Shown here piece by piece: positions 1-64,000 of a stretch of 64,000 bases of DNA; within the stretch, counting starts at the first letter, position 1, and each line of letters begins with the position of its first letter. Source of the DNA: Halocalculus aciditolerans (GTDB lineage: Archaea; Halobacteriota; Halobacteria; Halobacteriales; Halobacteriaceae). The position numbers and the translations under genes were made by a program. The notes below the pieces were generated by a model. It searched no databases, was not told where the DNA came from, and saw only the letters and a list, made by a program, of their open reading frames with translations. The stretch covers positions 62,001 to 126,000 of the forward strand of contig NZ_BMPG01000005.1 in NCBI RefSeq assembly GCF_014647475.1, written 5' to 3'.

Positions 1-1
1 C

Positions 2-1369
2 CAAGGCGTCGACGGCCCGATGACCGCGGCGTCCGCCGACGACCGCGATTTTCACCTCGTCCTCCTCGACAACGGCCGGATGGACATGCGCGACGACGAC
101 CACCTGAAGGAGACGCTCTACTGCATCCGGTGTTCGGCGTGCTCGAACGCCTGCGCGAACTTCCAGCACGTCGGCGGCCACGCCTTCGGCGGCGAGACCT
201 ACTCTGGAGGTATTGGCACCGGCTGGGAGGCCGGCGTCCACGGCCTCGACTCGGCGGGCGAGTTCTCCGACTTCTGCACCGGCTGCTCGCGGTGCACGAC
301 CGCCTGTCCCGTCGAAATCGACATCCCGTGGATCAACGAGGTCGTCCGCGACCGCGTGAACCACCAGGGCAGAGAGGAGGGCTTCGACTTCCTCGTCGAC
401 GGCCTCTCACCCGACGCCGAGCCCGGCCGCCTCGACGTCGAGAAACGCTTGTTCGGGAACGTCGGCCTGCTCGCGGACGCCGGCAGCGCCACCGCGCCGC
501 TCTCGAACCTCGTCGCCTCGTTCGGGCCGGCGCGCGACCTCATGGAGCGAGTAACAGGAATCGACGCGCGCCGCGACCTCCCCGAGTGGCAGCGCGAGAC
601 GCTCCAGGACTGGTTCGCGAGACGCGGCGGCTCGACGGTCGACGAAGCCGCCGCGTCCCGCTCCGCCGTCCTCTACCCCGACGTCTACACCGACCACGTC
701 CAGGTCGAGCGCGGGAAAGCCGCCGTCCGCGTCCTCGAAGCCCTCGACGTCCACGTCACGATTCCCGACCTCCCCGAGTCCGGGCGCGCCCCGCTGAGCC
801 AGGGGATGATCGACACCGCCGACGACCGCGCGAGCGCCGTCTACGGCGGCCTCGCAGAACACCTCGACGCCGGGCGGGACGTCGTCGTCATCGAACCCAG
901 CGACCTCGCGATGTTCCGCGAGGACTACGAGCACTTCCTCCCGGACGCCTCCTTCGAGCGCCTCAGCGAGAACGCCTACGAGGTCTTCGAGTACGTCTAC
1001 GGCCGGCTCGACGAAGGCGCGACCCTCGACGCTCTTCGGGCTGGACACGAACGCCTCGCCTACCACGCCCACTGCCAGCAGCGCACCCTCGACCTCGCCC
1101 CCTACACCGAATCCGTGCTCGAACGCCTCGGCTACGACCTCCTCACGACCGACGTCGAATGCTGCGGGATGGCCGGGAGCTTCGGCTACAAATCCGAATA
1201 CTACGAACTCTCCATGGACGTCGGCGAGGACGTGAGAGAACAACTCTCCACCACCGACGCCGCGGACCGCCGCGTCGTCGCCTCCGGCACGTCGTGTCTC
1301 GAACAGCTCTCCGACCTCCTCCGTAAGCCGACCCGACACCCGATCGAAGTCGTCGACCCGCGCCGGTAA
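2..1369 (+). CDS. LutB-like (Fe-S)/CCG-domain protein, 5' partial
   Basis: This is the C-terminal part of an iron-sulfur oxidoreductase of the LutB/LldF type, linked to lactate or similar organic-acid oxidation. The frame is open to the window edge, so the true start and the N-terminal LUD domain probably lie outside. The ATG at 20 is likely internal, because the preceding codons already read in frame. Counting from that ATG, two ferredoxin-type cysteine clusters are visible: C35, C38, C41, C45 and C86, C89, C92, C96. The second is followed by Pro, as in 4Fe-4S ferredoxin folds. The C-terminal half has the cysteine-rich CCG-type pattern, with an HAHCQQ segment and a VECCGMAGSFGY segment. The exact substrate cannot be read from the fragment; glycolate or glycerol-phosphate oxidase subunits share this architecture. 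Confidence 0.85.
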   Translation, partial: QGVDGPMTAASADDRDFHLVLLDNGRMDMRDDDHLKETLYCIRCSACSNACANFQHVGGHAFGGETYSGGIGTGWEAGVHGLDSAGEFSDFCTGCSRCTTACPVEIDIPWINEVVRDRVNHQGREEGFDFLVDGLSPDAEPGRLDVEKRLFGNVGLLADAGSATAPLSNLVASFGPARDLMERVTGIDARRDLPEWQRETLQDWFARRGGSTVDEAAASRSAVLYPDVYTDHVQVERGKAAVRVLEALDVHVTIPDLPESGRAPLSQGMIDTADDRASAVYGGLAEHLDAGRDVVVIEPSDLAMFREDYEHFLPDASFERLSENAYEVFEYVYGRLDEGATLDALRAGHERLAYHAHCQQRTLDLAPYTESVLERLGYDLLTTDVECCGMAGSFGYKSEYYELSMDVGEDVREQLSTTDAADRRVVASGTSCLEQLSDLLRKPTRHPIEVVDPRR

Positions 1370-2587
1370 CTACGTCCAGAGGCGCTCGTCGAACGCCGCT
1401 TCCACGGTCGCGTTCCCGGCCGCGCGACCGGACTCCGCGCGGTACTCGCCGGGGTCGACGCCGCCGCGTTTGATCGTGTTGAGCGCTTCGATCAGTCCCC
1501 CAGCGCCGCGTTCGAGGCGGAACCAGCCGGTGGTGACGCGCCCGCTGTCGTTCACGCGGAGCATGAACGGACCGTCGTTCCCGCTCGCGGCGGCGTCGAC
1601 GCCGCTGCGGGCGAGCGTGGCGTTCCCGGACTCGACGTACGCGTATGCGACAGTCGCGTTCACGTCCGGCGTGAGGCCGCTCGCGTCGACTCGCGCGTCC
1701 GCGAACCGGACGAGGAGGAGCGGCCCGTCGGTCTCGCGGACTGCGTCCGCTCGCCGCACGGTCGCGCCGCGCGCTTCGAGGCGCTCTGCGGCCGCGGTCG
1801 CAGTCGCGTTGCGGAGGACCGGGTCACCGCCGGTCGCGACGACCGTGACCGTTCGGTCCGCGACGTCGGGAACGCCGGCGTTCGCCGACGAGGCCGTCGA
1901 CCCGGCCGGTGCGGTGAACGTGTAGTATTCGCCCGAGACGGCGGGGCTGTACGCGATTGCCGCGGGCGTGAGGCACGCCGCGGCGACGACGACCGCGACG
2001 GAGAGGAGGGCCTTGCGCTGCATGGGATTCAGCGCGAGACGCCCCCGCCACCCTCGTTCGTCGGGGTCGCGGGCCGCGGACGCGTAGGTGACGAGGAGCG
2101 TGACCGCGCCCGTGCCGGCCGCGAGGACGTGCCGCGGGTCGGTGAACGCGTCGACGTACCGCGACACCGCTGCGAGGACGGCGAGGAGGCCGAGCGCGCC
2201 GAGGAGGCGCTTCAGCGTCGCGAACAGTCCGGATCTCCGCTCTTCCGCGCCGACGAACACGACCATCGGTTCCTCAGGAGGCGCGTACACGGACATCTCG
2301 CGGCCGCGCGACGAGTACTCGGTGTCCGCGACTCGAACGAGGTCCGCGTCCCGGAGCTTCTCCAAGTGGTACATCGCGTTCTGGACGGAGGTGTCGGCGC
2401 GCTCGGCGAGCGCCGACGGCGTCCCCGTCTCGCGGTGGACTTCCGCGAGAATTGTCCGCGTGGTCTCCGCGGAGAGCGCGTCGAACACGGCGTCCGCGTC
2501 CTCGTCACCGACGTCCAGCACGCGGAGCGCGCCGTCCTGGTCGCTCGACGGCTCGACGTCCCGGTCGCGAGAGGGTAGCAGCGACAT
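1370..2587 (-). CDS. membrane-anchored winged-helix (ArsR-like) regulator
   Basis: The 405-residue protein starts at the ATG at 2587. In-frame sequence further upstream has no haloarchaeal character and was excluded. Residues about 30-100 form a winged helix-turn-helix of the ArsR type (ETTRTILAEVHRETGTPSAL, then an NAMYHLEKLRDADLV recognition region). Three hydrophobic segments follow at about 127-142, 153-169 and 193-212. The last roughly 190 residues are polar with several N-x-S/T sequons, which suggests an exported domain. The layout is that of a one-component membrane regulator: DNA binding inside, sensing outside. The gene converges on the preceding Fe-S protein gene with no gap. The ligand and target genes are unknown. 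Confidence 0.82.
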   Translation of the reverse strand: MSLLPSRDRDVEPSSDQDGALRVLDVGDEDADAVFDALSAETTRTILAEVHRETGTPSALAERADTSVQNAMYHLEKLRDADLVRVADTEYSSRGREMSVYAPPEEPMVVFVGAEERRSGLFATLKRLLGALGLLAVLAAVSRYVDAFTDPRHVLAAGTGAVTLLVTYASAARDPDERGWRGRLALNPMQRKALLSVAVVVAAACLTPAAIAYSPAVSGEYYTFTAPAGSTASSANAGVPDVADRTVTVVATGGDPVLRNATATAAAERLEARGATVRRADAVRETDGPLLLVRFADARVDASGLTPDVNATVAYAYVESGNATLARSGVDAAASGNDGPFMLRVNDSGRVTTGWFRLERGAGGLIEALNTIKRGGVDPGEYRAESGRAAGNATVEAAFDERLWT

Positions 2588-2862
2588 CACGTCGACTCGA
2601 CCGAGGAGACAGAGACAGTTAGGGGTTCGCCAGGGTTCGACCGCGATTGAACAGAGACACGCGCCGCCCGCCGCCCGCCGCGCCACGATTCGTCCCGGCT
2701 GCCGCCGACTCCTCCGTACCGACTCCGTCGAAACGGACGTCTGCGTCGCCGGGGCGGGCCCGGACGGCGACCACATCCGCGTCGCCACCCACTCCTTCAC
2801 CGGCCCCCGGGTCGTCGACGCACCGACGAACCTACTTACCGCGCCGCCGCCAACCGCGACGT

Positions 2863-3738
2863 ATGGACGACGCAGTGATCGAGACGCTCCCGCCCGCGGA
2901 GGCGTTCGCGCTCGTCGGCGACGAGACGCGATTCGCCATCCTCGAAGCGCTCGCCGAGGCGGACGCGTCCGTCGCGTTCACCGAGTTGCGAGAGCGCGTC
3001 GGCGTCCGCGACTCCGGCCAGTTCAACTACCACCTCCGGAAGCTCGACGGTCGCTTCGTCGCGAAAGACGACGGCTACCGCCTCACGCCCGCCGGCCGCC
3101 GCCTCGTCGGTGCCGTCCTCTCCGGGGGGTTCACCGCCGAATTCGACGCCGACCCCATCCCGCTCGACGCCGGCTGCCCGCGCTGCGATACGGCTCTCGC
3201 CGTTCGCTTCGAGGAGTCCCGCGTCTTCGTCGTCTGCGACGACTGCGACTACCACGTCGTCCACGTCGACGTCCCACCCGCCGTCGTCGAGGACTACGAA
3301 CGCGATGCCGTCCCCGGCGTCGTCGACCGCTGGATCAAGCGCTTCGTCACCTCCCTCGACTACGGCATCTGTCCGTTCTGCGACGGGCGAATCGACCGGT
3401 CGGTTCCCGTCCGCGGCGACCCCGACGCCCCCGGCTGGGTCGCCGAGTACGACTACCCCGCCGGCGTCAGGGACGCCTGTCGCCGCTGTGGGTTCGACGC
3501 GACCTCCGGCGTTCCCGTCCAGCTCCTCCACCGTCCCGCCGTCGTCGCCTTCTACCACGACCACGGCGTCGACCTCCGCGAGCAGCCGCTCTGGGCGTTC
3601 GACTTCGAAGACGACTCGACGGCCCGCGTCACCGCCCGCGACCCCCTCCGGCTCGCCGTCGACTACCACGCCGACGGCGACACGCTCACCCTCACCCTCG
3701 ACGCCGACCTCACCGTCCTCGACAGCCGAGTCGCGTAG
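2863..3738 (+). CDS. winged-helix regulator with two zinc-ribbon-like cysteine sets
   Basis: A 291-residue protein. The ATG at 2863 is followed directly by the conserved helix-turn-helix, so the longer in-frame extension was rejected. Residues 15-85 form an ArsR-like winged helix (GDETRFAILEALAEA, then SGQFNYHLRKLDGRF). The rest carries paired CxxC motifs at C105/C108 with C125/C128 and at C170/C173 with C206/C209, which look like two zinc ribbons. Haloarchaea have many uncharacterised regulators with this plan. It is divergent from the membrane regulator gene at 1370-2587, and the short spacer may hold both promoters. The zinc sites could be structural or sensory; the sequence does not decide. 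Confidence 0.8.
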   Translation: MDDAVIETLPPAEAFALVGDETRFAILEALAEADASVAFTELRERVGVRDSGQFNYHLRKLDGRFVAKDDGYRLTPAGRRLVGAVLSGGFTAEFDADPIPLDAGCPRCDTALAVRFEESRVFVVCDDCDYHVVHVDVPPAVVEDYERDAVPGVVDRWIKRFVTSLDYGICPFCDGRIDRSVPVRGDPDAPGWVAEYDYPAGVRDACRRCGFDATSGVPVQLLHRPAVVAFYHDHGVDLREQPLWAFDFEDDSTARVTARDPLRLAVDYHADGDTLTLTLDADLTVLDSRVA

Positions 3739-3741
3739 TCG

Positions 3742-4977
3742 CTACTCCTCGGGAATCGCGCCCGCGTCGCGGAGCGCCCCCAACTCCTCGTCGCCGTAGC
3801 CGTACTCGCGGAGGACTTCCTCCGTGTGCTCGCCGAGGAGCGGCGGGTGGCGGTACGCCTTTACTTGTGAGTGGGAGAACTTCATCGGGCTCCCGGGCAC
3901 GGTGATGGAGCCGGCGGTCGGGTGGTCGATATCCCACGCCATCTCCCGCGCCTCGACCTGCGGGCTCGCGAAGACTTCCTCCATATCTTTCACGTCGCTC
4001 GCCGGGACGCCGTGCTCTTCGAAGCGCGCGAGCAGGGCGGCCGTCGACTCCCCGCCGAGCTCCGCGCTCAGGACGGCGTCGAGCTCGTCGCGGTTCGTGA
4101 TGCGTTTCGTGTTCGTCGCGAACCGCTCGTCCTCGGCGAGACCGGGGCGGTCGATGGCGTCGCAGAACTTCGGCCAGAGGTTCTCCGACGCACAGGCGAC
4201 GACGACGTAGCCGTCCGCCGTCTCGAACGCCTGATACGGCGCGAGGTTCGGATGCTTGCTCCCCATCCGCCCCGGCGGGCTCCCGCTCGCGAAGTAGTTC
4301 GCCGCCTGATACGACATGAGCGCGGCCTGCCCGTCGAGCAGGCTCACGTCCACCTTCTGCCCGACGCCGTCGCCGAGCTCGCGCTCGAAGAGCGCCGCGA
4401 GCACACCCTGCGTCGCGTACATCGACGCCGTGATGTCCGCGATGGCGACGCCGACGCGCACCGGCGCGCCGTCCTCCTCGCCCGTAATCGACATCATCCC
4501 GCCCTCCGCCTGCATCATCAGGTCGTACGCCGGCTCGTCGCGCTTCGGCCCCCACTCACCGTACCCGGAGAGTTTCGCGTACACGAGTCCGGGGTTCTCC
4601 TCGCGGAGGTCCTCGTAGCCGATCCCCCACGACTCCATCGTCCCCACGCGGAAGTTCTCCACGAGGACGTCCGCTTCCGCCGCCAGGTCCGCGAACGCCG
4701 CCTTCCCCTCGTCCGTCTTCAGGTTCAGCTCCACGGAGCGCTTGTTCCGGTTCACGCTCGCGTAGTAGGCGGCCTCGCCGCTCTCGCCGTACGTCGGCGG
4801 ATGCCACCCACGCGTCTGGTCGCCCACCTCCGGGCGCTCGACCTTGATTACTTCCGCGCCGAGGTCGCCGAGCTGCATCGTGCAGAACGGCCCGACGAGC
4901 ACGCGGCTCGCGTCCAGAACCGTGATTCCGTCGAGCGGCCCGGTGTCGCCGTCCGGCCGTCGCGCTTCGCCCGTCAT
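3742..4977 (-). CDS. CaiB/BaiF family (class III) CoA transferase
   Basis: A 411-residue protein, the usual length for formyl-CoA:oxalate CoA-transferase relatives. The N-terminal signature LDGITVLDASRVLVGPFCTM and the region NRNKRSVELNLKTDEG are typical. The catalytic aspartate should be D152 in the EPAYDLMMQAEGGMM segment, which forms the aspartyl-CoA intermediate in this family. It moves CoA between organic acids in the cytoplasm; the sequence does not fix the substrates. Candidates include succinyl-CoA:mesaconate, citramalate and carnitine-type acids. The gene follows the VTT membrane protein gene on the same strand after about 67 bases. Confidence 0.88.
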   Translation of the reverse strand: MTGEARRPDGDTGPLDGITVLDASRVLVGPFCTMQLGDLGAEVIKVERPEVGDQTRGWHPPTYGESGEAAYYASVNRNKRSVELNLKTDEGKAAFADLAAEADVLVENFRVGTMESWGIGYEDLREENPGLVYAKLSGYGEWGPKRDEPAYDLMMQAEGGMMSITGEEDGAPVRVGVAIADITASMYATQGVLAALFERELGDGVGQKVDVSLLDGQAALMSYQAANYFASGSPPGRMGSKHPNLAPYQAFETADGYVVVACASENLWPKFCDAIDRPGLAEDERFATNTKRITNRDELDAVLSAELGGESTAALLARFEEHGVPASDVKDMEEVFASPQVEAREMAWDIDHPTAGSITVPGSPMKFSHSQVKAYRHPPLLGEHTEEVLREYGYGDEELGALRDAGAIPEE

Positions 4978-5044
4978 CGCTCCGTCCTCCGCGGCGTCGG
5001 TCCGTGCATACTCGGAGATGCGACCCCCGCTCCCCTAAATCGTC

Positions 5045-5584
5045 CTATAGCCAGTCGGTCGGGAGGACGGCGAGGACGCCGGCGGCGAGGCCGGCGACGA
5101 TGAGCAGGCGGACGACGGTGCCGACGAACGCGGCGGCGGCGAACTCCACGGGGTCGTCGTGGCCGACGGAGAACGCGTATATCGCCGCCGTGTCGGGCGC
5201 GCCCGGTATCGAGAGCGTCGTCACGAGCCCGAGCACGCCGTACCTGCGGACGACGCCGCCGATAGCGGCTTCGACGGCGACGACCGGACCGAAGCGGAAC
5301 CGGCCGGTGATGGCGGCGAACCGGTTCGTACTCGCCGCGCGCCGCGAGACCTTGAGCGCGACGACGCCCCCGGCGGCCTTCCCGGCCGACGCGACGACGA
5401 CGAGCACCGCGAGGTCGCCCCAGCCCGGCAGTCCGAGGTTGATCGGCGCGAGGAGCACGAGCTCGCTCGGCAGCGGGAGCGCGACCGCACAGAGAAAGGA
5501 GAAGACGAAGACGACGAGGAGTCCGAGCGGCCCGCTCGCCGACCGGACGAGGGCGTCGAGGGCGGAGAGGCCTTCCACGGGCAC
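5045..5584 (-). CDS. VTT/DedA-like membrane protein
   Basis: A 179-residue, highly hydrophobic protein with about five membrane segments. It starts at a GTG (5584). The segment PLPSELVLLAPINLGLPGWG, followed by a re-entrant-like VVVASAGKAAGGVVALKVSRR, resembles the VTT (SNARE-associated, YqaA/DedA) family. Bacterial members work as lipid flippases or affect membrane homeostasis. The gene lies 33 bases after the M20 peptidase stop on the same strand, so the two may be co-transcribed. No substrate can be assigned. Confidence 0.75.
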   Translation of the reverse strand: MPVEGLSALDALVRSASGPLGLLVVFVFSFLCAVALPLPSELVLLAPINLGLPGWGDLAVLVVVASAGKAAGGVVALKVSRRAASTNRFAAITGRFRFGPVVAVEAAIGGVVRRYGVLGLVTTLSIPGAPDTAAIYAFSVGHDDPVEFAAAAFVGTVVRLLIVAGLAAGVLAVLPTDWL

Positions 5585-5617
5585 TGACAGGCGGTTAGGC
5601 GACCACCAGCCTAAACG

Positions 5618-6886
5618 CTACGGCTCCCCGTCGAGGAACCGCCGCGCCGCGTCCGCGAGCACCGCGCGCGCCGTCTCTACCTCCGGCCAGTGGACGTGCT
5701 CGTTCGGGTAGTGCGCGACGTCGATGCTCCCGGGACCGAAGATGACGGTCGGAATCCCCGCGTCGAGGTAGTGTCTGGAGTCCGCGCCGTACGTCGCCCC
5801 CGTCGGCGTCGCGTCGAGGTCGCGCGCCCGCATCGCCGCCTGCAGGCGCTCCACGACGCGCGCTCCTTCGTCCACTTCCGCGGCGGTGAACTGCACGCTG
5901 AACCGCTCGAAACGCGGCGGGTGCTCGCGCAGCCACTCGCGGTCCGCCGCGACCGATTCGAGGCGCTCCCGGAACTCGGCCTCCACTTCCTCGACGGTCT
6001 CGCCGGGCGCGACGCCGATGCGGACCTGCGCGGTCAGCGAGGCGGGGACGCTCGACGCCCACGACCCCGCGCGGACCGTGCCGAAATTCACCGGCCACTT
6101 CACGGGGTAGCCCTCGTAGAGCGGGTGCGTCACGCGCTCCTCGCGCTCGGCTTCGAGAGCCACGAAGGCCTCCCGGATGGCCTCGAAGTGCGGGAGGACG
6201 GATTCGCCGCGCCAGCGCGTCGCCGCGTGCGCCGACCGCCCCTCTAGTTCGAGCTCCATCATCGCGCTCCCCTCCGTCGCCGTCACGGGCCGGAGCTCCG
6301 TCGGCTCCGCGACGATACAGGCGTCGCGCTCGAAGCCCCACGGGCTCGCCTTCGCGGACTGCGCCGCGCCCAAGCCGCCTTCTTCCTCGCCCGCCACCGC
6401 CTCGACGACGACGCGGCCGTCGAGGTCGTCGCCGTGCGCGTCGTGCAGGGCCTTCGCCGCGAACACGCACGCCGTCAACCCCGCCTTCATGTCGGCCGCG
6501 CCGCGCGCGTAGAGGTCGTCGCCGTCCCACGTCGGCTCCCACGGGTCCGTCTCCCACTCCGCCTCCTCGACCGGCACGACGTCGAAGTGGCCGTTGAGCA
6601 CGAGCGCCGGCCCGGCGTCCGGGTCGCCGAACTCCAGCACGCCCCCGACGCTCACCCGGTCGTCGAGGTCGAGCGTCTCCATCGGCGGGAACGCCGAATC
6701 CTGCGAGAGGACGTCCGGGTCCGGCTCCCACGTCGCCGTCTCGAACCCGAGGTCGTCCAGCGCCTCCGCGACGAACGCCGCCGCCTCGGCTTCCTCGCCG
6801 TCCGTCGACGGATACGCGAGCAGTCGCTCCGCGAACGTCCGCATCGCCGCATCGAGGTCCCCGTCCTCGTTCTCGTCGAAGGTCAT
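5618..6886 (-). CDS. M20 family metallopeptidase (ArgE/DapE-like deacylase)
   Basis: A 422-residue zinc-dependent amidohydrolase of the M20 family. Expected metal and catalytic residues are visible: H100 and D102 in NGHFDVVP, D132 in RGAADMKAG, the E167/E168 pair in AGEEEGG, and a C-terminal region with a possible last metal His at YGADSRHYLDAG. A dimerisation lid domain lies between. Members cleave N-acyl or peptide bonds of amino-acid derivatives. It is longer than the LysK/ArgE enzymes of LysW-dependent arginine synthesis and lies 11 kb from that operon, so I do not assign it there. The ATG at 6886 is the only start upstream of the conserved domain. Confidence 0.85.
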   Translation of the reverse strand: MTFDENEDGDLDAAMRTFAERLLAYPSTDGEEAEAAAFVAEALDDLGFETATWEPDPDVLSQDSAFPPMETLDLDDRVSVGGVLEFGDPDAGPALVLNGHFDVVPVEEAEWETDPWEPTWDGDDLYARGAADMKAGLTACVFAAKALHDAHGDDLDGRVVVEAVAGEEEGGLGAAQSAKASPWGFERDACIVAEPTELRPVTATEGSAMMELELEGRSAHAATRWRGESVLPHFEAIREAFVALEAEREERVTHPLYEGYPVKWPVNFGTVRAGSWASSVPASLTAQVRIGVAPGETVEEVEAEFRERLESVAADREWLREHPPRFERFSVQFTAAEVDEGARVVERLQAAMRARDLDATPTGATYGADSRHYLDAGIPTVIFGPGSIDVAHYPNEHVHWPEVETARAVLADAARRFLDGEP

Positions 6887-6994
6887 ACCCGATTCGTCGG
6901 CCCTCGCCGCCTTAGCGTTCCGGGATTGTCGTCACTCGCGGCGGCCGCCTCCGCGGACGCCACCCGTTAAGGCCTGCGCCGCGAACACACGGCC

Positions 6995-7561
6995 ATGAGC
7001 TTCGACGAGGACGCGTGGCGGGACGCGCTCGAAGACCACCGCACCGCCAAGGACGACTACCTCCGCGACCACCCGCACTCCCCGCTCCCCCGCACGCTCG
7101 ACGATTTCGACGGCCTCGACTACTACCCGCCCGACCCCGACTACCGATTCGAACTCTCCCTCGACGTCGACCCCGAGAAGGAGGACGTCGTCGTCGACAC
7201 CACGCAGGGCGGCGAACGCCAGTACCGCTGCTGGGGAACCTTCACCTTCCGACTTAACGGTGCGGAGCGCACCCTCGCCGCCTACCGGAGCTCGCCCGGC
7301 GAGGACCGCCTCTGGGTGCCGTTCCGCGACGAGACGAACGGCGACACCACCTACGGCGCGGGCCGCTACCTCGACCTCGACGAAGACGACCGAATCGACC
7401 CCGACACCGAGACGTGGGTGGTCGACTTCAACCTCGCGTACAGCCCCTTCTGCGCGTACTCGGACGCCTACGAGTGCCCCATCGTCCCCCAGGAGAACCG
7501 CCTCGACACCCGCGTCGAAGCCGGCGAGCGCTACGACCCCGCCGACTTCGGGCACGAGTGA
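6995..7561 (+). CDS. DUF1684 family protein
   Basis: A 188-residue cytoplasmic protein with the DUF1684 hallmark near the C-terminus, FNLAYSPFCAYSDAYECPIV followed by PQENRL. The N-terminus has the family's WRDALEDHRTAKDDYLRDHP pattern. The biochemical function is not established; the conserved Asn, Cys and aromatic cluster suggests a ligand site. It stands alone on the plus strand, divergent from the M20 peptidase gene and about 50 bases before ubaA. Confidence 0.85.
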   Translation: MSFDEDAWRDALEDHRTAKDDYLRDHPHSPLPRTLDDFDGLDYYPPDPDYRFELSLDVDPEKEDVVVDTTQGGERQYRCWGTFTFRLNGAERTLAAYRSSPGEDRLWVPFRDETNGDTTYGAGRYLDLDEDDRIDPDTETWVVDFNLAYSPFCAYSDAYECPIVPQENRLDTRVEAGERYDPADFGHE

Positions 7562-7579
7562 CCCGTGACGGATGACGAG

Positions 7580-7592
7580 TAAAACCGTTAAC
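7580..7592 (+). promoter_or_regulatory. probable ubaA promoter (TATA-like)
   Basis: The AT-rich stretch TAAAACCGTTAAC is centred about 28-30 bases before the ubaA ATG at 7616, the spacing expected for a leaderless haloarchaeal transcript. Read by eye only. Confidence 0.4.
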
Positions 7593-7615
7593 CCCGCTCG
7601 CACGAACCAGTACGT

Positions 7616-8437
7616 ATGAGTGGTCTCGACCTGGACGCCGTGCAGCTCGACCGGTACTCCAGACACATCATCATGGAGGACGTCGGGCCGGGCGGCCAGC
7701 GGGCGCTCCTCGACGCGGACGTGCTCGTGGTCGGCGCGGGCGGCCTCGGCGCGCCCGCCATCCAGTATCTCGCCGCCGCGGGCGTCGGCACGCTTCACGT
7801 CGTCGACGACGACGTCGTCGAGCGCTCCAACCTCCAGCGCCAGATCATCCACGGCGAGGACGACGTCGGCCGGCCGAAAGTCGAATCAGCGAGAGAATTC
7901 GTCGCCGACCTCAACCCCGACGTCGACGTCCACACCCACGAGACGCGCCTCACGAAGGAGAACGCCGACGCCGTCATCGGCGGCCGCGACGTCGTCGTGG
8001 ACTGCGCGGACAACTTCCCGACGCGCTACCTCGTCAACGACTACTGCACCCTCAACGAAATCCCCTACAGCCACGGCGCGATCTACCGCTTCGAGGGGCA
8101 GGTGACGACCTTCCCCGGTCACGCGGAGTCGCCGTGCTACCGGTGTCTGTTCCCCGAAGCACCCCCGGAAGGCGTCGCGCCCGACTGCGCGACCGCGGGC
8201 GTCCTCGGCGTCCTCCCCGGCACAATCGGGTGCATTCAGGCGACCGAAGCGATGAAGCTCGCGATGGACGTCGGCGAGGTGTTGGAGGGCCGCCTCCTCT
8301 ACTACGACGCCATGGACCTCTCCTTCCAGGAAGTCACGCTCGCGAAGAACCCGGAGTGTCCCGTCTGCGGCGACGACCCCGAAATCGATTCTGTCGCCGA
8401 CGTCACGTACGCGGACGCCTGCGCGGTTCGCTCCTAA
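7616..8437 (+). CDS. ubaA: E1-like ubiquitin-activating enzyme UbaA (ThiF/MoeB family)
   Basis: A 273-residue adenylyltransferase. In Haloferax volcanii, UbaA adenylates the C-terminal glycine of small archaeal modifier proteins. It serves both protein conjugation and sulfur transfer to molybdopterin and tRNA wobble uridine. Visible features are the nucleotide loop VVGAGGLGAPAIQYLAAAG, the SNLQRQIIHGEDDVG motif, zinc ligands C174/C177 paired with a late CPVC, and the catalytic cysteine C191 in APDCATAGVLG. No rhodanese domain is fused. The length and the absence of a second E1 domain match archaeal UbaA. Confidence 0.93.
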   Translation: MSGLDLDAVQLDRYSRHIIMEDVGPGGQRALLDADVLVVGAGGLGAPAIQYLAAAGVGTLHVVDDDVVERSNLQRQIIHGEDDVGRPKVESAREFVADLNPDVDVHTHETRLTKENADAVIGGRDVVVDCADNFPTRYLVNDYCTLNEIPYSHGAIYRFEGQVTTFPGHAESPCYRCLFPEAPPEGVAPDCATAGVLGVLPGTIGCIQATEAMKLAMDVGEVLEGRLLYYDAMDLSFQEVTLAKNPECPVCGDDPEIDSVADVTYADACAVRS

Positions 8438-9298
8438 CTAGCCGCTCATTCGGTCGAGCGCCGCCGCCGTCCCCTCGACGATGCCGGCGACGTGCCCTTT
8501 CTCCTCGTAGGTCGTCAGCGTCGCCTCCGGCACTCGGTCGGCGACGTACTCGCCGTGTGCGTACGGGACGTTTCCGTCCTCGACGCCGTGGTAGACGGCG
8601 ACGGGGACGGTGATCGCGTCGAGGGAGAACCCCCAGTCCGAGGCGAGGAGCGCGTAGTCGCGCGCCACGCCCGCCGACCCGTCCGCGAACGCCTCCTGGG
8701 CGTCCGCGAGCACCGCCGCGCCGACCTCGCCCGCGAGGAGTCGCTGGTCGGGCTCCGGCGGGTCGCTCACCAGCGACTCGACGTCCTCCACCGCGGCGAG
8801 GCCGCGCGCCAGCGCCCACGCCGGGAGGCGCGCCGCGAGCGGCGAGATCCGGCCCGCCGCGAAGAGCACGCGGTCGCCGAGCGTGTGGTCGTCGCCGGGC
8901 GCGCCCGGCGGGCCGAGCCCCGACACCACCGCCGCTTCCTCGACGCGACTCGGCGTTCGCGCGGCGCACGCAAGCGCGAACGGCCCGCCCCCGGAGACGC
9001 CGAGCACCCGGTAGGTGTCCGCGCCGACGTGGTCGGCGAGCGCCGCGACGTCCGTCGCCCAGTCCGCGATTCGGCGGCTCCGACTCGCCGCGTCGGACGC
9101 CCCGACCCCGGGGCGGTCCGGCGCGACGACTCGCACGCCCGCCGCCCGCGCGTCCTCGTCCACGAGCTCGCCCGCCAGCCGCGACCCCGGCGTTCCGTGG
9201 CAGAAGAAGACGACGGGGCCGTCCGGGTCGCCGTACTCCGCGTACGCGACAGACCGCCCCTCCTCCACCGTCACCGTCGACACCCCGCGCTCAGTCAT
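8438..9298 (-). CDS. alpha/beta hydrolase
   Basis: A 286-residue protein; the ATG at 9298 precedes the first beta-strand directly. The oxyanion-hole motif FFCHGTPGSR (H34-G35) and the nucleophile elbow GVSGGG with S102 are clear. An acid in YHGVEDGNVPY and a histidine in EEKGHVAG complete a plausible catalytic triad. It is close to haloperoxidase- and lipase-like hydrolases, but the substrate is unknown. The gene is convergent with ubaA, with stop codons directly abutting, and is the last gene of a minus-strand run behind the PGF-CTERM protein. Confidence 0.87.
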   Translation of the reverse strand: MTERGVSTVTVEEGRSVAYAEYGDPDGPVVFFCHGTPGSRLAGELVDEDARAAGVRVVAPDRPGVGASDAASRSRRIADWATDVAALADHVGADTYRVLGVSGGGPFALACAARTPSRVEEAAVVSGLGPPGAPGDDHTLGDRVLFAAGRISPLAARLPAWALARGLAAVEDVESLVSDPPEPDQRLLAGEVGAAVLADAQEAFADGSAGVARDYALLASDWGFSLDAITVPVAVYHGVEDGNVPYAHGEYVADRVPEATLTTYEEKGHVAGIVEGTAAALDRMSG

Positions 9299-9367
9299 CA
9301 CGCGGTACTTCGCGGCGACGCGGCAAAAGCGTACTCGCCGACGGTGCATCTGCCGGCGGCTCGCGCG

Positions 9368-10606
9368 CTACGCGCGCCGGCGGCGAGCGAGCGCGACACC
9401 GGCGAACGCGACGAGCGCCGCGAGCACGCCGAACCCGGGCGAGTTCGTCTGCGTCGTCTCACTCCCGTCCCCTGCCGTCGTCGAATCGCTGGCGGTCGTC
9501 GAGGCCGTCGAATCGCTGGCGGTCGTCGAGGTCGTCGAATCGCTGGCGGTCGTCGAGTCCGTGGACTCGTTCCCGCCGCTCAGCGTCGCCTGCCGCTCGC
9601 TGAAGTGGTTGAACGCGATGAGGACGTCGGCGGACGCAGAGGCGGACGCGCTCGACGTCTCCCGGACCATATAGCGGGACCGGTCGGACCCGATAGCGTC
9701 GGTCAGCTCACCGTACGTGGTGGCCTTCGCGGCGGCGTTCCCATCGACCGCTACGCGGACGTCGGAGAGCGTGCCGACCGCGCGCTCGGTGACGGAGGTG
9801 ATGACGACCTTCCCCCGCGATTCGGCGTGGTCGGCCGTGACCGTGACTTCGTTCTCCGCGGACTGCGTCGCAGTGACGGTAAAGTCCGACGTGTAGTTCA
9901 CCGAGTCCGTGACCGACTCTCCGCCCTGCGTCATCACGTAGGCTTCGCCGGCGGCCGTGCCGTTCGCGATGAGGCGTTCTTGGTGGTCGTCGCTCTCGGA
10001 CTTCCCGTCCGGGTAGGAGCGGAAGACGAGCGTCGCGTTCTCGTCGAGCGTCGCGGTGACGTTCCCCTGCTCGTTCACGCTGACGGTGCCGTCGCCGACG
10101 ACGAGGAACGTCCCTTCCGTCCCGTCGCCCGCGGTGACGGCGACCTGTCCGTCGTCCTCGGCGCTCGCGGACGCGTCGTTCGAGAGGTTCGCGACGACGA
10201 CCTGACTCTCACTCCCGGAGGAGACGGTGAGGATGCCGTGGCCGTTGTCGTGTGCGCGAATCGTCGCCCCGGAGTCGGCTCGCACCGTCGCGGACGTCCG
10301 CGTCGTCGAGCCGAGCGCGAGCCCGGCCGCGTCGATGCGGACGGCCGAACTGAGCGACCCGGAGAGCACGCCGCCGCTCGCCGCCTTCGACTGCGACTGG
10401 ACGGCCACCGACTGGAACACCGTCGCGTTCTCGACCGCGTAGTCCGTCACGGCGTTCTCTGCGACGTCGAAGGAGACGTGCGCGCCGGCGTACGCGGACG
10501 CGGACGCCTGCTGGTTCGTGCCGGCGGGTGACGCGGCGGCCGCCGACCCGGCGGCGCTCCCGATGAGCAGTGCGACGAGTGCGAGGCTGACGAATCGCTG
10601 ATACAT
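9368..10606 (-). CDS. secreted PGF-CTERM-anchored surface protein
   Basis: A 412-residue exported protein. The ATG at 10606 gives a classical Sec signal (MYQRFVSLALVALLIGSAAG, then an AAAASP cleavage region). A GTG six codons upstream is less likely. The body is beta-rich with several N-x-S/T sequons. Near the C-terminus a Ser/Thr/Asp-rich linker is followed by NSPGFGVLAALVAFAG and an Arg-rich end. This is the PGF-CTERM tripartite signal, which archaeosortase A cleaves and replaces with a lipid anchor. The linker is likely O-glycosylated and is encoded by a 27-base tandem repeat. The ligand or role of the body is unknown. Confidence 0.87.
   Translation of the reverse strand: MYQRFVSLALVALLIGSAAGSAAAASPAGTNQQASASAYAGAHVSFDVAENAVTDYAVENATVFQSVAVQSQSKAASGGVLSGSLSSAVRIDAAGLALGSTTRTSATVRADSGATIRAHDNGHGILTVSSGSESQVVVANLSNDASASAEDDGQVAVTAGDGTEGTFLVVGDGTVSVNEQGNVTATLDENATLVFRSYPDGKSESDDHQERLIANGTAAGEAYVMTQGGESVTDSVNYTSDFTVTATQSAENEVTVTADHAESRGKVVITSVTERAVGTLSDVRVAVDGNAAAKATTYGELTDAIGSDRSRYMVRETSSASASASADVLIAFNHFSERQATLSGGNESTDSTTASDSTTSTTASDSTASTTASDSTTAGDGSETTQTNSPGFGVLAALVAFAGVALARRRRA
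9480..9560. repeat. three tandem 27-base repeats in the PGF-CTERM linker
   Basis: Three direct copies of a 27-base unit starting GTCGAATCGCTGGCGGTCGT occupy 9480-9506, 9507-9533 and 9534-9560. They differ only in the last bases. In the minus frame each copy encodes nine Ser/Thr/Ala/Asp residues. The unit keeps the reading frame, so copy number can vary without breaking the protein. Confidence 0.9.
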
Positions 10607-10666
10607 ACACTCGAAGAAACTCACCGAGAGTTGGAAACGTCTTGTGGCCTCGAGTAACTCGACTAA

Positions 10667-11671
10667 TCAGTCGCCGGCGCGAGCGCGTTCGACGGCCGGC
10701 CAGAACGGGTCCGCGTCCGGGACGGGGAGCGGGCGGCCGTCCACGACGACGCCCGTTCCCTCGATGACGCGGCCGACGCGCGCGGCCGGAATCCCCTCGT
10801 CGGCGAGCGCGTCCACGACGTCGTCGACGCCCGCCGGTTCGACGCTCAGCACGACCGTTCCCTCGCTCGACGCCGTCCACGGGTCCACGTCGAACGCCGC
10901 ACAGGTCGCTTCGACGCCCGGCAGGACGGGGAACCGCTCGCGTTCGACGTCGAGGCAGACGCCGCTCGCGTCCGCGAGTTCGTGCAGGGCGTTGTCGACG
11001 CCGCGCTCCGTCGCGTCGTGCATCGCCGTCACCGGCCCCGCCGCCGCGGCGACGAGCGCGTCCCGCACCGGGCTCGCGTCCCAGAACCGCTCCCGGGCCG
11101 CCTCTCGAACCGCGGGGTCGAGGCGCTCCGGGAAGAGCGTCCCGAGAATCCCCGTCGTCTCCACCGCCGGCCCCTTCGTCACCACCACGGCGTCTCCGGG
11201 CGCTGCGCCCGTCGGCAGCACGACGCCGTCGCGCGCCCCGACGGCGAACGCCGTGCCGCCGCCGACCGTCGGGTACGAACAGCCGGCGTACGCGCCCGTA
11301 TGGCCCGTCACGAGGCTCACGTCGAGGGCGGCCGCCGCGTCCGAGAACGCCGCCCAGAGCGCCTCGAACTCGGCCTCGTCGGCGTCGAGCGGGAGGTTCA
11401 CGTCCACGGCGAGAAACTGCGGCGGCAGACCGGAGAGCGCCGCGTCACTCAGGAGAATGTGCGCCGCGAACCAGCCCGCGCGCTCGGGGCCGAGCTCCCG
11501 CAGGAAGAAGAGCGGGTCCGTCGCCAGCGCGAGCGCCCGGTCGCCGTCGAGGTCGACCAGCCCGAAGTCCGCGCCGTGCGTCGGGCCGAGCACGACCTCG
11601 TCGCGCGTCGCCCCCAGGTGGGGCGCGACCGTCGAATCGAAGAACTCCCGCGAGACCTTTCCCGGGTCCAT
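10667..11671 (-). CDS. AIR synthase-related protein (HypE/ThiL/PurM superfamily)
   Basis: A 334-residue protein of the PurM-like ATP-binding superfamily, closest in look to the HypE-like COG0309 group. The N-terminal half has GPTHGADFGLVDL and the ATDPLFFL segment typical of the metal-phosphate site. The C-terminal half has TAMHDATERGVDNALHELAD, matching the conserved D-x-T-E/x-G motif of the glycine-rich domain. Family members make or use carbamoyl-, formyl- or thiamine-phosphate intermediates. No hydrogenase maturation genes are in the window, so a HypE role is unlikely. It lies between the pilus cassette and the PGF-CTERM gene on the same strand. Confidence 0.8.
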   Translation of the reverse strand: MDPGKVSREFFDSTVAPHLGATRDEVVLGPTHGADFGLVDLDGDRALALATDPLFFLRELGPERAGWFAAHILLSDAALSGLPPQFLAVDVNLPLDADEAEFEALWAAFSDAAAALDVSLVTGHTGAYAGCSYPTVGGGTAFAVGARDGVVLPTGAAPGDAVVVTKGPAVETTGILGTLFPERLDPAVREAARERFWDASPVRDALVAAAAGPVTAMHDATERGVDNALHELADASGVCLDVERERFPVLPGVEATCAAFDVDPWTASSEGTVVLSVEPAGVDDVVDALADEGIPAARVGRVIEGTGVVVDGRPLPVPDADPFWPAVERARAGD

Positions 11672-11716
11672 ACCGGACCGACGCCGCCGAACCCTATGAA
11701 CGACCGGGAACCGAAC

Positions 11717-13405
11717 TCACCCCACGATGTAGGTCGCCGAGCCGTCCGACCACTCGACGGAGATGACGAAGATGTCCCGTGAATCCGGCGCGCTCCCGCC
11801 AGTGAAGGAGAACGTCAGCGTGTGCGAGTCGCCCGCCGTCCCCTCCCTCGTGAACGTCAGTCCGCCGCCGGAGAGCGTCGCGTAGTTCCCGCGGACGCTG
11901 CCGCTCGCGATCTGCGTGGCGTCTCTGCTCACCGTGTACGACGTCGGCGGGTTCGAGTTCCCGGACCCGCTCTGCGGCTTGTAGAAGTTCACACGAATCC
12001 CGGTCCACGTCCGTGACGCGGACGCGTCCCGGTTCTCGAAGGTGAGCACCCACTTGCCCTTGTTGTCGCTCGGATTGCTGATACTGCGGAGGTAGACGGA
12101 CTTGCCGCCGGCCGGATTCAGCCCCTGGTCCTCCGCGCTCCCGGTCGTGCCCCCCGACAGGACTGTGCTGAGGTGGAACTCCGTCGCCTGCGCCGTCGCG
12201 CTCGTTCCGAGGTCGTTCTCCGCTCTCGCGCCGATCTCGATGTCTGCGTACGCTCCCGACGGGGCGGTGTACGTCGCGGTGGCCTTCCCGTCCGAGTCGG
12301 TCGTCACGGTGACCGACTCGCCGGAACCGCCGACGAACGAGCCGGCACCGCTCGTATCCGTGAACGTGATCGGGACGCCGGCGACCGGGTTGTTGTACCG
12401 GTCGCGGGCCTGCGCCGTGAGCTCCGTCTGACTCCCGGACGGCGTGTAGCCGCCACCGCTGGTCTTCACGACGTACTTCGCCGGCGGCGTCGCCCCGCTC
12501 GACCCCACGTTGACGGACGCGAGGTTGAACGTGTACGTTATCGGGCCGTCCGCGTCGGACGCGCGCAGCTGGATGTCGACGGTCCGCAGGCCGGTCGACG
12601 CGTCGACGTCGCTCTCGGTGACGTCGAGCACGTTCGGCTGGTCAGCGAGGTAGTCGGTCTCCCAGACGCTCGCCGGGAGCTTCGTCCGCACCTCGACGTG
12701 AATCGGCTGGCCGTCCGCGCTCTGCACGGCGAACGACCGCGACGGCGCGCTCGACGCGCTCACGTCGATGGACTGCGGCTGCACGCCGCTCTCGTTCAGC
12801 TCCCCTTGGACGGTCACGAGATTGACGTTCGTGCCGGAGACGGGTTTCGTCCCGCCGATGACGACGCCCTCGTCGCCGTTCGACCCGCTCCCTCTCCAGA
12901 AGTCGTAGAGCGCGCCGGGTTCGTAGATGGTCGTCGGCGCGTTCTGATACTGGTTGTACCGGGGCGCGTACTCGATTGCCTTCGTATCGAGCGTGTGCGT
13001 ATCGCCGTTCCAGTAGTCGCCGACGTCGGGCTCCGGTGATTCCGCGTTCGCGATTGTCACGGGCGCTCGCTGGGTCGTCCGAATCACCCCCGACGCCGCC
13101 GGCGGATTGAGCAGGAAGGGACGCGGCGGGTAGTTCGTCCCCATCTCGATGGCGACGGACTGTGCCGTGCCGTCGCTCGCGGTCCGCGTCACGGCGTCGC
13201 CGAACTGCGCCATGTCGCCCTGAACGCGTTGGTTGTGTTGGAACTCGACTTGCTGGTTCCAGGCGGGCACCGCCGTCACCTGCACGAGTACGAGTACGGC
13301 GAGCACCACTCCGAAGAGGAGTATCGCGCCGAGGATTTCACTCACACCGCGGCTCTGGTTAGTCGACGGTTCAGCTCGGTCGGGGAGTCGGTGTTTCTCG
13401 GTCAT
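11717..13405 (-). CDS. large type IV pilin-like protein with Ig-like (Big_1) domain
   Basis: A 562-residue exported protein. Residues 18-45 form a class III (prepilin) signal: SRG, then VSEILGAILLFGVVLAVLVL, with prepilin-peptidase cleavage expected after G20. The hydrophobic segment stays on the mature protein and would drive filament assembly. The middle, about residues 325-405, resembles a bacterial Ig-like Big_1 fold (TELTAQARDRYNNPVAGVPI, then TDSDGKATATYTA). The C-terminal part is another beta-rich domain. It starts four bases after the stop of the TadC-like gene, so the three pilus genes form one operon. Typical haloarchaeal pilins are much shorter, so this may be an adhesive tip or minor pilin. 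Confidence 0.85.
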   Translation of the reverse strand: MTEKHRLPDRAEPSTNQSRGVSEILGAILLFGVVLAVLVLVQVTAVPAWNQQVEFQHNQRVQGDMAQFGDAVTRTASDGTAQSVAIEMGTNYPPRPFLLNPPAASGVIRTTQRAPVTIANAESPEPDVGDYWNGDTHTLDTKAIEYAPRYNQYQNAPTTIYEPGALYDFWRGSGSNGDEGVVIGGTKPVSGTNVNLVTVQGELNESGVQPQSIDVSASSAPSRSFAVQSADGQPIHVEVRTKLPASVWETDYLADQPNVLDVTESDVDASTGLRTVDIQLRASDADGPITYTFNLASVNVGSSGATPPAKYVVKTSGGGYTPSGSQTELTAQARDRYNNPVAGVPITFTDTSGAGSFVGGSGESVTVTTDSDGKATATYTAPSGAYADIEIGARAENDLGTSATAQATEFHLSTVLSGGTTGSAEDQGLNPAGGKSVYLRSISNPSDNKGKWVLTFENRDASASRTWTGIRVNFYKPQSGSGNSNPPTSYTVSRDATQIASGSVRGNYATLSGGGLTFTREGTAGDSHTLTFSFTGGSAPDSRDIFVISVEWSDGSATYIVG

Positions 13406-13409
13406 TGCA

Positions 13410-15446
13410 TCAGATGAAGGCGAAGGCGACGAGGGCGACGGCGACGAGCGAGATGGCGTACTTCAGCCCGCTCATCACGGTGTTGTCGGAGAGCTTCCCG
13501 GCGAGCAGGCCGCTGCCGATTCCCTGGATGAGGACGCTGTGGAAGAACAGCATCCGGTAGGTGTTGACGGGGACGTTCGCGAAGGAGATGGGGAGGCCGC
13601 GGGCGTCTGCGGGCGTCTGCTCGGCGAAGTCCGCGATGGGCGCGAGGTAGCTCGTCGTGAGGAGGTAGATGACGAGGAGGTAGACGAGGAAGCCGATGAC
13701 GACGACGGCGATGTAGGAGCTCATGGCGCGGCGGCGGTCGCGTTCGAGGCGGAAGCGGTCGCGCGTCGAGTCCGCGGCGATGTTGAGGATGCGGGAGAGG
13801 TCGCCGGTGGAGCGCGAGCCGTCGGCGATGAGCTTCACGGAGCGGCTGAGGTCGGGGATGCGCAGGCGGTTCCCGAACGCGAGCAGGGCGTTGTTCATGT
13901 CGTGGTGCCACTCGATGTCGTTCCGGAGGCGGCGGAGCTCGTCCGCGAGCGCGCCCGTCGACCACCGGGACACCATGCCGAGCGCGTCGGTGAAGGGGAT
14001 GCCCATGTTGTTCGCTGACGCGAGGATGTTCAGCGTGTCCGGGAACCGCCGGCTGATGACGAGCTCGCGGCCGCGGCGGAGCTCGTAGAAGAAGGAGAGC
14101 GGGACGCCGACGAGGAGGAGCGGGTAGACGACGAGGCGGCTCGTCGTCGCCACCGGCGTCGTCGTGAACGCCTGGAGGGTCGGCGTGCCCGCGCCCGACA
14201 CCACGACGACGGCGAGGTAGGCGAGCGCGAGCGGGACGGTGCCGGTGAGGGAGAGGAAGGGGTTCTGTCGGACGGCGGCGAGCGGGTCCTCGAGGAACGA
14301 GCGGTAGCCGAGGCGCGTCCGTTGTTCCTCGTAGGCGCCGAAGCGCTCGTCGTCGACGAGCGCGTCCTCGTCGACGTTTCCGCCGAGCGAGTCGATCTCG
14401 GTGTCGAGCGTCGTCGTCGGGAAGACGTACGCCTCCGAGAGCACGTGGACGAGGAAGAGGAAGCCGCCCATGCCGAGCGGGAAGCCGATGTAGATGAGGA
14501 CGGCCATCTGCGCGATGGCGGACCCGCCGAGCACGCTGATGACCATCAGGATGACGATGAGGAAGAGCGGCGTCGCGATGAACGCCGCGATGAACACCTC
14601 GCTGAAGATGCTCAGCGTCTCGAGGAAGTCCTCCTGTTCGTCCTTCGCGGCCTGATAGTACTCTTCGGCCTGCGATTCGAAGAAGACGGTGACGTCGCCG
14701 CCGGCGTCGAGGACGCTGACGAGGTCGTCGAGGAACCGCTCGAAGTTCTCCGAGGGCGTGAGGTTCCGCGCGTTCCCGAGCGCCGTGATGAGGTCGTTTC
14801 CGAAGAGGCCGACGTCGCGTTCCACCATCTCGAACTCGCTCGCCACCTCGCCGTACGCGTCCTCGGACTCCGAGAGGCGCTCGATGACTTCCACGAGGTT
14901 CATCCCGCCGTAGGAGAGGGCGTACATGTACGTGATGGCGTGCGGGAGCATGAAGTCGATGCTCTGCCGGCGCTGCCCGACGACGACTGACGGGTAGTAG
15001 TAGCGCGCGAGGAAGACGCCGACGCCGGAGAGGAGCGAGACGACGAGCGCGACCGCGCCCGCGCCGAACACGACCTTGTTCGCCGCGAAGAACTCGAAGA
15101 CGCCGCCGGTCCCGCGAACCGGCGAGGACACCGTCGCGAGGACGCCCGCCGAGACGAGGTACCACGCGAGCGCGAGCCCGACGAGGAGGCCGATGCCGAC
15201 CGCCGCGGCCGCGTACTTCACGGAGTTCGTGAGGTAGATGTCGTACGTCGTCCCGATGCGCGCCTGATTCAGCCACCGCTGGAGGTCGCGGTGGCGCTCC
15301 GGCCGGAGTTTGAAGTACGCGCGAACGCGGCCGTACTCCTCGCGTAACTCCTGCTCTTCTTCTTCGTCGAGATCCGGGCGCTGCGGGAAGTGCTGGCCGA
15401 CCTCGTACTCGGGGAGCGCGCCGACGCCTGCGCCGTCGTCGCTCAT
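13410..15446 (-). CDS. type II/IV secretion F-like membrane platform (TadC/PilC)
   Basis: A 678-residue polytopic membrane protein with a duplicated T2SF arrangement. Each half has a cytoplasmic helical bundle followed by membrane segments. The bundles are seen at IDFMLPHAITYMYALSYGG and later around GMVSRWSTGALADELRRLRN. It is the inner-membrane platform that works with the cytoplasmic ATPase to extrude pilin-like subunits. Its ATG directly abuts the stop codon of the ATPase gene, which indicates translational coupling. The length and the two T2SF units match haloarchaeal PilC-type proteins rather than bacterial TadC. Confidence 0.92.
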   Translation of the reverse strand: MSDDGAGVGALPEYEVGQHFPQRPDLDEEEEQELREEYGRVRAYFKLRPERHRDLQRWLNQARIGTTYDIYLTNSVKYAAAAVGIGLLVGLALAWYLVSAGVLATVSSPVRGTGGVFEFFAANKVVFGAGAVALVVSLLSGVGVFLARYYYPSVVVGQRRQSIDFMLPHAITYMYALSYGGMNLVEVIERLSESEDAYGEVASEFEMVERDVGLFGNDLITALGNARNLTPSENFERFLDDLVSVLDAGGDVTVFFESQAEEYYQAAKDEQEDFLETLSIFSEVFIAAFIATPLFLIVILMVISVLGGSAIAQMAVLIYIGFPLGMGGFLFLVHVLSEAYVFPTTTLDTEIDSLGGNVDEDALVDDERFGAYEEQRTRLGYRSFLEDPLAAVRQNPFLSLTGTVPLALAYLAVVVVSGAGTPTLQAFTTTPVATTSRLVVYPLLLVGVPLSFFYELRRGRELVISRRFPDTLNILASANNMGIPFTDALGMVSRWSTGALADELRRLRNDIEWHHDMNNALLAFGNRLRIPDLSRSVKLIADGSRSTGDLSRILNIAADSTRDRFRLERDRRRAMSSYIAVVVIGFLVYLLVIYLLTTSYLAPIADFAEQTPADARGLPISFANVPVNTYRMLFFHSVLIQGIGSGLLAGKLSDNTVMSGLKYAISLVAVALVAFAFI

Positions 15447-17456
15447 CTACTTGCCGCCCCCGGCGAGCGCCTCGGCGTCCAGATCGTCCGCCTCGATGCG
15501 CTCTAAGACGTAGTCCGGGTCTTTCGAGAACGTGTGAATGACCGCCGCGACCTCGTCGTACGCCGTCACGTCGTTGTCGACGAGATACGCGAGAACGCGT
15601 TCGCGCTGGTCGAGCGCGCGCTCCACCTCCTCGCGGTCCCACCCGCGGATGTCCGCGACGTCGTCGAGCACCTTCGACTCGCGGACTTTCTCGTGGCGGT
15701 CCTCGCGCGCGTTCCGCTCGAAGACCGTGTTCACGTCGACGTCGTCGCTCCCGTCCTCGGGCATCCGAATCTCGGACACCGTCTGGTTCCGGCGGACGCG
15801 CCGGTCCTCCTTGAGAATCTGCTTCTGGACGCAGACGACGTCCAGCTCCTGAATCATCTGCGTCGGCACGGAGAGCGGCGGGTTCTGGAGGCGCGCGAGC
15901 ACGCCCTCGACGCTGTCGGAGTGCACGGTCGTGTACGCCGTGTGCCCCGTCGCGATGGCCTGGAAGAACGTGAGCGCGACGCGCTGCTCCGTCCGAATCT
16001 CCCCGACGATGATGTACTCGGGGCGCTGGCGGAGCGCCGCCTGCAGCAGCTGGTACATCCCGATCTCGCCGCGCCCGCTGCTCGACACCGACGACCGACT
16101 CACCGACTGAATCCAGTTCTGGTTCGGGAGCGTGATCTCCCGCGTGTCCTCGATGGAGACGACCTTCGAGTCCGGCGGGACGAAGAAACCGAGCGCGTTC
16201 ATCGACGTCGTCTTCCCCGACCCCGTGCCGCCCGCGAAGACGAGCGAGCGGTTGTTCTCGATGCAGAGCCAGAGGTACGCCATCTGCTCGACGGAGAACG
16301 TGTTCCACTTGACGAGGTCGATGGGCGTGTAGGGGACGTCGGCGAACTTCCGCACCGTGAAGTTCGACCCGCGCGTCGAGATGTCCGCGCCGAGCGTGAG
16401 CTGGATGCGCGACCCGTCCGGGAGGCTCGCGTCGACGAGCGGGTCCGAGATGGAGAGGTGTTTCCCGGCGCGCTGTGCGAGCCGCACCACGAAGGAGTTC
16501 AGCCGCTTCTCCTCGAACGTCACGTTCGTCCGCAGGTCGCGGTAACCGCGGTGGTAGACGTAGACGGGGACGTCCGCGCCGTCACACGACACGTCCTCGA
16601 TACTCCCGTCCCGCATCAGCGCGTCGATCTGCCCCAGCCCGAGGAAGTCCCGCAGGAGGTAGTAGATGAGCTTGTGGACGACGCCCGGCTCGACCGTCGC
16701 GGCGTGCTCTCGGATGATCTCCGTCGCGCGCTCCCGGAACACCGTCTCCCGGTCGACGTCGTCGTCCTCGAGCGCCTGGTACATCAGGCTGTTCCGCAGG
16801 ATGCGCACGAGGTCCTCGCGAACGTACTGCTCGAAGGCGTCCAACTCCGGCTCGACCACGTGGTACGTGTACGTCTTCTCCGCCTCGTCGTAGAGGATGG
16901 AGACGTACGCGTACGGCCGATTCACCCAGTGCCGCTCGACCTCGACTGCGTCCTCCAGGTAGCTGAAGTCGAACCAGCGCTCCTCGACGAACTCGCGCGA
17001 CGGCGGCGTCAACTCATCCGCCTCGAGCCCCTCACCCGCCTCGACCCCACCCTCGACGCCCTCAGCGGCGGCCTCGTCCGCTGCTGTTTCTTCGGCGGCG
17101 ACCGACTCGATGACGTCGTCGAGGACGGCGCGCCGCACCTTTCCCGCGGGCGTGTCGTCCACCGGTGGCTCCAAGCGCTCCTCCGCGGGCGGCGTGCGCG
17201 CGGGCTCGTCGCGGCGCTTCCCCCGCAGCGTACTCGTCAGCCCCGACAGCCGGCCCCGTCGCTTCGACGCGCTCCCGCCCGCGGACGGCACGCCGCTGAC
17301 CGCGGCGCTCGCGGCCTCCTCGGCGTCGCTCGCGTGCGGTTCGCCCGTCGAAACTGTCGCGTCGTCCGCGACCCCGTCCCGGTCGTCGGCGTCGCCCCCG
17401 GACGCCCCGCCGGTGTCGCCCTCCCCTGCCCCGTCCCCGGAGTGCTCTCGGCTCAT
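15447..17456 (-). CDS. type II/IV secretion system ATPase (PilB/TadA-like)
   Basis: A 669-residue ATPase. The ATG at 17456 is preferred over a GTG two codons upstream. The first roughly 150 residues are acidic and of low complexity, then comes the VirB11/TadA-type N-domain (PVYVYHRGYRDLRTNVTFEE). The motor has the Walker A motif FAGGTGSGKTTSMNALG, the Asp box VSIEDTREITLP, the Walker B-like region PEYIIVGEIRTEQR and the His box ATGHTAYTTVHSDS. It hydrolyses ATP to power assembly of the pilin-like product of the third operon gene. The long acidic N-terminal extension is common in haloarchaeal PilB proteins. Confidence 0.93.
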   Translation of the reverse strand: MSREHSGDGAGEGDTGGASGGDADDRDGVADDATVSTGEPHASDAEEAASAAVSGVPSAGGSASKRRGRLSGLTSTLRGKRRDEPARTPPAEERLEPPVDDTPAGKVRRAVLDDVIESVAAEETAADEAAAEGVEGGVEAGEGLEADELTPPSREFVEERWFDFSYLEDAVEVERHWVNRPYAYVSILYDEAEKTYTYHVVEPELDAFEQYVREDLVRILRNSLMYQALEDDDVDRETVFRERATEIIREHAATVEPGVVHKLIYYLLRDFLGLGQIDALMRDGSIEDVSCDGADVPVYVYHRGYRDLRTNVTFEEKRLNSFVVRLAQRAGKHLSISDPLVDASLPDGSRIQLTLGADISTRGSNFTVRKFADVPYTPIDLVKWNTFSVEQMAYLWLCIENNRSLVFAGGTGSGKTTSMNALGFFVPPDSKVVSIEDTREITLPNQNWIQSVSRSSVSSSGRGEIGMYQLLQAALRQRPEYIIVGEIRTEQRVALTFFQAIATGHTAYTTVHSDSVEGVLARLQNPPLSVPTQMIQELDVVCVQKQILKEDRRVRRNQTVSEIRMPEDGSDDVDVNTVFERNAREDRHEKVRESKVLDDVADIRGWDREEVERALDQRERVLAYLVDNDVTAYDEVAAVIHTFSKDPDYVLERIEADDLDAEALAGGGK

Positions 17457-17480
17457 ACCCACGCTATCTCAGCAATTCGA

Positions 17481-17490
17481 GGTAAAGGTT
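17481..17490 (-). promoter_or_regulatory. probable promoter of the pilus operon
   Basis: On the minus strand a CTTTACC-type AT-rich element lies about 25-30 bases before the ATPase ATG at 17456, in the short gap after the preceding small gene. The spacing suits a leaderless transcript of the three pilus genes. Confidence 0.35.
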
Positions 17491-17498
17491 TGCTCTCC

Positions 17499-17870
17499 TC
17501 AGCCGTCGAGCGCGCGGCGGCAGGCGTCGACGAATCCGGAGAGGTGCGCGGCGACCGCGGTGTCGAGGAGGAGGCAGAGGCCGCCGTCGCGCTCCCGGAA
17601 GTGCACGACGATGGTCTTCGGGAAGACGCGGACGGTCGCGCGCTGCTCGCCGTGGAGGAACGCCCACTCCTCGCGCGTCCGCTGGTGGCCGTCGTCGCGG
17701 AGCACGCCCGCGATGGCCGCGAGGGTTCCCGCGGTGTACTGGGATTCGAGGTCGTCGCGGCGGTACGCCCACCGCTCCTCGCCGTCGTCGGTGTAGACTG
17801 CGACCGCGCGCAGGTTCTCGCCGCTCGCGTCCGCCGCGAACTCGACGAGCCCTGCGACGTCGACGTTCAT
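17499..17870 (-). CDS. conserved haloarchaeal protein of unknown function, 123 aa
   Basis: A 123-residue cytoplasmic protein without membrane segments or obvious catalytic motifs. It reads as alternating short strands and helices (AGLVEFAADASGENLRAVAV near the start, then KTIVVHFRERDGGLCLLLD), vaguely like a small sensory or dimer fold. It lies 43 bases after argD and 43 bases before the pilus ATPase start, on the same strand. A T-rich element just upstream (about 17896-17903) suggests its own promoter. I do not recognise a named family with confidence. Confidence 0.65.
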   Translation of the reverse strand: MNVDVAGLVEFAADASGENLRAVAVYTDDGEERWAYRRDDLESQYTAGTLAAIAGVLRDDGHQRTREEWAFLHGEQRATVRVFPKTIVVHFRERDGGLCLLLDTAVAAHLSGFVDACRRALDG

Positions 17871-17912
17871 AGCGGGAACCGCGACCCTCTCGGTGAAAAA
17901 GCTATCTCCCGA

Positions 17913-19046
17913 CTACGCGCCGGGCACGGCGTCGGCGAGCGCGTCGACGACCGCGTCGACGTGCGCCTCCTCGACGGTGAGCGGCGGGAGGAGACGGACG
18001 ACGGTGCGGCCCGCGGGGAGCGCGAGCACGCCGTGGTCGAGCGCGAGGTCGCGGAGCACGGCGTTCGCGTCCCGCTTCACCTCGACGCCGACCATCAGGC
18101 CCTCGCCGCGGACCTCGCGCACCGCGTCCCCGAGGGCGTCCCGGAGTTCCTCGCGGAGGTACGCGCCGATTTCGTCCGCGTGCGCCGGCACGGCGTCGCG
18201 TTCGAGGACGTCGAGCGTGGCGTTCGCCGCCGCGCAGACCACCGGGCCGCCGGAGAACGTGCTCCCGTGGTTCCCGGCCTCCTCCGCGATCCAGTCCGCA
18301 CAGAGCGTCGCCCCGACGGGGAGGCCGTTCCCGAGGCCTTTCGCCGTCGTGAGGATATCGGGCGTCACGTCGTACCCCTCGGACGCCCACATCGCGCCCG
18401 TCCGCCCGAGGCCCGTCTGTACCTCGTCGAAGACGAGCGCCGCGCCCGCCTCCTCGGTCGCCTCGCGCGCCGCGCGCAGGAACTCCTGCGGGGCGGGGTT
18501 GATGCCGCCTTCGCCCTGGATGGGTTCGGTGATGACCGCCGCCGTCTCCTCGTCGACGGCGTCCCGGAGCGCGTCCCCGTTTCCGAACTCGACGAACTCG
18601 ACGTCGCCGGCGAGCGGGCCGAACCCCTCCTTGTACGCGTCGCTCCACGTCGCCGCGAGCGCGCCCATCGTCCGCCCGTGGAACGCCCGCGTCATCGCGA
18701 CGATCTTCGACCGACCGGTCGCGTGCCGCGCGAACTTCAACGCCGCCTCGTTCGCCTCCGTCCCCGAGTTACACAGCCAGACCTTCGAGAGGCCGCCGGG
18801 CGCGACCTCGGCGAGGCGCTCGTAGAGCCGCGTGCGCTCCGGGACGGGGTAGGAGGCCTGCACGTACGTCAGCGCCTCCAGTTGGTCTTTCGCCGCCGCC
18901 GTCACGTCCGGGTGGCAGTGGCCGAGCGGCGCGCACGCGTAGCTCGCACCGAAGTCGAGGTACTCCGTGCCGTCCGCGCCCGTGAGGTGGACGCCGTCGC
19001 CCGATTCGATGGTGATGGGTTTCTCGTTGAAGACGAATCCGCTCAT
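17913..19046 (-). CDS. argD: acetylornithine/LysW-ornithine aminotransferase ArgD (LysJ-like)
   Basis: A 377-residue PLP-dependent class III aminotransferase. It has the pyridine-binding aspartate D207 in VFDEVQTGLGR, the Schiff-base lysine K236 in TTAKGLGNGLPVG and the SGTEANEAALKFAR helix. In LysW-dependent arginine synthesis it converts LysW-glutamate-semialdehyde to LysW-ornithine with glutamate as amino donor. The same family does this for lysine in some archaea. Its ATG overlaps the argB stop by four bases (ATGA). In other haloarchaea argE/lysK and argF follow; here an unrelated small gene does. Confidence 0.92.
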   Translation of the reverse strand: MSGFVFNEKPITIESGDGVHLTGADGTEYLDFGASYACAPLGHCHPDVTAAAKDQLEALTYVQASYPVPERTRLYERLAEVAPGGLSKVWLCNSGTEANEAALKFARHATGRSKIVAMTRAFHGRTMGALAATWSDAYKEGFGPLAGDVEFVEFGNGDALRDAVDEETAAVITEPIQGEGGINPAPQEFLRAAREATEEAGAALVFDEVQTGLGRTGAMWASEGYDVTPDILTTAKGLGNGLPVGATLCADWIAEEAGNHGSTFSGGPVVCAAANATLDVLERDAVPAHADEIGAYLREELRDALGDAVREVRGEGLMVGVEVKRDANAVLRDLALDHGVLALPAGRTVVRLLPPLTVEEAHVDAVVDALADAVPGA

Positions 19047-19891
19047 TCCTTGCCTCCGCTGATGGCGTCCCGCGTGATGGTCGTTCCGTCTCCGTCCAGC
19101 GCTGCCGTGATGGGGGCGTCGGCGTTCGCGGTGGCGACGACGACGCGCTCGGAGCCCCGGGAGAGCGCTTCCTCTGCGGCCATGACCTTCCGCCGCATGA
19201 AGCCGCCCGCGGCCTCCGTGAGCGCCGCGAACTCCTCGGGCGTGTCGACCCGCGCGATGCGCGTCGTCGGGTCCTCGGGGTCCGCGTAGACGCCGGTGAC
19301 GTCCGTGAGGAGGACGAGGTCGCCGCCGAGCGCCCCCGCGACCGCGGCCGCGGAGCGGTCAGCGTCCGAGTTAACAGCGGTAAAGGAGCCGTCGTCCTCC
19401 ACGCCGAGCATCGGCACCGACACGACCGGCGTGTACCCCGCGTCGAGCAGCGTCGCGAGGAGGTCCTCGTTCACGACCTCGATAGTCCCGGAGTGGTCGC
19501 CGCGCTTGATCTTCTTCTTCCCGTCCTCGACGACTCGCACGGCGGACTTCCGCGGGCCCTTCAGGAGTTGGCCGTCGACGCCGGAGAGCCCGACGGCGTT
19601 CACGCCCGCGTTCTGCAGGCCCTCCACGAGGTCCGTGTTCACGAGCCCGGGGAGCGCCATCTTGAAGACGTCCATCGCCTCCTCGTCCGTGAACCGCCCG
19701 ACGACGCCGTCCGGCGTCTCCACGTACTCGGGTTCGATACCCATCTTCTCGAGCGCGTCGTCCATCGCGGTCGACCCGCCGTGCACGACGACGACGCGCT
19801 TCCCCTCCGCCCGGAGCGACGCCACGTCGTCGAGCGCCTCCTGCGGGTTCACGGCGGCCGCGCCGCCGATTTTGACGACGACCGCCGTCAT
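19043..19891 (-). CDS. argB: LysW-glutamate/acetylglutamate kinase ArgB (LysZ-like)
   Basis: A 282-residue amino-acid kinase. The ATG at 19891 starts directly at the first strand, MTAVVVKIGGAAAVN; longer readings are artefacts. Family features are the glycine-rich loop KIGG, the VHGGSTAMDDALEKMG substrate region and the LLTDVTGVYADP motif near the ATP site. It phosphorylates the LysW-bound glutamate side chain, the second chemical step of the pathway. It overlaps argD by four bases and argC by four bases (ATGA), so the genes are translationally coupled. Confidence 0.93.
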   Translation of the reverse strand: MTAVVVKIGGAAAVNPQEALDDVASLRAEGKRVVVVHGGSTAMDDALEKMGIEPEYVETPDGVVGRFTDEEAMDVFKMALPGLVNTDLVEGLQNAGVNAVGLSGVDGQLLKGPRKSAVRVVEDGKKKIKRGDHSGTIEVVNEDLLATLLDAGYTPVVSVPMLGVEDDGSFTAVNSDADRSAAAVAGALGGDLVLLTDVTGVYADPEDPTTRIARVDTPEEFAALTEAAGGFMRRKVMAAEEALSRGSERVVVATANADAPITAALDGDGTTITRDAISGGKE

Positions 19892-20925
19892 GGCTTTCCG
19901 ACCGGGTGGAGGCCGAGCTGGTCGAGGCCCGCGGTCTCGTCGAGGCCGCGCGCGATGTTCGTCGCGTGAATCGCCTGCCCCGCGCTGCCCTTCATCATGT
20001 TGTCGATGGCCGAGAAGACGACGATGCGGCCGTTCCGCTCGTCGAGCTCGAAGCCGACTTCGGCGGAGTTCGTTCCCGCGACCGCCTTCGGCTCGGGGTA
20101 GCGGTAGACGCCGCTCCCGCCGGCCACGAGGCGGACGAACGGCTCGTCCTCGTACGCGCCCCGGTACGCCTGCCACAGCTCCGCCTTCGACGGCAGCTCG
20201 TCCGGGAAGACGTGGCAGGTCGCCGACGCCCCGCGCACCATGTCCACGGCGTGCGCCGTGAAGGAGACTTCCGTGCCGAGGTGCTCTTGGATCTCGGCCT
20301 CGTGTCGGTGGCCGGTCGGCGCGTACGGCCGCACGACGCCGGAGCGCTCGACGTGGCTCGACGCCGCGCCGCCCGACGCGCCGCCCTCCGAGGAGCCGAC
20401 CTTCACGTCGACGACGACCCGCTCGTCGCCGTCGAGGACGCCCGCCTCGTAGAGCGGGTGGAGACCGGTGATGGTCGCCGTCGCGTTACAGCCGCCGCAG
20501 GCCACGAGGTCCGCGCCCGCGATGTTCTCGCGGTTCACCTCGGGCAGCCCGTACGCGGCCTCGCTCACGAGCTCCGGCCGGCTGTGCCCGTCGTACCAGA
20601 CGTCGTACTGCGCGGCGTCCCGCAGCCGGAAGTCCGCGGAGAGGTCGATGACCGTGTCCGCGGCCGCGCGGAAGTCGTCGATGCGCTCCATCGACACCCC
20701 GTGCGGAACGCCCGCGTAGAGGACGTCGACGTCCTGTAGCTCTCCCGGGTCGGAGAAGCGGAGGTCGACCTCGCGGAGGTTCGGATGCACACTGCCGAGC
20801 GTCTTGTTCGTCGCCGACCGACTCGTCGCCTGCACGAGTTCGAGGTCGGGGTGCGCGGTGACGAGCCGGCAGAGCTCACCACCGGTGAACCCGGACGCGC
20901 CGACCACGGAGGCGGTGAGCGTCAT
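19888..20925 (-). CDS. argC: N-acetyl/LysW-glutamyl-phosphate reductase ArgC (LysY-like)
   Basis: A 345-residue NADPH-dependent reductase. The N-terminal Rossmann motif is VVGASGFTGGELCRL and the catalytic cysteine is C146 in VACGGCNATAT. The segment VGSSEGGASGGAASSHVERS contains the phosphate-site region. It reduces the LysW-bound glutamyl phosphate to the semialdehyde. The start codon at 20925 overlaps the stop of argX by one base (TAATG), so it was preferred over the longer open reading. Length and motifs are those of the archaeal LysY/ArgC group. Confidence 0.93.
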   Translation of the reverse strand: MTLTASVVGASGFTGGELCRLVTAHPDLELVQATSRSATNKTLGSVHPNLREVDLRFSDPGELQDVDVLYAGVPHGVSMERIDDFRAAADTVIDLSADFRLRDAAQYDVWYDGHSRPELVSEAAYGLPEVNRENIAGADLVACGGCNATATITGLHPLYEAGVLDGDERVVVDVKVGSSEGGASGGAASSHVERSGVVRPYAPTGHRHEAEIQEHLGTEVSFTAHAVDMVRGASATCHVFPDELPSKAELWQAYRGAYEDEPFVRLVAGGSGVYRYPEPKAVAGTNSAEVGFELDERNGRIVVFSAIDNMMKGSAGQAIHATNIARGLDETAGLDQLGLHPVGKP

Positions 20926-21797
20926 TACGCGCCCACCTCCCCGGCCGCCGCCGTCGCCTCCAGCCAGTCCACGATGCGCGCGGGCACGTCGACGTCGTTC
21001 GCCTCGTCGAGCGCCTTGAACTCGCAGGTCGCGTTCACCTCGTGCACGGTGTAGCCGCCGTCCTCGAGCTCCATCAGGTCGACGCCGAGCAGGCCGCCGC
21101 CGACCGCGTCGGACGCCCGCTGAACGAGGTCTTCCACTTCCTCGTCGGGGTCGAACTGCGTCGCCTCGCCGCCCTTCGCCGCGTTCGTGATCCAATGCTC
21201 CGAAGAGCGGTACATCGCCGCGACCGGCTCGCCGTCGGCCGCGACGACGCGGATGTCGCGGTCGGGCTTCGCCACGAACTCCTGCACGTAGAAGACGGAG
21301 TGCTCGTAGCTCCCGAGCGTCGCCTTGTGTTCGAGGATGGCTTCGGCGGCGCTCCGCGAGTCGATGCGCGCGATGAGCCGCCCCCACGAGCCCGTGACGG
21401 GCTTCAGCACGCAGGGGTAGCCGAACGCCTCGATGGACTCCAGGGCGGACTCGACGTCGAACGTCACCTCCGTCCGCGGCGTCGGCACGCCCGCGTCCGC
21501 GAGCGCGAGACTCCCGCGGACTTTGTCCGCGCACACCGTCGTCGGGTGCGCCGGGTTCACGACCGGGATGTCGTACTGCTCGCAGAACCGACTCACGTAC
21601 CGGACCCGCGAGGACTCCTGACAGCGATTGAACGCGAGGTCGAGGTCCGCGAACGGCTCCGGCGGCTCCGGGCCGTCGAGGCCGAACCGCGGCTCGCGCG
21701 CGTCGATCTTCACGACGTCGTGGTCGCGCTCGCGGAGCTCGTCGAGGAGCAACTGCTCGTCCTTCCGGATGCGGGAGTAGAGGAAGCCGAGGCGCAC
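20925..21797 (-). CDS. argX: LysW-glutamate ligase ArgX (LysX/RimK family)
   Basis: A 290-residue ATP-grasp ligase. It joins the C-terminal glutamate of the carrier protein LysW to the amino group of glutamate (arginine route) or aminoadipate (lysine route). Visible features are the RIRKDEQLLLDELRERDHDV start, the ATP-grasp segment PCVLKPVTGSWGRLIARIDS and the metal/substrate segment VHEVNATCEFKALDEAN. Haloarchaea use this set for arginine, and argC, argB and argD lie directly downstream, so I name it argX. The start is a GTG. It lies 36 bases after lysW. Confidence 0.88.
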   Translation of the reverse strand: MRLGFLYSRIRKDEQLLLDELRERDHDVVKIDAREPRFGLDGPEPPEPFADLDLAFNRCQESSRVRYVSRFCEQYDIPVVNPAHPTTVCADKVRGSLALADAGVPTPRTEVTFDVESALESIEAFGYPCVLKPVTGSWGRLIARIDSRSAAEAILEHKATLGSYEHSVFYVQEFVAKPDRDIRVVAADGEPVAAMYRSSEHWITNAAKGGEATQFDPDEEVEDLVQRASDAVGGGLLGVDLMELEDGGYTVHEVNATCEFKALDEANDVDVPARIVDWLEATAAAGEVGA

Positions 21798-21833
21798 GCT
21801 ACGCCCACCCCCGCGTCGCCGTCACCGCCACGC

Positions 21834-21998
21834 TCACTCGCCCCAGTCCTCGTCCAGCTCGGGTGCCACGTCGACCGTCACGGGGTCGTCGCCCGTCACT
21901 TCCAGCTCCGCCCCGCAGGTCGCACAGTCCACGATTTCGCCCGTTTCCACGTCGTCGTGGAGGCTCAGTTCACTACCGCACTCGGGACAGTCTACCAT
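21834..21998 (-). CDS. lysW: amino-group carrier protein LysW (ArgW)
   Basis: A 54-residue acidic protein. The N-terminal zinc ribbon has CPEC at residues 4-7 and CATC at 25-28. The C-terminus is PELDEDWGE, the hallmark EDWGE tail whose terminal glutamate is the covalent attachment point. The ATG at 21998 opens the arginine operon. The protein protects the alpha-amino group of glutamate and presents the bound intermediates to ArgX, ArgB, ArgC and ArgD through its negative surface. All expected features for this family are present. Confidence 0.95.
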   Translation of the reverse strand: MVDCPECGSELSLHDDVETGEIVDCATCGAELEVTGDDPVTVDVAPELDEDWGE

Positions 21999-22020
21999 AC
22001 CGGCCGTACTCGCACGAGTT

Positions 22021-22030
22021 ACTTAATAGT
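22021..22030 (-). promoter_or_regulatory. promoter of the lysW-arg operon
   Basis: On the minus strand the box ACTATTAAGT is centred about 27 bases before the lysW ATG. It is clearly more AT-rich than its surroundings and at the distance expected for a leaderless transcript. Confidence 0.6.
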
Positions 22031-22102
22031 CGCGTCACCGCCAAGGCTTCCTCCTCTCCTCGGGCCGCCTTGAAACGCCAGACCGAACAGGTGCGTCTCT
22101 GG

Positions 22103-22492
22103 TCAACACGCGAACCAGATGCGCACGTCGCCCTCGACGTCGTTCAGGACCTTGATGCGTGTCTCCTCACAGTCTTCCGCGGGCGCGTACTCGGCAGACG
22201 CGACCCGCTCTCCGTCCACGACCGCGTGCACGACCGCCGGCTCTCCGCGGTATGCCGTCGTCTCGTTCACCGTGTACTGCCCGGATAACGTGTACGTCCG
22301 CTCGAAATCGACGCTCCCGCTCTCGTTCGTAACCCGCAGCCGCACCTCGTGCGTGCCCGTCTGATCGTTACGAACGACGATTGGATGTTTTCGCTCTCCT
22401 CCCGTCTCCGTCACACATCCGGACGCAGTGAGAACGAGACCGCCGACACTCCCCACAACGGCGCGTCTCGTCCGCTTCGTGTCTGGAACCAT
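22103..22492 (-). CDS. small lipoprotein with Tat/lipobox signal
   Basis: A 129-residue exported protein; the ATG at 22492 gives a compact signal peptide. The N-terminus has a twin-arginine stretch (KRTRRAVVGSVGGLVL), then the lipobox LTASGC with the lipidated cysteine. This combination is typical of haloarchaeal Tat lipoproteins. The mature part is about 105 residues and beta-rich (NDQTGTHEVRLRVTNESG), with two further cysteines near the end that could pair. The function is unknown; small Ig-like cell-surface lipoproteins of this type are common in haloarchaea. Confidence 0.75.
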   Translation of the reverse strand: MVPDTKRTRRAVVGSVGGLVLTASGCVTETGGERKHPIVVRNDQTGTHEVRLRVTNESGSVDFERTYTLSGQYTVNETTAYRGEPAVVHAVVDGERVASAEYAPAEDCEETRIKVLNDVEGDVRIWFAC

Positions 22493-22518
22493 TCGTGAGA
22501 ATTCGACAACCCCACGAA

Positions 22519-22530
22519 AATATCTTACGT
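22519..22530 (-). promoter_or_regulatory. promoter of the lipoprotein gene
   Basis: On the minus strand the AAGATATTTTCG element lies about 28-32 bases before the ATG at 22492, with an adjacent purine/T-rich BRE-like stretch. The position fits leaderless transcription. Confidence 0.5.
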
Positions 22531-22782
22531 GAATTTCATGTCTCAAGCCAGACCGTGTGATCAGTGACGACATCGAAACACCTGGTTGCTATGCCCCCGC
22601 ACTCGGGACCACATGATTCGACCGGAATCAGTGGTGGCACCGGCGGAATCGGTGTCTCATGCACCCTCATTTTAACTGGGGAACACATCGAAAAACGATG
22701 GCGGAGACGGGGCATCTGGCCCCGTCGTAACGCGGTCAGAACGACCTTCGCGAGATCAATCCCAGGCGTCGCGCCTGCACTG

Positions 22783-22790
22783 TTTTATTT
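22783..22790 (+). promoter_or_regulatory. probable nucS promoter
   Basis: TTTTATTT is centred about 27 bases before the nucS GTG at 22814. This spacing supports a leaderless mRNA and supports the GTG as the true start. Confidence 0.55.
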
Positions 22791-22813
22791 GACCAGCACG
22801 TACACGCACACCA

Positions 22814-23533
22814 GTGACCGAACCGACCGAGACGACCACGCACGCCGACCCCGCGCCCGCCGACGCCGCCGTCCTCGTCCGCGACGCCGTCGACGCCGAC
22901 CGCGCCGCCGCCCTCGTCGGCTCCTGCACCGTCGACTACGACGGCCGCGCCAGCGGCCACGTCGACCCCGGCGTCCGCCACGTCGTCCGCCAGCCCGACG
23001 GCACCCTCCTCGTCCACGGCGCGACCGGCCACCGCCCCCTCGCCTGGCACGCCGGCGACGGCGACTTTACTACTACTGCTACCGCCGACGACCGCCTCGT
23101 CCTCCGCGCCGAATCGAACACGGAGGAACTCACCGTCGCCCTCGACGCCGTCCACGCCCTCACCGTCTACGACCCCGACGACGCCGACAAAGACGTCCAG
23201 GGCACCGAAGCCGACGTCGTCTCCCGCCTCCTCAACGACCCCGACCTCGTCGAGTCCGGGTTCACCCCGCTCGCCACCGAACGCGACACCCCCGCCGGCC
23301 CCGTCGACATCTACGGCCGCGACGCCAACGGGCGAATCTGCGTCGTCGAGGTCAAACGCTCCCGCGTCGGCCCCGACGCCGCCACCCAACTCGACCGCTA
23401 CGTCCGCGCCCTCCGCGAAGACCTCCACACCGACTCCGACATCAGGGGCATCCTCGTCGCCCCCAGCGTCACCCAGAAATGCCGAGACATCCTCCTCGAA
23501 CGCGGCCACGACTTCTCCCCCTTCGAAGCCTAG
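22814..23533 (+). CDS. nucS: mismatch/branched-DNA endonuclease NucS (EndoMS)
   Basis: A 239-residue protein with the two-domain NucS plan: an N-terminal beta-rich DNA-binding and dimerisation half and a C-terminal PD-(D/E)xK-type nuclease. The catalytic triad is D165 in GPVDIYGRD with E179 and K181 in VVEVKRS, equivalent to the known archaeal residues. EndoMS/NucS cuts both strands at mismatches and works with PCNA. The GTG start is supported by a TATA-like box 27 bases upstream. It is convergent with mutS 300 bases away, placing two different mismatch-repair proteins side by side. Confidence 0.93.
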   Translation: MTEPTETTTHADPAPADAAVLVRDAVDADRAAALVGSCTVDYDGRASGHVDPGVRHVVRQPDGTLLVHGATGHRPLAWHAGDGDFTTTATADDRLVLRAESNTEELTVALDAVHALTVYDPDDADKDVQGTEADVVSRLLNDPDLVESGFTPLATERDTPAGPVDIYGRDANGRICVVEVKRSRVGPDAATQLDRYVRALREDLHTDSDIRGILVAPSVTQKCRDILLERGHDFSPFEA

Positions 23534-23830
23534 CCGTTGCAGCCGCTGTCGACGACAGTACCGCGTGAGTCGATGTCTCCGAACGCCCACTCCCCGTTGT
23601 ACGGGCGACCCGCGAGTCGCCCGTACGGCAAGCGGGACGCCGAGCGTCCCGTCCTGCTCGCGCCCGCTCGCCGACACATCGCTCGCTCCGCTCACGACTC
23701 ACTCCGCTCGTCGTTTGCACGCGTCGCTCGCGATAGGGGCCGCCGAGTCGAACGCGACCGGTCGTCCCCGTTCGAATCCCCGCCCGCGTGGCTCGTCGAG
23801 AAAGCGGACTCTCGGGCCGGCCGCCTCGTC
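23534..23830. other. repeat-rich spacer between convergent nucS and mutS
   Basis: No gene is supported here. The left half carries the paired hairpins listed separately (23599-23651). The right half has the GCTCGCTCCGCTCACGACTC-like short repeats often seen in haloarchaeal spacers. The convergent genes make a terminator role for the hairpins plausible on both strands. Confidence 0.6.
23599..23651. repeat. paired-hairpin element, nucS-mutS spacer
   Basis: Hairpin one has 11-base perfect arms, GTACGGGCGAC at 23599-23609 and its complement at 23616-23626, with a 6-base loop. After six bases comes hairpin two, CGGGACGC at 23633-23640 and GCGTCCCG at 23644-23651, with loop CGA. The same two-hairpin plan recurs near 39.85 kb and inside polX. 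Confidence 0.85.
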
Positions 23831-26425
23831 TCAGTCGTCGAGTCGGTCTTTGAGGTCGGCGAGGACGTTCATCGCCTCTAAGGGCGTCATCGCGGCGAGG
23901 TCGACGTCGCGGAGGGTCTCGCGGGCGTCCGCCGGGAGGGAGTCGTCGGACTCCGTCACGTCCGTTTCCGTCTCCTCGACGAGGTCTTCCTCTCGGGCTT
24001 CGAGGTCGGCGAGGAGGTCGCGGGAGCGCGCGACGACGGAGTTCGGGACGCCGGCGGCGCGCGCGACGTCGACGCCGTAGGACGCGGTGGCCGCGCCCCG
24101 GCTGATGCGGTGGTCGAACTCCACGCCGTCCTCGCCGGTGTCGGCGGCGGCGAAGTGGAGGTTCGTCGCGTGCGCGAGCGAGTCCGCGACCTCGGTGAGC
24201 TCGTGGTGGTGCGTGGCGAAGAGCGTGAACGCCCGCGTCTCGTCGTGTAAGTGCTCGGTGATGGCCTGCGCGATGGCGAGCCCGTCAGTGGTGGCGGTCC
24301 CCCGCCCCACCTCGTCGAGGAGGACGAGCGAGTTCTCCGTCGCGTCCCGCAGAATCGTGGCGAGCTCGCTCATCTCCACCATGAAGGTCGAGCGGCCGCC
24401 CGCGATGTCGTCGCTCGCCCCGACACGGGTGAACACGCGGTCGAGGACGGGGAGTTCCGCGGACTCCGCCGGGACGAAACTCCCGAGCTGGGCGAGCACG
24501 CTGACGAGCGCGACCTGCCGCATATACGTCGACTTCCCGCTCATGTTCGGGCCCGTGATGACCGCGAGCTTCGCATTATCTCCTAGGTGCGTATCGTTCG
24601 GCACGAACGACGAGAGCGAGCGCTCGACGACCGGGTGGCGACCGCCCTCGACGTCGATTCCGTCGCTCCCCACCTCGGGGCGGACGTAGCCGTGCTCCGC
24701 CGCGACCGTCGCGAGCGACGCGAGCACGTCGAGCGTCGCCAGCGCGTCCGCGAGCGCCTGCACTCGCGCGACTTCGCCCGCGACCGCCCGCCGCACCTCC
24801 TGGAAGAGCTCGTACTCCAGGTCGTCCGCGCGCGCCGTCGCCGAGAGAATCTCGTCCTCGCGCTCCTTCAACTCCGGCGTCACGAAGCGCTCCGAGTTCT
24901 TCAGCGTCTGCCGGCGCTGGTAGTGCTCGGGGACCGCGTCGAGGTTCGGGTTCGTCACCTCGATGTAGTAGCCGTGCACGGCGTTGTGCCCGACCTTGAG
25001 CGAGTCGATGCCCGTCAGCTCTCGCTCTTCGGCCTCCAGCGAGTCGATCCACTCTTTGCCCGCTCGCTCCGTCGCGCGAAGCTCCGCGAGCTCCTCGTCG
25101 AAGCTCGGCTTCAGAATCTCGCCCTCGGTGATTTCGGCGGGCGGGTTCTCCCGAACCGCGCTGTCGATGAGGTCGCGCACGTCGTCGAGCGGGTCGAGGC
25201 GCTCGCGGAGTTCCGCGAGGCGCTCGGACTCCGCGTCCGCGAGCGTCTCCCGAACATCTGGGACGCGGTCGAGCGTCGCGTGCAGCGACCGGAGGTCGCG
25301 GGCGTCCGCCCGCCCCCGCGAGACCCGCGTGATGAGGCGTTCGAGGTCGTAGACGCCCTTCAGTTCGTCGTGCAGGCCCTCGCGCGCCACGACCGACTCG
25401 GTGAGCTCGGCGACGGCGTCCAGGCGCGCTTCGATGGCGGCCGCGTCGACGAGCGGCCGGCGCAGCCAGTCGGTGAGCCGCCGCCGCCCGAGCGCGCACG
25501 CCGTCTCGTCCAGCACGTCCACGAGCGCCGTGCCCTCCGCGCCGTGCACGCTCCGCGGCTCGAAGAGCTCCAGGCTCTCCCGCGCCACCTCGTCCAGGAT
25601 CATGTGGTCGCGGGGGTCGTACCGCGTCAGGTGCGTGAGATAGTCGAGGTCGCCCTCAGCGCCGCCGCGCGCGTACTCCGCGTACCCGAGGAGCGCGCCG
25701 CACGCCCGCACCTCGACGTCGCTCGCGAGCGCCTGCGCGCCGCCCCGGAGGTGACGCGTCAACTGCTCGCCCGCCGCCTCGCTGTCGAACGCGCCGTCGT
25801 CGAACGGGCTGATCGTCACGTCGCTCGGCACGACGTCCGCGGGGACGAGCGGCCCGAGGATGGCCTCCGCCGGCGCGAACCGTGCGAGCTCGTCGCGGAC
25901 GCTCGAGACGTCGCGGACGCTCGTCGCCACGAAATCACCGGTCGACACGTCGAGGAACGCCACGCCGAACTGGCTCGCCTTCCCCGTCTCGCCGGCGACG
26001 GCGGCGACGAAGTTGTTCTCCCCCGGCGCGAGCAGCTCGTCCTCGGTGAGCGTTCCCGGCGTCACCACCCGCGTCACCGCGCGGTCCACGACCCCCGACG
26101 CCTCGTCCGGGTCCTGCACCTGGTCCGCTACCGCGACCCTGTACCCCGCGTCCAGCAAGTCCTCGATGTAGGACGCCGCCGAGTCGATGGGCACCCCCGC
26201 CATCGGATACTCGCCCGTCGAATCCTCCCTCGCAGTGAGCGCCACCTCACACGTCCGCGACACGGCCTCCGCCGCCTCACAGAACGCCTCGTAGAAATCA
26301 CCCACCTGGAAGAGCACCAGCGCGTCGTCGTACTCCTCACACAGGTCGAAATACTGACCCATCATCGGCGTCAACTCACTCCGTCGCGCCGCCATCTTCT
26401 CCGGCGGCCCCAGCGCCGACTCCAT
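23831..26425 (-). CDS. mutS: DNA mismatch repair protein MutS
   Basis: An 864-residue protein of full MutS1 length. The mismatch-recognition motif is F44-Y45-E46 in [11 protein letters not shown]. Connector, lever and clamp domains follow ([20 protein letters not shown] is the core signature). The C-terminal ATPase has Walker [14 protein letters not shown] and Walker [17 protein letters not shown], then the helix-turn-helix dimerisation end. It binds mismatches and switches state with ATP. No mutL is beside it, unlike many bacterial and some haloarchaeal loci; the neighbour is nucS. Start ATG at 26425. Confidence 0.95.
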
Positions 26426-26585
26426 GATACCCTACCTGAGCGCCCGCAGGCGGTTATCACCTTCGACCTTTTGCTGCGCTTGGCTGCGCTCTGCGCGGCC
26501 AGCGCTGGCAAAAGCTCGACCAAAAGCGCTCCTCACTCCCTCCGGTCGCTCGTCGGCCGAGCGCTCCTGTGTCGCGCTCGGTGAA

Positions 26586-26625
26586 CCGGCGACCTACCGG
26601 GCTCTCCGAGCCACTCGGTCGCCGG
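26586..26625. repeat. nested inverted repeat upstream of mutS
   Basis: Outer arms are CCGGCGACC at 26586-26594 and GGTCGCCGG at 26617-26625. Between them an inner GGCTC/GAGCC pair encloses three bases. It lies in the 234-base spacer between mutS and the methyltransferase gene, which otherwise holds short GC-rich repeats and no gene. Confidence 0.7.
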
Positions 26626-26659
26626 ATGCTCGGCATATGTTCGATCGGTCCGTAATCTG

Positions 26660-27436
26660 TCACCGCGGAACGGCCCAGAAGCGGAGGTTTCGGGGAACGA
26701 GCGCCATCAGGTCTGGCTGGGTGCTGGCGAGGGCGTCGTCGTCGTAGTCGTCGGGGTCGTCGGTGCCGGGTTCGAGGACGCGGCGGACGTCGAAGCCGGC
26801 GTCGACGAGCGCGCGGTGGAGGTCGCTCACTGTTCGGTCGAAGACGACCATCTCGGCCTCGTAGTCGTCCTTGATTGTCACCTCGCGGCGCGGCGACGCG
26901 TGGTAGCTCCGCCGGAGTTCTCGCTCCTCGGGGTCGAAGACCTCGTAGAAGGGGTGGGGGAGGTCGAAGACGAACACGCCGTCGTCGCGGAGGACGCGTC
27001 GCGCCTCGGAGAGCGCCGCGTCGAGGTCCTCGACCATCTGATAGACCCAGCCGGAGAAGGCGACGTCGAACGCGTCGTCGGCGAGCGGGAGGTCCGTGAC
27101 GTCCCCGGCGGCGAACGCGGCGTCCACGCCGTAGGCGTCGCGGAGCGCCCGGGCGTGCGCGAGTTGCTCGTGGGAGAAGTCCACGCCGACGGCGGTGGCG
27201 GCACCCTCGCGGGCGGTGCCGACGGTCGCCTGCCCGCCGCCGCAGCCGAGCTCCGCGAAATCGACGCCCTCGACGGTCGAGAGGAGTTCAGGATGGGCTC
27301 CCCCGGGCGCGTCCTCGGCGAACGGACAGGGCGCTGGCGGGAGCGCTCCCTCGTCGGTGTCGGCGTTCCAGAGCGCCTGGAAGTCGTCGCTCCACTCGTT
27401 CCACAGCCGCTGGTTCTCGCGTCCCGCGTCGCGCAT
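26660..27436 (-). CDS. class I SAM-dependent methyltransferase
   Basis: A 258-residue protein starting at the ATG at 27436. Motif I is VDFAELGCGGGQATVGTA, with a following acidic residue at the end of strand two (VGVDFSHEQLAHA). Motif post-I/II is seen in FAAGDVTDLPLADDAFDVAF, and a VLRDDGVFVFDLPHP motif IV/V region follows. This is the Methyltransf_11/25 small-molecule type, so the acceptor is unlikely to be DNA. The gene follows no clear partner; the thioredoxin-like gene is divergent. Confidence 0.85.
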   Translation of the reverse strand: MRDAGRENQRLWNEWSDDFQALWNADTDEGALPPAPCPFAEDAPGGAHPELLSTVEGVDFAELGCGGGQATVGTAREGAATAVGVDFSHEQLAHARALRDAYGVDAAFAAGDVTDLPLADDAFDVAFSGWVYQMVEDLDAALSEARRVLRDDGVFVFDLPHPFYEVFDPEERELRRSYHASPRREVTIKDDYEAEMVVFDRTVSDLHRALVDAGFDVRRVLEPGTDDPDDYDDDALASTQPDLMALVPRNLRFWAVPR

Positions 27437-27556
27437 AGCGGGCGTGCGACCGCCGCGCACGTAGCGGTTTCGGTGGTGGGAGACGCGTTCGCGTGGTCTC
27501 CGGCCGCTCTCGCTCCCGCCACGGGGTTCATAGTCGTGCGGAGAGTATCCAAGAGT

Positions 27557-27898
27557 ATGCCCGAATCACTCGGAGCGCCGGTCGTTCGGCTCGACGACAC
27601 CGACGACCTCGACGCCCTCCTCGAACAGGAAGACCGCGTGCTCCTCGACCTCTACACGTCGGGGTGTTCGCTCTGTCAGGCCATCGAGCCCGTGCTGGGG
27701 AACGTCGCTCGCGCCCGCGACGACGTGACGGTCGCGATGGCGAACGCCGGCGACGACCTCGACTTCGTGGAGCGCTACGACGTCCGCAGCGTCCCGACGC
27801 TCGTGCTCTTCGACGACGGCGACGTCGTCGCGAAACTCGCCGAGGGTTTCCAGGGCGGCGACGCCGTCGAGTCCTTCCTCGACGAGCACGCCGAGTAG
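27557..27898 (+). CDS. thioredoxin-like protein
   Basis: A 113-residue protein with the thioredoxin fold. The start ATG at 27557 is followed by two short strands, then LLDLYTSGCSLCQAIEPVL with redox cysteines C37 and C40. The cis-proline loop is VRSVPTLVLFDDGDVV. The active site is CSLC rather than CGPC, so its redox potential and partners may differ from standard thioredoxin. It probably reduces cytoplasmic disulfides; thioredoxin reductase is not in the window. Confidence 0.9.
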   Translation: MPESLGAPVVRLDDTDDLDALLEQEDRVLLDLYTSGCSLCQAIEPVLGNVARARDDVTVAMANAGDDLDFVERYDVRSVPTLVLFDDGDVVAKLAEGFQGGDAVESFLDEHAE

Positions 27899-27934
27899 AC
27901 GGGATTTTTGACGCCAGCGACAGACGATACGGGT

Positions 27935-28708
27935 ATGGACGAGACGGCGCGCCCGAACACGATTGCGTCGCTCCGCGAGCGAGTTACCGCCGGTGACGTC
28001 GGCGTCCGCGGCCCGCTCGCCGCGACCTTCCTCCTCGCCTTCCTCGCCGGCGTCACCGGACTCATCCTCCTCGTGGGGCTCGCGCGCCTCGGGGCGACGG
28101 CGACGCGCGCGACGACGCTCGTCTGGGTGAACGCGTGGAACGCGCTGCTCTACCTCCCGGCGTTCGCCGCGCTCGCGCTCTACGTTCACGGCGAGGACTC
28201 GCGGCTCCGCGACCTCTTCGCGTTCGACCGCGACCGCCTCGCGCGCGACGTCGGCCGCGGCGTCCTCCTCGCCGTTCCCCTCCTCGTCGCGGACGCCGCC
28301 ATCGAATACCCGCTCGTCGCGGTCGCGTCCGGCATCTGGGGCGACCCGTTCGCCGTCGCGCCCGCCCTCCCCACTCTTCCCCTGCTCGGCCTCCTCCTCG
28401 TCGCGTCCGCCCTCGCGGGCGTCGCCGAGGAAGCCGTCTACCGCGGCTACGCGCTCCCCCGAATCGCCGCGCGGACCGCGCCCGCCGTCGGCGTCGCCGT
28501 CACCGCGCTCGGCTTCGCCCTCCAGCACGCCGTCCTCCTCCTCTACGTCAGCCCGCCCTACGCGGTCGTCCGCGGCGTCGCCGCCGCCGCCGTCGGCGTC
28601 CTCCTCGGCTGGCTCTACCTCCGCGAGGGAGAACGCCTCGTCCCGCTCGTCGCCGCGCACGCCGCCTGGACGCTCGTCTCCGTCCTCGCCTTCGGCGCGC
28701 TCTTCTAA
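27935..28708 (+). CDS. CPBP family intramembrane metalloprotease
   Basis: A 257-residue protein with about seven membrane segments. The ATG at 27935 is preferred to an upstream TTG. CPBP (Abi) motifs are present: GVAEEAVYRGYAL with the catalytic EExxxR, FALQHAVLL with FxxxH, and AAHAAWTLVS with the last histidine. Family members are glutamic/metal-dependent membrane proteases related to CAAX-processing enzymes; the archaeal substrates are unknown. It lies 36 bases after the thioredoxin-like gene on the same strand. Confidence 0.88.
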   Translation: MDETARPNTIASLRERVTAGDVGVRGPLAATFLLAFLAGVTGLILLVGLARLGATATRATTLVWVNAWNALLYLPAFAALALYVHGEDSRLRDLFAFDRDRLARDVGRGVLLAVPLLVADAAIEYPLVAVASGIWGDPFAVAPALPTLPLLGLLLVASALAGVAEEAVYRGYALPRIAARTAPAVGVAVTALGFALQHAVLLLYVSPPYAVVRGVAAAAVGVLLGWLYLREGERLVPLVAAHAAWTLVSVLAFGALF

Positions 28709-28761
28709 CCCGTCTCGCCGCGAGCCCGCCCCTTTTGATGCTCCGCGCCCTCCACACTCAC

Positions 28762-29388
28762 ATGAGTCTCGACGACGACGCACTCACGGTGTTCAGCGAC
28801 TACGTCTGCCCCTTCTGCTACCTCGGCCGCGCCTCCCTCCAGCAGTACCGAGCGACGCGCGACGAGCCGCTCGACGTGACGTGGCACGCGTTCGACCTCC
28901 GCGGGCACAAGCGCGACGAGCACGGCGAGATTCGGGAGGACGTCGACGACGGGAAGGACGACGACTACTTCGAGGAGGTCCGCGAGAACGTCCAGCGGCT
29001 CTCCGAGGAGTACGGCGTCGACATCGACTTCGACGCCGTCCCGGACATCGACTCGTGGAACGCCCAGCAGGCCGCGCTCTACGTCCGCGAGGAGACGGAC
29101 GCGTTCGCGGCGTTCGACGACGCGCTCTTCGAGGCGTACTGGACGGACTACCGAGACATCGGGGACGTGGACGTGCTCGCGGACGTCGCGGGCGACGTCG
29201 ACGGCGTCGCGGTCGAGGCGGTCCGCGACGCGGCGACGAGCGACGAGTGGGAAGCGCGCCTCGAAAGCGAGTTCGAGGAGGCGAAACAGCTCGGAATCAC
29301 GGGCGTGCCGACGTTCGCGTACGACGGACACGCCGCCCGCGGCGCGGTCCCGCCCGAGCAGCTCGAACGCCTCGTCGAGGCCGCGTAA
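28762..29388 (+). CDS. DsbA family oxidoreductase (FrnE-like)
   Basis: A 208-residue protein with the DsbA/FrnE arrangement: FSDYVCPFCYLG with C16 and C19, a helical insert, and the cis-proline region LGITGVPTFAYDGHAARGAV near the end. No signal peptide is visible, so it is cytoplasmic. FrnE-type proteins act as disulfide isomerases or reductases, in some bacteria under stress. The CPFC active site and C-terminal gating motif are both intact. It follows the CPBP protease gene after 53 bases. Confidence 0.9.
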   Translation: MSLDDDALTVFSDYVCPFCYLGRASLQQYRATRDEPLDVTWHAFDLRGHKRDEHGEIREDVDDGKDDDYFEEVRENVQRLSEEYGVDIDFDAVPDIDSWNAQQAALYVREETDAFAAFDDALFEAYWTDYRDIGDVDVLADVAGDVDGVAVEAVRDAATSDEWEARLESEFEEAKQLGITGVPTFAYDGHAARGAVPPEQLERLVEAA

Positions 29389-29413
29389 GCCGCGTTCGAC
29401 GCTGAGCCGCCCG

Positions 29414-29422
29414 GGGTTTTTT
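29414..29422 (+). terminator. T-rich run after the DsbA-like gene
   Basis: A run GGTTTTTTG lies about 25 bases after the stop at 29388. Archaeal termination uses short oligo-T tracts without a required hairpin. It could instead be part of the promoter of the following GtrA gene. Confidence 0.4.
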
Positions 29423-29463
29423 GAGTCTCAATCCGGTAAGGCTGGTAACAGCGGTGTCAACCA

Positions 29464-29904
29464 GTGTCTGTATCAGACCGCGCGGAGGCGGTGGCTGACA
29501 CGCTCGACCGAACGGGGGTGGCGAGCGTCTCGGCGGAGCGGCTCGTCAGGCTCGCGGAGTTCGGCGCGGTGGGCGCGAGCGGCGCGGTCGTGAACCTCGT
29601 CGTCTTCCTCTTCGTCGCGTCCCGCATCGCGTTCTTCCTCGCCGGCTTCGTCGCGTTCTTCGGCGGCGTGCTCTGGACGTTCGCGCTGAACTGGGTGGTG
29701 ACCTTCCGCGACGTGACCGGGGAGCTCGGCAGGCGGTTCGTCCAGTACGTCGGCGTCTGCTGCGTCGGCTACGCCATCTACACGGCGACGCTGACGGGCG
29801 CGGTCGCCGTCTTCCACCTGCCCTACTGGCTGTCGGGACTGGGCGCGATTTCGACGGCGGGCGTCTGGAACTTCCTCGGGAGCGAGCGGTACGCGCTCGC
29901 CTGA
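29464..29904 (+). CDS. GtrA family membrane protein
   Basis: A 146-residue protein that starts at a GTG (29464) and has four membrane segments. The first follows the family signature LVRLAEFGAVGASGAVVNLV, and the ALNWVVTFRD loop is typical. GtrA-like proteins carry polyprenyl-linked sugars across membranes for cell-surface glycosylation. No glycosyltransferase is adjacent, so the substrate cannot be named. The next gene begins 47 bases later. Confidence 0.87.
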   Translation: MSVSDRAEAVADTLDRTGVASVSAERLVRLAEFGAVGASGAVVNLVVFLFVASRIAFFLAGFVAFFGGVLWTFALNWVVTFRDVTGELGRRFVQYVGVCCVGYAIYTATLTGAVAVFHLPYWLSGLGAISTAGVWNFLGSERYALA

Positions 29905-29951
29905 CGCGAACACCGGCGGTTTTTCGGGATGCGCGCGCCGAGTAGCGAGTG

Positions 29952-30713
29952 ATGAGCGACGACCACGTCCCGGACGACCACCCGCGCCACGACAGCCTCG
30001 TCACCCGCCACCGCATCGAGGACGGCGTCGAGCGCGGCATCACGAGCAAGCAGGGTCTCATCGCGGAGGGCCGCGGCGAGGCGTTCGATTATCTGCTCGG
30101 CGAGGAGACGATCCCGAGCGCGGACGACGCCGAGCGCGTCGCCGCCGCCTTGTTGTTGCGCGCCCGCCATCCCGTCCTCTCCGTCAACGGGAACGTGGCG
30201 GCGCTCGTGCCGGACGACATCGTCGACCTCGCGGCGGCGACCGGGGCGGACATCGAGGTGAACCTCTTCGGACGGACGGAGGAGCGGATGCGCGCCATCG
30301 CCGACTACCTCGAAGAACACGGCGCGGAGGACGTGAAGGGCCTCACCGGGGACGGACGGATTCCCGGGTTGAGCCACGACCGCGGCACGGTGGACGCGGA
30401 CGGCATCGGCGACGCCGACGTGGTGCTCGTCCCGCTGGAGGACGGCGACCGCGCCGAAGCCCTCGGCGAGATGGGGAAGACGGAGATCGTCGTCGACCTG
30501 AACCCGCTCTCGCGCTCCGCGCAGGTCGCCGCCGTCCCCATCATCGACAACATCATCCGCGCGGTCCCGAACATCACGCGGCACGCTCGCGACCTCGCGG
30601 ACGCCGACGACGCCGAACTCGCCGCCGTCATCGAGGGATTCGACCGGGAGGCGGCGCTGGACGCCGCCGAAGCGCGCATCCGAGAAGGCGCGACGCGCCG
30701 CGAAGACGACTGA
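29952..30713 (+). CDS. 4-phosphopantoate--beta-alanine ligase (PPS)
   Basis: A 253-residue protein of the archaeal phosphopantothenate synthetase family. It joins 4-phosphopantoate to beta-alanine with ATP, replacing the bacterial PanC route in CoA synthesis. Family regions include HPRHDSLVTRHRIEDGVERG near the start, LSVNGNVAALVPDDIV, and the late VVDLNPLSRSAQVAAVPIID with NIIRAVPNIT. The ATG at 29952 is preferred over an overlapping GTG one codon earlier. Pantoate kinase, its usual partner, is not in the window. Confidence 0.92.
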   Translation: MSDDHVPDDHPRHDSLVTRHRIEDGVERGITSKQGLIAEGRGEAFDYLLGEETIPSADDAERVAAALLLRARHPVLSVNGNVAALVPDDIVDLAAATGADIEVNLFGRTEERMRAIADYLEEHGAEDVKGLTGDGRIPGLSHDRGTVDADGIGDADVVLVPLEDGDRAEALGEMGKTEIVVDLNPLSRSAQVAAVPIIDNIIRAVPNITRHARDLADADDAELAAVIEGFDREAALDAAEARIREGATRREDD

Positions 30714-30782
30714 CCACCGTCCGTCGCTGACTCCGTCCCGACCGCAGTCACGGCGTCGTCCGTCACCGCAACCTTCACTATG

Positions 30783-30800
30783 TTTTAGGCAAACCTAAAA
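30783..30800. promoter_or_regulatory. iron-box-like palindrome (DtxR-type operator)
   Basis: A perfect inverted repeat has TTTTAGG at 30783-30789 and CCTAAAA at 30794-30800, with a CAAA spacer. It resembles the TTAGG...CCTAA operators of DtxR/SirR/Idr metal-dependent repressors. It lies where the promoter of the next gene should be, directly before a possible leaderless start at 30804. Binding would block transcription when the metal is abundant. Confidence 0.7.
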
Positions 30801-30803
30801 CGT

Positions 30804-30836
30804 ATGCGTCGCATCGACACGGAGCGGGTGAGCTAG
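30804..30836 (+). CDS. possible 10-codon leader ORF
   Basis: An ATG four bases after the palindrome opens the frame MRRIDTERVS and ends with TAG at 30834-30836, which directly abuts the ATG of the following gene. If transcription starts near 30804, this would be translated as a leaderless ORF and could couple translation of the next gene. It may equally be chance; nothing beyond position supports it. Confidence 0.3.
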   Translation: MRRIDTERVS

Positions 30837-31709
30837 ATGGTCGGCCGAACGCTCGCTGAAATCCACGAACGCCTCCAGACGCTCGCGACACCGAACGGTC
30901 CCTACTACCTCGCCTGCGCGCGGACCGGCGACCGGCCCACGCCCTCCGGCGACCGCCGGTACCCCGACCGCGCCACCGCCGCCACCGCCGCGGACCTCGT
31001 CGACGCCTACCGCGACGAACTCCGCACCTACGACCCCCGCCTCCCCCACTACGACGTCATCGTCCGCGAACTCCCCGCAGACACCGACGTCCCGCCGGCG
31101 GCCGGCCCGCCGACGACCGACCGCACCGAGTTCTGCCACGAGGTCGCCGCCGCCGTCTTCGAGAGCCTTTCTGGTGGCGGGTTCCGCGACGCCGAACGCG
31201 CCGTCATGGACGCCTACCTCGGCACCGCCGAGACCGTCACCGACCCGGACGACCTCTGCCTCCTCCTCCTCCGCAGCATGGGCGCGGTGCTCGACGAGAC
31301 CCTCGACGCCCACGAGCAGGAAGTCGTCCTCAACCGCGCTGCCGGCCGCCTCGACACCGTCCGACTCGGCGACGACGCCCTCGACGACGCCCTCGACGCG
31401 CTCGCCCGCGCCGGCCTCCTCACCGACTACCACATCGACGCCCCGCGACCCACCGGGGACGCCTCCGGTCCTCCCGAGGACGCCTCCCGGCCCGCCGCGA
31501 CCGACCACGTCGTCCGCCTCGACGGCTACGCGCTCTCCGAGGGCAACCACGTCCTCACGCTCCCGGTCGCCGTCGAACTCCTCCGCCGCCGCCCCGGCGT
31601 CGACGTCCAGTTCTCGCCCATCGCCGGCCCCGCGGCCGGGTTCCGCGTCGCCGTCGCCGACCGCGCGCGCCACGAGCCCTGCGGCCTCCTCCGCGTCCCC
31701 GGCCGCTAA
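30837..31709 (+). CDS. haloarchaeal protein of unknown function, possibly iron-regulated
   Basis: A 290-residue soluble protein. I do not recognise a named family. The N-terminus (TPNGPYYLACARTGDRPTPS) looks like a small globular domain. A middle part, about 95-200, is helical, and a linker rich in Pro and Asp precedes a C-terminal part with LDGYALSEGNHVLTLPVAVE. There are few cysteines and no metal-site motif that I can see. The perfect iron-box-like palindrome upstream suggests control by a DtxR-type regulator. Its stop overlaps the stop of the convergent ThiR-like gene. Confidence 0.75.
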   Translation: MVGRTLAEIHERLQTLATPNGPYYLACARTGDRPTPSGDRRYPDRATAATAADLVDAYRDELRTYDPRLPHYDVIVRELPADTDVPPAAGPPTTDRTEFCHEVAAAVFESLSGGGFRDAERAVMDAYLGTAETVTDPDDLCLLLLRSMGAVLDETLDAHEQEVVLNRAAGRLDTVRLGDDALDDALDALARAGLLTDYHIDAPRPTGDASGPPEDASRPAATDHVVRLDGYALSEGNHVLTLPVAVELLRRRPGVDVQFSPIAGPAAGFRVAVADRARHEPCGLLRVPGR

Positions 31710-32608
31710 ACGAGGTCGCGCGCGAGCTCCGCCGCGTCGACCGCCGACCCCGCGAGCAGGTAGACGATGGGCTCGACGCCGAACCCGCCGGTCTGATAGA
31801 CGACTGTCGCGTCCGGCGCGCGCTCCACCGCCTCCGTCACCGCCGCGGTCGCCTCGTCGTCGGTCGCGTCGAACGCCACGGTCGTGTGCCCCGCGTCCTC
31901 CAGCGCCTCGACGAGTTCCGGCGAGTACGCGACGTTGAGCGCCGCGGACGCGTCAGAGCCGCCGCGGCGAGCGGCGAGGAGCACGCCCGCGACGTGCTCG
32001 GAGACGCCGAACTCGGGGTCGCTCGGCACCGCCGTCCGCCCCTTCACGTCGAAGATACGGCCGGGCACGCCCGCGACGTCCTCCACGCCCGCCGCGTCGG
32101 GGAGGCACTCCACGAGGTTCGACCCGACGTGCGGGATGAGCGCCGCGAACCCCGACGCGCGTTCGAGGACGCGCACGCCCCGCCGCACCGACGCCAGCAC
32201 GTGCTCGCGCGCCCGCACCTCGCCCGCCGGGTCGTACACGCGGAAGTCACCCTCGTACTCCGCGAGTTCGGGCATCTCCGACTCGTGGAGGCGCGCCAGC
32301 ACCTCACCGGGCGCTTCGAGTTCGCGCACGAGCACCTCGGCTTCGACGAGCGCGCCGACGCGGGAGAGCGAGCCGTCCGCAAGCCCGTCCGCCAGCCGCA
32401 CCGCGAGGTCCTGCACGCGCTCGTCGCCCGCCAGCGTCTCGTTCACCGCCACCTCGCCCTGCGCGTACTTCGACACCGCCGACTGACTCACGCCCAGCGT
32501 TTCGGCGACCGCTTGCTGGGTCAACCCACGCTCTCGCAGTTCGCCCGCGAGCAGGCTCCGGAACGTCGGGAGGAACTCTTCTACTACGACTTCCTCGACG
32601 AACCGCAC
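31706..32608 (-). CDS. ThiR-type regulator: XRE helix-turn-helix fused to ThiN domain
   Basis: A 300-residue protein. An XRE-like helix-turn-helix occupies about residues 20-60 (RGLTQQAVAETLGVSQSAVS). The C-terminal half, about 125-300, is a ThiN thiamine-phosphate-synthase-like domain (RGVRVLERASGFAALIPHVG, then FDVKGRTAVPSDPEFGVSEH). Proteins of this plan sense thiamine phosphate and repress thiamine genes in archaea. It starts at a GTG that overlaps the dcd stop by one base (TAGTG), so the two are co-translated. No thiamine gene is in the window, so the targets lie elsewhere. Confidence 0.87.
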   Translation of the reverse strand: MRFVEEVVVEEFLPTFRSLLAGELRERGLTQQAVAETLGVSQSAVSKYAQGEVAVNETLAGDERVQDLAVRLADGLADGSLSRVGALVEAEVLVRELEAPGEVLARLHESEMPELAEYEGDFRVYDPAGEVRAREHVLASVRRGVRVLERASGFAALIPHVGSNLVECLPDAAGVEDVAGVPGRIFDVKGRTAVPSDPEFGVSEHVAGVLLAARRGGSDASAALNVAYSPELVEALEDAGHTTVAFDATDDEATAAVTEAVERAPDATVVYQTGGFGVEPIVYLLAGSAVDAAELARDLV

Positions 32609-33210
32609 TACTTCTCACCCTGCTTCTGCGCGCCGCCGAACTCCTCGTCGCCCTGAATCTTCGACGCCTGCGGCCCCGCCTGGTCCTGGTACTTCGACCC
32701 GCGCTCGGACCCGTACGGCCGCTCCGCCCGCGACGTCAACTCCGTGAAGACGAGCTGGCTGATGCGCATCCCCGGCGAGAGCGCGACCGGTGCCGTTCCG
32801 AGGTTCGAGAGTTCGAGCGTGATCTGCCCGCGGTACCCCGGGTCGCACAGCCCGGCAGTGGCGTGCACCACAATCGCCAGACGGCCCAGCGAGGACCGGC
32901 CGTCGACGTGCGCCACGAGGTCCGGCGGAATCTCCACTGTTTCCTTCGTCGTGCCGAGCACGAAGTCACCGGGGTGGAGGATGAACTCGCCGTCCTCGTC
33001 GACGACGGTCTCCGTGACGTAATCCTCTACTTCTGTCTCGTCGTTCGGGTGGATGCACGGGATGTTCGCGCGCTGGAACTCCAGGAACTCGCGGCCGAGC
33101 CGGACGTCGACGCTCGCCGGCTGAACCTGCAGTTCGGGGTCGTCGAGCGGTTCCGCGAAGAGCTCGCCGGCTTCGAGCCGACGCAGGATGTCCGTGTCGG
33201 AGAGAATCAT
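32608..33210 (-). CDS. dcd: dCTP deaminase
   Basis: A 200-residue homotrimeric enzyme of the dCTP deaminase/dUTPase superfamily. The ATG at 33210 begins [18 protein letters not shown], the usual N-terminus. The catalytic region reads [20 protein letters not shown], followed by [18 protein letters not shown] with the catalytic glutamate. It deaminates dCTP to dUTP; some archaeal relatives carry on to dUMP. It supplies dTTP precursors and limits dCTP. It is the first gene of the dcd-thiR unit. Confidence 0.93.
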
Positions 33211-33230
33211 ACCGGTGGAAGGAACCCGGG

Positions 33231-33240
33231 GATATGAAAA
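33231..33240 (-). promoter_or_regulatory. promoter of dcd-thiR
   Basis: On the minus strand TTTTCATATC is centred about 26 bases before the dcd ATG, the typical position for a leaderless haloarchaeal transcript. Confidence 0.5.
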
Positions 33241-33351
33241 GTACCGCTCCGCGACCGACCACACCGAGACATCGGTTAGACGAACTCTCCCTCAAACTCG
33301 AATAAACTCTCTAATTGTGTTTCTTTTGCTGTCTATCGGGTGTGTTATGAG

Positions 33352-33359
33352 TATATAAT
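33352..33359 (+). promoter_or_regulatory. TATA box of the Rrf2-like regulator gene
   Basis: TATATAAT at 33352-33359 is the clearest TATA box in the window. It lies 25 bases before an in-frame ATG at 33380 and about 50 before the preferred ATG at 33407. Transcription from it would make either a leaderless message with a 9-residue extension or a short 5' leader. Confidence 0.65.
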
Positions 33360-33382
33360 CGTCCCTAGTGCGAACGTTTATG

Positions 33383-33406
33383 CAATTCGTTCGGAATCCA
33401 ATTCGT
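33383..33406. promoter_or_regulatory. direct repeat directly before the Rrf2-like start
   Basis: The octamer CAATTCGT occurs at 33383-33390 and again at 33399-33406, ending at the ATG. The spacing of 16 bases and the position just downstream of the TATA box make it a candidate operator, perhaps for autoregulation. An overlapping CGAACG/CGTTCG inverted pair (33371-33393) is also present. Confidence 0.4.
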
Positions 33407-34009
33407 ATGTCCGCGATTCAGTTGCAGTCGAGTCAGAAGCGTGTTCTCGAAGCGCTCGTGAGTCTCTCGAAGGCGGACGAGCGCGCGGTGAGCGGCGCGA
33501 CTATCGCGGCGGAAGTCGACCGGAACCCCGGGACGATTCGGAACCAGATGCAGAGCCTGAAAGCCCTCAGCCTCGTCGAGGGCATCCCGGGCCCGAAGGG
33601 CGGGTACAAGCCGACCGTCGACGCCTACGAGGTGCTCGACGCCGAGCGCGTCGACGATCCCGCCGACGTGCCGGTGACGCGGAACGGCGACCCGCTCCCC
33701 GGACTGACGGTCGAGGAAATCGACCTGACGACCGTCCACGACCCCGAGCGGTGTCGCGCGGAGGTCGTGCTCGCCGGCTCCGTCCGCGGGTTCGACGCCG
33801 GTGACGAGGTCGCGGTCGGCCCGACGCCGTCGACGGCGCTCCGGCTCACGGGCGTCGTCGACGCCGTCCTCCGCGCCGAAGGCACGCTCACGGTCGACAT
33901 CACGGAGATAGCGACGGGAGCGCCCGCGGCGTCCGCGGCAGCGGCGGGAACGGGAGCGGACGAGTCCGACTGCGACGACGGCGTGGCCGAGGCCGTGGAG
34001 TCGGTGTGA
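33407..34009 (+). CDS. Rrf2-like winged-helix transcriptional regulator
   Basis: A 200-residue regulator. The first 70 residues form a winged helix (LQSSQKRVLEALVSLSKADE, then RNPGTIRNQMQSLKALSLVE) with a GPKGGYKPT wing, as in haloarchaeal proteins called Rrf2 family. The second part (LTTVHDPERCRAEVVLAGSV, then VAVGPTPSTALRLTGVV) looks like a small beta-barrel. No Fe-S cysteine triad like bacterial IscR is present. I prefer the ATG at 33407; the TATA box would also allow 33380. The gene is divergent from dcd and 39 bases before pth2. Confidence 0.78.
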   Translation: MSAIQLQSSQKRVLEALVSLSKADERAVSGATIAAEVDRNPGTIRNQMQSLKALSLVEGIPGPKGGYKPTVDAYEVLDAERVDDPADVPVTRNGDPLPGLTVEEIDLTTVHDPERCRAEVVLAGSVRGFDAGDEVAVGPTPSTALRLTGVVDAVLRAEGTLTVDITEIATGAPAASAAAAGTGADESDCDDGVAEAVESV

Positions 34010-34048
34010 GAGGGTAGCGATTTAGGCGGCCGGGCGATAGAACCCGGT

Positions 34049-34387
34049 ATGAAGCAGGTCATCGTCGCGCGCGCCGACGTCGGGATGGGGGAGGGGAAGC
34101 TGGCGGCGCAGGTCGCACACGCCTCGTTGACGGCGTACGAACACGCGACCGAGCAGGCGAAGCGGGAGTGGAAGCAGGGCGGGCAGAAGAAAGTCGTCGT
34201 CAAGGGCTCGTCGGAGCGCGAACTCCACGAGCTCCAGGAGGCGGCGAAGGCGCAGGGCCTCCCGACCGGGCTGGTGCGTGACGCGGGGCACACCCAGCTG
34301 GAGCCGGGGACGGTGACGGCGCTCGCCATCGGACCGGCGGGCGACGACGCCGTGGACCGCATCACGGCCGACCTCCCGCTCTACTGA
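34049..34387 (+). CDS. pth2: peptidyl-tRNA hydrolase, archaeal type
   Basis: A 112-residue enzyme of the Pth2 family. It releases tRNA from peptidyl-tRNAs that drop off the ribosome. The N-terminus reads [20 protein letters not shown], then [12 protein letters not shown], and the conserved region [19 protein letters not shown] follows with TALAIGP. The length is that of archaeal and eukaryotic Pth2. Its TGA overlaps the truD ATG by one base, so the two genes are co-translated. Confidence 0.95.
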
Positions 34388-35721
34388 TGCGGGACGCCCA
34401 CCCCATCGAGCGCGAGGTCGGGATGGAGTACTACGTGAGCGAGGCGGACGGCGTCGGCGGCCGGCTCCGCGCGAGCGCCGACGATTTCCGCGTCGAGGAG
34501 GTCGAGGACTTCCAGACGCAGCCCGTGGACGCCGACCCCGGCGACTACCCGCATCTCGTGGTTCGGGCGACGCTCACGGACTGGGACACGAACGGGTTCG
34601 CCCGCGAGCTCGCCAACCGGCTCTCGATGAGCCGGGAGCGCGTGTCGTGGGCGGGGACGAAGGACAAGAACGCCGTGACGACGCAGCTGTTCTCGCTGCG
34701 CGGCGTCGACGCCGGCGACCTCCCCGAGGTTCTGCGCGCGGACGTCGAGGCCGTCGGGCGGGCGGGGCGCGCGCTGGAGTTCGGCGACCTCGCCGGGAAC
34801 CGCTTCGAAATCGTCGTGCGCGACCCCGAGCAGCCGGAGAACGCCGCGGACATCGGCGCAGAGCTAGAAGCGTTCGGCGGCGGGACGGGCGCGGTCCCGA
34901 ACTACTTCGGCCAGCAGCGCTTCGGCTCCTACCGGCCAGTCACGCACGAGGTCGGCCTGCACGTCGTGCGCGGGGAGTGGCGGGCGGCCGTGCTCGCCTA
35001 CATCGCGAACCCCTCGGAGCACGAACCCGCGCGGACGCGCGGCGCACGGCGGGCGGTCGCGGACGCCGTCGACGCCGGCGACCCCGCGTGGGGACAGCTC
35101 GCCGAAGACTACCCCGGACACCTCCGCTACGAGCGAACAGTATTGAATAAGCTCGCGGAGAACGGCGGCGAGAGCGCGGACGACTTCGAGGAGGCGCTGG
35201 AGACCTTCCCGTCGAACCTCCAGCGGCTCTTCGTGCACGCCGCGCAGTCCTACGTCTTCAACCGGATTCTGTCGACGCGCCTCGAACGCGGGCTGCCGTT
35301 CCACGAACCCGTCGAGGGCGACGTCGTCGCGTTCGCCGACCGCGACGCACCGGACGGAATGGCGCGTCCCGACGTGGACCGCCTGCAGCACGCGACCGGG
35401 AAGCGCGTCGAGACGATGCAGCGCCACTGCGCCCGCGGTCGCGCGTTCGTCACCGCGCCCCTCGTCGGCTACGAGACCGAGTTCGCCGACGGCGAACCCG
35501 GCGAAATCACCAAGAGCGTGCTCGCCGACCTCGACCTGGAGCGGGAGATGTTCGAGCTTCCCGGGTCCTTCGACTCCTCGGGGACGCGGCGCGCGGTCCT
35601 CGTTCACGCCGCTCCCGAGGTCACACGCGATCCGCTCGCCTTCGACTTCACGCTCCCCAGCGGCTCCTACGCCACCGTCGTCCTGCGGGAGTACCTCAAG
35701 CGGAGCCCGCTCGACCTCTGA
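34387..35721 (+). CDS. truD: tRNA pseudouridine(13) synthase TruD
   Basis: A 444-residue pseudouridine synthase. The catalytic aspartate is D93 in [20 protein letters not shown]. The family motif [20 protein letters not shown] follows, and the TRUD insertion domain lies in the second half. The ending [20 protein letters not shown] matches the C-terminal signature. It converts U13 in tRNAs; archaeal and eukaryotic relatives (Pus7) have broader targets. It is the second gene of the pth2-truD unit. Confidence 0.95.
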
Positions 35722-35781
35722 CTCTCAGCAGCGCTCGCCCCCGCACCCACGCTTTTCCCGCGCGCCGCCGAACCACCAGAT

Positions 35782-36390
35782 ATGACTGAGACGCCAGTCA
35801 CCCCGGAGCTCCCGGACAGCCCGTTCCACACCACGGGGACGGACCACGTGACCGCCATCGGTAGCAACGAGGAAGACACGGTGGCGTACTACCGCGACGT
35901 CCTCGGGATGCCGCTCGTGCTCCGCCAGCCGAACCTCGACGACCCCGAGCAGACCCACCTCTTCTTCGACACCGGCGACGGCCGCATCCTCACCTTCTTC
36001 GTGAGCGACGACCGCCAGTCGAACCCGAACCCCCACCGCCACCGCGTGGGGAGCGTCCACCACCTCTCCTTCAGCATCGACGCCGCCGACTTCGACGACG
36101 TGAAACGGGGCCTCGAAGACGCCGGCTACGGCTTCAACGAGTTCGACCGCGGCATCTTCCACTCGCTCTACACCCGCGACCCGAACGGCCTCGTCATCGA
36201 ACTCTCCGCCGATAAGTTCGACTTCCCCGCCGAGCGCCGCGGCGACGTCCTCGCCAAAGCCCAAGAACTCCGCGTCGCCGACGGCGCGGACTACGCCGAA
36301 GAGGAACACCTCGAACGCGCGCTCGACGAACTCGGCATCGACGCCGAGAAACACGACCTCCCCGACGCCGACACCGGCACGGAGTTCTGA
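35782..36390 (+). CDS. VOC family (glyoxalase/dioxygenase fold) protein
   Basis: A 202-residue protein with two beta-alpha-beta-beta-beta modules. Likely metal ligands are the His in TTGTDHVTAIGSNEEDTVAY, the one in GSVHHLSFSIDAADF and a Glu in DPNGLVIELSADKFDF. The motif YRDVLGMPLVLRQPN is the usual VOC helix. It could be a ring-cleaving dioxygenase or an isomerase; the sequence does not fix the substrate. It stands alone after truD and is convergent with the DUF981 gene. Confidence 0.83.
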   Translation: MTETPVTPELPDSPFHTTGTDHVTAIGSNEEDTVAYYRDVLGMPLVLRQPNLDDPEQTHLFFDTGDGRILTFFVSDDRQSNPNPHRHRVGSVHHLSFSIDAADFDDVKRGLEDAGYGFNEFDRGIFHSLYTRDPNGLVIELSADKFDFPAERRGDVLAKAQELRVADGADYAEEEHLERALDELGIDAEKHDLPDADTGTEF

Positions 36391-36391
36391 G

Positions 36392-37180
36392 TCACCACGG
36401 GATGCCGCCGGGGCCGACGCCCGCGGAGAGCGTGACGTGCCCGACGAAGCTCACGAACGTGATGCCGAGGAGGAGGACGGCGGCGAGCGTGAGGAGGGAG
36501 CCCGCGGGGTTGAGGTAGGAGCGGTCGTGGAAGCCGAACGGGAGGACCATCGCGCCGAGGCCGAGAACGACGTACGTGCCGGCCATGTAGGCGGCTTCGA
36601 TTCCGGTCCCGGCGACGAGGCCGGCGGGGAACTCGGACGCGGGCGGGCGGAAGAGGATCTCGCCGAAGACCGCGCCGGAGACGCCGAGGAGACCGACCAT
36701 CAGGCCGGCGAACGCGCCGACGTAGGTGACGGGGCGGAGCGCGACGAGGAGCTCGTCGGGCATCGCGTCCCGGGTCTCGCGGAGTCCGCCGACGCGCGCG
36801 AGCAGCGGCTTCCGACGGCCGTAGGTGACGACCGTATCGGAGACGCTGTGGACGTCGTCGCTCTCGATAGGCGTCCGGAAGACGACGGCCGCGGTGACGA
36901 GGAGGAGGACGCCGAAGGCGAGCGCGGGTTCGCCGAAGACGATGTTCGCCGCGCCGAGAAGCGGCCACGTGAGGCAGACGTGGAGACCGAGTGCGGCGAG
37001 GAGGCCGCCGAGGCCGGCGAACGTCCACGCCCACGCGTCGCGCGTCGGCTTCGACGCCGTACTTCCGTACCGCGCGAACCCGACGAGGAGAAGGAGGCCG
37101 ACGCCCGCAGCCAACCCCATCAGGGTGTTGTAGAGGATGAGTTTGTCCGCGGTACTCGCAGTCGCCTCGAGTGGAAGCAT
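36392..37180 (-). CDS. DUF981-type multi-pass membrane protein
   Basis: A 262-residue protein with about seven hydrophobic segments; the ATG at 37180 precedes the first. The segment GEPALAFGVLLLVTAAVVFR and a cytoplasmic loop with Arg and Lys (TYGRRKPLLARVGGLRETRD) look like the archaeal DUF981 group. The function is unknown. Its stop codon begins one base after that of the convergent VOC gene. Confidence 0.75.
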   Translation of the reverse strand: MLPLEATASTADKLILYNTLMGLAAGVGLLLLVGFARYGSTASKPTRDAWAWTFAGLGGLLAALGLHVCLTWPLLGAANIVFGEPALAFGVLLLVTAAVVFRTPIESDDVHSVSDTVVTYGRRKPLLARVGGLRETRDAMPDELLVALRPVTYVGAFAGLMVGLLGVSGAVFGEILFRPPASEFPAGLVAGTGIEAAYMAGTYVVLGLGAMVLPFGFHDRSYLNPAGSLLTLAAVLLLGITFVSFVGHVTLSAGVGPGGIPW

Positions 37181-37364
37181 ACTCGTACGAGGCTGACACG
37201 TCGGCATAAGTGGCGGGCGTCACGCCGATCGCGAACGGCCTTCTCCGGACTCACGTGAACGGCGGCGTGAGTGTGGCATCTCTGAACTGGAACGCCGGCG
37301 TGCTCCGCGCACATCGCCGCGGGCGCGGTCACCGTCACCGCCGCGTGCCGGCGCGGTTCCACGC

Positions 37365-37374
37365 GGATTAAACG
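37365..37374 (+). promoter_or_regulatory. probable promoter of the DUF2103 gene
   Basis: CGGATTAAAC lies about 27 bases before the ATG at 37397. It is the only AT-rich stretch in the roughly 215-base spacer after the DUF981 gene. Confidence 0.5.
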
Positions 37375-37396
37375 TCCGCGCCGCCTCCGGTGAGGC

Positions 37397-38131
37397 ATGC
37401 AGTGCGACCACTGCGGCACGCCGCTCGACCACCCGGGCGACTACTGCCTGGTGTGCGAGACGGCGAACTGCGACGCCGTCGTGGTCGACATCGAGGAGTC
37501 GCGCGCGACGCTGACGATGCTCGACGAGGACGAAATCGTGGGGCGGTATCACGTGACGACGACGCCGGAGTCCGGGGAGTTCGCGCCCGTGCAGGTGCGG
37601 AACTTCGCGGGGCGCATCGGCGACGAGCTCCGTCGGAAGCGCCCGGACGAAGTGTTCGTCACGGGGCCGCGCGAGGTGGTGTCCGCGCTCCGTGAGGACG
37701 TCCGCTACGAGATGTACCGGGTGCGCGCGGACGAGGGCGAAGACGCGGTGGAGGCCGTGGTGAAGCGGCAGGGCGGCGGCGAGCTCGCGACAGTAGACGG
37801 CGCGCCCGCGTCGAAGCTCGGCGGGTCGCACTCGACGCTCATCGGCGACCGAAAGGGCTGGGAGGTCATCCGCGTCGTCGCCGCCCACCCGAACGTGAAG
37901 AAGGTCATCCCGGGACCCATCGACGCGAGCGGGTCGGGGTCGCGGACGGGCCTGCGGGCGAAGGCCACTCGGGCGGACGACACGGGGAACGTCCGCCTCA
38001 TCGTGCGCGACGGCTCCAGCGTGCAGGAGAACCGCGTGGTCACCACCGCGGGGAACCGAGCGGACGGCGAGCGGGTGCGCGCGGACCTGAACGACGCGCT
38101 CGACGACGCCGGCTTCCTCGCCGGCACGTAG
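37397..38131 (+). CDS. DUF2103 family metal-binding-like protein
   Basis: A 244-residue archaeal protein with an N-terminal zinc ribbon (CDHC at residues 3-6, CLVC at 17-20, then a further Cys at 25). The conserved C-terminal part includes KLGGSHSTLIGDRKGWEVIR and HPNVKKVIPGPIDASGSGSR. This matches the archaeal DUF2103 (COG4031) group, whose function is not known. It precedes the ribosomal protein L37Ae gene on the same strand with a short gap, so it may be tied to translation or RNA metabolism. Confidence 0.85.
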   Translation: MQCDHCGTPLDHPGDYCLVCETANCDAVVVDIEESRATLTMLDEDEIVGRYHVTTTPESGEFAPVQVRNFAGRIGDELRRKRPDEVFVTGPREVVSALREDVRYEMYRVRADEGEDAVEAVVKRQGGGELATVDGAPASKLGGSHSTLIGDRKGWEVIRVVAAHPNVKKVIPGPIDASGSGSRTGLRAKATRADDTGNVRLIVRDGSSVQENRVVTTAGNRADGERVRADLNDALDDAGFLAGT

Positions 38132-38145
38132 AGACAACTCGTAGC

Positions 38146-38152
38146 GTTTAAG
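38146..38152 (+). promoter_or_regulatory. probable promoter of rpl37ae-rpoP-pcc1
   Basis: GTTTAAG lies about 28-34 bases before the rpl37ae ATG at 38180 in an otherwise GC-rich gap after the DUF2103 stop. Confidence 0.45.
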
Positions 38153-38179
38153 CATCCGCTGACGTTATCATCGGCTACT

Positions 38180-38464
38180 ATGGCTGAGAAGGGCTCCAGC
38201 ACGACCGGGAGCGCCGGTCGGTTCGGTGCACGGTACGGGCGCGTCGCACGACGCCGCGTCTCCGAGATTGAAGCGGACACGAACGCTGACCACTCCTGTC
38301 CCGAGTGCGGGAACGACGCGGTCTCCCGCAAGGGCACGGGCATCTGGGCGTGTGGCTCCTGCGGCTACACGTTCACGGGTGGCGCGTACCGGCCGACGAC
38401 GCCGGGCGGAGAGTCCGTCAAGCGCTCCATCCGCACGGCGCTCGGCGAGGAGACCGAGGACTGA
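38180..38464 (+). CDS. rpl37ae: 50S ribosomal protein L37Ae
   Basis: A 94-residue zinc-ribbon ribosomal protein. The zinc site is CPEC with CGSC ([18 protein letters not shown], then [15 protein letters not shown]). The Gly/Arg-rich start [18 protein letters not shown] contacts rRNA. It sits in the conserved archaeal order with rpoP and pcc1; the rpoP ATG follows the stop by one base. Length and motifs match other archaeal L37Ae proteins, with a short acidic tail. Confidence 0.96.
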
Positions 38465-38465
38465 G

Positions 38466-38600
38466 ATGGCGTACAAGTGCTCGCGGTGTAAACGCGACGT
38501 CGAACTCGACCAGTACGGCGGGGTGCGGTGTCCGTACTGCGGGCACCGCGTCCTCCTGAAGGAACGCGCGCGGGACGTCAAGGAAGTCGACGTCCAGTAG
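38466..38600 (+). CDS. rpoP: DNA-directed RNA polymerase subunit P (Rpb12-like)
   Basis: A 44-residue zinc-ribbon subunit of archaeal RNA polymerase. Its ligands are CSRC at residues 5-8 and CPYC at 22-25, and the basic segment [16 protein letters not shown] follows. The homolog Rpb12/P helps assemble the RpoD-RpoL platform. The ATG is two bases after the rpl37ae TGA. The gene is real despite its size because of the conserved position and residues. Confidence 0.95.
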
Positions 38601-38605
38601 GCCCC

Positions 38606-38857
38606 GTGGCCCGACACGGCACCGACTTCGTCTTCTCTTACGACTCTCCCGACACCGCTCGCGTCGTCGAGCGGAGCGTCCGCGTCGAAGCCGGCGACAT
38701 CGAGGGCGACCGCACGAGCGTGACCGTCGAGCGGACGGGCGCGACCGTCGCTATCGACGTCGAGGCGGCCGACCTCACGGCGCTGCGCGCGGGACACAAC
38801 ACGTGGACGTCGCTCGTCGAGGTCGCGGAGCGCGCGGCGCGTCACGGCTCCCGGTAG
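38606..38857 (+). CDS. pcc1: KEOPS complex subunit Pcc1
   Basis: An 83-residue protein of the Pcc1/LAGE3 family, the dimerisation subunit of KEOPS. KEOPS makes the t6A37 modification of tRNAs reading ANN codons. The start is a GTG at 38606, five bases after the rpoP stop. The pattern YDSPDTARVVERSVRVEAGD, then AIDVEAADLTALRAGHNTWT, followed by a late helix matches the alpha/beta fold. Position after rpoP is conserved in many archaea, which strengthens the call. Confidence 0.9.
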   Translation: MARHGTDFVFSYDSPDTARVVERSVRVEAGDIEGDRTSVTVERTGATVAIDVEAADLTALRAGHNTWTSLVEVAERAARHGSR

Positions 38858-38938
38858 GTCTTGCGGCGGCTCCGCGTTCTCCGAGACGCTGGGGAGTGCC
38901 GCAAGCCTTTGAAGGTTCGGCGCGCAAGCACTCAGACG

Positions 38939-39121
38939 ATGCCGCCCTCAGTGAATCGGTACGACGCGATACTCGCGGGCCTCCCCACGCTGCTCGCGGG
39001 GTCGCTCGGCGTCGCGTGGACGTCCGCGGTGACTATCACGACCGCGGTCGCCACGGGCTGCCTGCTCGGGTTCGGCCTGCTCGCGGACGCGCTCGTCCGC
39101 AATCCTCCGACGAACGGCTGA
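38939..39121 (+). CDS. small two-segment membrane protein
   Basis: A 60-residue protein, ATG at 38939. Two hydrophobic segments are separated by a short turn (ILAGLPTLLAGSLGVAW and ITTAVATGCLLGFGLLADAL). It lies between pcc1 and prefoldin beta. A longer in-frame reading from 38861 adds an unlikely Arg-rich start. The function is unknown. Confidence 0.7.
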   Translation: MPPSVNRYDAILAGLPTLLAGSLGVAWTSAVTITTAVATGCLLGFGLLADALVRNPPTNG

Positions 39122-39216
39122 ACCCGCGGGAAGCCCGTCGTGACGGCCGAACGACGCGCCTCGCGGTGTGACACCGAAAGCGGGAGCTTTTCACGCTGGG
39201 GCGTTACGACCTATCC

Positions 39217-39609
39217 ATGCAGGGCAATCTGCCGCCGGAAGCACAAGAGAAACTCGAAGAGCTCCAGGACCTCCAGGACACCGCACAGCAGGTCGCGACG
39301 CAGAAACAGCAGGCCGAGAGCCAGCTGCAGAGCGCGAAGACCGCGCTCGACGAGCTCGACGAAATCGACGAGGACACGACGATGTACCGCGAGGTCGGCG
39401 AACTCCTCGTGGAGACGTCCTACGACGACGCCGAAGAAGACCTCGACGAGAAGGTCGAGAACCTCGAACTCCGCGTGCAGACGCTGGAGAAACAGGAGAC
39501 GCGCGTGCAGGACCAGTTCGAGGAGCTCCAGGAGGAGCTTCAGAACATGCTCGGCGGCATGGGCGGCGGCCCCGCTGCGGGCGGCATGGGCGGCCCCGGC
39601 GGCGACTAA
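39217..39609 (+). CDS. pfdB: prefoldin subunit beta
   Basis: A 130-residue protein with two long coiled-coil helices around a central beta-hairpin region (residues about 50-75, [20 protein letters not shown]). The N-terminal part [20 protein letters not shown] and the Gly/Met-rich tail are typical of archaeal prefoldin beta. Four beta and two alpha subunits form the jellyfish-shaped chaperone that hands unfolded proteins to the thermosome. The next gene starts directly after its stop. Confidence 0.95.
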
Positions 39610-39852
39610 ATGCCGACTGACGAGGCGGTCGTCGAGACCGCTGCGGAAGCCGCGGAAGGCTACGTGTTCAGCGAACTCGCGCGCTCTGACGTCGACGACC
39701 TCGACATCACCGTGACGTTCGAGGACGGCGTGCTCGACGTCGAAGTCTACGTCAACGCGCCCGACGCGGACGCGGACGTCGAACGCGTCGCCGACGACGC
39801 CGCGATGGTCGCCGGCCAAGCGGTCGACGACCTCTTCGCCGAAGAAGAGTAA
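39610..39852 (+). CDS. DUF3194 family protein
   Basis: An 80-residue acidic protein whose ATG immediately follows the prefoldin beta stop. The pattern ETAAEAAEGYVFSELARSDV, then DDLDITVTFEDGVLDVEV, matches the archaeal DUF3194 (COG2892) group, which is commonly next to prefoldin beta. It is predicted as a small alpha-beta protein. The function is unknown; gene order suggests chaperone or RNA-binding work. Confidence 0.88.
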   Translation: MPTDEAVVETAAEAAEGYVFSELARSDVDDLDITVTFEDGVLDVEVYVNAPDADADVERVADDAAMVAGQAVDDLFAEEE

Positions 39853-39915
39853 CGCGGTTTCCGGTCGGCTCTGCCGACCGGAAACCGCGAGACGGCGAAC
39901 GGGCCTCTGGCCCGT
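39853..39915. repeat. paired-hairpin element downstream of DUF3194
   Basis: Hairpin one has 17-base perfect arms, CGCGGTTTCCGGTCGGC at 39853-39869 and its complement at 39873-39889, with loop TCT. After nine bases hairpin two has ACGGGCC at 39899-39905 and GGCCCGT at 39909-39915, again with loop TCT. It begins directly after the DUF3194 stop in a convergent spacer and may terminate transcription. It is the longest perfect hairpin I find in the window. Confidence 0.9.
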
Positions 39916-40166
39916 GAGCCAGCGCGGCTTTTCGGATGACTCGAAGTACTGAGTGACTAGCGCGTGCCGTATCCTCGCCTCGGTCCGCGATTTCGTTTCC
40001 CTGCGGTCGCGCGGACGCCACCCCTCGCGCGGTACGTCGCTATCGCGGCGGTGCTCGCTCTCGCGGTCGCGGAGTGGGGGTAGCACCGACTGCCGGAGCG
40101 GTGACCGAGAGACGACCAGTCGGCGGCACGGACAGTCCACGACGACGGCGGCGTGTCGAGTCCGAG
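39916..40166. other. rest of the convergent spacer between DUF3194 and DUF2070
   Basis: No conserved gene is visible. It holds short GC-rich repeats. One possible tiny frame (GTG at 39964 to TAG at 40083) would encode a 39-residue peptide with one hydrophobic helix (YVAIAAVLALAVAEW). It has no clear promoter and I do not call it a gene. Confidence 0.5.
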
Positions 40167-42089
40167 TCAGGGCGTGAGGAAGAAGATGATGATGGAGAGG
40201 GCGAGGGTGGCGACGACGACGGCGGCGGCGAGCGCGGTCCCCATGGAGATGACGGCGTTCGCGTGGCTGGCGAGCGTCTCGGTTCGGTCGTTCCCGAAGA
40301 CGGTGACTTCGGCTTGTTCGGTCTCCATGCCGGCTTCGACGGGTTCGAGGTCGGCGGTGGCGTCGTCGACGAGGTCGGCGACGAGGCGGACGAGCTCGTC
40401 GCCGTCGATGGCGTCGCCGACCTGGTTCTCGGCCTCGACGGTGTTGACGATGTGGGTGTCCGTCGTCATGATTTCGGCTTCGTCCACGCCGTCGAGGGCG
40501 TCGACGATGGCTTCGCGGAGGCCGGGCTCCATGTTGTTCCCGTCGACGAGGACGTAGGCGGTGCGCTGGCCGCCGGCGTCGAGGACGGCGGCGCGCACGC
40601 CGAGCGGGCCGATGCCGTCCTGTGGCGTCCACGTCGTCCGGTCCCACGCGGTGCCGAGCGCGAACTCGTGGCGGTCGGCGTCGACGAGGTCGTCCGCGGC
40701 GTCGCCGGCGGCGCGAATCATGTTGAACGAGCGCCGACTCCCGGGGACGACGTGGCCGAGGTCGCCGCCTTCGAGGCCGTTGTTACAGTTGTGCGCGTCC
40801 ACGAGGAGGACGTCGTCGAGGCCGGAGACGCGGGCTTCGCTGGACGCGGCGAGGCCGACGGCGTACTCGACGTCGTCCGCGAACTCGGGGCTGAAGGTGT
40901 TGACGAGGAGGCCGTCGTCGCCGAAGCGCTGCGCGAGGAGTTTCGCGTCGCCGCGCTCGACGCGCACGCTCTCCGTCGCCCTCGCGCTGTAGGTCAGGCG
41001 GTCGTGGGCGCGCTCGGCGGCGTCGAGGAGCGGTTGGACCTCGCGCTCGGTGACGAGGTTGAAGTCGTGGCCGGCGGTCGCGTGCGGCGGAAACGCCAGG
41101 CCTTCCGCCGTCTCCGCGATGCGTTGCGGGAGGTTCCCGCCGCCGATCTCACCCATCGGCCCCGGATGAATCATCGGGAGCACGAACCGGGCCTTCTCGC
41201 CCGCGCCAGCGTCCTCACCCGCGTGTTCGCTTCGGCCGTCTCCGGTCTCGCCGTTCCCGGTTCCGTCCGCTCGGCGGCGGAAGGAGAGGACGGTGACGGG
41301 GACGACGGCTTCCTCGCCGATGCCCTGGAAGAAGTCTTCGAGCTCGCGGTTTCCCTCGGCGATGTGACCGATGAACCCGCGGAGGAAGTCGAGGCCGGAG
41401 ACGCCGAGGCTCTGTCGCCACGGGTGGTCGACGACGCGGAGGAAGCCGTAGGCGACGAGGCCGTAGAGGACGCTCATCCCGACGATGAGCGCGAAGTCGC
41501 TCGGCGTGAAGATGTACTGGATCTCCGTCGGAGCCTGACTCGGCCGGTTGAGGTAGGCGTTGAGGATGGGGCCGCCGATGGAGAGGAAGTTCATCGTCCC
41601 GGAGTAGACGAAGAGGAGGACGGCGGCGGTGAGCGTCTGGATGCTCGCCGGGATGGTGGCGAGGATACTGTTCCGGGAGACGGCGAGCACGACGAGGAGG
41701 CGGACGGCGAAGACGAGCGCGAGCGCCGCGGTGAGGACGTCGAAGACGAACTGCTGGCTGAGCGGCGTCAACACGGTGATGACGCCGGCAGCGAGCAGGA
41801 GGGAGACGACGATTCCCTCGCAGATGAGCGCGAGGAGGCTGGAGCGGTTGTAGGTGAGTTGGCCGTCGAGCCAGCGGTCCACGGGCGTAGTGGCGAGGCT
41901 GGCGACGACCGTCGGAACGCCGATGAAGAAGACGCCCTGCCAGGCGTCCTCGAAGATGTACGTCGAGTCGAAGGCGACGACGCCGGTGAGCGCGGCGACG
42001 AGGAGGCTGAACGCGACGCTCACGTACCAGTTCGGCGCGCGGAAGATGAACTTCGAGAGCGATGCGAGGTCCCCCTGACTCTGCGTCAT
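40167..42089 (-). CDS. DUF2070 family archaeal membrane protein
   Basis: A 640-residue protein; the ATG at 42089 overlaps the guaAa stop by four bases. The first half has about seven membrane segments. A large soluble domain follows (FVLPMIHPGPMGEIGGGNLP, then LLVDAHNCNNGLEGGDLGHV and DGNNMEPGLREAIVDALDG), and a last membrane helix closes the protein (STTP-like hydrophobic end). The HPGP and DAHNC motifs look like a metal or nucleophile site of a hydrolase. The family is archaeal (COG3356) and has no known function. Confidence 0.88.
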   Translation of the reverse strand: MTQSQGDLASLSKFIFRAPNWYVSVAFSLLVAALTGVVAFDSTYIFEDAWQGVFFIGVPTVVASLATTPVDRWLDGQLTYNRSSLLALICEGIVVSLLLAAGVITVLTPLSQQFVFDVLTAALALVFAVRLLVVLAVSRNSILATIPASIQTLTAAVLLFVYSGTMNFLSIGGPILNAYLNRPSQAPTEIQYIFTPSDFALIVGMSVLYGLVAYGFLRVVDHPWRQSLGVSGLDFLRGFIGHIAEGNRELEDFFQGIGEEAVVPVTVLSFRRRADGTGNGETGDGRSEHAGEDAGAGEKARFVLPMIHPGPMGEIGGGNLPQRIAETAEGLAFPPHATAGHDFNLVTEREVQPLLDAAERAHDRLTYSARATESVRVERGDAKLLAQRFGDDGLLVNTFSPEFADDVEYAVGLAASSEARVSGLDDVLLVDAHNCNNGLEGGDLGHVVPGSRRSFNMIRAAGDAADDLVDADRHEFALGTAWDRTTWTPQDGIGPLGVRAAVLDAGGQRTAYVLVDGNNMEPGLREAIVDALDGVDEAEIMTTDTHIVNTVEAENQVGDAIDGDELVRLVADLVDDATADLEPVEAGMETEQAEVTVFGNDRTETLASHANAVISMGTALAAAVVVATLALSIIIFFLTP

Positions 42090-42637
42090 CTGTCGCAGAT
42101 GTCGATGAAGTTCTCGAAGACTTCCTCGCCGCGCTCCGTGTGAGCGACCTCGGGGTGGAACTGGACGCCGTAGAGGTCGCGGTCCGTGTCGCTCATCGCT
42201 TCGACGCCGCAGATGTCGCTCGACGCAGTGATCGCGAAGCCGTCCGGCACGTCGACGACTTCGTCGGCGTGACTCGCCCACACCCGCGTCTCCGGGGCGA
42301 GCGACCCGAGGAGCGGGTCGCCCGCGTCCTCGATATCGATGGTGACGTCGGCGTAGCCGCCGTAGTCGCCGGATTCGACCTCGCCGCCGAGCGCGGCCGC
42401 GATGACCTGGTGGCCGAGACAGACCCCCAGCACGGGGCCGTCGAAGTCGACGTACTCGGCGCTCTTCCCGGCGCGGTCGATGTCCGGGCCGCCGGAGAGG
42501 ACGACGCCGTCGGCGTCGACGTCCTCGGGCGGTGTGTCGTTGTCGACGAGTTCGACGTCCACGCCGAGGTCGCGGAGCGTTCGGTGCTCGAGATGCGTGA
42601 ACTGGCCGTGGTTGTCCACGACGACGATACGGGTCAT
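42086..42637 (-). CDS. guaAa: GMP synthase, glutaminase subunit
   Basis: A 183-residue class I glutamine amidotransferase, the separate subunit found in archaea. The catalytic triad is C73 in LGVCLGHQVIA and H161 with E163 in YGVQFHPEV. The oxyanion-strand motif VVLSGGPDID and the start MTRIVVVDNHGQFTHLEHRT are typical. It makes ammonia from glutamine for the synthetase subunit GuaAb, which is not in the window. It is co-translated with the DUF2070 gene (ATGA overlap). Confidence 0.93.
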   Translation of the reverse strand: MTRIVVVDNHGQFTHLEHRTLRDLGVDVELVDNDTPPEDVDADGVVLSGGPDIDRAGKSAEYVDFDGPVLGVCLGHQVIAAALGGEVESGDYGGYADVTIDIEDAGDPLLGSLAPETRVWASHADEVVDVPDGFAITASSDICGVEAMSDTDRDLYGVQFHPEVAHTERGEEVFENFIDICDR

Positions 42638-42771
42638 GCTCCCCCGTAGTGGCCGGTCGAGTAAAAAGGGACCCGATAGGCGCTACCGTCCGCCTTCACC
42701 GGATACGCGGCCGTCTCCCGGGCATCTACCGGTGGAGACGCGGGACGCGACGCCGGCCGAATCCGCCGGTA

Positions 42772-43401
42772 TCACTCCTCGCTCCGGTCCGCCGCCGTCT
42801 CGAACCCGAGTTCGTCGAGCTCCTCGCTCCGCCGACCCTCCGCCTCGGCGAGCGCCTCCGGGTCCGGGCTCGCGTCGTCGTCCACGCGCGCCCACGACCC
42901 GTGGACTTTCGCGTGACACCACCGGCAGAGGAAGACCGTGATCTCGTGGGCGAGTTCGCCCTCGCCCGCGTCGCTCGCGGCTTCGCCGCTCGCGTGTTCC
43001 GCGGACTCCTCGACGGGGTGTCGCTCGCCCGCGTCGCTCGCGGCTTCGCCGCTCGCGTGTTCCGCGGACTTACTTCGTTCGTCCGCGTACGCAAGATGGT
43101 GTTCTTCGAGAAGCGGCCGGTCGTCGGTGTGGGCGTTCCGGCGTTCTTGGAGGCCGCAGCGCGCGCACTCGCGACTCGACCCCGTGGAGCGGTAGTGGGG
43201 GCACTCGCGCCACGCGCACTCGTCGTTCGCGGCGGGACACCGGAAGTCGTCGCGGCGGCGTTCGGCGGCGAACGCGCGGTCGTGCTCGGGGTGGTCGAAG
43301 GCGTATCGGCACTTCCCGTCGTCGGTGACGTGGTCGCAGACGCCCGCGTGCGCGTAGGGGTCGTCGACGCCCACGGCGGTCCCGGTCGGCGTCTTCTTCA
43401 C
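42772..43401 (-). CDS. cysteine/histidine-rich HNH-like haloarchaeal protein
   Basis: A 209-residue protein that starts at a GTG. The N-terminal half has many Cys and His (AGVCDHVTDDGKCRYAFDHP; CPAANDECAWRECPHYRSTG; SRECARCGLQERR), suggesting two zinc-binding modules. The segment LLEEHHLAYADE and the late VFLCRWCHAKVHGSW look like the two halves of an HNH nuclease fold. Between them lies a duplicated 21-residue linker. It could be a nuclease or a zinc-binding protein with a degenerate HNH. It is divergent from the DUF5788 gene. Confidence 0.7.
   Translation of the reverse strand: MKKTPTGTAVGVDDPYAHAGVCDHVTDDGKCRYAFDHPEHDRAFAAERRRDDFRCPAANDECAWRECPHYRSTGSSRECARCGLQERRNAHTDDRPLLEEHHLAYADERSKSAEHASGEAASDAGERHPVEESAEHASGEAASDAGEGELAHEITVFLCRWCHAKVHGSWARVDDDASPDPEALAEAEGRRSEELDELGFETAADRSEE
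42961..43070. repeat. two exact 47-base direct repeats within the HNH-like gene
   Basis: Copies lie at 42961-43007 and 43024-43070, identical over 47 bases and 63 bases apart. 63 is 21 codons, so the duplication keeps frame. In the protein it gives two copies of SAEHASGEAASDAGE. It sits between the EHH and CRWCH parts of the putative HNH fold. Confidence 0.92.
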
Positions 43402-43461
43402 GGTCTCGTTGTCGGTCTCCCGGGGGAAAACCCTACCCTTCGTCGGGTCGACTGGCCGAGT

Positions 43462-43893
43462 ATGAAGTCGTACGAGCGCGCTCAGCTGCTAGAGCGCGTC
43501 GAACGGGACGGCGCGAGTGTCGGCGTCTCGATGCCCGACGAAGTCGAACTCGACGGCGAGCCGTTCGCGCTGCGGGAGTTCGTCTTCGAGATTAAGCGCC
43601 TCGACGGCCTCCCGGCGGAGAAACAGGCGGAGCTGCAGGCGGTGAAACGCCGACTTCGCAGGGCGCGCCGCGAGCGCGAGGAAGAACTGGAAGAGGGAGA
43701 CATCTCCTACGCCGAGGGCGAGCAGCTCGTCGAGGAGGTTCTCGGGCTCTCCCGCGCGCTGAACGCGCTGGAGTCGCTCGGCGGACCCGGTATCGAGGCG
43801 GAGGCGCGCGCGAGCGAGACGGCCGACCAGAAGCGCTGGCGGAGCTTCCTCGGCGACGTGCTCGGCTGGGACGACCGGAGGTCGCGTCGATGA
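43462..43893 (+). CDS. DUF5788-type haloarchaeal protein
   Basis: A 143-residue protein, ATG at 43462. It is mostly helical, with a long charged helix in the middle (KQAELQAVKRRLRRARRERE) and a C-terminal KRWRSFLGDVLGWDD motif. I believe it belongs to the haloarchaeal DUF5788 group. Its stop overlaps the polX ATG by four bases (ATGA), so it is made together with PolX and may assist DNA repair. The function is unknown. Confidence 0.78.
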   Translation: MKSYERAQLLERVERDGASVGVSMPDEVELDGEPFALREFVFEIKRLDGLPAEKQAELQAVKRRLRRARREREEELEEGDISYAEGEQLVEEVLGLSRALNALESLGGPGIEAEARASETADQKRWRSFLGDVLGWDDRRSRR

Positions 43894-45695
43894 GCCAGAA
43901 CGCCGAAATCGCCGCCGTCCTCGACGAGATCGCGGACTACTACGAGGCGACGGGCGACGACTACCGCCCGCAGACCTACCGGCGCGCGGCGAACTCCGTT
44001 CGCGACCACCCCGACCCCGTCGAGGACCTCGCCGAAGAGGGCGTAGACGCCGTCACCCAACTCGACGCCGTCGGCGACTCCATCGGCGAGAAAATCGTCG
44101 AATACGTCCGAACCGGCTCTGTCGAGAAACTCGAGGACCTCCGCGAAGACCTCCCCGTCGAGATGGCGGAACTCCAGCGCGTCGAGGGCGTCGGGCCGAA
44201 AACCATCAAGAAACTCTACGACGCGCTCGGCGTGACGGATCTCGACGACCTCGAAGCGGCCGCGGAGAACCACGAGATTCGTGAGCTCGACGGGTTCGGC
44301 GCGAAGTCTGAGGAGAACATCCGTAACCACATCGAGTTCGCTCGGTCCGTGCAGGGCCGCCAGCGCCTCGGCGACGGCCGCCCGGTCGCCGAAGAGGTCG
44401 AGGAGACCGTGCTGGGGTTCGACGCGGTCGACCGCGCGGAAGTCGCGGGGTCGACGCGGCGGTGGCGCGAGACCATCGGCGACGTGGACGTTCTCGCGTC
44501 CAGCGACGACGGCGACGCGGTCGCCGAGTCGCTCGAAGATTGGGAGCGCGTGGACGAGGTCATCGAGTCGGGCGAGACGAAGACGAGCGTTCGCGTCGCG
44601 GGCCTCCGCGTGGACGTCCGCGTCGTCGTCGACGACGAGTTCGGCTCCGCCCTCCAGTACTTCACGGGGTCGAAAGACCACAACATCACCCTCCGGAACT
44701 ACGCCATCGACCAGGGGAAGAAGGTGAACGAGTACGGCGTCTTCGACGTTCGCAGGAGCGGAGCTCCTGCGGTCCAATCAGAAGCTGACGCTTCCGATGA
44801 CGTGAGCGACGTCGACGACCCCGATTCGGGCCAGCGCGTCGGCGACCTGCTCGCCTCGAAGACGGAGGAAGCCGTCTACGACGCGCTCGGCCTCCCGTTC
44901 GTTCCGCCCGAACTCCGCGAGGACCGCGGGGAAGTGCAGGCCGCCGCCGCCGACGCCCTGCCGGACCTCGTGAACGAACCGGACGTCCGCGGCGACCTCC
45001 ACACGCACACGGACTGGTCGGACGGCGACGACTCGCTCGAAACCATGCTCGACGCCGCCGAGTCGCGCGGGTTCGACTACTACGCCGTCACCGACCACGC
45101 CGAGGGGCCGGGCGTCTTCGGCGACTCCGGGCTGAGCGACGACGACCTCCGCGAGCAGTTCGAGGTCGTCCGCGACGCGGCCGACGACTACGACTTCACG
45201 GTCTTCACGGGCGTGGAGGCGAACGTCGCCGCCGACGGCACAGTCGGCGACGTGAGCGACGACGTGCTCGCCGCCGCCGACCTCGTCGTCGCCTCGCCGC
45301 ACTCCGGGCTGGGCGACGACGGCGGCGACCAGACCGACCGCCTCGTCCGAGCCGTCGAACACCCCTCGGTGGATATTCTCGGCCACCCCTCCGGCCGCCT
45401 CATCAACGACCGGCCGGCGATGGAGTTCGACGCGAGCGAGCTCGCCGCCGCCGCCGCGGACGCCGACACGGCCCTAGAGGTGAACGCGAACCCCGCGCGC
45501 CTCGACCTCTGGGGGAGCGCCGTCCAGGCCGCCGTCGACGCCGGCGCGACCGTCGCCATCGACACGGACGCCCACAGCCCCGTCGAGTTCGACCACGTCA
45601 CCTACGGCGTCCACACCGCCATGCGCGGCTGGGCCGAACCCGCCGACGTCCTCAACACGTGGACCGTCGACGACGTGCAGGCCTTCCTCCACTGA
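43890..45695 (+). CDS. polX: DNA polymerase/3'-5' exonuclease PolX
   Basis: A 601-residue family X polymerase with a C-terminal PHP nuclease domain. Order: 8-kDa-like HhH domain (residues about 10-150, AELQRVEGVGPKTIKKLYDA), palm with GSTRRWRETIGDVDVLASSD holding two metal aspartates, a thumb, then PHP (RGDLHTHTDWSDGDDSLETM, later VASPHSGLGDDGG and IDTDAHSP). It fills short gaps in base-excision repair; the PHP part gives 3'-5' exonuclease and end-cleaning activity. Between palm and PHP lies an acidic insert made by a paired-hairpin element. It overlaps DUF5788 and the Mut7-C gene. Confidence 0.93.
   Translation: MSQNAEIAAVLDEIADYYEATGDDYRPQTYRRAANSVRDHPDPVEDLAEEGVDAVTQLDAVGDSIGEKIVEYVRTGSVEKLEDLREDLPVEMAELQRVEGVGPKTIKKLYDALGVTDLDDLEAAAENHEIRELDGFGAKSEENIRNHIEFARSVQGRQRLGDGRPVAEEVEETVLGFDAVDRAEVAGSTRRWRETIGDVDVLASSDDGDAVAESLEDWERVDEVIESGETKTSVRVAGLRVDVRVVVDDEFGSALQYFTGSKDHNITLRNYAIDQGKKVNEYGVFDVRRSGAPAVQSEADASDDVSDVDDPDSGQRVGDLLASKTEEAVYDALGLPFVPPELREDRGEVQAAAADALPDLVNEPDVRGDLHTHTDWSDGDDSLETMLDAAESRGFDYYAVTDHAEGPGVFGDSGLSDDDLREQFEVVRDAADDYDFTVFTGVEANVAADGTVGDVSDDVLAAADLVVASPHSGLGDDGGDQTDRLVRAVEHPSVDILGHPSGRLINDRPAMEFDASELAAAAADADTALEVNANPARLDLWGSAVQAAVDAGATVAIDTDAHSPVEFDHVTYGVHTAMRGWAEPADVLNTWTVDDVQAFLH
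44751..44794. repeat. paired-hairpin element inside polX
   Basis: Hairpin one: CGCAGGAGC at 44751-44759 and its complement at 44763-44771, loop GGA. Hairpin two: GAAGC at 44781-44785 and GCTTC at 44790-44794, loop TGAC. The element lies in frame between the palm and PHP coding parts and encodes part of an Asp/Ser-rich insert. PolX relatives usually have a short loop at this place. Confidence 0.8.
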
Positions 45696-46162
45696 TGGCG
45701 AATCACGCCTACACTCCCGAGGAGACGCGCGTCCTCCTCGACGTGATGTTGGGGTCGCTCGCCCGCCGCCTCCGCATGCTCGGCTACGACGCCGCCTACG
45801 CCCTCGACAGAGACGTGGAGGCCGACGACGCCATCCACGACCTCGCCCGCGAGGAGAGCCGCGTGCTCCTCACCCGCGACCGCGACCTCGCCGAGCGAAC
45901 ACCCGAGAGCGTCCTCCTCACCGAACAAGACGTCGACGACCAGCTCGCGGAACTCCGCGACGCCGGGTTCGAGCTCGCCCTCGACGAACCCGCGCGGTGT
46001 GCGACCTGCAACGGGCTCCTAGAGGAAGTCGACCCTGAGACCGCGCCCGAGCACGCGCCCGCCGACGTCGACCGGCTCTGGGCGTGCACGGCCTGCGGCC
46101 AGCACTACTGGAAGGGAAGCCACTGGACAGATGTCGGAGAACGACTCGAAGAAACGCGGTAG
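45695..46162 (+). CDS. Mut7-C RNase domain protein
   Basis: A 155-residue protein of the Mut7-C (PIN-like) family. The ATG overlaps the polX stop by one base. The N-terminal part has LLDVMLGSLARRLRMLGYDA with the conserved D, and RVLLTRDRDLAER gives the D-x-D site. A zinc ribbon closes the protein (CATC, then CTAC). Mut7-C proteins are predicted nucleases; the C-terminal ribbon likely binds RNA or DNA. Coupling with PolX suggests repair or RNA-decay work. Confidence 0.88.
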   Translation: MANHAYTPEETRVLLDVMLGSLARRLRMLGYDAAYALDRDVEADDAIHDLAREESRVLLTRDRDLAERTPESVLLTEQDVDDQLAELRDAGFELALDEPARCATCNGLLEEVDPETAPEHAPADVDRLWACTACGQHYWKGSHWTDVGERLEETR

Positions 46163-46168
46163 CAGCGC

Positions 46169-47194
46169 TTAGAGGCGGTCGCGGCCCTGACGGCGGCGCT
46201 CGCTCGCGCCGTCGTTGCTCGCCCACTCCGAACAGGCCTCCACGTCGTCCATGAGTTCGTCGTGGAGACCGCAGTACGGCTGGAGGCCCTCGTCGGTCCG
46301 GACGTAGTCGAAGTGCGCGCAGTTCCCGCAGTACCGGTCCGGACCGGGACCGCCCGACGCCGACTCCCCCGCAGCATCCGTCGAACCCGCTGCACTCGCT
46401 GTATCCGCTGGACCCGCCGAACCCGCTGCATCTGTCGAATCTGTCGAGCGCGACGGTTCGGGCGACGTCGTGGACGCCGCGGGCGTCGAAGTCGAGGCGT
46501 TCTGCGCGTCGGGGGTGCCGGGCGTGCGGAGCGTTTCGGTGCTGCCGCCGTCGGTGGACGGCGTGCTCGCGTGGTGGTCGTCGACGTCGTCCATGTCGCC
46601 GAAGACGCCGACGCCGCCGAAGGAGCCGCCGGAGAGGGCGGCGCGGGCGTCGTCGATGTTCTCCTCGGCGACTTCGACGGTGTGGGTTTCGCCGTCCCTG
46701 GTGAACGTCATCGTGACGGTACCGCCCGGAGTGTTGCGGCGTTTGAAGGTCGCGATGGCGGTGAAGAGACACCACATGACGGTCATGATGCCGACGGCGT
46801 AGACGGCGATGAGGGCGACGACGCCGCTGGAGGGGATGCCGAGGCCGCTGAACCAGTCGTAGGGGTAGACGGCGCGGAAGATGGCGACGCCGGCGAGGGT
46901 GAGGACGCCGCCGACGGCGGCGGCGGCCTGGTGGATGCGTTCGGCGGGGAGGACGGCGAAGATGCCGAGGAAGGCCGCCGGGACGCCGAGTCCGACGAGG
47001 GTGCCGGCGAGTTCGCGCGCGCCGTACACGTGCGCCATCGTGAAGTCCGCGGGGAGCGCGACGCGCGTCGTCAGGACGATGATTCCCGCGACGACCATCA
47101 GCGCGCCGGCAGCGAACAGGCCTGTGCCGACGTACAGTCGCTCGGGGCTCACCTGCCCGCTGCGACGTTCGTAGGCGTCAGACAGGCTAGTCAT
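46169..47194 (-). CDS. membrane protein with cytoplasmic Cys-rich C-terminus
   Basis: A 341-residue haloarchaeal protein with four to five membrane segments in the first 150 residues. A beta-rich part follows (TVTMTFTRDGETHTVEVAEE), then a long Ser/Thr/Ala/Gly linker of low complexity. The C-terminal module reads YCGNCAHFDYVRTDEGLQPY, then CGLHDELMDDVEACSEW, and looks like a zinc or redox site. I know no function for it. The linker DNA is repetitive with codons for TDAAGSA-like units. The gene is convergent with the Mut7-C gene. Confidence 0.72.
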   Translation of the reverse strand: MTSLSDAYERRSGQVSPERLYVGTGLFAAGALMVVAGIIVLTTRVALPADFTMAHVYGARELAGTLVGLGVPAAFLGIFAVLPAERIHQAAAAVGGVLTLAGVAIFRAVYPYDWFSGLGIPSSGVVALIAVYAVGIMTVMWCLFTAIATFKRRNTPGGTVTMTFTRDGETHTVEVAEENIDDARAALSGGSFGGVGVFGDMDDVDDHHASTPSTDGGSTETLRTPGTPDAQNASTSTPAASTTSPEPSRSTDSTDAAGSAGPADTASAAGSTDAAGESASGGPGPDRYCGNCAHFDYVRTDEGLQPYCGLHDELMDDVEACSEWASNDGASERRRQGRDRL

Positions 47195-47304
47195 GGGTAG
47201 TCATACGCTCGCTAGCCCTAAAAGCCACCGTCAGACACAGACCTATCAGTGTACTGTGGGGTGGTATCGAAAGGCCTAATCTTCGCCCTCTCGACCCGTC
47301 GAAC

Positions 47305-47667
47305 ATGGCTGACGACGAGGAAGAGGAGACGCAGGTGGAGCTCGGCCCGGAGACGCCCGTCGAGGGCGCGCCGCTCGCCCGCGTCGCCTCTCGACTCACC
47401 TGGGGGCTGGAGAAGAGCGAGGTCGTCCGACGCGAGGGCGACGTCGAGGTTCGAACCGCGGACGGCCCCGTCCGCCTCGCCGACGCCCTCGACGGCGTCG
47501 ACGACACCTACTTCTCGAGCCGGAACGCCTTCGTCGACGCCGTCCGCGCCGAACTCCCCGACGGCCCCGTCCCCGCCGGCGACCCCGTCGCCGAGACGGC
47601 GGACGCCGACACGGACGCTGACGCGGACGAAGGCGAAGCGAGCGAAGCTGCCGCCGACGACGAGTAG
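47305..47667 (+). CDS. DUF5789-type haloarchaeal protein
   Basis: A 120-residue acidic protein. The core GAPLARVASRLTWGLEKSEV, followed by EVRTADGPVRLADALDGVDD and TYFSSRNAFVDAVR, matches the small haloarchaeal group DUF5789. The C-terminal 30 residues are almost only Asp, Glu, Ala and Thr. The function is unknown. It is divergent from the preceding membrane protein gene. Confidence 0.8.
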   Translation: MADDEEEETQVELGPETPVEGAPLARVASRLTWGLEKSEVVRREGDVEVRTADGPVRLADALDGVDDTYFSSRNAFVDAVRAELPDGPVPAGDPVAETADADTDADADEGEASEAAADDE

Positions 47668-47691
47668 TCGCGACGCGGACCACACCGCGAG

Positions 47692-47703
47692 AATCGGCCG
47701 ATT
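47692..47703. terminator. palindrome with T-rich flank, convergent genes
   Basis: The 12-base perfect palindrome AATCGGCCGATT is followed on the plus strand by TCCTTCTC. It lies in the 63-base gap between the convergent DUF5789 and CPBP genes, a place where termination on both strands is needed. Confidence 0.4.
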
Positions 47704-47730
47704 TCCTTCTCAGCAGCCGAATCCGGTCTC

Positions 47731-48501
47731 TCAGAACCCGAATCCGAGCGCGCTCGCGCCGGACGTCGCGACGTCGGGCATCGCCATGACGGCGTAGAGC
47801 GCGAGGAAGAGCGTCGCGTCGTACGCGCCGTGGATGAACGCGGTGACGGTGAGGTTCCGCGTGTACTCGTAGATGACGCCGAAGACGAGGGAGATGCAGA
47901 AGAGGAGGCCGATGGAGACGACGGTGCCGGCGATGGAGCCGACGAGGGAGGTGGCGTGCGCGGCGGCGAAGACGAGGCAGGCGACGGGAATCGCGGCCCA
48001 CGCGGGGAAGACGTCGCGGAGTTCGCTCTGGATGATGCCGCGGAAGAGGAGCTCCTCGCCGGGGCCGATGAGGAGGAAGGAGAGCGGGAGGAGGACGAGG
48101 AGGACGGTCGGGTCGCCGGTCGCGAGCTCCGTCACGGAGTTGTCGGAGGTCGGCGCGCCCGTGCTCTGCACGGCGAGGGAGAGCGCGATGAGGAGGACGA
48201 ACATCCCGACGTAGCCGCCGACGGCGATGGCGACCTCCTTCAGCGACGGCCACTCGAACCCGCCGTAGCTCGCCGGGCGGCCGCGCCACTTGATGTAGAG
48301 CGCGGCCAGCCCGCCGAACGTCACGCCCTGCAAGAGAACGGTCGAGAGCACGACGGCGAGAGACGGCGTAATCGAGACGCCGGCGAACCGGAGCGCGACG
48401 ACGGCGGCGATAACGAGCCCGTTCCCGACGCCGAGCGCGACGGCGGCGAGGAGGACGGCGATGGCGACCGCCACGAGCCTGGACCGCGTTGACTCATTCA
48501 T
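47731..48501 (-). CDS. CPBP family intramembrane metalloprotease (second copy)
   Basis: A 256-residue protein with seven to eight membrane segments; ATG at 48501. It has the CPBP motifs GPGEELLFRGIIQSEL with EExxxR, CLVFAAAHATSLVG with FxxxH, and FIHGAYDATLF with the last conserved histidine. It is only distantly like the CPBP protein at 27.9 kb, so the two are not a recent duplication. Its role and substrate are unknown. Confidence 0.88.
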   Translation of the reverse strand: MNESTRSRLVAVAIAVLLAAVALGVGNGLVIAAVVALRFAGVSITPSLAVVLSTVLLQGVTFGGLAALYIKWRGRPASYGGFEWPSLKEVAIAVGGYVGMFVLLIALSLAVQSTGAPTSDNSVTELATGDPTVLLVLLPLSFLLIGPGEELLFRGIIQSELRDVFPAWAAIPVACLVFAAAHATSLVGSIAGTVVSIGLLFCISLVFGVIYEYTRNLTVTAFIHGAYDATLFLALYAVMAMPDVATSGASALGFGF

Positions 48502-48532
48502 ACCACCGCCTTCGACTCCCGGCACTAAACGC

Positions 48533-48829
48533 CTACCCCTCTCTCCTCGTCCGCCCCGTCTCCCGTTCTCCCGACTCGCGCTCTGCTTCCAGTTCCGCTT
48601 GGAGGTCGTCGACTTTCGCCTCCAACTCGGCGATACGGTCGTCGTCTTCGCGTTCGTCGGCTTCCCCGTCGCCTCCCTGCGACGCGGAGCGCGTGAGGAG
48701 GTAGCCGCCGCCGACGAGCACGACGAGCGCGGGGATACCGAACATGATCACCGCGATGAGGAGGATGACGAAGAGCTCCACCCCGCCGGGGAGGCCGGCG
48801 AACGCGGGTGCGAGGGCTGACAGGGACAT
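48533..48829 (-). CDS. single-pass membrane protein with coiled-coil tail
   Basis: A 98-residue protein. A short N-terminal segment is followed by one or two hydrophobic stretches (ELFVILLIAVIMFGIPALVV then LVGGGYLLTRS). A charged coiled coil follows (RIAELEAKVDDLQAELEAER). The shape resembles TatA-like or holin-like haloarchaeal proteins, but a TatA amphipathic helix is not clear. The function is unknown. Confidence 0.7.
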   Translation of the reverse strand: MSLSALAPAFAGLPGGVELFVILLIAVIMFGIPALVVLVGGGYLLTRSASQGGDGEADEREDDDRIAELEAKVDDLQAELEAERESGERETGRTRREG

Positions 48830-48883
48830 ACCGTGATGGTTCGGCGCAGACGCTGTAAACTTTCTCCCGCGCGTCCGCTCCGC

Positions 48884-50146
48884 CTACCAGTCGCTGATGG
48901 ACGACTGCACGCCGGAGACGAGGGCGGATTTTCTTCGTAGGTCGCTCCAGGAGACGGGGAGGTGGGGTTCGATTTCTCGGAGCGCGCCGTGGAAGGTTTC
49001 GGCCTCGCCGGGGTCGCCGTCGAAGGCGTTCCGCACGCTCTCGCGGACCTGCCAGACGCCGACCGGAGCCCAGTAGTCGTCGGAGACCTCGCGGAGGACG
49101 ATGGCTTTCGCCTGCCGGCCGATGTCATCTAAATATTCGAGGACGCCGAGGCGGGACGCGTAGTACGCGCCCGCCGTCTCCTCGACGTAGCCCGAGCGGC
49201 CCTCGTAGCCCTCGCTCGCCGACCCCATCCACACCTCGCCGGTGGCGTCCGGGTTCCAGATGCTCCCCGGGCTCTTCATCTCCACGAGCTCGTACTCCCA
49301 GCGACCCGGCGCGAGCACCACCCAGTAGCGGTTCCCCATGTACTCGTTCACGTGCACGCTCACCTCGTCCACGCTCGGGTTGTCGCGGATGCTCCCGCGG
49401 AGGTACTTCCCGAGCGTGTCGTCGACGGCCGTGATGGACCACCGGGTCGGAACGAGCCGCCGGTTCTGTCCCTGGCCGAGCGCGCCGACGGAGAGCACTC
49501 GGTTGATCTCGTAGACGTCGAGGCCGCGGCGGTAGAGATACGTCATCGCGCCCTGCGCCTGCCAGTCGTCGTCCTCCAGCGTCTTCTCGACGTACCGAGA
49601 TACGTGGGGGTTCTCGGCGAGGTCGGCGGATTCGGCGGTCGCCGACGGCCCGGACGGCGCGTTCGCCACCGGCTGTGTGTACTGCTCGGGGTCGAACTCC
49701 GGCGTCGAGTCGAGGCCGATTTCGACGTTCACCGGGCGGTCCGCGATTGCGACCTCGCGCTGCACGCCCACGAACCCGTCCCAGACGTCCTCGACGTTCA
49801 CCGACGCCGACCGCCGCGAGTTCAGTAATCCAGTGCGGTACTGGAGGACGTTGTCGATGCCTAATCCGTCCTCGTACCACGCCCCGCTCGTCGCGTAGTT
49901 CTCCGCCTGCTCCTCGTCGGCGACGGGCGAGAGGATTCCCGCGGAGACGTTCGGATACGACGACCGCCCCACGAACACCGAGGGCGCGGTCGCGCCGTAG
50001 AGCGAGTCGCCCTGCTGGACGGCTTCGAAGTTCGCCTGCACGTCGTCGAGATAGTCGAGCACGGCGTACGACTTCTCCTCGACGAGCCGCCGGCGCTCGA
50101 ACTCCTCGTCCGGTTCGAGCCCCTCGATGTAGTCGTCCAGCCGCAT
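48884..50146 (-). CDS. nreA: DNA repair protein NreA
   Basis: A 420-residue protein of the archaeal Nre family, linked in Haloferax to repair of DNA damage together with PCNA. The N-terminal part has FVGRSSYPNVSAGILSPVAD and the middle SADLAENPHVSRYVEKTL. The conserved C-terminal region includes VNEYMGNRYWVVLAPGRWEY. The last seven residues, QSSISDW, form a PIP-like box for sliding-clamp binding. The ATG at 50146 is the first credible start. The N-terminal zinc finger of some relatives is absent here. Confidence 0.88.
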   Translation of the reverse strand: MRLDDYIEGLEPDEEFERRRLVEEKSYAVLDYLDDVQANFEAVQQGDSLYGATAPSVFVGRSSYPNVSAGILSPVADEEQAENYATSGAWYEDGLGIDNVLQYRTGLLNSRRSASVNVEDVWDGFVGVQREVAIADRPVNVEIGLDSTPEFDPEQYTQPVANAPSGPSATAESADLAENPHVSRYVEKTLEDDDWQAQGAMTYLYRRGLDVYEINRVLSVGALGQGQNRRLVPTRWSITAVDDTLGKYLRGSIRDNPSVDEVSVHVNEYMGNRYWVVLAPGRWEYELVEMKSPGSIWNPDATGEVWMGSASEGYEGRSGYVEETAGAYYASRLGVLEYLDDIGRQAKAIVLREVSDDYWAPVGVWQVRESVRNAFDGDPGEAETFHGALREIEPHLPVSWSDLRRKSALVSGVQSSISDW

Positions 50147-50394
50147 ACCCGTACTACGAACTCGGCGGCCTTGAACGCTTCTCACGCCGAAGATGTCCCG
50201 ACGCGGTCACCCGAATCCGACCCGCCCACCAACACGCCACACAAGAACTGGACAAACAGGATAGAATATATGGAAATTAGACCTATATCGTTTGGTTTTA
50301 GACGGGGGAGTGAGATGATTACTAGCACCTTTGGCCGTCATTATACTGTTTGTCCAGTAGATTCAAGTAGGGTCGTGCCATTGTGTCGCATGAA
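50147..50394. other. spacer between nreA and the zinc-ribbon gene
   Basis: This divergent spacer holds the inverted-repeat cassette listed separately and must carry promoters for nreA (minus) and the small zinc-ribbon gene (plus). Around the cassette I see no open frame with coding character. Confidence 0.6.
50247..50358. mobile_element. 112-base AT-rich cassette with 17-base inverted ends (MITE-like)
   Basis: The left end ACTGGACAAACAGGATA (50247-50263) and the right end TATACTGTTTGTCCAGT (50342-50358) are inverted repeats with one mismatch in 17 positions. The 78 bases between them are clearly AT-rich against a GC-rich genome. Direct repeats outside are only 3 bases (AGA on both sides). 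It is too short to encode a transposase, so a MITE or a large operator are the main choices. Confidence 0.6.
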
Positions 50395-50535
50395 ATGTCC
50401 GTGCTCAACCGCGTCACGACCCGGCTCGACTCGCTCGCCGCCGACTCGCACTGCGAATGCCTCGTGTGCGGCGCACGCTACGAGTCACAGCCGCTGAACT
50501 GCGCAGCCTGCGGGAGCACGCGCTTCGAGAACTAA
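50395..50535 (+). CDS. 46-residue zinc-ribbon protein
   Basis: The ATG at 50395 opens a short frame ending in TAA at 50533-50535. The 46 residues start SVLNRVTTRLDSLAAD and carry a zinc ribbon: a CECLVCG knuckle (C22 and C25) and CAACG (C36 and C39). Small ribbons of this kind are common in haloarchaea and some regulate gene expression, but this one has no known role. It is convergent with topA. Coding bias and the complete ribbon support it. Confidence 0.75.
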   Translation: MSVLNRVTTRLDSLAADSHCECLVCGARYESQPLNCAACGSTRFEN

Positions 50536-50603
50536 CACCGGACCACCGGCCACCCCCGTGGACCACCGGCTCACCTATCTGTCTCGGCTACTCTACTCGG
50601 CCG

Positions 50604-50628
50604 CGCGCCGCCCTCCTCCGGCGGCGCG
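50604..50628. terminator. hairpin between the zinc-ribbon gene and topA
   Basis: Arms CGCGCCGCC at 50604-50612 and GGCGGCGCG at 50620-50628 with a 7-base loop lie in the convergent gap. This position suggests a terminator or an end-stabilising structure. Confidence 0.45.
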
Positions 50629-50649
50629 ACCGTCGAACGCGGCGCTCGC

Positions 50650-53127
50650 TCAGTCGGCTTTCGCCTGCCAGTCCCGGAGCGAGTCCGCCGACACGCCGTC
50701 GACGTCGTCCGCGAGCTCGTCGGCGTCCGCGTCCCGGAGGTCACCGACGTCCTCGACGCCCACCGCGTTCAGTTTCTCAGCCGTCTTCGACCCGATGCCG
50801 TCGAGCTCGGTGAGCCCGCGGCTCGCGCGGTACTCCTCGTAGTTACAGACCGGACAGCCGAACTCCCAATCCTCACCCGACTCGTCGCGGATGACGAGCT
50901 CCGGGAGGTCGTGCTCCTCGCAGATTTCATCCGTCGCCTCGACGTCGCCGTTCCGCGGGAAGGAGAGGCTGTACTCGCAGTCCGGGTAGCGCGTGCAGCC
51001 CACGAGTCGGTTCCCGTTCCGCAGGCGCTTCACCGCGAGCTCGCCGCCCTCGTCCTCGCCGCACTCGGGGCACGCGCCCACGACGAGCTCCACGCCCGCG
51101 TCCTCCTCGGCGCAGAGCGGACAGCCGTGCACGAACGTGCTCCGGCCGTCCAGCATCTTCACCTCGTGGAGGTCGTGCTCCTCGCACGTCTCGTCGAGCA
51201 CGATGGGCTCGCCCGAATCCGGGAGCGGCAGCGTGAACTCACAGTCCGGATAGCCGTCACAGCCCACGAAGTAACTTCCTCTACTTGCCCGCCGGATGAG
51301 CAGGTCGTTCCCGCACTCCGGACACGGCCCCACCGTCTTGTCCGCCTTCAGCGACTCCCGGAGGTGGTCGCCGATCTCCTCCCGGGACTCGCCGAGCGAC
51401 TCGAACACCCGGCCCAGCATCTCCCGGGACTCTTCTGTTACTTCGTCGAGCGTCGTCTCGCCCTCGACGATGGCGGTCATGTCCTCCTCCAGCTCCGCGG
51501 TCATCTCCTCGGAGACGACGAGGTCCGCGTACTGCTCCGCGGCCTCCACGACCGCCATCGCCAGCCGCGTCGGCCGCGGCGGGTCGCCCTCGATGTACCC
51601 GCGGTCGTAGAGCTTCTCGATGGTGTTGTGCCGCGTGCTCTTCGTCCCGATACCCAGCGACTCCATCGTCTCGATGAGCCGCGACTGGCCGTACCGCCGC
51701 GGCGGCTGCGTCTGCTTCTCCTCGATGCGCGCGTCCACGACCTCCAGCTGTTCGCCCTCCTCGACGTCGGGGACGTAGTTCTCGTCCGTCCCGAAGTACG
51801 GATAGACGGCGTGATAGCCCTCTTCGAGGAGGCGGCGGCCGTTCGCCTTCAGCGAGAGATTCTCGCCCGCGACCTCGGCGACGACGCGGAGGTGCTCCCA
51901 CTCCGCCGGCTCCGCGAGCGTCGCGAAGAAGCGCCGCACGACGAGTTCGTAGACCTCCCACTCGTCCTCCGAGAGGTCGCCGCGCGCCGGAATGTCGGGC
52001 GTCGGATGAATCGGCGGGTGGTCGGTCGTCTCCTCGTCCCCGGCCGTCGGCTCCAGCTCCTCTAAGTCCCGGAGGAGGTTCACCGCGTCCGAGAAGTGCG
52101 GGTTCCCGTCGAACTCGCCCACGAGCTCGGCGGGGTCGAGGTCGTCCGGGTAGACCGTGTTGTCCGTCCGCGGATACGTGATGTAGCCCGCCGTGTAGAG
52201 GTCCTCGGCGATGCTCATCGCGCGGCCCGCGCCGTAGCCGAGCGAGCTCGCCGCGCGGATGTACTGCGTCGTGTTGAACGGCGCGGGCGGGTCGTCCGTC
52301 CGCGTCCGCCGCCGCACGCTCTCCACGACGACCTCCGCGGCCTCGCGGAGCACCGCGAACGCCTCGTCTGCCGCGTCCTCGTCCCAGACGCGCTCGGCCT
52401 CGTTGTCGTCCTCGTCGAGGTAGAAGTACTGCGCCTCGAACTCGGTCGCGTCCTTCGCGAGGTCGGCGAACAGCTCCCAGTAGTCGTCCGGGTCGAACGC
52501 CTCGATCTCGCGCTCCTTGTCCACGATGAGCTTGAGGGTCGGCGACTGCACGCGGCCGACCGAGATGAAGTCCTCGCCCATCTGGCGGGCGGAGAGCGAG
52601 AGGAAGCGCGTGAGCGCGGCCCCCCAGACGAGGTCGATAATCTGTCGCGCCTCGCCGGCGGCGGCGAGCTCGAAGTCGAGTTCGTCCGGCTCCGCGAACG
52701 CCGTCTTCACCTCGTTCTCCGTGATGGAGGAGAAGCGCACGCGCTTCACCGGCGCGTCCTCGTTCACGTCCCGAACGAGCTCGTAGGCTTCCTTCCCGAT
52801 TAGCTCGCCCTCGCGGTCGTAGTCCGTCGCGATGACGACGTCGTCGGCGTCGCGGGCGAGCCGCTGGAGGACGTTCACGATGTCCTCCTGCGTCGCCGTC
52901 TTCACGATGGGCGCGTCGACGAGCTCGCGCGGCTCGACGTCCCGCCAGTCCTCGTACTCCGAGGGGAAGTCGACGCCGACGACGTGCCCGCTCAGGCCGA
53001 CGCAGCGCTTCCCGCCCCACTCGTAGACGTAGACGCCGGCCTGCTGGTCGGCTCTCGCGCCGCCCTCCGAGAGGATGTCGGCGATGCGTCGCGCCGCGTT
53101 GTTCTTCTCCGTGATGATGAGTTCCAC
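50650..53127 (-). CDS. topA: DNA topoisomerase I (type IA)
   Basis: An 825-residue enzyme that relaxes negative supercoils. The start is a GTG at 53127, giving ELIITEKNNAARRIADIL, the first Toprim strand. The Toprim metal site is D102-Y103-D104 in TDYDREGE. The active-site tyrosine is Y318 in AGYITYPRTDNT. After the clamp come several zinc-ribbon modules (CPECGNDLLIRRASRG with VGCDGYPDC; CPLC; a second CPEC with VGCTRYPDC; CPVC). A helix-hairpin-helix ends the protein (GLTELDGIGSKTAEKLNAVG). This C-terminal layout is usual for haloarchaea. Confidence 0.94.
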   Translation of the reverse strand: MELIITEKNNAARRIADILSEGGARADQQAGVYVYEWGGKRCVGLSGHVVGVDFPSEYEDWRDVEPRELVDAPIVKTATQEDIVNVLQRLARDADDVVIATDYDREGELIGKEAYELVRDVNEDAPVKRVRFSSITENEVKTAFAEPDELDFELAAAGEARQIIDLVWGAALTRFLSLSARQMGEDFISVGRVQSPTLKLIVDKEREIEAFDPDDYWELFADLAKDATEFEAQYFYLDEDDNEAERVWDEDAADEAFAVLREAAEVVVESVRRRTRTDDPPAPFNTTQYIRAASSLGYGAGRAMSIAEDLYTAGYITYPRTDNTVYPDDLDPAELVGEFDGNPHFSDAVNLLRDLEELEPTAGDEETTDHPPIHPTPDIPARGDLSEDEWEVYELVVRRFFATLAEPAEWEHLRVVAEVAGENLSLKANGRRLLEEGYHAVYPYFGTDENYVPDVEEGEQLEVVDARIEEKQTQPPRRYGQSRLIETMESLGIGTKSTRHNTIEKLYDRGYIEGDPPRPTRLAMAVVEAAEQYADLVVSEEMTAELEEDMTAIVEGETTLDEVTEESREMLGRVFESLGESREEIGDHLRESLKADKTVGPCPECGNDLLIRRASRGSYFVGCDGYPDCEFTLPLPDSGEPIVLDETCEEHDLHEVKMLDGRSTFVHGCPLCAEEDAGVELVVGACPECGEDEGGELAVKRLRNGNRLVGCTRYPDCEYSLSFPRNGDVEATDEICEEHDLPELVIRDESGEDWEFGCPVCNYEEYRASRGLTELDGIGSKTAEKLNAVGVEDVGDLRDADADELADDVDGVSADSLRDWQAKAD

Positions 53128-53236
53128 AGTCAGGGGCCTCCAGGGTCGATACTGCACGGTAGGCCGGTCCTCGTTCTAAAGGTTTCGGGGAGCCAACCAC
53201 CGCGGAGAACGCTCAACGACGTCGCATTCGTGGGTT

Positions 53237-53440
53237 TCACGGGGGCACTGCGCGCCCGCGACGCGTCGCGTACCGGTACGCGCCCGCGAGCGCCGCGTAC
53301 GTCACCACGAACAGCGCCGCGAACGCCACCAGCAGCGTGTACGGCGGGTGCCCCACGAACACCGCGTTCACGACGACGACGTCGAGCAGCGTCGCGACTA
53401 CCACCATCGCGGGCACGAGCGCCGACGCCGACCCAGGCAT
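53237..53440 (-). CDS. small two-helix membrane protein
   Basis: A 67-residue protein starting at the ATG at 53440. Two hydrophobic helices (LVPAMVVVATLLDVVVVNAV and YTLLVAFAALFVVTYAALA) are joined by a short loop and followed by an Arg-rich end. It lies 50 bases after the GNAT gene on the same strand and 109 bases before topA. The function is unknown. Confidence 0.65.
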   Translation of the reverse strand: MPGSASALVPAMVVVATLLDVVVVNAVFVGHPPYTLLVAFAALFVVTYAALAGAYRYATRRGRAVPP

Positions 53441-53490
53441 ACGGTACCGTACAACACGAGTGGTGAAACGTCTTCTCCCCGCGCTCCGCG

Positions 53491-53901
53491 TCACTCCACG
53501 CGGTAGTACATCCCCTCGGACGCGGGCGCGGTCGCCTCGAACCCCCACCGCTCGTAGAAGCCGTCGACGTCCGCCATCAGATTCACGTACGCGGAGGGCG
53601 GCGCGGTCTCCTCCACGTACGCCATCAGGGCGTCCATCATCCGACTGCCGAGGCCCCGGCGCTGGTGGTCGGGGTGGACGGCCATATCGCAGAGGTGGTA
53701 GACGGAGCCGTCGTCGCCGACGATACGTCCCATGCCGACGACGTCACCGGTCGGTTCGTGGACGGCGGTGACGCCGTAGACGGTGTTCGGCAGGCCGCGC
53801 TCGACGGCCTCCACCGACCGCTCCGCCATCCCCGCCGCCTCGCGCAGCGCCACGAACGTCTCCGGCGTCGGCAACTCCTCTCGGACCGCGTACTCGCTCA
53901 T
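53491..53901 (-). CDS. GNAT family N-acetyltransferase
   Basis: A 136-residue protein with the acetyl-CoA binding motif A in LCDMAVHPDHQRRGLGSRMM. The preceding strands hold TGDVVGMGRIVGDDGS and the following region reads AYVNLMADVDGFYERWGFEA. The ATG at 53901 is used; the longer reading upstream has no such features. The acceptor cannot be told. It is divergent from the nitroreductase gene. Confidence 0.88.
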   Translation of the reverse strand: MSEYAVREELPTPETFVALREAAGMAERSVEAVERGLPNTVYGVTAVHEPTGDVVGMGRIVGDDGSVYHLCDMAVHPDHQRRGLGSRMMDALMAYVEETAPPSAYVNLMADVDGFYERWGFEATAPASEGMYYRVE

Positions 53902-54030
53902 ACTCGGGTCGGGGTCGCGGGCGGCGTTGAGCGTTCCGGTCGGCCGTGAGCCACGAGACCACCTACCGCGGATTCCGGCCGACGGCACCGCGGCCGAAGG
54001 GCGTATAGCGCACAGATTAGAACTATTCGT

Positions 54031-54639
54031 ATGCAACAGCATCCGCCGCGACGGTCGCTCGACGAGGAGGTCGCCGAACACCGCGAGCCCGAAGCCGACG
54101 TCGACCCGATATTCGTCAACCGCTGGTCGGCGCGCGCGATGACGGGCGAACCCCTCGACGAAGCCGACTACCGCCCGCTCTTCGAAGCCGCGCGCTGGGC
54201 TCCCTCCTCCCGGAACACCCAGCCGTGGCGGTTCGCGTACGCCGCGCGCGGCGACGACGAGTGGGAGACCTTCCGCGGGTTCGTGAACGAGTTCAACCGC
54301 TCGTGGGCCGACGACGCCGCCGTCCTCGCCGTGCTCTTCTCCGAGACCACGGACGACGAGGGCCGCTCGCTCGCCTCCAACTCCTTCGACGCCGGCGCGG
54401 CCTGGGAGAACCTCGCCTTAGAGGGGACGCGCCGCGGCCTCGTCGTCCACCCGATGGGCGGCTTCGACCACGAGGCCGCCGCCGCCGAACTGAACGCCCC
54501 CGACGACTACGACGTCGAAGTGATGGTCGCCATCGGCGAGCGCGCGCCGCCCGAGACGCTCCCCGACGACCTCAGCGACCGCGAACGCCCCAACGGCCGC
54601 AAACCCCTCGACGAAATCGTCACCCGCGGCTCCTTCTAA
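54031..54639 (+). CDS. nitroreductase family protein
   Basis: A 202-residue FMN-dependent oxidoreductase. The phosphate-binding motif NRWSARAMTGEPL and the AARWAPSSRNTQPWRFAYAA segment are the nitroreductase signature. The C-terminal IGERAPPETLPDD helps close the FMN site. Such proteins reduce nitro compounds, quinones or enones with NAD(P)H. The gene is convergent with gatB. Confidence 0.9.
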   Translation: MQQHPPRRSLDEEVAEHREPEADVDPIFVNRWSARAMTGEPLDEADYRPLFEAARWAPSSRNTQPWRFAYAARGDDEWETFRGFVNEFNRSWADDAAVLAVLFSETTDDEGRSLASNSFDAGAAWENLALEGTRRGLVVHPMGGFDHEAAAAELNAPDDYDVEVMVAIGERAPPETLPDDLSDRERPNGRKPLDEIVTRGSF

Positions 54640-54655
54640 GCCCTTTAGTCGGGCT
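54639..54655 (+). terminator. short hairpin at the nitroreductase stop
   Basis: AGCCC at 54639-54643 and GGGCT at 54651-54655 enclose TTTAGTC and overlap the stop codon. It may act as a terminator for the plus-strand gene in the convergent gap before gatB. Confidence 0.3.
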
Positions 54656-54780
54656 CCGCTCGACGCTCGCCTGACCCCGGCGTTGTCGCTCTCGTGGACG
54701 CGAAGCAATTGACCGTCGAGAATTCTGAGGATTCGGTGTCGGGGCGGTGGCGCGGTGGGGTGGGGTGCGGTCCGGACCGA

Positions 54781-56265
54781 CTACTCGTCGAGCTTCTCGC
54801 GGAGCTTCTGATTGACGTCGCCGGGGTCGGCGCTCCCCTGCGTCTTCTGCATCACCTGGCCGACGAGGAAGTTCAACGCGCCGCCCTCACCAGCATGATA
54901 ATCCTCGACCGCATCGGGGTTCTCCTCGATGGCCTCCTCGACGGCGGCCTCGACTTCGCCGCCGGAGGTCTTCCCGAGGTCTTCGGCGTCGACGACCTCG
55001 TCCGGCGTCATGTCGTCGTCGAGCATCCGGCGGAGCACGACCTCCTCGGCGTTCTTCGTCGTGATTTCGTCCTCGTCGACGAGTTCGATGAGGCGCGCGA
55101 AGTCGTCGAAGCGGTCTTCGACGTCCGCGATTTCGAGGTCGCGGTAGTTGAGTTCGCCGAGGATGGTGTCGGCGACCCACGCCGCCGCGAGGTCCGCGTC
55201 GAAGCGGTCCGTCATCTCCTCGAAGAAGTCCGCGACCGCCTTCCGGGAGGTGAGCTTCGACGCCGCCTCCGCGGAGAGCCCGTACTCCTCGCGGAAGCGC
55301 TCGCGGCGCGCGTCCGGGAGTTCGGGAATCTCGATGCGCTCCTTCCAGTCCGACACCTCCAGCGGCGGGATGTCCGCCTCCCGGAAGTACCGGTAGTCCT
55401 TCTCCTCTTCCTTCGACCGCATCGACACGGTGGAGCCGGAGGCCTCGTTCCACGCGCGCGTCTCCTGCTCGACGGCGCGGCCGCGCTTCAGGAGGTTCCG
55501 CTGTCTGCTAATCTCGAAGGAGAGCGCGTCCGCCGCCCCCTTGTGACTCGAGATGTTCTTCACCTCTGTTCTGTTCGCTTCCGCGAGCGCGTCCTCGCTC
55601 GGCCCGCCGTCGCCGTCGAACGCCTCCGCGTCCATCATCGAGATGTTCGCGTCCACGCGCAGACTCCCGTCCCGCGCCGAATCGTAGACGCCGAGGTATT
55701 CGAGGACTTCTTCGAGCTTCGCGAGGAACGCCCGCACTTCGGCGGGGTCGCGGAAGTCCGGCTTCGTGACGATCTCCATCAGCGGCGTCCCCGCGCGGTT
55801 GTAGTTCACGAGCGTGTGCGTCGCCGTCTCGATGCCGCCGCCGACGTGCTGGAGGCTCCCGGGGTCCTCCTCCAGGTGGGCGCGCTCCAGTTCGATGACG
55901 CGGCGCTCGTCCCGGTGCGAGATCTCGAGCTCGCCGCCCTGACAGATGGGGTCGTCGTACTGCGTGATCTGGAAGCCCTTCGGGAGGTCAGGGTAGAAGT
56001 AGTTCTTCCGGTGGAAGCGCGTGCGCTCGGGTATCTCCGAGTGGAGGGCCTTTCCGAGCTTGACGGCGGCTTCGACGGCGGCCTCGTTCAGCACGGGGAG
56101 CGCGCCCGGGAGGCCGAGGCAGGTGGGACAGGTGTGCGTGTTCGGCTCCGCGTCCTCGGTGTCCGTCGAACACCCGCAGAAGATCTTCGTGTCCGTCTCC
56201 AACTGGACGTGGACCTCCAGCCCGATGACCGCCCGGAGGTCACGTTCGGCGGCCTGCATACTCAT
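54781..56265 (-). CDS. gatB: Asp-tRNA(Asn)/Glu-tRNA(Gln) amidotransferase subunit B
   Basis: A 494-residue protein. The N-terminal region IGLEVHVQLETDTKIFCGCS is the family signature, with zinc ligands in the CGCS and CPTCLG segments. The LPKGFQITQYDDPIC and EIVTKPDFRDPAEVRAF segments form the kinase-like core, and a C-terminal YqeY-like tail ends in QKTQGSADPGDVNQKLREKL. GatB activates the acid side chain of mischarged tRNA with ATP before amidation. GatA and GatC are not in the window. Two close ATGs are possible; the upstream one is given. Confidence 0.94.
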   Translation of the reverse strand: MSMQAAERDLRAVIGLEVHVQLETDTKIFCGCSTDTEDAEPNTHTCPTCLGLPGALPVLNEAAVEAAVKLGKALHSEIPERTRFHRKNYFYPDLPKGFQITQYDDPICQGGELEISHRDERRVIELERAHLEEDPGSLQHVGGGIETATHTLVNYNRAGTPLMEIVTKPDFRDPAEVRAFLAKLEEVLEYLGVYDSARDGSLRVDANISMMDAEAFDGDGGPSEDALAEANRTEVKNISSHKGAADALSFEISRQRNLLKRGRAVEQETRAWNEASGSTVSMRSKEEEKDYRYFREADIPPLEVSDWKERIEIPELPDARRERFREEYGLSAEAASKLTSRKAVADFFEEMTDRFDADLAAAWVADTILGELNYRDLEIADVEDRFDDFARLIELVDEDEITTKNAEEVVLRRMLDDDMTPDEVVDAEDLGKTSGGEVEAAVEEAIEENPDAVEDYHAGEGGALNFLVGQVMQKTQGSADPGDVNQKLREKLDE

Positions 56266-56331
56266 TATCCGGCTTTCACCGGCGAGGCGCTTAGGGCTAC
56301 CGAACGCGCTCGAACGCCGCCTCCGGTCTCG

Positions 56332-56892
56332 TCACTCGCCGAGTAGCTCGCCGGTCGTCGTGATCGTCGCGAACTCCCCCGACAACTGGGCGAGCGCCGT
56401 CTCGTGGACGAGGTCGGCGTCGAAGCGCTCGCCGTCCAGTTCGCGGTCGTGGGTCGCCGTCGCGTCGCGCGCGAGCAGGACGGTGTAGCCGCGGTTCTCG
56501 GCCATGCGGACCGTCGTCGAGACGCAGTGGTCGGTGGTGAGGCCGGCGACGACGAGCGTGTGGACGCCCCGTTCGTCGAGCCACTCGGCGAGACCAGTTC
56601 CGATGAACGCGCCGTTCACGCGCTTCACGAACTCGCGCTCGCGCGCGGAGCCGTCCGGCTCCAGGCCGTCGACGAACCGGAACCCCGGCTCGCCGCGCCT
56701 GAGGGGCGAATCGCGTTCTCGTGAGTCGTGGCGGACGTGCGCGACGGGTCGCTCGGCGTCCCGCCACGCGTCGAGCAGGTTGCGAGCGCGCCGTTCGGCG
56801 TCGGGGTTGTTCCGCTCGCCCCACCCGGGCTCCTCGAAGCCCCGCTGGAAGTCGACGAGGACGAGCGCGGCGTTCTCGAAGTCCCGCGTCAC
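56332..56892 (-). CDS. isochorismatase-like cysteine hydrolase
   Basis: A 186-residue protein with the catalytic triad of the family: D14 in [12 protein letters not shown]90 in [11 protein letters not shown] and C123 in [20 protein letters not shown]. Such enzymes cleave amide or ether bonds (nicotinamidase, ureidosuccinate or carbamoyl hydrolases). It starts at a GTG that overlaps the stop of the YqcI/YcgG gene by four bases (GTGA). This coupling suggests that the two act on one substrate in sequence. Confidence 0.88.
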
Positions 56893-57701
56893 GTCTGCTC
56901 ACCTCCGGCGACGGGGTCGAACGTCGCGGGGATCTTCGGGTGCTCTCTCGTGACGGTGATGGGGCAGTCGTCGGGGGCTTGGGCGTCGTCCTCGCGGAAG
57001 AGGTACTGCGGCCACTCGCGGTCGCCCTCGACGCCCCAGTCGCCGAGGTCGGCGTGCGGGCAGACGCCGTCGTACTCCACGAGGCGCTCCTGGATGACGT
57101 CGCGGGCGTGCTGGCCGGCGTCGGTGTCGGCGGTGATGCCGTCGAAGAGCGAGCGCGGCTGGAAGGTGATTTCGAGGCCGACCGGCGAGAACCGCGAGCG
57201 GTAGGTGTCGTAGAAGGGCGCGCGGCAGGTGGGGAACATGGGTTCGCCGGCGAAGCAGAACTCCCAGCGCTCGTCGTCGGGGTCGGTGGGGATGTCGGCG
57301 GGCCACGGTTCGGGGTCGTGGACGTGGAGGAACTGGAGGAGGTGCCAGAGGCGCTCGTGGTAGTCCGCCTCGGTCGTCGCGGTCTCGTCGGGGGCGAAGA
57401 AGACGACGAAGGAGGTCCGGGAGCCGTGCGCGTCGTAGCGGTCGAGGTAGTCGCAGAGCGCGTCGCGGAACGCGAGGAGCGCGTCCTTCTCCCGCATCGA
57501 CGGGACGGCGGTGTAGAGCGGTTCGCCGGCCTCCACGGACTGCGTGCCGAAGTGGCAGGGGAACGGCGACCCGTCGTGTTCGCCGGTGACCGCGTCGCGG
57601 AACGTCCGCCAGTGCGCCGCGAGCCAGTCGGGGGCGTCGCCCGCGTCGACGCGCTCGGCTAGCTCAGCCTGCGTCATCACTCCCTGGAACTCCCCGTTCA
57701 T
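56889..57701 (-). CDS. YqcI/YcgG family protein (possible heme N-hydroxylase)
   Basis: A 270-residue protein. The segment [18 protein letters not shown] with the PCHFGTQ signature and the later [20 protein letters not shown] with [16 protein letters not shown] place it in the YqcI/YcgG family. As I recall, this family includes heme-dependent N-hydroxylases acting on guanidine-containing amino acids, such as GntA, but that is knowledge of the family, not something seen here. The ATG at 57701 is used. It overlaps the cysteine hydrolase gene by four bases. Confidence 0.8.
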
Positions 57702-57755
57702 ACCTCGTGTTCGAGCGGCCAGCGCCATGGGCGTTTCTCTCCCGTCTCCCCCCGT

Positions 57756-57980
57756 TCACTCCTCGGCGGGGTCGAGGTCGAGGACGCCGGCGGTGACGAG
57801 GACGGAGAGAGCGAACGCGTAGACGGCGCAGGCGACGCCGACGGTGACGAAGGGGGCGGCGAGCAGGCGGGCGGTGTGGTAGCCGACGAACCCGCGGGTG
57901 ACGCCCATCACGACGAACCCGCAGAGGGTGAAGACGAACGTCCCGACGGTGGCGACGAGGAAGCGCTTCTGCCGGTTCAT
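57756..57980 (-). CDS. small two-helix membrane protein, 74 aa
   Basis: A 74-residue protein; ATG at 57980. Helices FLVATVGTFVFTLCGFVVMG and LLAAPFVTVGVACAVYAFAL are separated by a basic loop. A short C-terminal acidic tail follows. It lies before the YqcI/YcgG gene on the same strand and its ATG overlaps a possible 32-codon frame upstream. The function is unknown. Confidence 0.65.
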   Translation of the reverse strand: MNRQKRFLVATVGTFVFTLCGFVVMGVTRGFVGYHTARLLAAPFVTVGVACAVYAFALSVLVTAGVLDLDPAEE

Positions 57981-58075
57981 CGCTCCGCCTCCACGCCGTC
58001 GCCGCCCGTCGACCACTCGCGGGACGCGGCCGGCGCGTTCGCCTCGCACTGCCGTGCTGACTCGGCCTGCGGCAT
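57977..58075 (-). CDS. possible 32-residue ORF coupled to the next gene
   Basis: From the ATG at 58075 a 32-codon frame (start MPQAESARQCEANAPAAS) ends in a TGA that overlaps the ATG of the membrane protein gene by four bases (ATGA). The overlap has the same form as in the real operons of this window. The peptide has no recognisable feature, so it may be chance. Confidence 0.3.
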   Translation of the reverse strand: MPQAESARQCEANAPAASREWSTGGDGVEAER

Positions 58076-58180
58076 ACCTCGTCTTCGCGCCTCCGCGGGT
58101 AAATCGCCGTCGGTGCGCCCGAGGCTTCTTCCACTCGAAGGAGTATCGTACTTTTCGTCTGACGCGCGACTGCCACAGGC

Positions 58181-58187
58181 TTAATAC
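58181..58187 (+). promoter_or_regulatory. probable promoter of the coiled-coil gene and smc
   Basis: TTAATAC lies about 27 bases before the ATG at 58211 and is the only AT-rich hexamer-like element in the gap. Leaderless transcription is implied. Confidence 0.5.
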
Positions 58188-58210
58188 GGGCTGACGTAGT
58201 CGTGTGGAGT

Positions 58211-58585
58211 ATGTCGAGTGAGGTCGAGGACGAGCGGGTCGAGGAACTCGAAAAACGCGTTTCTGAGATGGAGGCGACGATTCGCGGGCTCACCGAGGAG
58301 CTCGTCGACGCGAACACGCGCATCCGGAAGCTCGAAGAGCGCGAAGGCATGCACGAGCCGATGGACCGGGTGGAACACCAGCAGGTCAGCCCGGACGGCC
58401 AGCCCGCAGCAGACGAGGAAGCGCCCGCCGGCGGCTGGGGCGAGGACGACGACGCGCAGCGGCAGGCGCGCTCGCAGATGGAGGAATCGAAGGGCGACGG
58501 AGCGGAAAGCTCTAAGGACGGCGACGCGAACGAAGAAGCAGAGAACGAGGACTCCGACCTCGGCGACGACATCATCGTCGCGTAA
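58211..58585 (+). CDS. coiled-coil protein upstream of smc
   Basis: A 124-residue acidic protein. The first 50 residues form a leucine-zipper-like coiled coil (EDERVEELEKRVSEMEATIR, then ANTRIRKLEEREGMHE). The rest is of low complexity, rich in Glu, Asp, Ala and Gln. It ends LGDDIIVA. The ATG at 58211 is preferred to a GTG three codons upstream. It lies 29 bases before smc and could be a partner of the SMC complex, but that is inferred only from position. Confidence 0.78.
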   Translation: MSSEVEDERVEELEKRVSEMEATIRGLTEELVDANTRIRKLEEREGMHEPMDRVEHQQVSPDGQPAADEEAPAGGWGEDDDAQRQARSQMEESKGDGAESSKDGDANEEAENEDSDLGDDIIVA

Positions 58586-58614
58586 GGCGCGGGGTTCTCG
58601 GATTCGGGTTCCAG

Positions 58615-61600
58615 ATGTATATCGACGAAATCGTTCTCGAGAATTTCAAGAGTTTCGGGCGGACGACCAGGATTCCCTTCTACGAGGACTTTACCACCAT
58701 CAGCGGGCCGAACGGCAGCGGGAAGTCGAACATCATCGACGCGGTCCTCTTCGCGCTCGGCCTCGCGCGCACTCGGGGGATGCGCGCGGAGAAACTCACC
58801 GACCTCATCTACAACCCGAGTCACGACGACGCGGCCGAGGACGTCGGCCCCCGCGAGGCGAGCGTCGAAGTCATCCTGAACAACGAGGACCGGGCGCTGG
58901 AGCGGAGTCAGGTCGTGAACGCCGCCGGGAGCGACGACGTCGGCGACGTCGAATCCATCTCCGTGAAACGCCGCGTGAAACGCACGGAGGACAACTACTA
59001 CTCCTACTACTACCTCAACGGCCGCTCCGTGAACCTCTCGGACGTCCAGGACCTGCTCGCGCAGGCCGGCGTGACGCCCGAGGGATACAACGTCGTGATG
59101 CAGGGCGACGTGACGGGAATCATCAATATGACGCCGTTCGAGCGCCGCGAGATCATCGACGAAATCGCGGGCGTCGCGGAGTTCGACGCGAAGAAGGCGG
59201 ACGCCTTCGACGAACTCGACGTCGTCGAGGAGCGTATCGACGAGGCCGACCTCCGCATCGAGGAGAAACACGAGCGCCTCGACCAGCTCGAAGACGAGCG
59301 CGAGACCGCGCTCGAATACCAGGAGCTCCGCGAGGAGAAAGAAGACCACGAAGGCTACCTGAAGGCCGCGGAGCTGGAGGAGAAACACGACGAGCTCGAC
59401 GACGTCGTCGCGAAGATCGAGCGCCGCGAGGACTCTCTCGACGCACTCGAGAGCGAACTCGACAGCCGCCGCGGGAAGGTCGAACGGCTCGAAGAGGAGC
59501 TCGACGAGCTGAACGCGGAGATCGAGCGGAAGGGCGAGGACGAACAGCTCGCCATCAAGCGCGAGATCGAGGAGGTGAAAGGCGAGATAAGCCGGCTCGA
59601 AGACCAAGTCGAGAGCGCGCGGGAGCGGATGGAGGACGCCGAAGCGAAACGCCGGCAGGCGTTCGTCGAAATCGACCGGAAACAGGAGCAAGTCGACGAA
59701 CTCGAAGCGGACGTTCGCGAGCTCAAAGTCGAGAAGGCCTCGGTGAAGACGGAGATTCAGGAGCGCGAAGCCGACCTCGCGGAGGTGCAGGCGGAGATCG
59801 AGGCGACGGACACGGAGTTCGACGAGGTGAAGGAGGCGCTCGAGGAGGCGAAAGCGGAGTTGGAGGACGCGAAGGCGGAGCGGAACGACCTCCAGCGGGA
59901 GAAAGACCGACTGCTCGACGAGGCGCGCCGCCGGTCGAACGAGGTCTCGGAAGTGGAAGCCGAGATCGAGGAGTTAGCGGACGAACTCCCCGGATTCGAC
60001 GACCGCCTCGACGACCTCGAATCCGAGCTGGAGAAGGCGCGGGAGAACGAGGAGAGCATCGAGGGCGTCGTCGCCGACCTGAAGGCGGAGAAGCGCGAGC
60101 GGCAGGCGGACCTCGACGACGTCGAGGACGAGCTGAAGGCGGCACAAGAGGAGTACGCGACGCTGGAGGCGAACACTGGTGATTCGGGTGGGAGTTCCTA
60201 CGGCCGCGCGGTCTCCACGATTCTGAAAGCCGACATCGGCGGCGTGCACGGAACGGTCGCCCAACTCGGCGGCGTTTCGGGGAAGTACGCGACGGCGGTG
60301 GAGACGGCGGCGGGCGGGCGGATGGCGCAGGTCGTCGTGGACGACGACGGCGTCGGCGAGCACTGCATCGACTACCTCAAGTCGCGGAACGCGGGGCGGG
60401 CGACGTTCCTCCCGATTACGAAGATGCAGAACCGGAGTCTGCCGAAGACGCCGGACCTCCCTGGCGTGGTGGACTTCGCGTACAACCTCCTCGACTTCGA
60501 CTCGCAGTACGCGTCGGTCTTCTCGTACGTGCTCGGCTCCACGCTCGTCGTGGAGGATATGTCGACGGCGCGTGAGCTGATGGGTGACTTCCGGCTCGTC
60601 ACGCTGGACGGCGACCTCGTCGAGCAGTCCGGCGCGATGACCGGGGGGTCCGGCGGGGGCTCTCGCTACTCCTTCTCGAAGTCCGGGAAGGGCCAGCTCG
60701 AACGCGTCGCGGACCGCATCGCGGACCTGGAGGAAGAACGCCGAGAGGTCCGACAGGACGTCCGCGACATCGAGGACCGCCTCGAATCCGCGCGCGACCG
60801 GCAGGCCGACGCCGCCGACCAGGTGCGGAGCATCGAGTCCGACATCGAGGCCGTCGAGGCGGAGCGCGACGAGACGCGAGAGCGCATCGAGACGCTCGAA
60901 GACCGCCTCGACGAACTCGAAGCGGAGCGCGAGGACGTGAACGAGCGCATGACCGAACTCGACGCGGAGATCGACGCGGCGAGCGAGGACATCGCCGCGA
61001 CCGAAGCCGAAATCGAGGAGTTAGAGAGCGAGCTCGCCGACTCCGACATCCCCGAGCTCACCGCGAAGAAAGAGGACGTCCAGTCGGAGATCGACGACCT
61101 CGAAGACCGCCTCGACGACTACGACGCGGAGTTGAACAGCGTCCAGCTGGAGAAGCAGTACGCCGAGGAAGCCGTCGAGGACCTCCACGACGACGTCGAG
61201 GACGCGCAGAACAAGCGAGCGGAGCTCGAAGAGCGGGTCGAGGAACTCGAAGCGGCCATCGAGGAGCAAGAAGCCCTCCTCGCGGAGAAGGAAGCGGAAG
61301 TCGAGGACTTAGAGGACGAGCTCGCGGACCTCAAAGCGGAACGCGAAGACCTCAAGGAAGACGTCGAGGCGGCGCAGGCGGCGTTCAGCGAGCAGCGGAG
61401 CGAGGTCGAGCGCGCGCAGAACACGCTCGACGCGCTCCGGGAGACGCGCGGCGACCTCGAAGCCGAAATCGGCGAGCTAGAGAGCGAGGTCGAGGCGTAC
61501 GACCCCGAGGATATTCCGGACCTCGACACCGTCGAGGAGCGAATCGCGGAGCTGACGGCGAAGATGGAGGCCTTGGAGCCGGTGAACATGCTCGCCATCG

Positions 61601-62190
61601 ACGAGTACGACGAGGTCGAAGCGGACCTCGACGACTTAGAGGGGAAGCGGGAGACGCTCGTCGAGGAGGCGGACGGCATCAGAGACCGCATCGACTCCTT
61701 CGAGGCGCAGAAGAAGCAGACGTTCATGGACGCCTACGACGCCATCAACGAGCACTTCGAGCGCATCTTCGAACGGCTCTCCGCCGGCTCCGGCGAACTC
61801 GTCCTCGAAGACCCCGAGGACCCGTTCGAGGGCGGCCTGACGATGAAGGCCCAGCCCGCCGACAAGCCCGTGCAGCGCCTCGACGCGATGAGCGGCGGGG
61901 AGAAATCCCTCACCGCGCTCGCGTTCATCTTCGCCATCCAGCGGCACAACCCCGCGCCGTTCTACGCGCTCGACGAGGTCGACGCCTTCCTCGACGCCGT
62001 GAACGCGGACAGAGTGGGAGAGCTCGTCGACGAACTCGCGAGCGACGCGCAGTTCATCGTCGTCAGCCACCGCTCGGCGATGCTCGACCGCTCCGAGCGC
62101 GCCATCGGCGTCACGATGCAGGAAGACAACGTCAGCGTGGTGACGGGAATCGACCTGTCCGGGCGGAACGAGGTCGCGGCCGATGACTGA
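58615..62190 (+). CDS. smc: chromosome segregation protein SMC
   Basis: A 1191-residue SMC ATPase. Order: N-terminal half-motor with Walker A GPNGSGKSNIIDAVLFALG, a long coiled coil, a hinge (about residues 520-660, ADIGGVHGTVAQLGGVSGKY, later VLGSTLVVEDM), a returning coiled coil, and the C-terminal half-motor with the signature MSGGEKSLTALAFIFAI and Walker B FYALDEVDAFLDAVN. It forms a ring that holds and extrudes DNA, with ScpA bridging the heads. Its stop overlaps the scpA start by eight bases. Confidence 0.96.
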   Translation: MYIDEIVLENFKSFGRTTRIPFYEDFTTISGPNGSGKSNIIDAVLFALGLARTRGMRAEKLTDLIYNPSHDDAAEDVGPREASVEVILNNEDRALERSQVVNAAGSDDVGDVESISVKRRVKRTEDNYYSYYYLNGRSVNLSDVQDLLAQAGVTPEGYNVVMQGDVTGIINMTPFERREIIDEIAGVAEFDAKKADAFDELDVVEERIDEADLRIEEKHERLDQLEDERETALEYQELREEKEDHEGYLKAAELEEKHDELDDVVAKIERREDSLDALESELDSRRGKVERLEEELDELNAEIERKGEDEQLAIKREIEEVKGEISRLEDQVESARERMEDAEAKRRQAFVEIDRKQEQVDELEADVRELKVEKASVKTEIQEREADLAEVQAEIEATDTEFDEVKEALEEAKAELEDAKAERNDLQREKDRLLDEARRRSNEVSEVEAEIEELADELPGFDDRLDDLESELEKARENEESIEGVVADLKAEKRERQADLDDVEDELKAAQEEYATLEANTGDSGGSSYGRAVSTILKADIGGVHGTVAQLGGVSGKYATAVETAAGGRMAQVVVDDDGVGEHCIDYLKSRNAGRATFLPITKMQNRSLPKTPDLPGVVDFAYNLLDFDSQYASVFSYVLGSTLVVEDMSTARELMGDFRLVTLDGDLVEQSGAMTGGSGGGSRYSFSKSGKGQLERVADRIADLEEERREVRQDVRDIEDRLESARDRQADAADQVRSIESDIEAVEAERDETRERIETLEDRLDELEAEREDVNERMTELDAEIDAASEDIAATEAEIEELESELADSDIPELTAKKEDVQSEIDDLEDRLDDYDAELNSVQLEKQYAEEAVEDLHDDVEDAQNKRAELEERVEELEAAIEEQEALLAEKEAEVEDLEDELADLKAEREDLKEDVEAAQAAFSEQRSEVERAQNTLDALRETRGDLEAEIGELESEVEAYDPEDIPDLDTVEERIAELTAKMEALEPVNMLAIDEYDEVEADLDDLEGKRETLVEEADGIRDRIDSFEAQKKQTFMDAYDAINEHFERIFERLSAGSGELVLEDPEDPFEGGLTMKAQPADKPVQRLDAMSGGEKSLTALAFIFAIQRHNPAPFYALDEVDAFLDAVNADRVGELVDELASDAQFIVVSHRSAMLDRSERAIGVTMQEDNVSVVTGIDLSGRNEVAADD

Positions 62191-63295
62191 CGAGACACGA
62201 GCGAAGCGACGTGTCTCGAAGAACGCGAGCGGGGAACGAAGTGATCCGCGAGCGGACGAGGCGTGCGAGGAGGCGGTTTCGACGACGCACGCCTCGGAAC
62301 CAGCGAGCGCTGCGCGTCTCGTCGCGGACGGCGGGCGGAATCCGGAGGACTCGTTCAGTCTCGCGGGCGACGGAGAGTCGTCGCTCGCGGCGGAGTTCCC
62401 CGGTGGCGAGGACGCGGAGCCCGAGTCGGGGACGCCGACGGATGAGGACGGCGAGGTGGAGCCGGTGGAGCTGCTCGTGCAGCTCGCGAAGGAGGGCGAG
62501 ATCGAGCCGTGGGACATCGACATCGTCGAGGTGACGGACGCCTTCCTCGAACGGCTCGACGAGGCGGACCTGCGGACGTCGGGGCGGGCGTTGTTCTATG
62601 CGAGCGTGCTCCTGCGGATGAAGAGCGACGCGCTCCTCGAACGCCCGAGCGAGGACGAGGACGAACCGGAGCTCGAACCGTGGGAGGAGGGGTTCGAGCC
62701 CGAGGACGGCGGCGGGTTCGACCCGGTCGCTGGCCTCGAGTCGGAGATGGAGCGCCGCCTGGAACGCAAGCCCCAGCGCGGGTCGCCGGAGACGCTCGAC
62801 GAACTCGTGCGGGACCTCCGAGAGGCCGAGCGCGGGTCGTGGTGGAAGGAGTCCCGGACGTACGACACGGACGGCTCGCCGCGCGGGTTCCAGCGGGGCG
62901 TGCAGGAGCTCGACTACCGCTCCGGCGACGACTTCCGGATGGACGACGAGCCGACGGAGGAAGAAGCGCTCGGCACCGCCCATCAGGAGGACATCGAGGA
63001 GACCATCGCGGACGTCGAAACCGCCCTCGACGACCAGTACGAGAAGGGCCGCGCCGAAGTGCTCTTCGAGGAAGTCGCGGGTACCGGCGGAAGCCGCGTG
63101 CAGACCTTCCTCGCCCTCCTCTTCCTCGCGCACCGCGGCGCGGTCCAGTTAGAGCAGGACGAGCTGTTCGGGGACCTGTGGGTGAAAGACGCGGTTCGGA
63201 AGGACGACGCGGTTCGGAAGGACGACGCGGTTCGGAACGACGACGCGGTTCGGAACGACGACGCGGTTCGGAACGACGACCGCAGGGAGGAGTGA
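62183..63295 (+). CDS. scpA: segregation and condensation protein ScpA
   Basis: A 370-residue kleisin, longer than usual. The conserved part begins at about residue 90 (VEPVELLVQLAKEGEIEPWD, then EADLRTSGRALFYASVLLRM) and ends in a winged-helix part (RVQTFLALLFLAHRGAVQLE). The first 90 residues come from repeat-derived DNA. The last 35 are a DAVRKD/DAVRND tandem repeat. It bridges the two SMC heads. The 8-base overlap with smc supports the ATG at 62183. Whether the extra ends are functional is unclear. Confidence 0.9.
   Translation: MTDETRAKRRVSKNASGERSDPRADEACEEAVSTTHASEPASAARLVADGGRNPEDSFSLAGDGESSLAAEFPGGEDAEPESGTPTDEDGEVEPVELLVQLAKEGEIEPWDIDIVEVTDAFLERLDEADLRTSGRALFYASVLLRMKSDALLERPSEDEDEPELEPWEEGFEPEDGGGFDPVAGLESEMERRLERKPQRGSPETLDELVRDLREAERGSWWKESRTYDTDGSPRGFQRGVQELDYRSGDDFRMDDEPTEEEALGTAHQEDIEETIADVETALDDQYEKGRAEVLFEEVAGTGGSRVQTFLALLFLAHRGAVQLEQDELFGDLWVKDAVRKDDAVRKDDAVRNDDAVRNDDAVRNDDRREE
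62191..62296. repeat. hairpin cluster in the 5' coding part of scpA
   Basis: Arms CGAGACACG at 62191-62199 and its complement at 62210-62218 form the first hairpin. GCGG/CCGC (62229-62249) is a weak second. Arms CGAGGCGTGCG at 62257-62267 and its complement at 62286-62296 form a third, with an 18-base loop. All lie within the first 40 codons of scpA, before the conserved kleisin domain. Confidence 0.82.
63188..63277. repeat. five tandem 18-base repeats at the 3' end of scpA
   Basis: The unit GACGCGGTTCGGAAGGAC or its variant ending AACGAC is repeated five times without gaps. Each copy adds the residues DAVRKD or DAVRND to the C-terminus. Copy number can change without a frame shift. Confidence 0.92.
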
Positions 63296-63590
63296 GAACC
63301 GCGGAAAAGCGAACGGGGAGCGATAGCGACCCGTGAGCAGAGCGCAGGGAGGAGTGAGCACGGTCGGAACGAGTTCCTCCCTGCTCGCACTCACTGGCGT
63401 TCGCGCGAAAACCGCGGAAAAGCGAGCGGGAGCGAAGCGACACGCGAGCAGAGCGTAGGGAGGAGTGAGAACCACGCTGAGGCGAGCGGGAACGACCAGC
63501 GGGAGTGACACGCGAGCACTGTCGGAACGAGTTCCTCCCTGCTCGCACTCGCTATCGCTCGCGCGAGAACCGCGTAGAAGCGACCTGTGA
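63281..63590. repeat. dispersed repeat cluster downstream of scpA
   Basis: A 16-base motif CGCAGGGAGGAGTGAG occurs at 63281 (including the scpA stop) and at 63343, with a one-base variant at 63454. A 30-base block starting GTCGGAACGAGTTCCTCCCT occurs exactly at 63363-63392 and 63521-63550. ACCGCGGAAAAGCGA-type segments are also repeated. There is no gene in this spacer. Confidence 0.85.
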
Positions 63591-63682
63591 GCCGGCGCGG
63601 CGAGGCGGGCGCGAGAGCGGTGGCTCGGGGGCGTGGCGTGGGGGAGAAGGGTGTGTGGGTGTGGGAGCGGACGCTGTGGCGG
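63296..63682. other. gene-free spacer between scpA and the last gene
   Basis: The stretch is filled mainly by the repeats listed above and a GC-rich tail (about 63590-63680). The flanking genes are convergent. I see no promoter or RNA gene. Confidence 0.6.
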
Positions 63683-64000
63683 TTAGTCGAGCGGCATCCA
63701 GTCGCTGACGATGTCGGGGTCGTGGAGTCGCCAGCGTTGGCGGGTGTCGCCGTCGATGGTGGTTTCGACGTAGACGGTGGCGTCGAAGAGTGGTTCGAGG
63801 ACGGCGACGGTGGGGTGTCCGGTGCCGGCGGCGGCGTGGTAGTGGCCCATGCCGTCGTGTTTGCGGACGAGGTTGGTGAGGCCGTGGATGAAGCGGAAGA
63901 GGGTTTGTTCGTCGGCGGCGTCGAAGAAGGGGTCGAGGGAGTCGACGCAGAGGCGGAGTTCGCCGGGGGCGGGGGTCTGGGGGGCGATGCGGTCGACGTG
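63683..64000 (-). CDS. C-terminus of a haloarchaeal RecA/KaiC-like regulator-type protein, partial
   Basis: On the minus strand a frame open at the window edge reads 105 residues and stops with TAA at 63683-63685; the start is outside. Segments are ELRLCVDSLDPFFDAADEQT, then LFRFIHGLTNLVRKHDGMGH, and the end RQRWRLHDPDIVSDWMPLD. The DSL and F-HG-T patterns recall the end of haloarchaeal HTR-like (RecA-superfamily) proteins. This is a tentative family call; the reading frame itself is well supported by codon bias. Confidence 0.65.
   Translation of the reverse strand, partial: HVDRIAPQTPAPGELRLCVDSLDPFFDAADEQTLFRFIHGLTNLVRKHDGMGHYHAAAGTGHPTVAVLEPLFDATVYVETTIDGDTRQRWRLHDPDIVSDWMPLD

Follow-up and report, generated by a model that had tools for sequence, protein, structure and literature searches.

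In the haloarchaeon Halocalculus aciditolerans, the gene for a 290-residue protein with DUF7552 and DUF7551 domains is preceded by an iron box and by a short open reading frame (mini-ORF) whose stop codon touches the start codon of the gene. The reading that we favor, and that comparison of sequences makes probable, is that transcription at this locus is repressed by iron and that ribosomes reach the DUF7552-DUF7551 gene by termination and reinitiation from a leaderless mini-ORF. The window is the whole stretch of DNA that was analysed, 64,000 nt in length, and the letters at positions 30783-31709 and in their flanks were read directly. The features of the locus, in window coordinates, are as follows:

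30765-30772, plus strand: BRE-like element ACCGCAAC, agreeing with the ACCGAAAC consensus in 7 of 8 positions and placed as far from the box as in mini-ORF loci; 34 leaderless box genes have a similar element.
30774-30781, plus strand: TATA-like element TTCACTAT, about 26 nt 5′ of the ATG at 30804, a weak match to haloarchaeal TATA elements at the position of the TATA peak in the 34 leaderless box genes and in 26 mini-ORF loci.
30782-30801, no strand assigned: iron box GTTTTAGG-CAAA-CCTAAAAC, with the core TTAGGCAAACCTAA at 30785-30798.
30804-30836, plus strand: mini-ORF MRRIDTERVS followed by a stop, predicted to be leaderless, with its TAG abutting the main ATG in frame.
30827-30831, plus strand: Shine-Dalgarno-like (SD-like) GGTGA within the 3′-terminal part of the mini-ORF, with 5 nt between it and the main ATG.
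30837-31709, plus strand: main gene, 290 amino acids, with Pfam matches to DUF7552 (residues 5-78) and DUF7551 (residues 97-288).

The initial annotation had described a perfect 18-base palindrome at the promoter. Its arms, TTTTAGG (30783-30789) and CCTAAAA (30794-30800), are indeed perfect at 7+7, and pairing of G30782 with C30801 lengthens them to 8+8, giving an inverted repeat of 20 bases (30782-30801). The CAAA spacer that separates the arms is asymmetric, however, and the iron-box repeat is thus an interrupted palindrome. With up to three mismatches allowed, the palindrome has a single match in the window, versus 0.03 expected. The ATG at 30804 follows the palindrome after 3 bases (CGT, 30801-30803) and not four, as was first stated, and it opens a frame of 10 codons, ATG CGT CGC ATC GAC ACG GAG CGG GTG AGC TAG (30804-30836). 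The TAG (30834-30836) adjoins ATG 30837 of the 290-codon ORF, just as previously noted; the two ORFs share a reading frame and their ATGs are 33 nt apart. Two other roles for the palindrome were considered and rejected. A terminator or hairpin would not be expected 5′ of the predicted transcript start, and there is no T-run; a site serving a divergent gene is discounted because PPS_PS (29949-30713), the gene next upstream, runs in the same direction.

The core TTAGGCAAACCTAA is identical to the 14-bp inverted-repeat consensus TTAGGNNNNCCTAA, which has been proposed as the site of one IdeR/DtxR dimer (PMC8464063). This consensus occurs 23 times in the organism's own genome, versus 3 occurrences of a reversed control pattern, and the corresponding counts in four relatives of the same family are 13 and 0, 18 and 0, 19 and 2, and 21 and 1. 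Ten of the boxes in the genome lie 4-6 nt before the start codons of siderophore-type Peripla_BP_2 proteins with a lipoprotein-type signal, and others precede two FAD reductases, an HTH regulator and a ZIP-family transporter. Two DtxR-family proteins (L186 and L187) are encoded in the same genome, and L186 combines Fe_dep_repress, Fe_dep_repr_C and FeoA domains, the last as in SirR-type regulators. Haloarchaeal iron regulators have been named Idr, SirR and TroR (PMC11349517). Taken together, the DtxR/IdeR consensus, the siderophore-type genes and the two DtxR-family repressors lend comparative support to the metal-dependent control proposed at the outset, and by this comparison the box is a DtxR-type iron-regulator site. 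Many iron boxes are paired, about 35-36 nt apart and flanking the BRE and TATA elements (L007, L010, L017, L038, L081 and others); the upstream copy is often degenerate, and the gene in the window has the downstream copy only.

The position of the transcript start can be predicted from genes in which the box stands directly before a long coding sequence. Thirty-four such leaderless box genes, defined by a start codon 3-6 nt after the box and a length of at least 250 codons, have BRE-like and TATA-like elements at fixed places before the box, which puts the centre of the TATA element about 26 nt 5′ of the start codon. The BRE/TATA profile of 26 DUF7551 mini-ORF loci is the same. By this placement the 5′-end is predicted to fall on or close to 30804, and the probable transcript start is therefore the ATG of the mini-ORF, which would be leaderless. 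A weak spot in this prediction is the poor TATA element of the window. In work on Haloferax volcanii, leaderless transcripts are those with 0-5 nt before the start codon, and they make up 72% of protein transcripts (PMC4983044).

Relatives of the gene show how far this arrangement has been kept. Of the 292 genomes sampled from the class, 168 were found to have DUF7551, and an exact box lies within 330 nt upstream in 80 of 162 DUF7552-DUF7551 loci, the other 82 being without one. At 21 of the 80 box-bearing loci the main ATG itself follows the box by 1-5 nt, and at 59 the main start is at least 20 nt from the box (spaced loci). An ATG is present 3-6 nt after the box in 28 of the 59 spaced loci, and the next 12 positions together hold 3 ATGs. 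The mini-ORF that begins at this ATG ends within -20 to +3 of the main start in 20 of 28 cases, compared with 10 of 56 for the two other frames read from the same points and with 8.1 ± 1.4 for shuffled leaders (maximum 14 over 2000 trials). These 20 stop-adjacent mini-ORFs represent 11 genera by genus labels, and loci within one genus are not independent. Eight of the 28 stop outside this range, and several mini-ORFs end 9-18 nt before the main start. In a second set of 40 named loci, fetched later and sharing none with the first, 8 of 9 mini-ORFs end in this way (2 of 18 for control frames). An alignment-based scan of genome contigs yielded 80 named loci, and a single-protein scan yielded none. 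The shortest mini-ORF of the first set has 7 codons and the longest 40, one in the later set has 66, and the peptides are unrelated between genera, with no shared residues or codon runs. Judged by this conservation, the mini-ORF is more than a chance frame.

Not every spaced locus conforms. An ATG 3-6 nt after the box is missing from 31 of the 59, and several of these have a strong SD before the main start. The SD-like element of the window is also stronger in relatives (GGAGGTG in L053, AGGTGA in L188), and several other mini-ORF loci have no SD-like element at all. The anti-SD sequence behind these calls is the general one; the exact 16S tail CTGGATCACCTCCT was searched for in the organism's own assembly and not found. 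Haloferax-type leaders, which are near-identical to one another, constitute a natural experiment: some have ATG at the mini-ORF start and others ATC (L057, L063 and L115 versus L058, L059, L060 and L066).

Mini-ORFs also follow iron boxes at genes of other families. All eight box-bearing members of a FAD-reductase family, five of them from one genus, have a mini-ORF that opens 3-5 nt after the box and ends in an NTGA overlap with the gene, and again the peptides differ. The member encoded by the organism itself has a box, 4 nt, and a mini-ORF of 24 codons that meets the main start in ATGA. In the same genome an HTH regulator (HVO_A0261_N/FilR1-like) is preceded by a box, 3 nt, and the four-codon mini-ORF ATG TGC GGT CGA TAG, directly followed by ATG (L002:1483-1500, minus strand, TAGATG contact). 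Relatives of this regulator at L296 and L301 have mini-ORFs of 5 and 4 codons with ATGA. At L315 (G220), a box at 1501 on the minus strand precedes a 17-codon mini-ORF with an ATGA overlap to the next protein, whose N-terminus resembles the DtxR-like regulators found beside DUF7551 genes. When every box of five genomes was surveyed by looser rules, 13 frames were classed as mini-ORFs and 14 of 52 control frames passed too; because control frames pass this often, the survey is no test and we claim no overall frequency for the module.

From these observations the following sequence of events can be proposed. When iron is sufficient, a metal-loaded DtxR-family repressor of the SirR/Idr type would occupy the 14-bp box and block initiation, its site being flanked by the TATA element on one side and the transcript start on the other. 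Under iron shortage, the RNA would begin at ATG 30804 or no more than a few bases from it. A start at this position implies a leaderless mRNA, on which the first start codon met by the ribosome is that of the mini-ORF. The ribosome would end translation at the TAG (30834-30836) and reinitiate at the touching ATG 30837, possibly aided by the GGTGA inside the mini-ORF. The mini-ORF would thus be a ribosome-delivery device, for which position and stop-start contact matter and the peptide does not. We infer in this scheme the identity of the repressor, the response to iron, the transcript start, the translation of the mini-ORF and the coupling. That position is kept without the peptide argues for ribosome delivery and not for a sensing peptide, and suggests that the mini-ORF serves to supply ribosomes to the iron-regulated gene that follows. 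The leaderless mini-ORF and the translational coupling anticipated by the initial annotation are in this respect supported by comparison, through the promoter geometry and through a position and stop-start proximity that persist across genera when the sequence itself does not.

A different and rather unlikely account accepts the DtxR-type box and treats the mini-ORF as incidental, with the first ATG left over from a leaderless start and translation of the main gene depending on an SD-like site of its own. The GGTGA before the main ATG and the GGAGGTG of L053 are what this account would lead one to expect, as are the relatives that have a box and an SD with no mini-ORF and the several Haloferax loci in which ATG has become ATC. 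It does not explain why stops cluster at the main start far above other frames and shuffles, in two families and in the later-fetched set, nor how mini-ORF loci without an SD would be served. Moreover, an SD was non-functional in de novo initiation on one Haloferax volcanii mRNA in a reporter study (reviewed in PMC7531240).

The same anatomy could instead belong to a repressive or attenuating uORF: most ribosomes that load at the 5′ ATG would drop off at its stop, and output of the main gene would be damped, perhaps according to translation state. A leaderless start draws ribosomes strongly, and coupling is expected to be weaker where mini-ORFs end 9-18 nt short of the main start. We judge this reading improbable. 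Neither a codon bias nor conserved residues are common to the peptides across genera, and contact or ATGA/TGATG overlap is the geometry of strict positive coupling in Haloferax volcanii (PMC6728339). An attenuator or sequence-specific leader peptide was discarded for a similar reason, there being no conserved residues or regulatory codon runs between genera.

There is very little to recommend a small functional protein as the product of the mini-ORF. A 10-codon mini-ORF with its TAG touching the ATG is common to five genomes of the window's own group (MRRIDTERVS in the window, MRRSSIREVA in G236, MARQPTRVVV in Halarchaeum rubridurum, MARRTTRKVT in Halarchaeum acidiphilum and MARHSERVVV in Halarchaeum nitratireducens), and the constant length and partly basic composition in these related species might be read as signs of function. 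From one genus to another, however, neither sequence nor length (7-40 codons) shows any relation, and even this close set shares just the start, an Arg at codon 3 and the SD-like end. Finally, the in-frame relation of the two ORFs in the window and its close relatives could mean that the main gene begins at ATG 30804 and that TAG 30834 is a sequencing error or nonsense mutation, an N-terminal extension that we reject as next to impossible since four independent Halarchaeum-type genomes carry this in-frame TAG as well, other genera have the mini-ORF in another frame than the main gene (ATGA or TGATG), and the conserved protein start is MVG.TL.

Ribosome delivery by the mini-ORF, the reading preferred here, may extend beyond this gene. 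On a wider and more tentative view, which we think possible and far from established, leaderless mini-ORFs would be a general translational adapter of the haloarchaeal iron-starvation regulon: the repressor site would fix the transcript start just behind itself, and a non-conserved mini-ORF would take the ribosome there and, by stop-start contact, hand it to genes that are unable to begin at that point. Under the same view, leaderless initiation and reinitiation that change with iron or stress may add a second layer of control atop DtxR repression, in at least three families (DUF7551, FAD reductase and HTH regulator). Leaderless mRNAs dominate in haloarchaea, and the supply of ribosomes to genes that do not start at the transcript start is a practical question for these organisms. 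What the locus offers is a promoter-plus-mini-ORF module that is defined and conserved and that has natural variants, namely the ATG/ATC differences in Haloferax and the leaderless and mini-ORF versions of the same gene. It also suggests that annotation pipelines miss such mini-ORFs.

The module would place the DUF7552-DUF7551 family, so far uncharacterised, in iron homeostasis. The main ORF had been called an unknown protein of 290 residues; the length holds, but the family is described in Pfam, with matches to DUF7552 (PF24422; 102.3 bits against a cut-off of 27, E 1.7e-29) and to DUF7551 (PF24420; 180.7 bits against a cut-off of 52.6, E 4e-53). Members of the family keep the MVG.TL start, and the nearest named relatives, from Halarchaeum species, are 67-69% identical. 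Its surroundings in the window are ordinary: the gene upstream, which has the same orientation, encodes a phosphopantothenate synthetase, and the other neighbours are a convergent ThiN-HTH gene and one for a dCTP deaminase. In other haloarchaea, a siderophore-type binding protein lies within 3 kb on the same strand at 24 of 80 DUF7551 loci, and FAD reductase, DtxR-like regulators, ferritin-like proteins and NifU-like proteins are neighbours in other genera.

A structural model of the DUF7551 domain alone is confident, with a mean pLDDT of 91 and a pTM of 0.88. Neither the full protein nor the DUF7551 domain had a Foldseek match at E≤0.001, and a PDB sequence search with DUF7551 gave no match. 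In a second look with the DUF7551 model, the best 50 matches were mostly H-NOX, TRAPP/Bet3 and V4R sensors, a weak likeness (Z 4.7-6.7 over about 95-156 residues) that spans most of the domain (window 31113-31706). H-NOX, TRAPP/Bet3 and V4R share one SCOP fold. A ligand- or heme-sensing role for DUF7551 is a lead from modelling and not a result, and the conserved C100, H101 and C141 could be ligands. A PAS-histidine kinase at L216:8033-9289 has a weakly DUF7551-like N-terminus (residues 8-73, E 1.3e-4), hinting that the domain is sensory.

With regard to known systems, the locus resembles DtxR/IdeR iron boxes in its identical core, in the DtxR-family proteins encoded by the genome and in the iron uptake genes found downstream of such boxes, and it resembles IdeR-repressed promoters in that the box overlaps the start region (PMC10317159). 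It differs in its archaeal TATA/BRE promoter and in having a single 14-bp site rather than a 19-bp double site, and binding here is putative. What appears to be new is the tying together, in archaea, of a DtxR-type box with a mini-ORF that is predicted to be leaderless and with stop-start contact. A description of this module was not found in the literature examined, which covered haloarchaeal iron and Ribo-seq work in part, and a prior description is possible.

Several systems share parts of the proposed translational step. Haloferax volcanii uORFs (Babski et al. 2016) are likewise small ORFs before genes, from a list that covered only 5′-UTRs of 150-250 nt (PMC4983044). Escherichia coli offers another parallel, with an AUG at the mRNA 5′-end and a small ORF before the gene, in 5′-terminal uAUG/uORF cases that differ in involving SD-leadered bacterial genes and in their variable effects (Beck et al., PMC4965119). 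Touching or overlapping ORFs were strictly coupled in 9 of 9 Haloferax volcanii pairs (Huber et al. 2019, PMC6728339), and our locus is like these pairs in its stop-start contact or overlap in a haloarchaeon and in its SD-like site within the upstream ORF; unlike them, its upstream partner is not a gene but belongs to a class of non-conserved mini-ORFs of 4-40 codons. Delivery of ribosomes by a short ORF has been put forward as a function in a 2025 review (PMC12548453). The closest case is that of the coupled small ORFs of leaderless mycobacterial transcripts, in which the small ORF stays linked to the gene but its protein is not conserved (Shell et al. 2015, PMC4633059). The haloarchaeal loci have the same layout, with a small ORF that runs from the predicted 5′-end to the main start and a linkage that is conserved when the peptide is not; the mycobacterial case is genome-wide and has the support of RNA-seq and ribosome profiling, whereas the one described here concerns the DtxR-box promoters of haloarchaea and is read from sequence.
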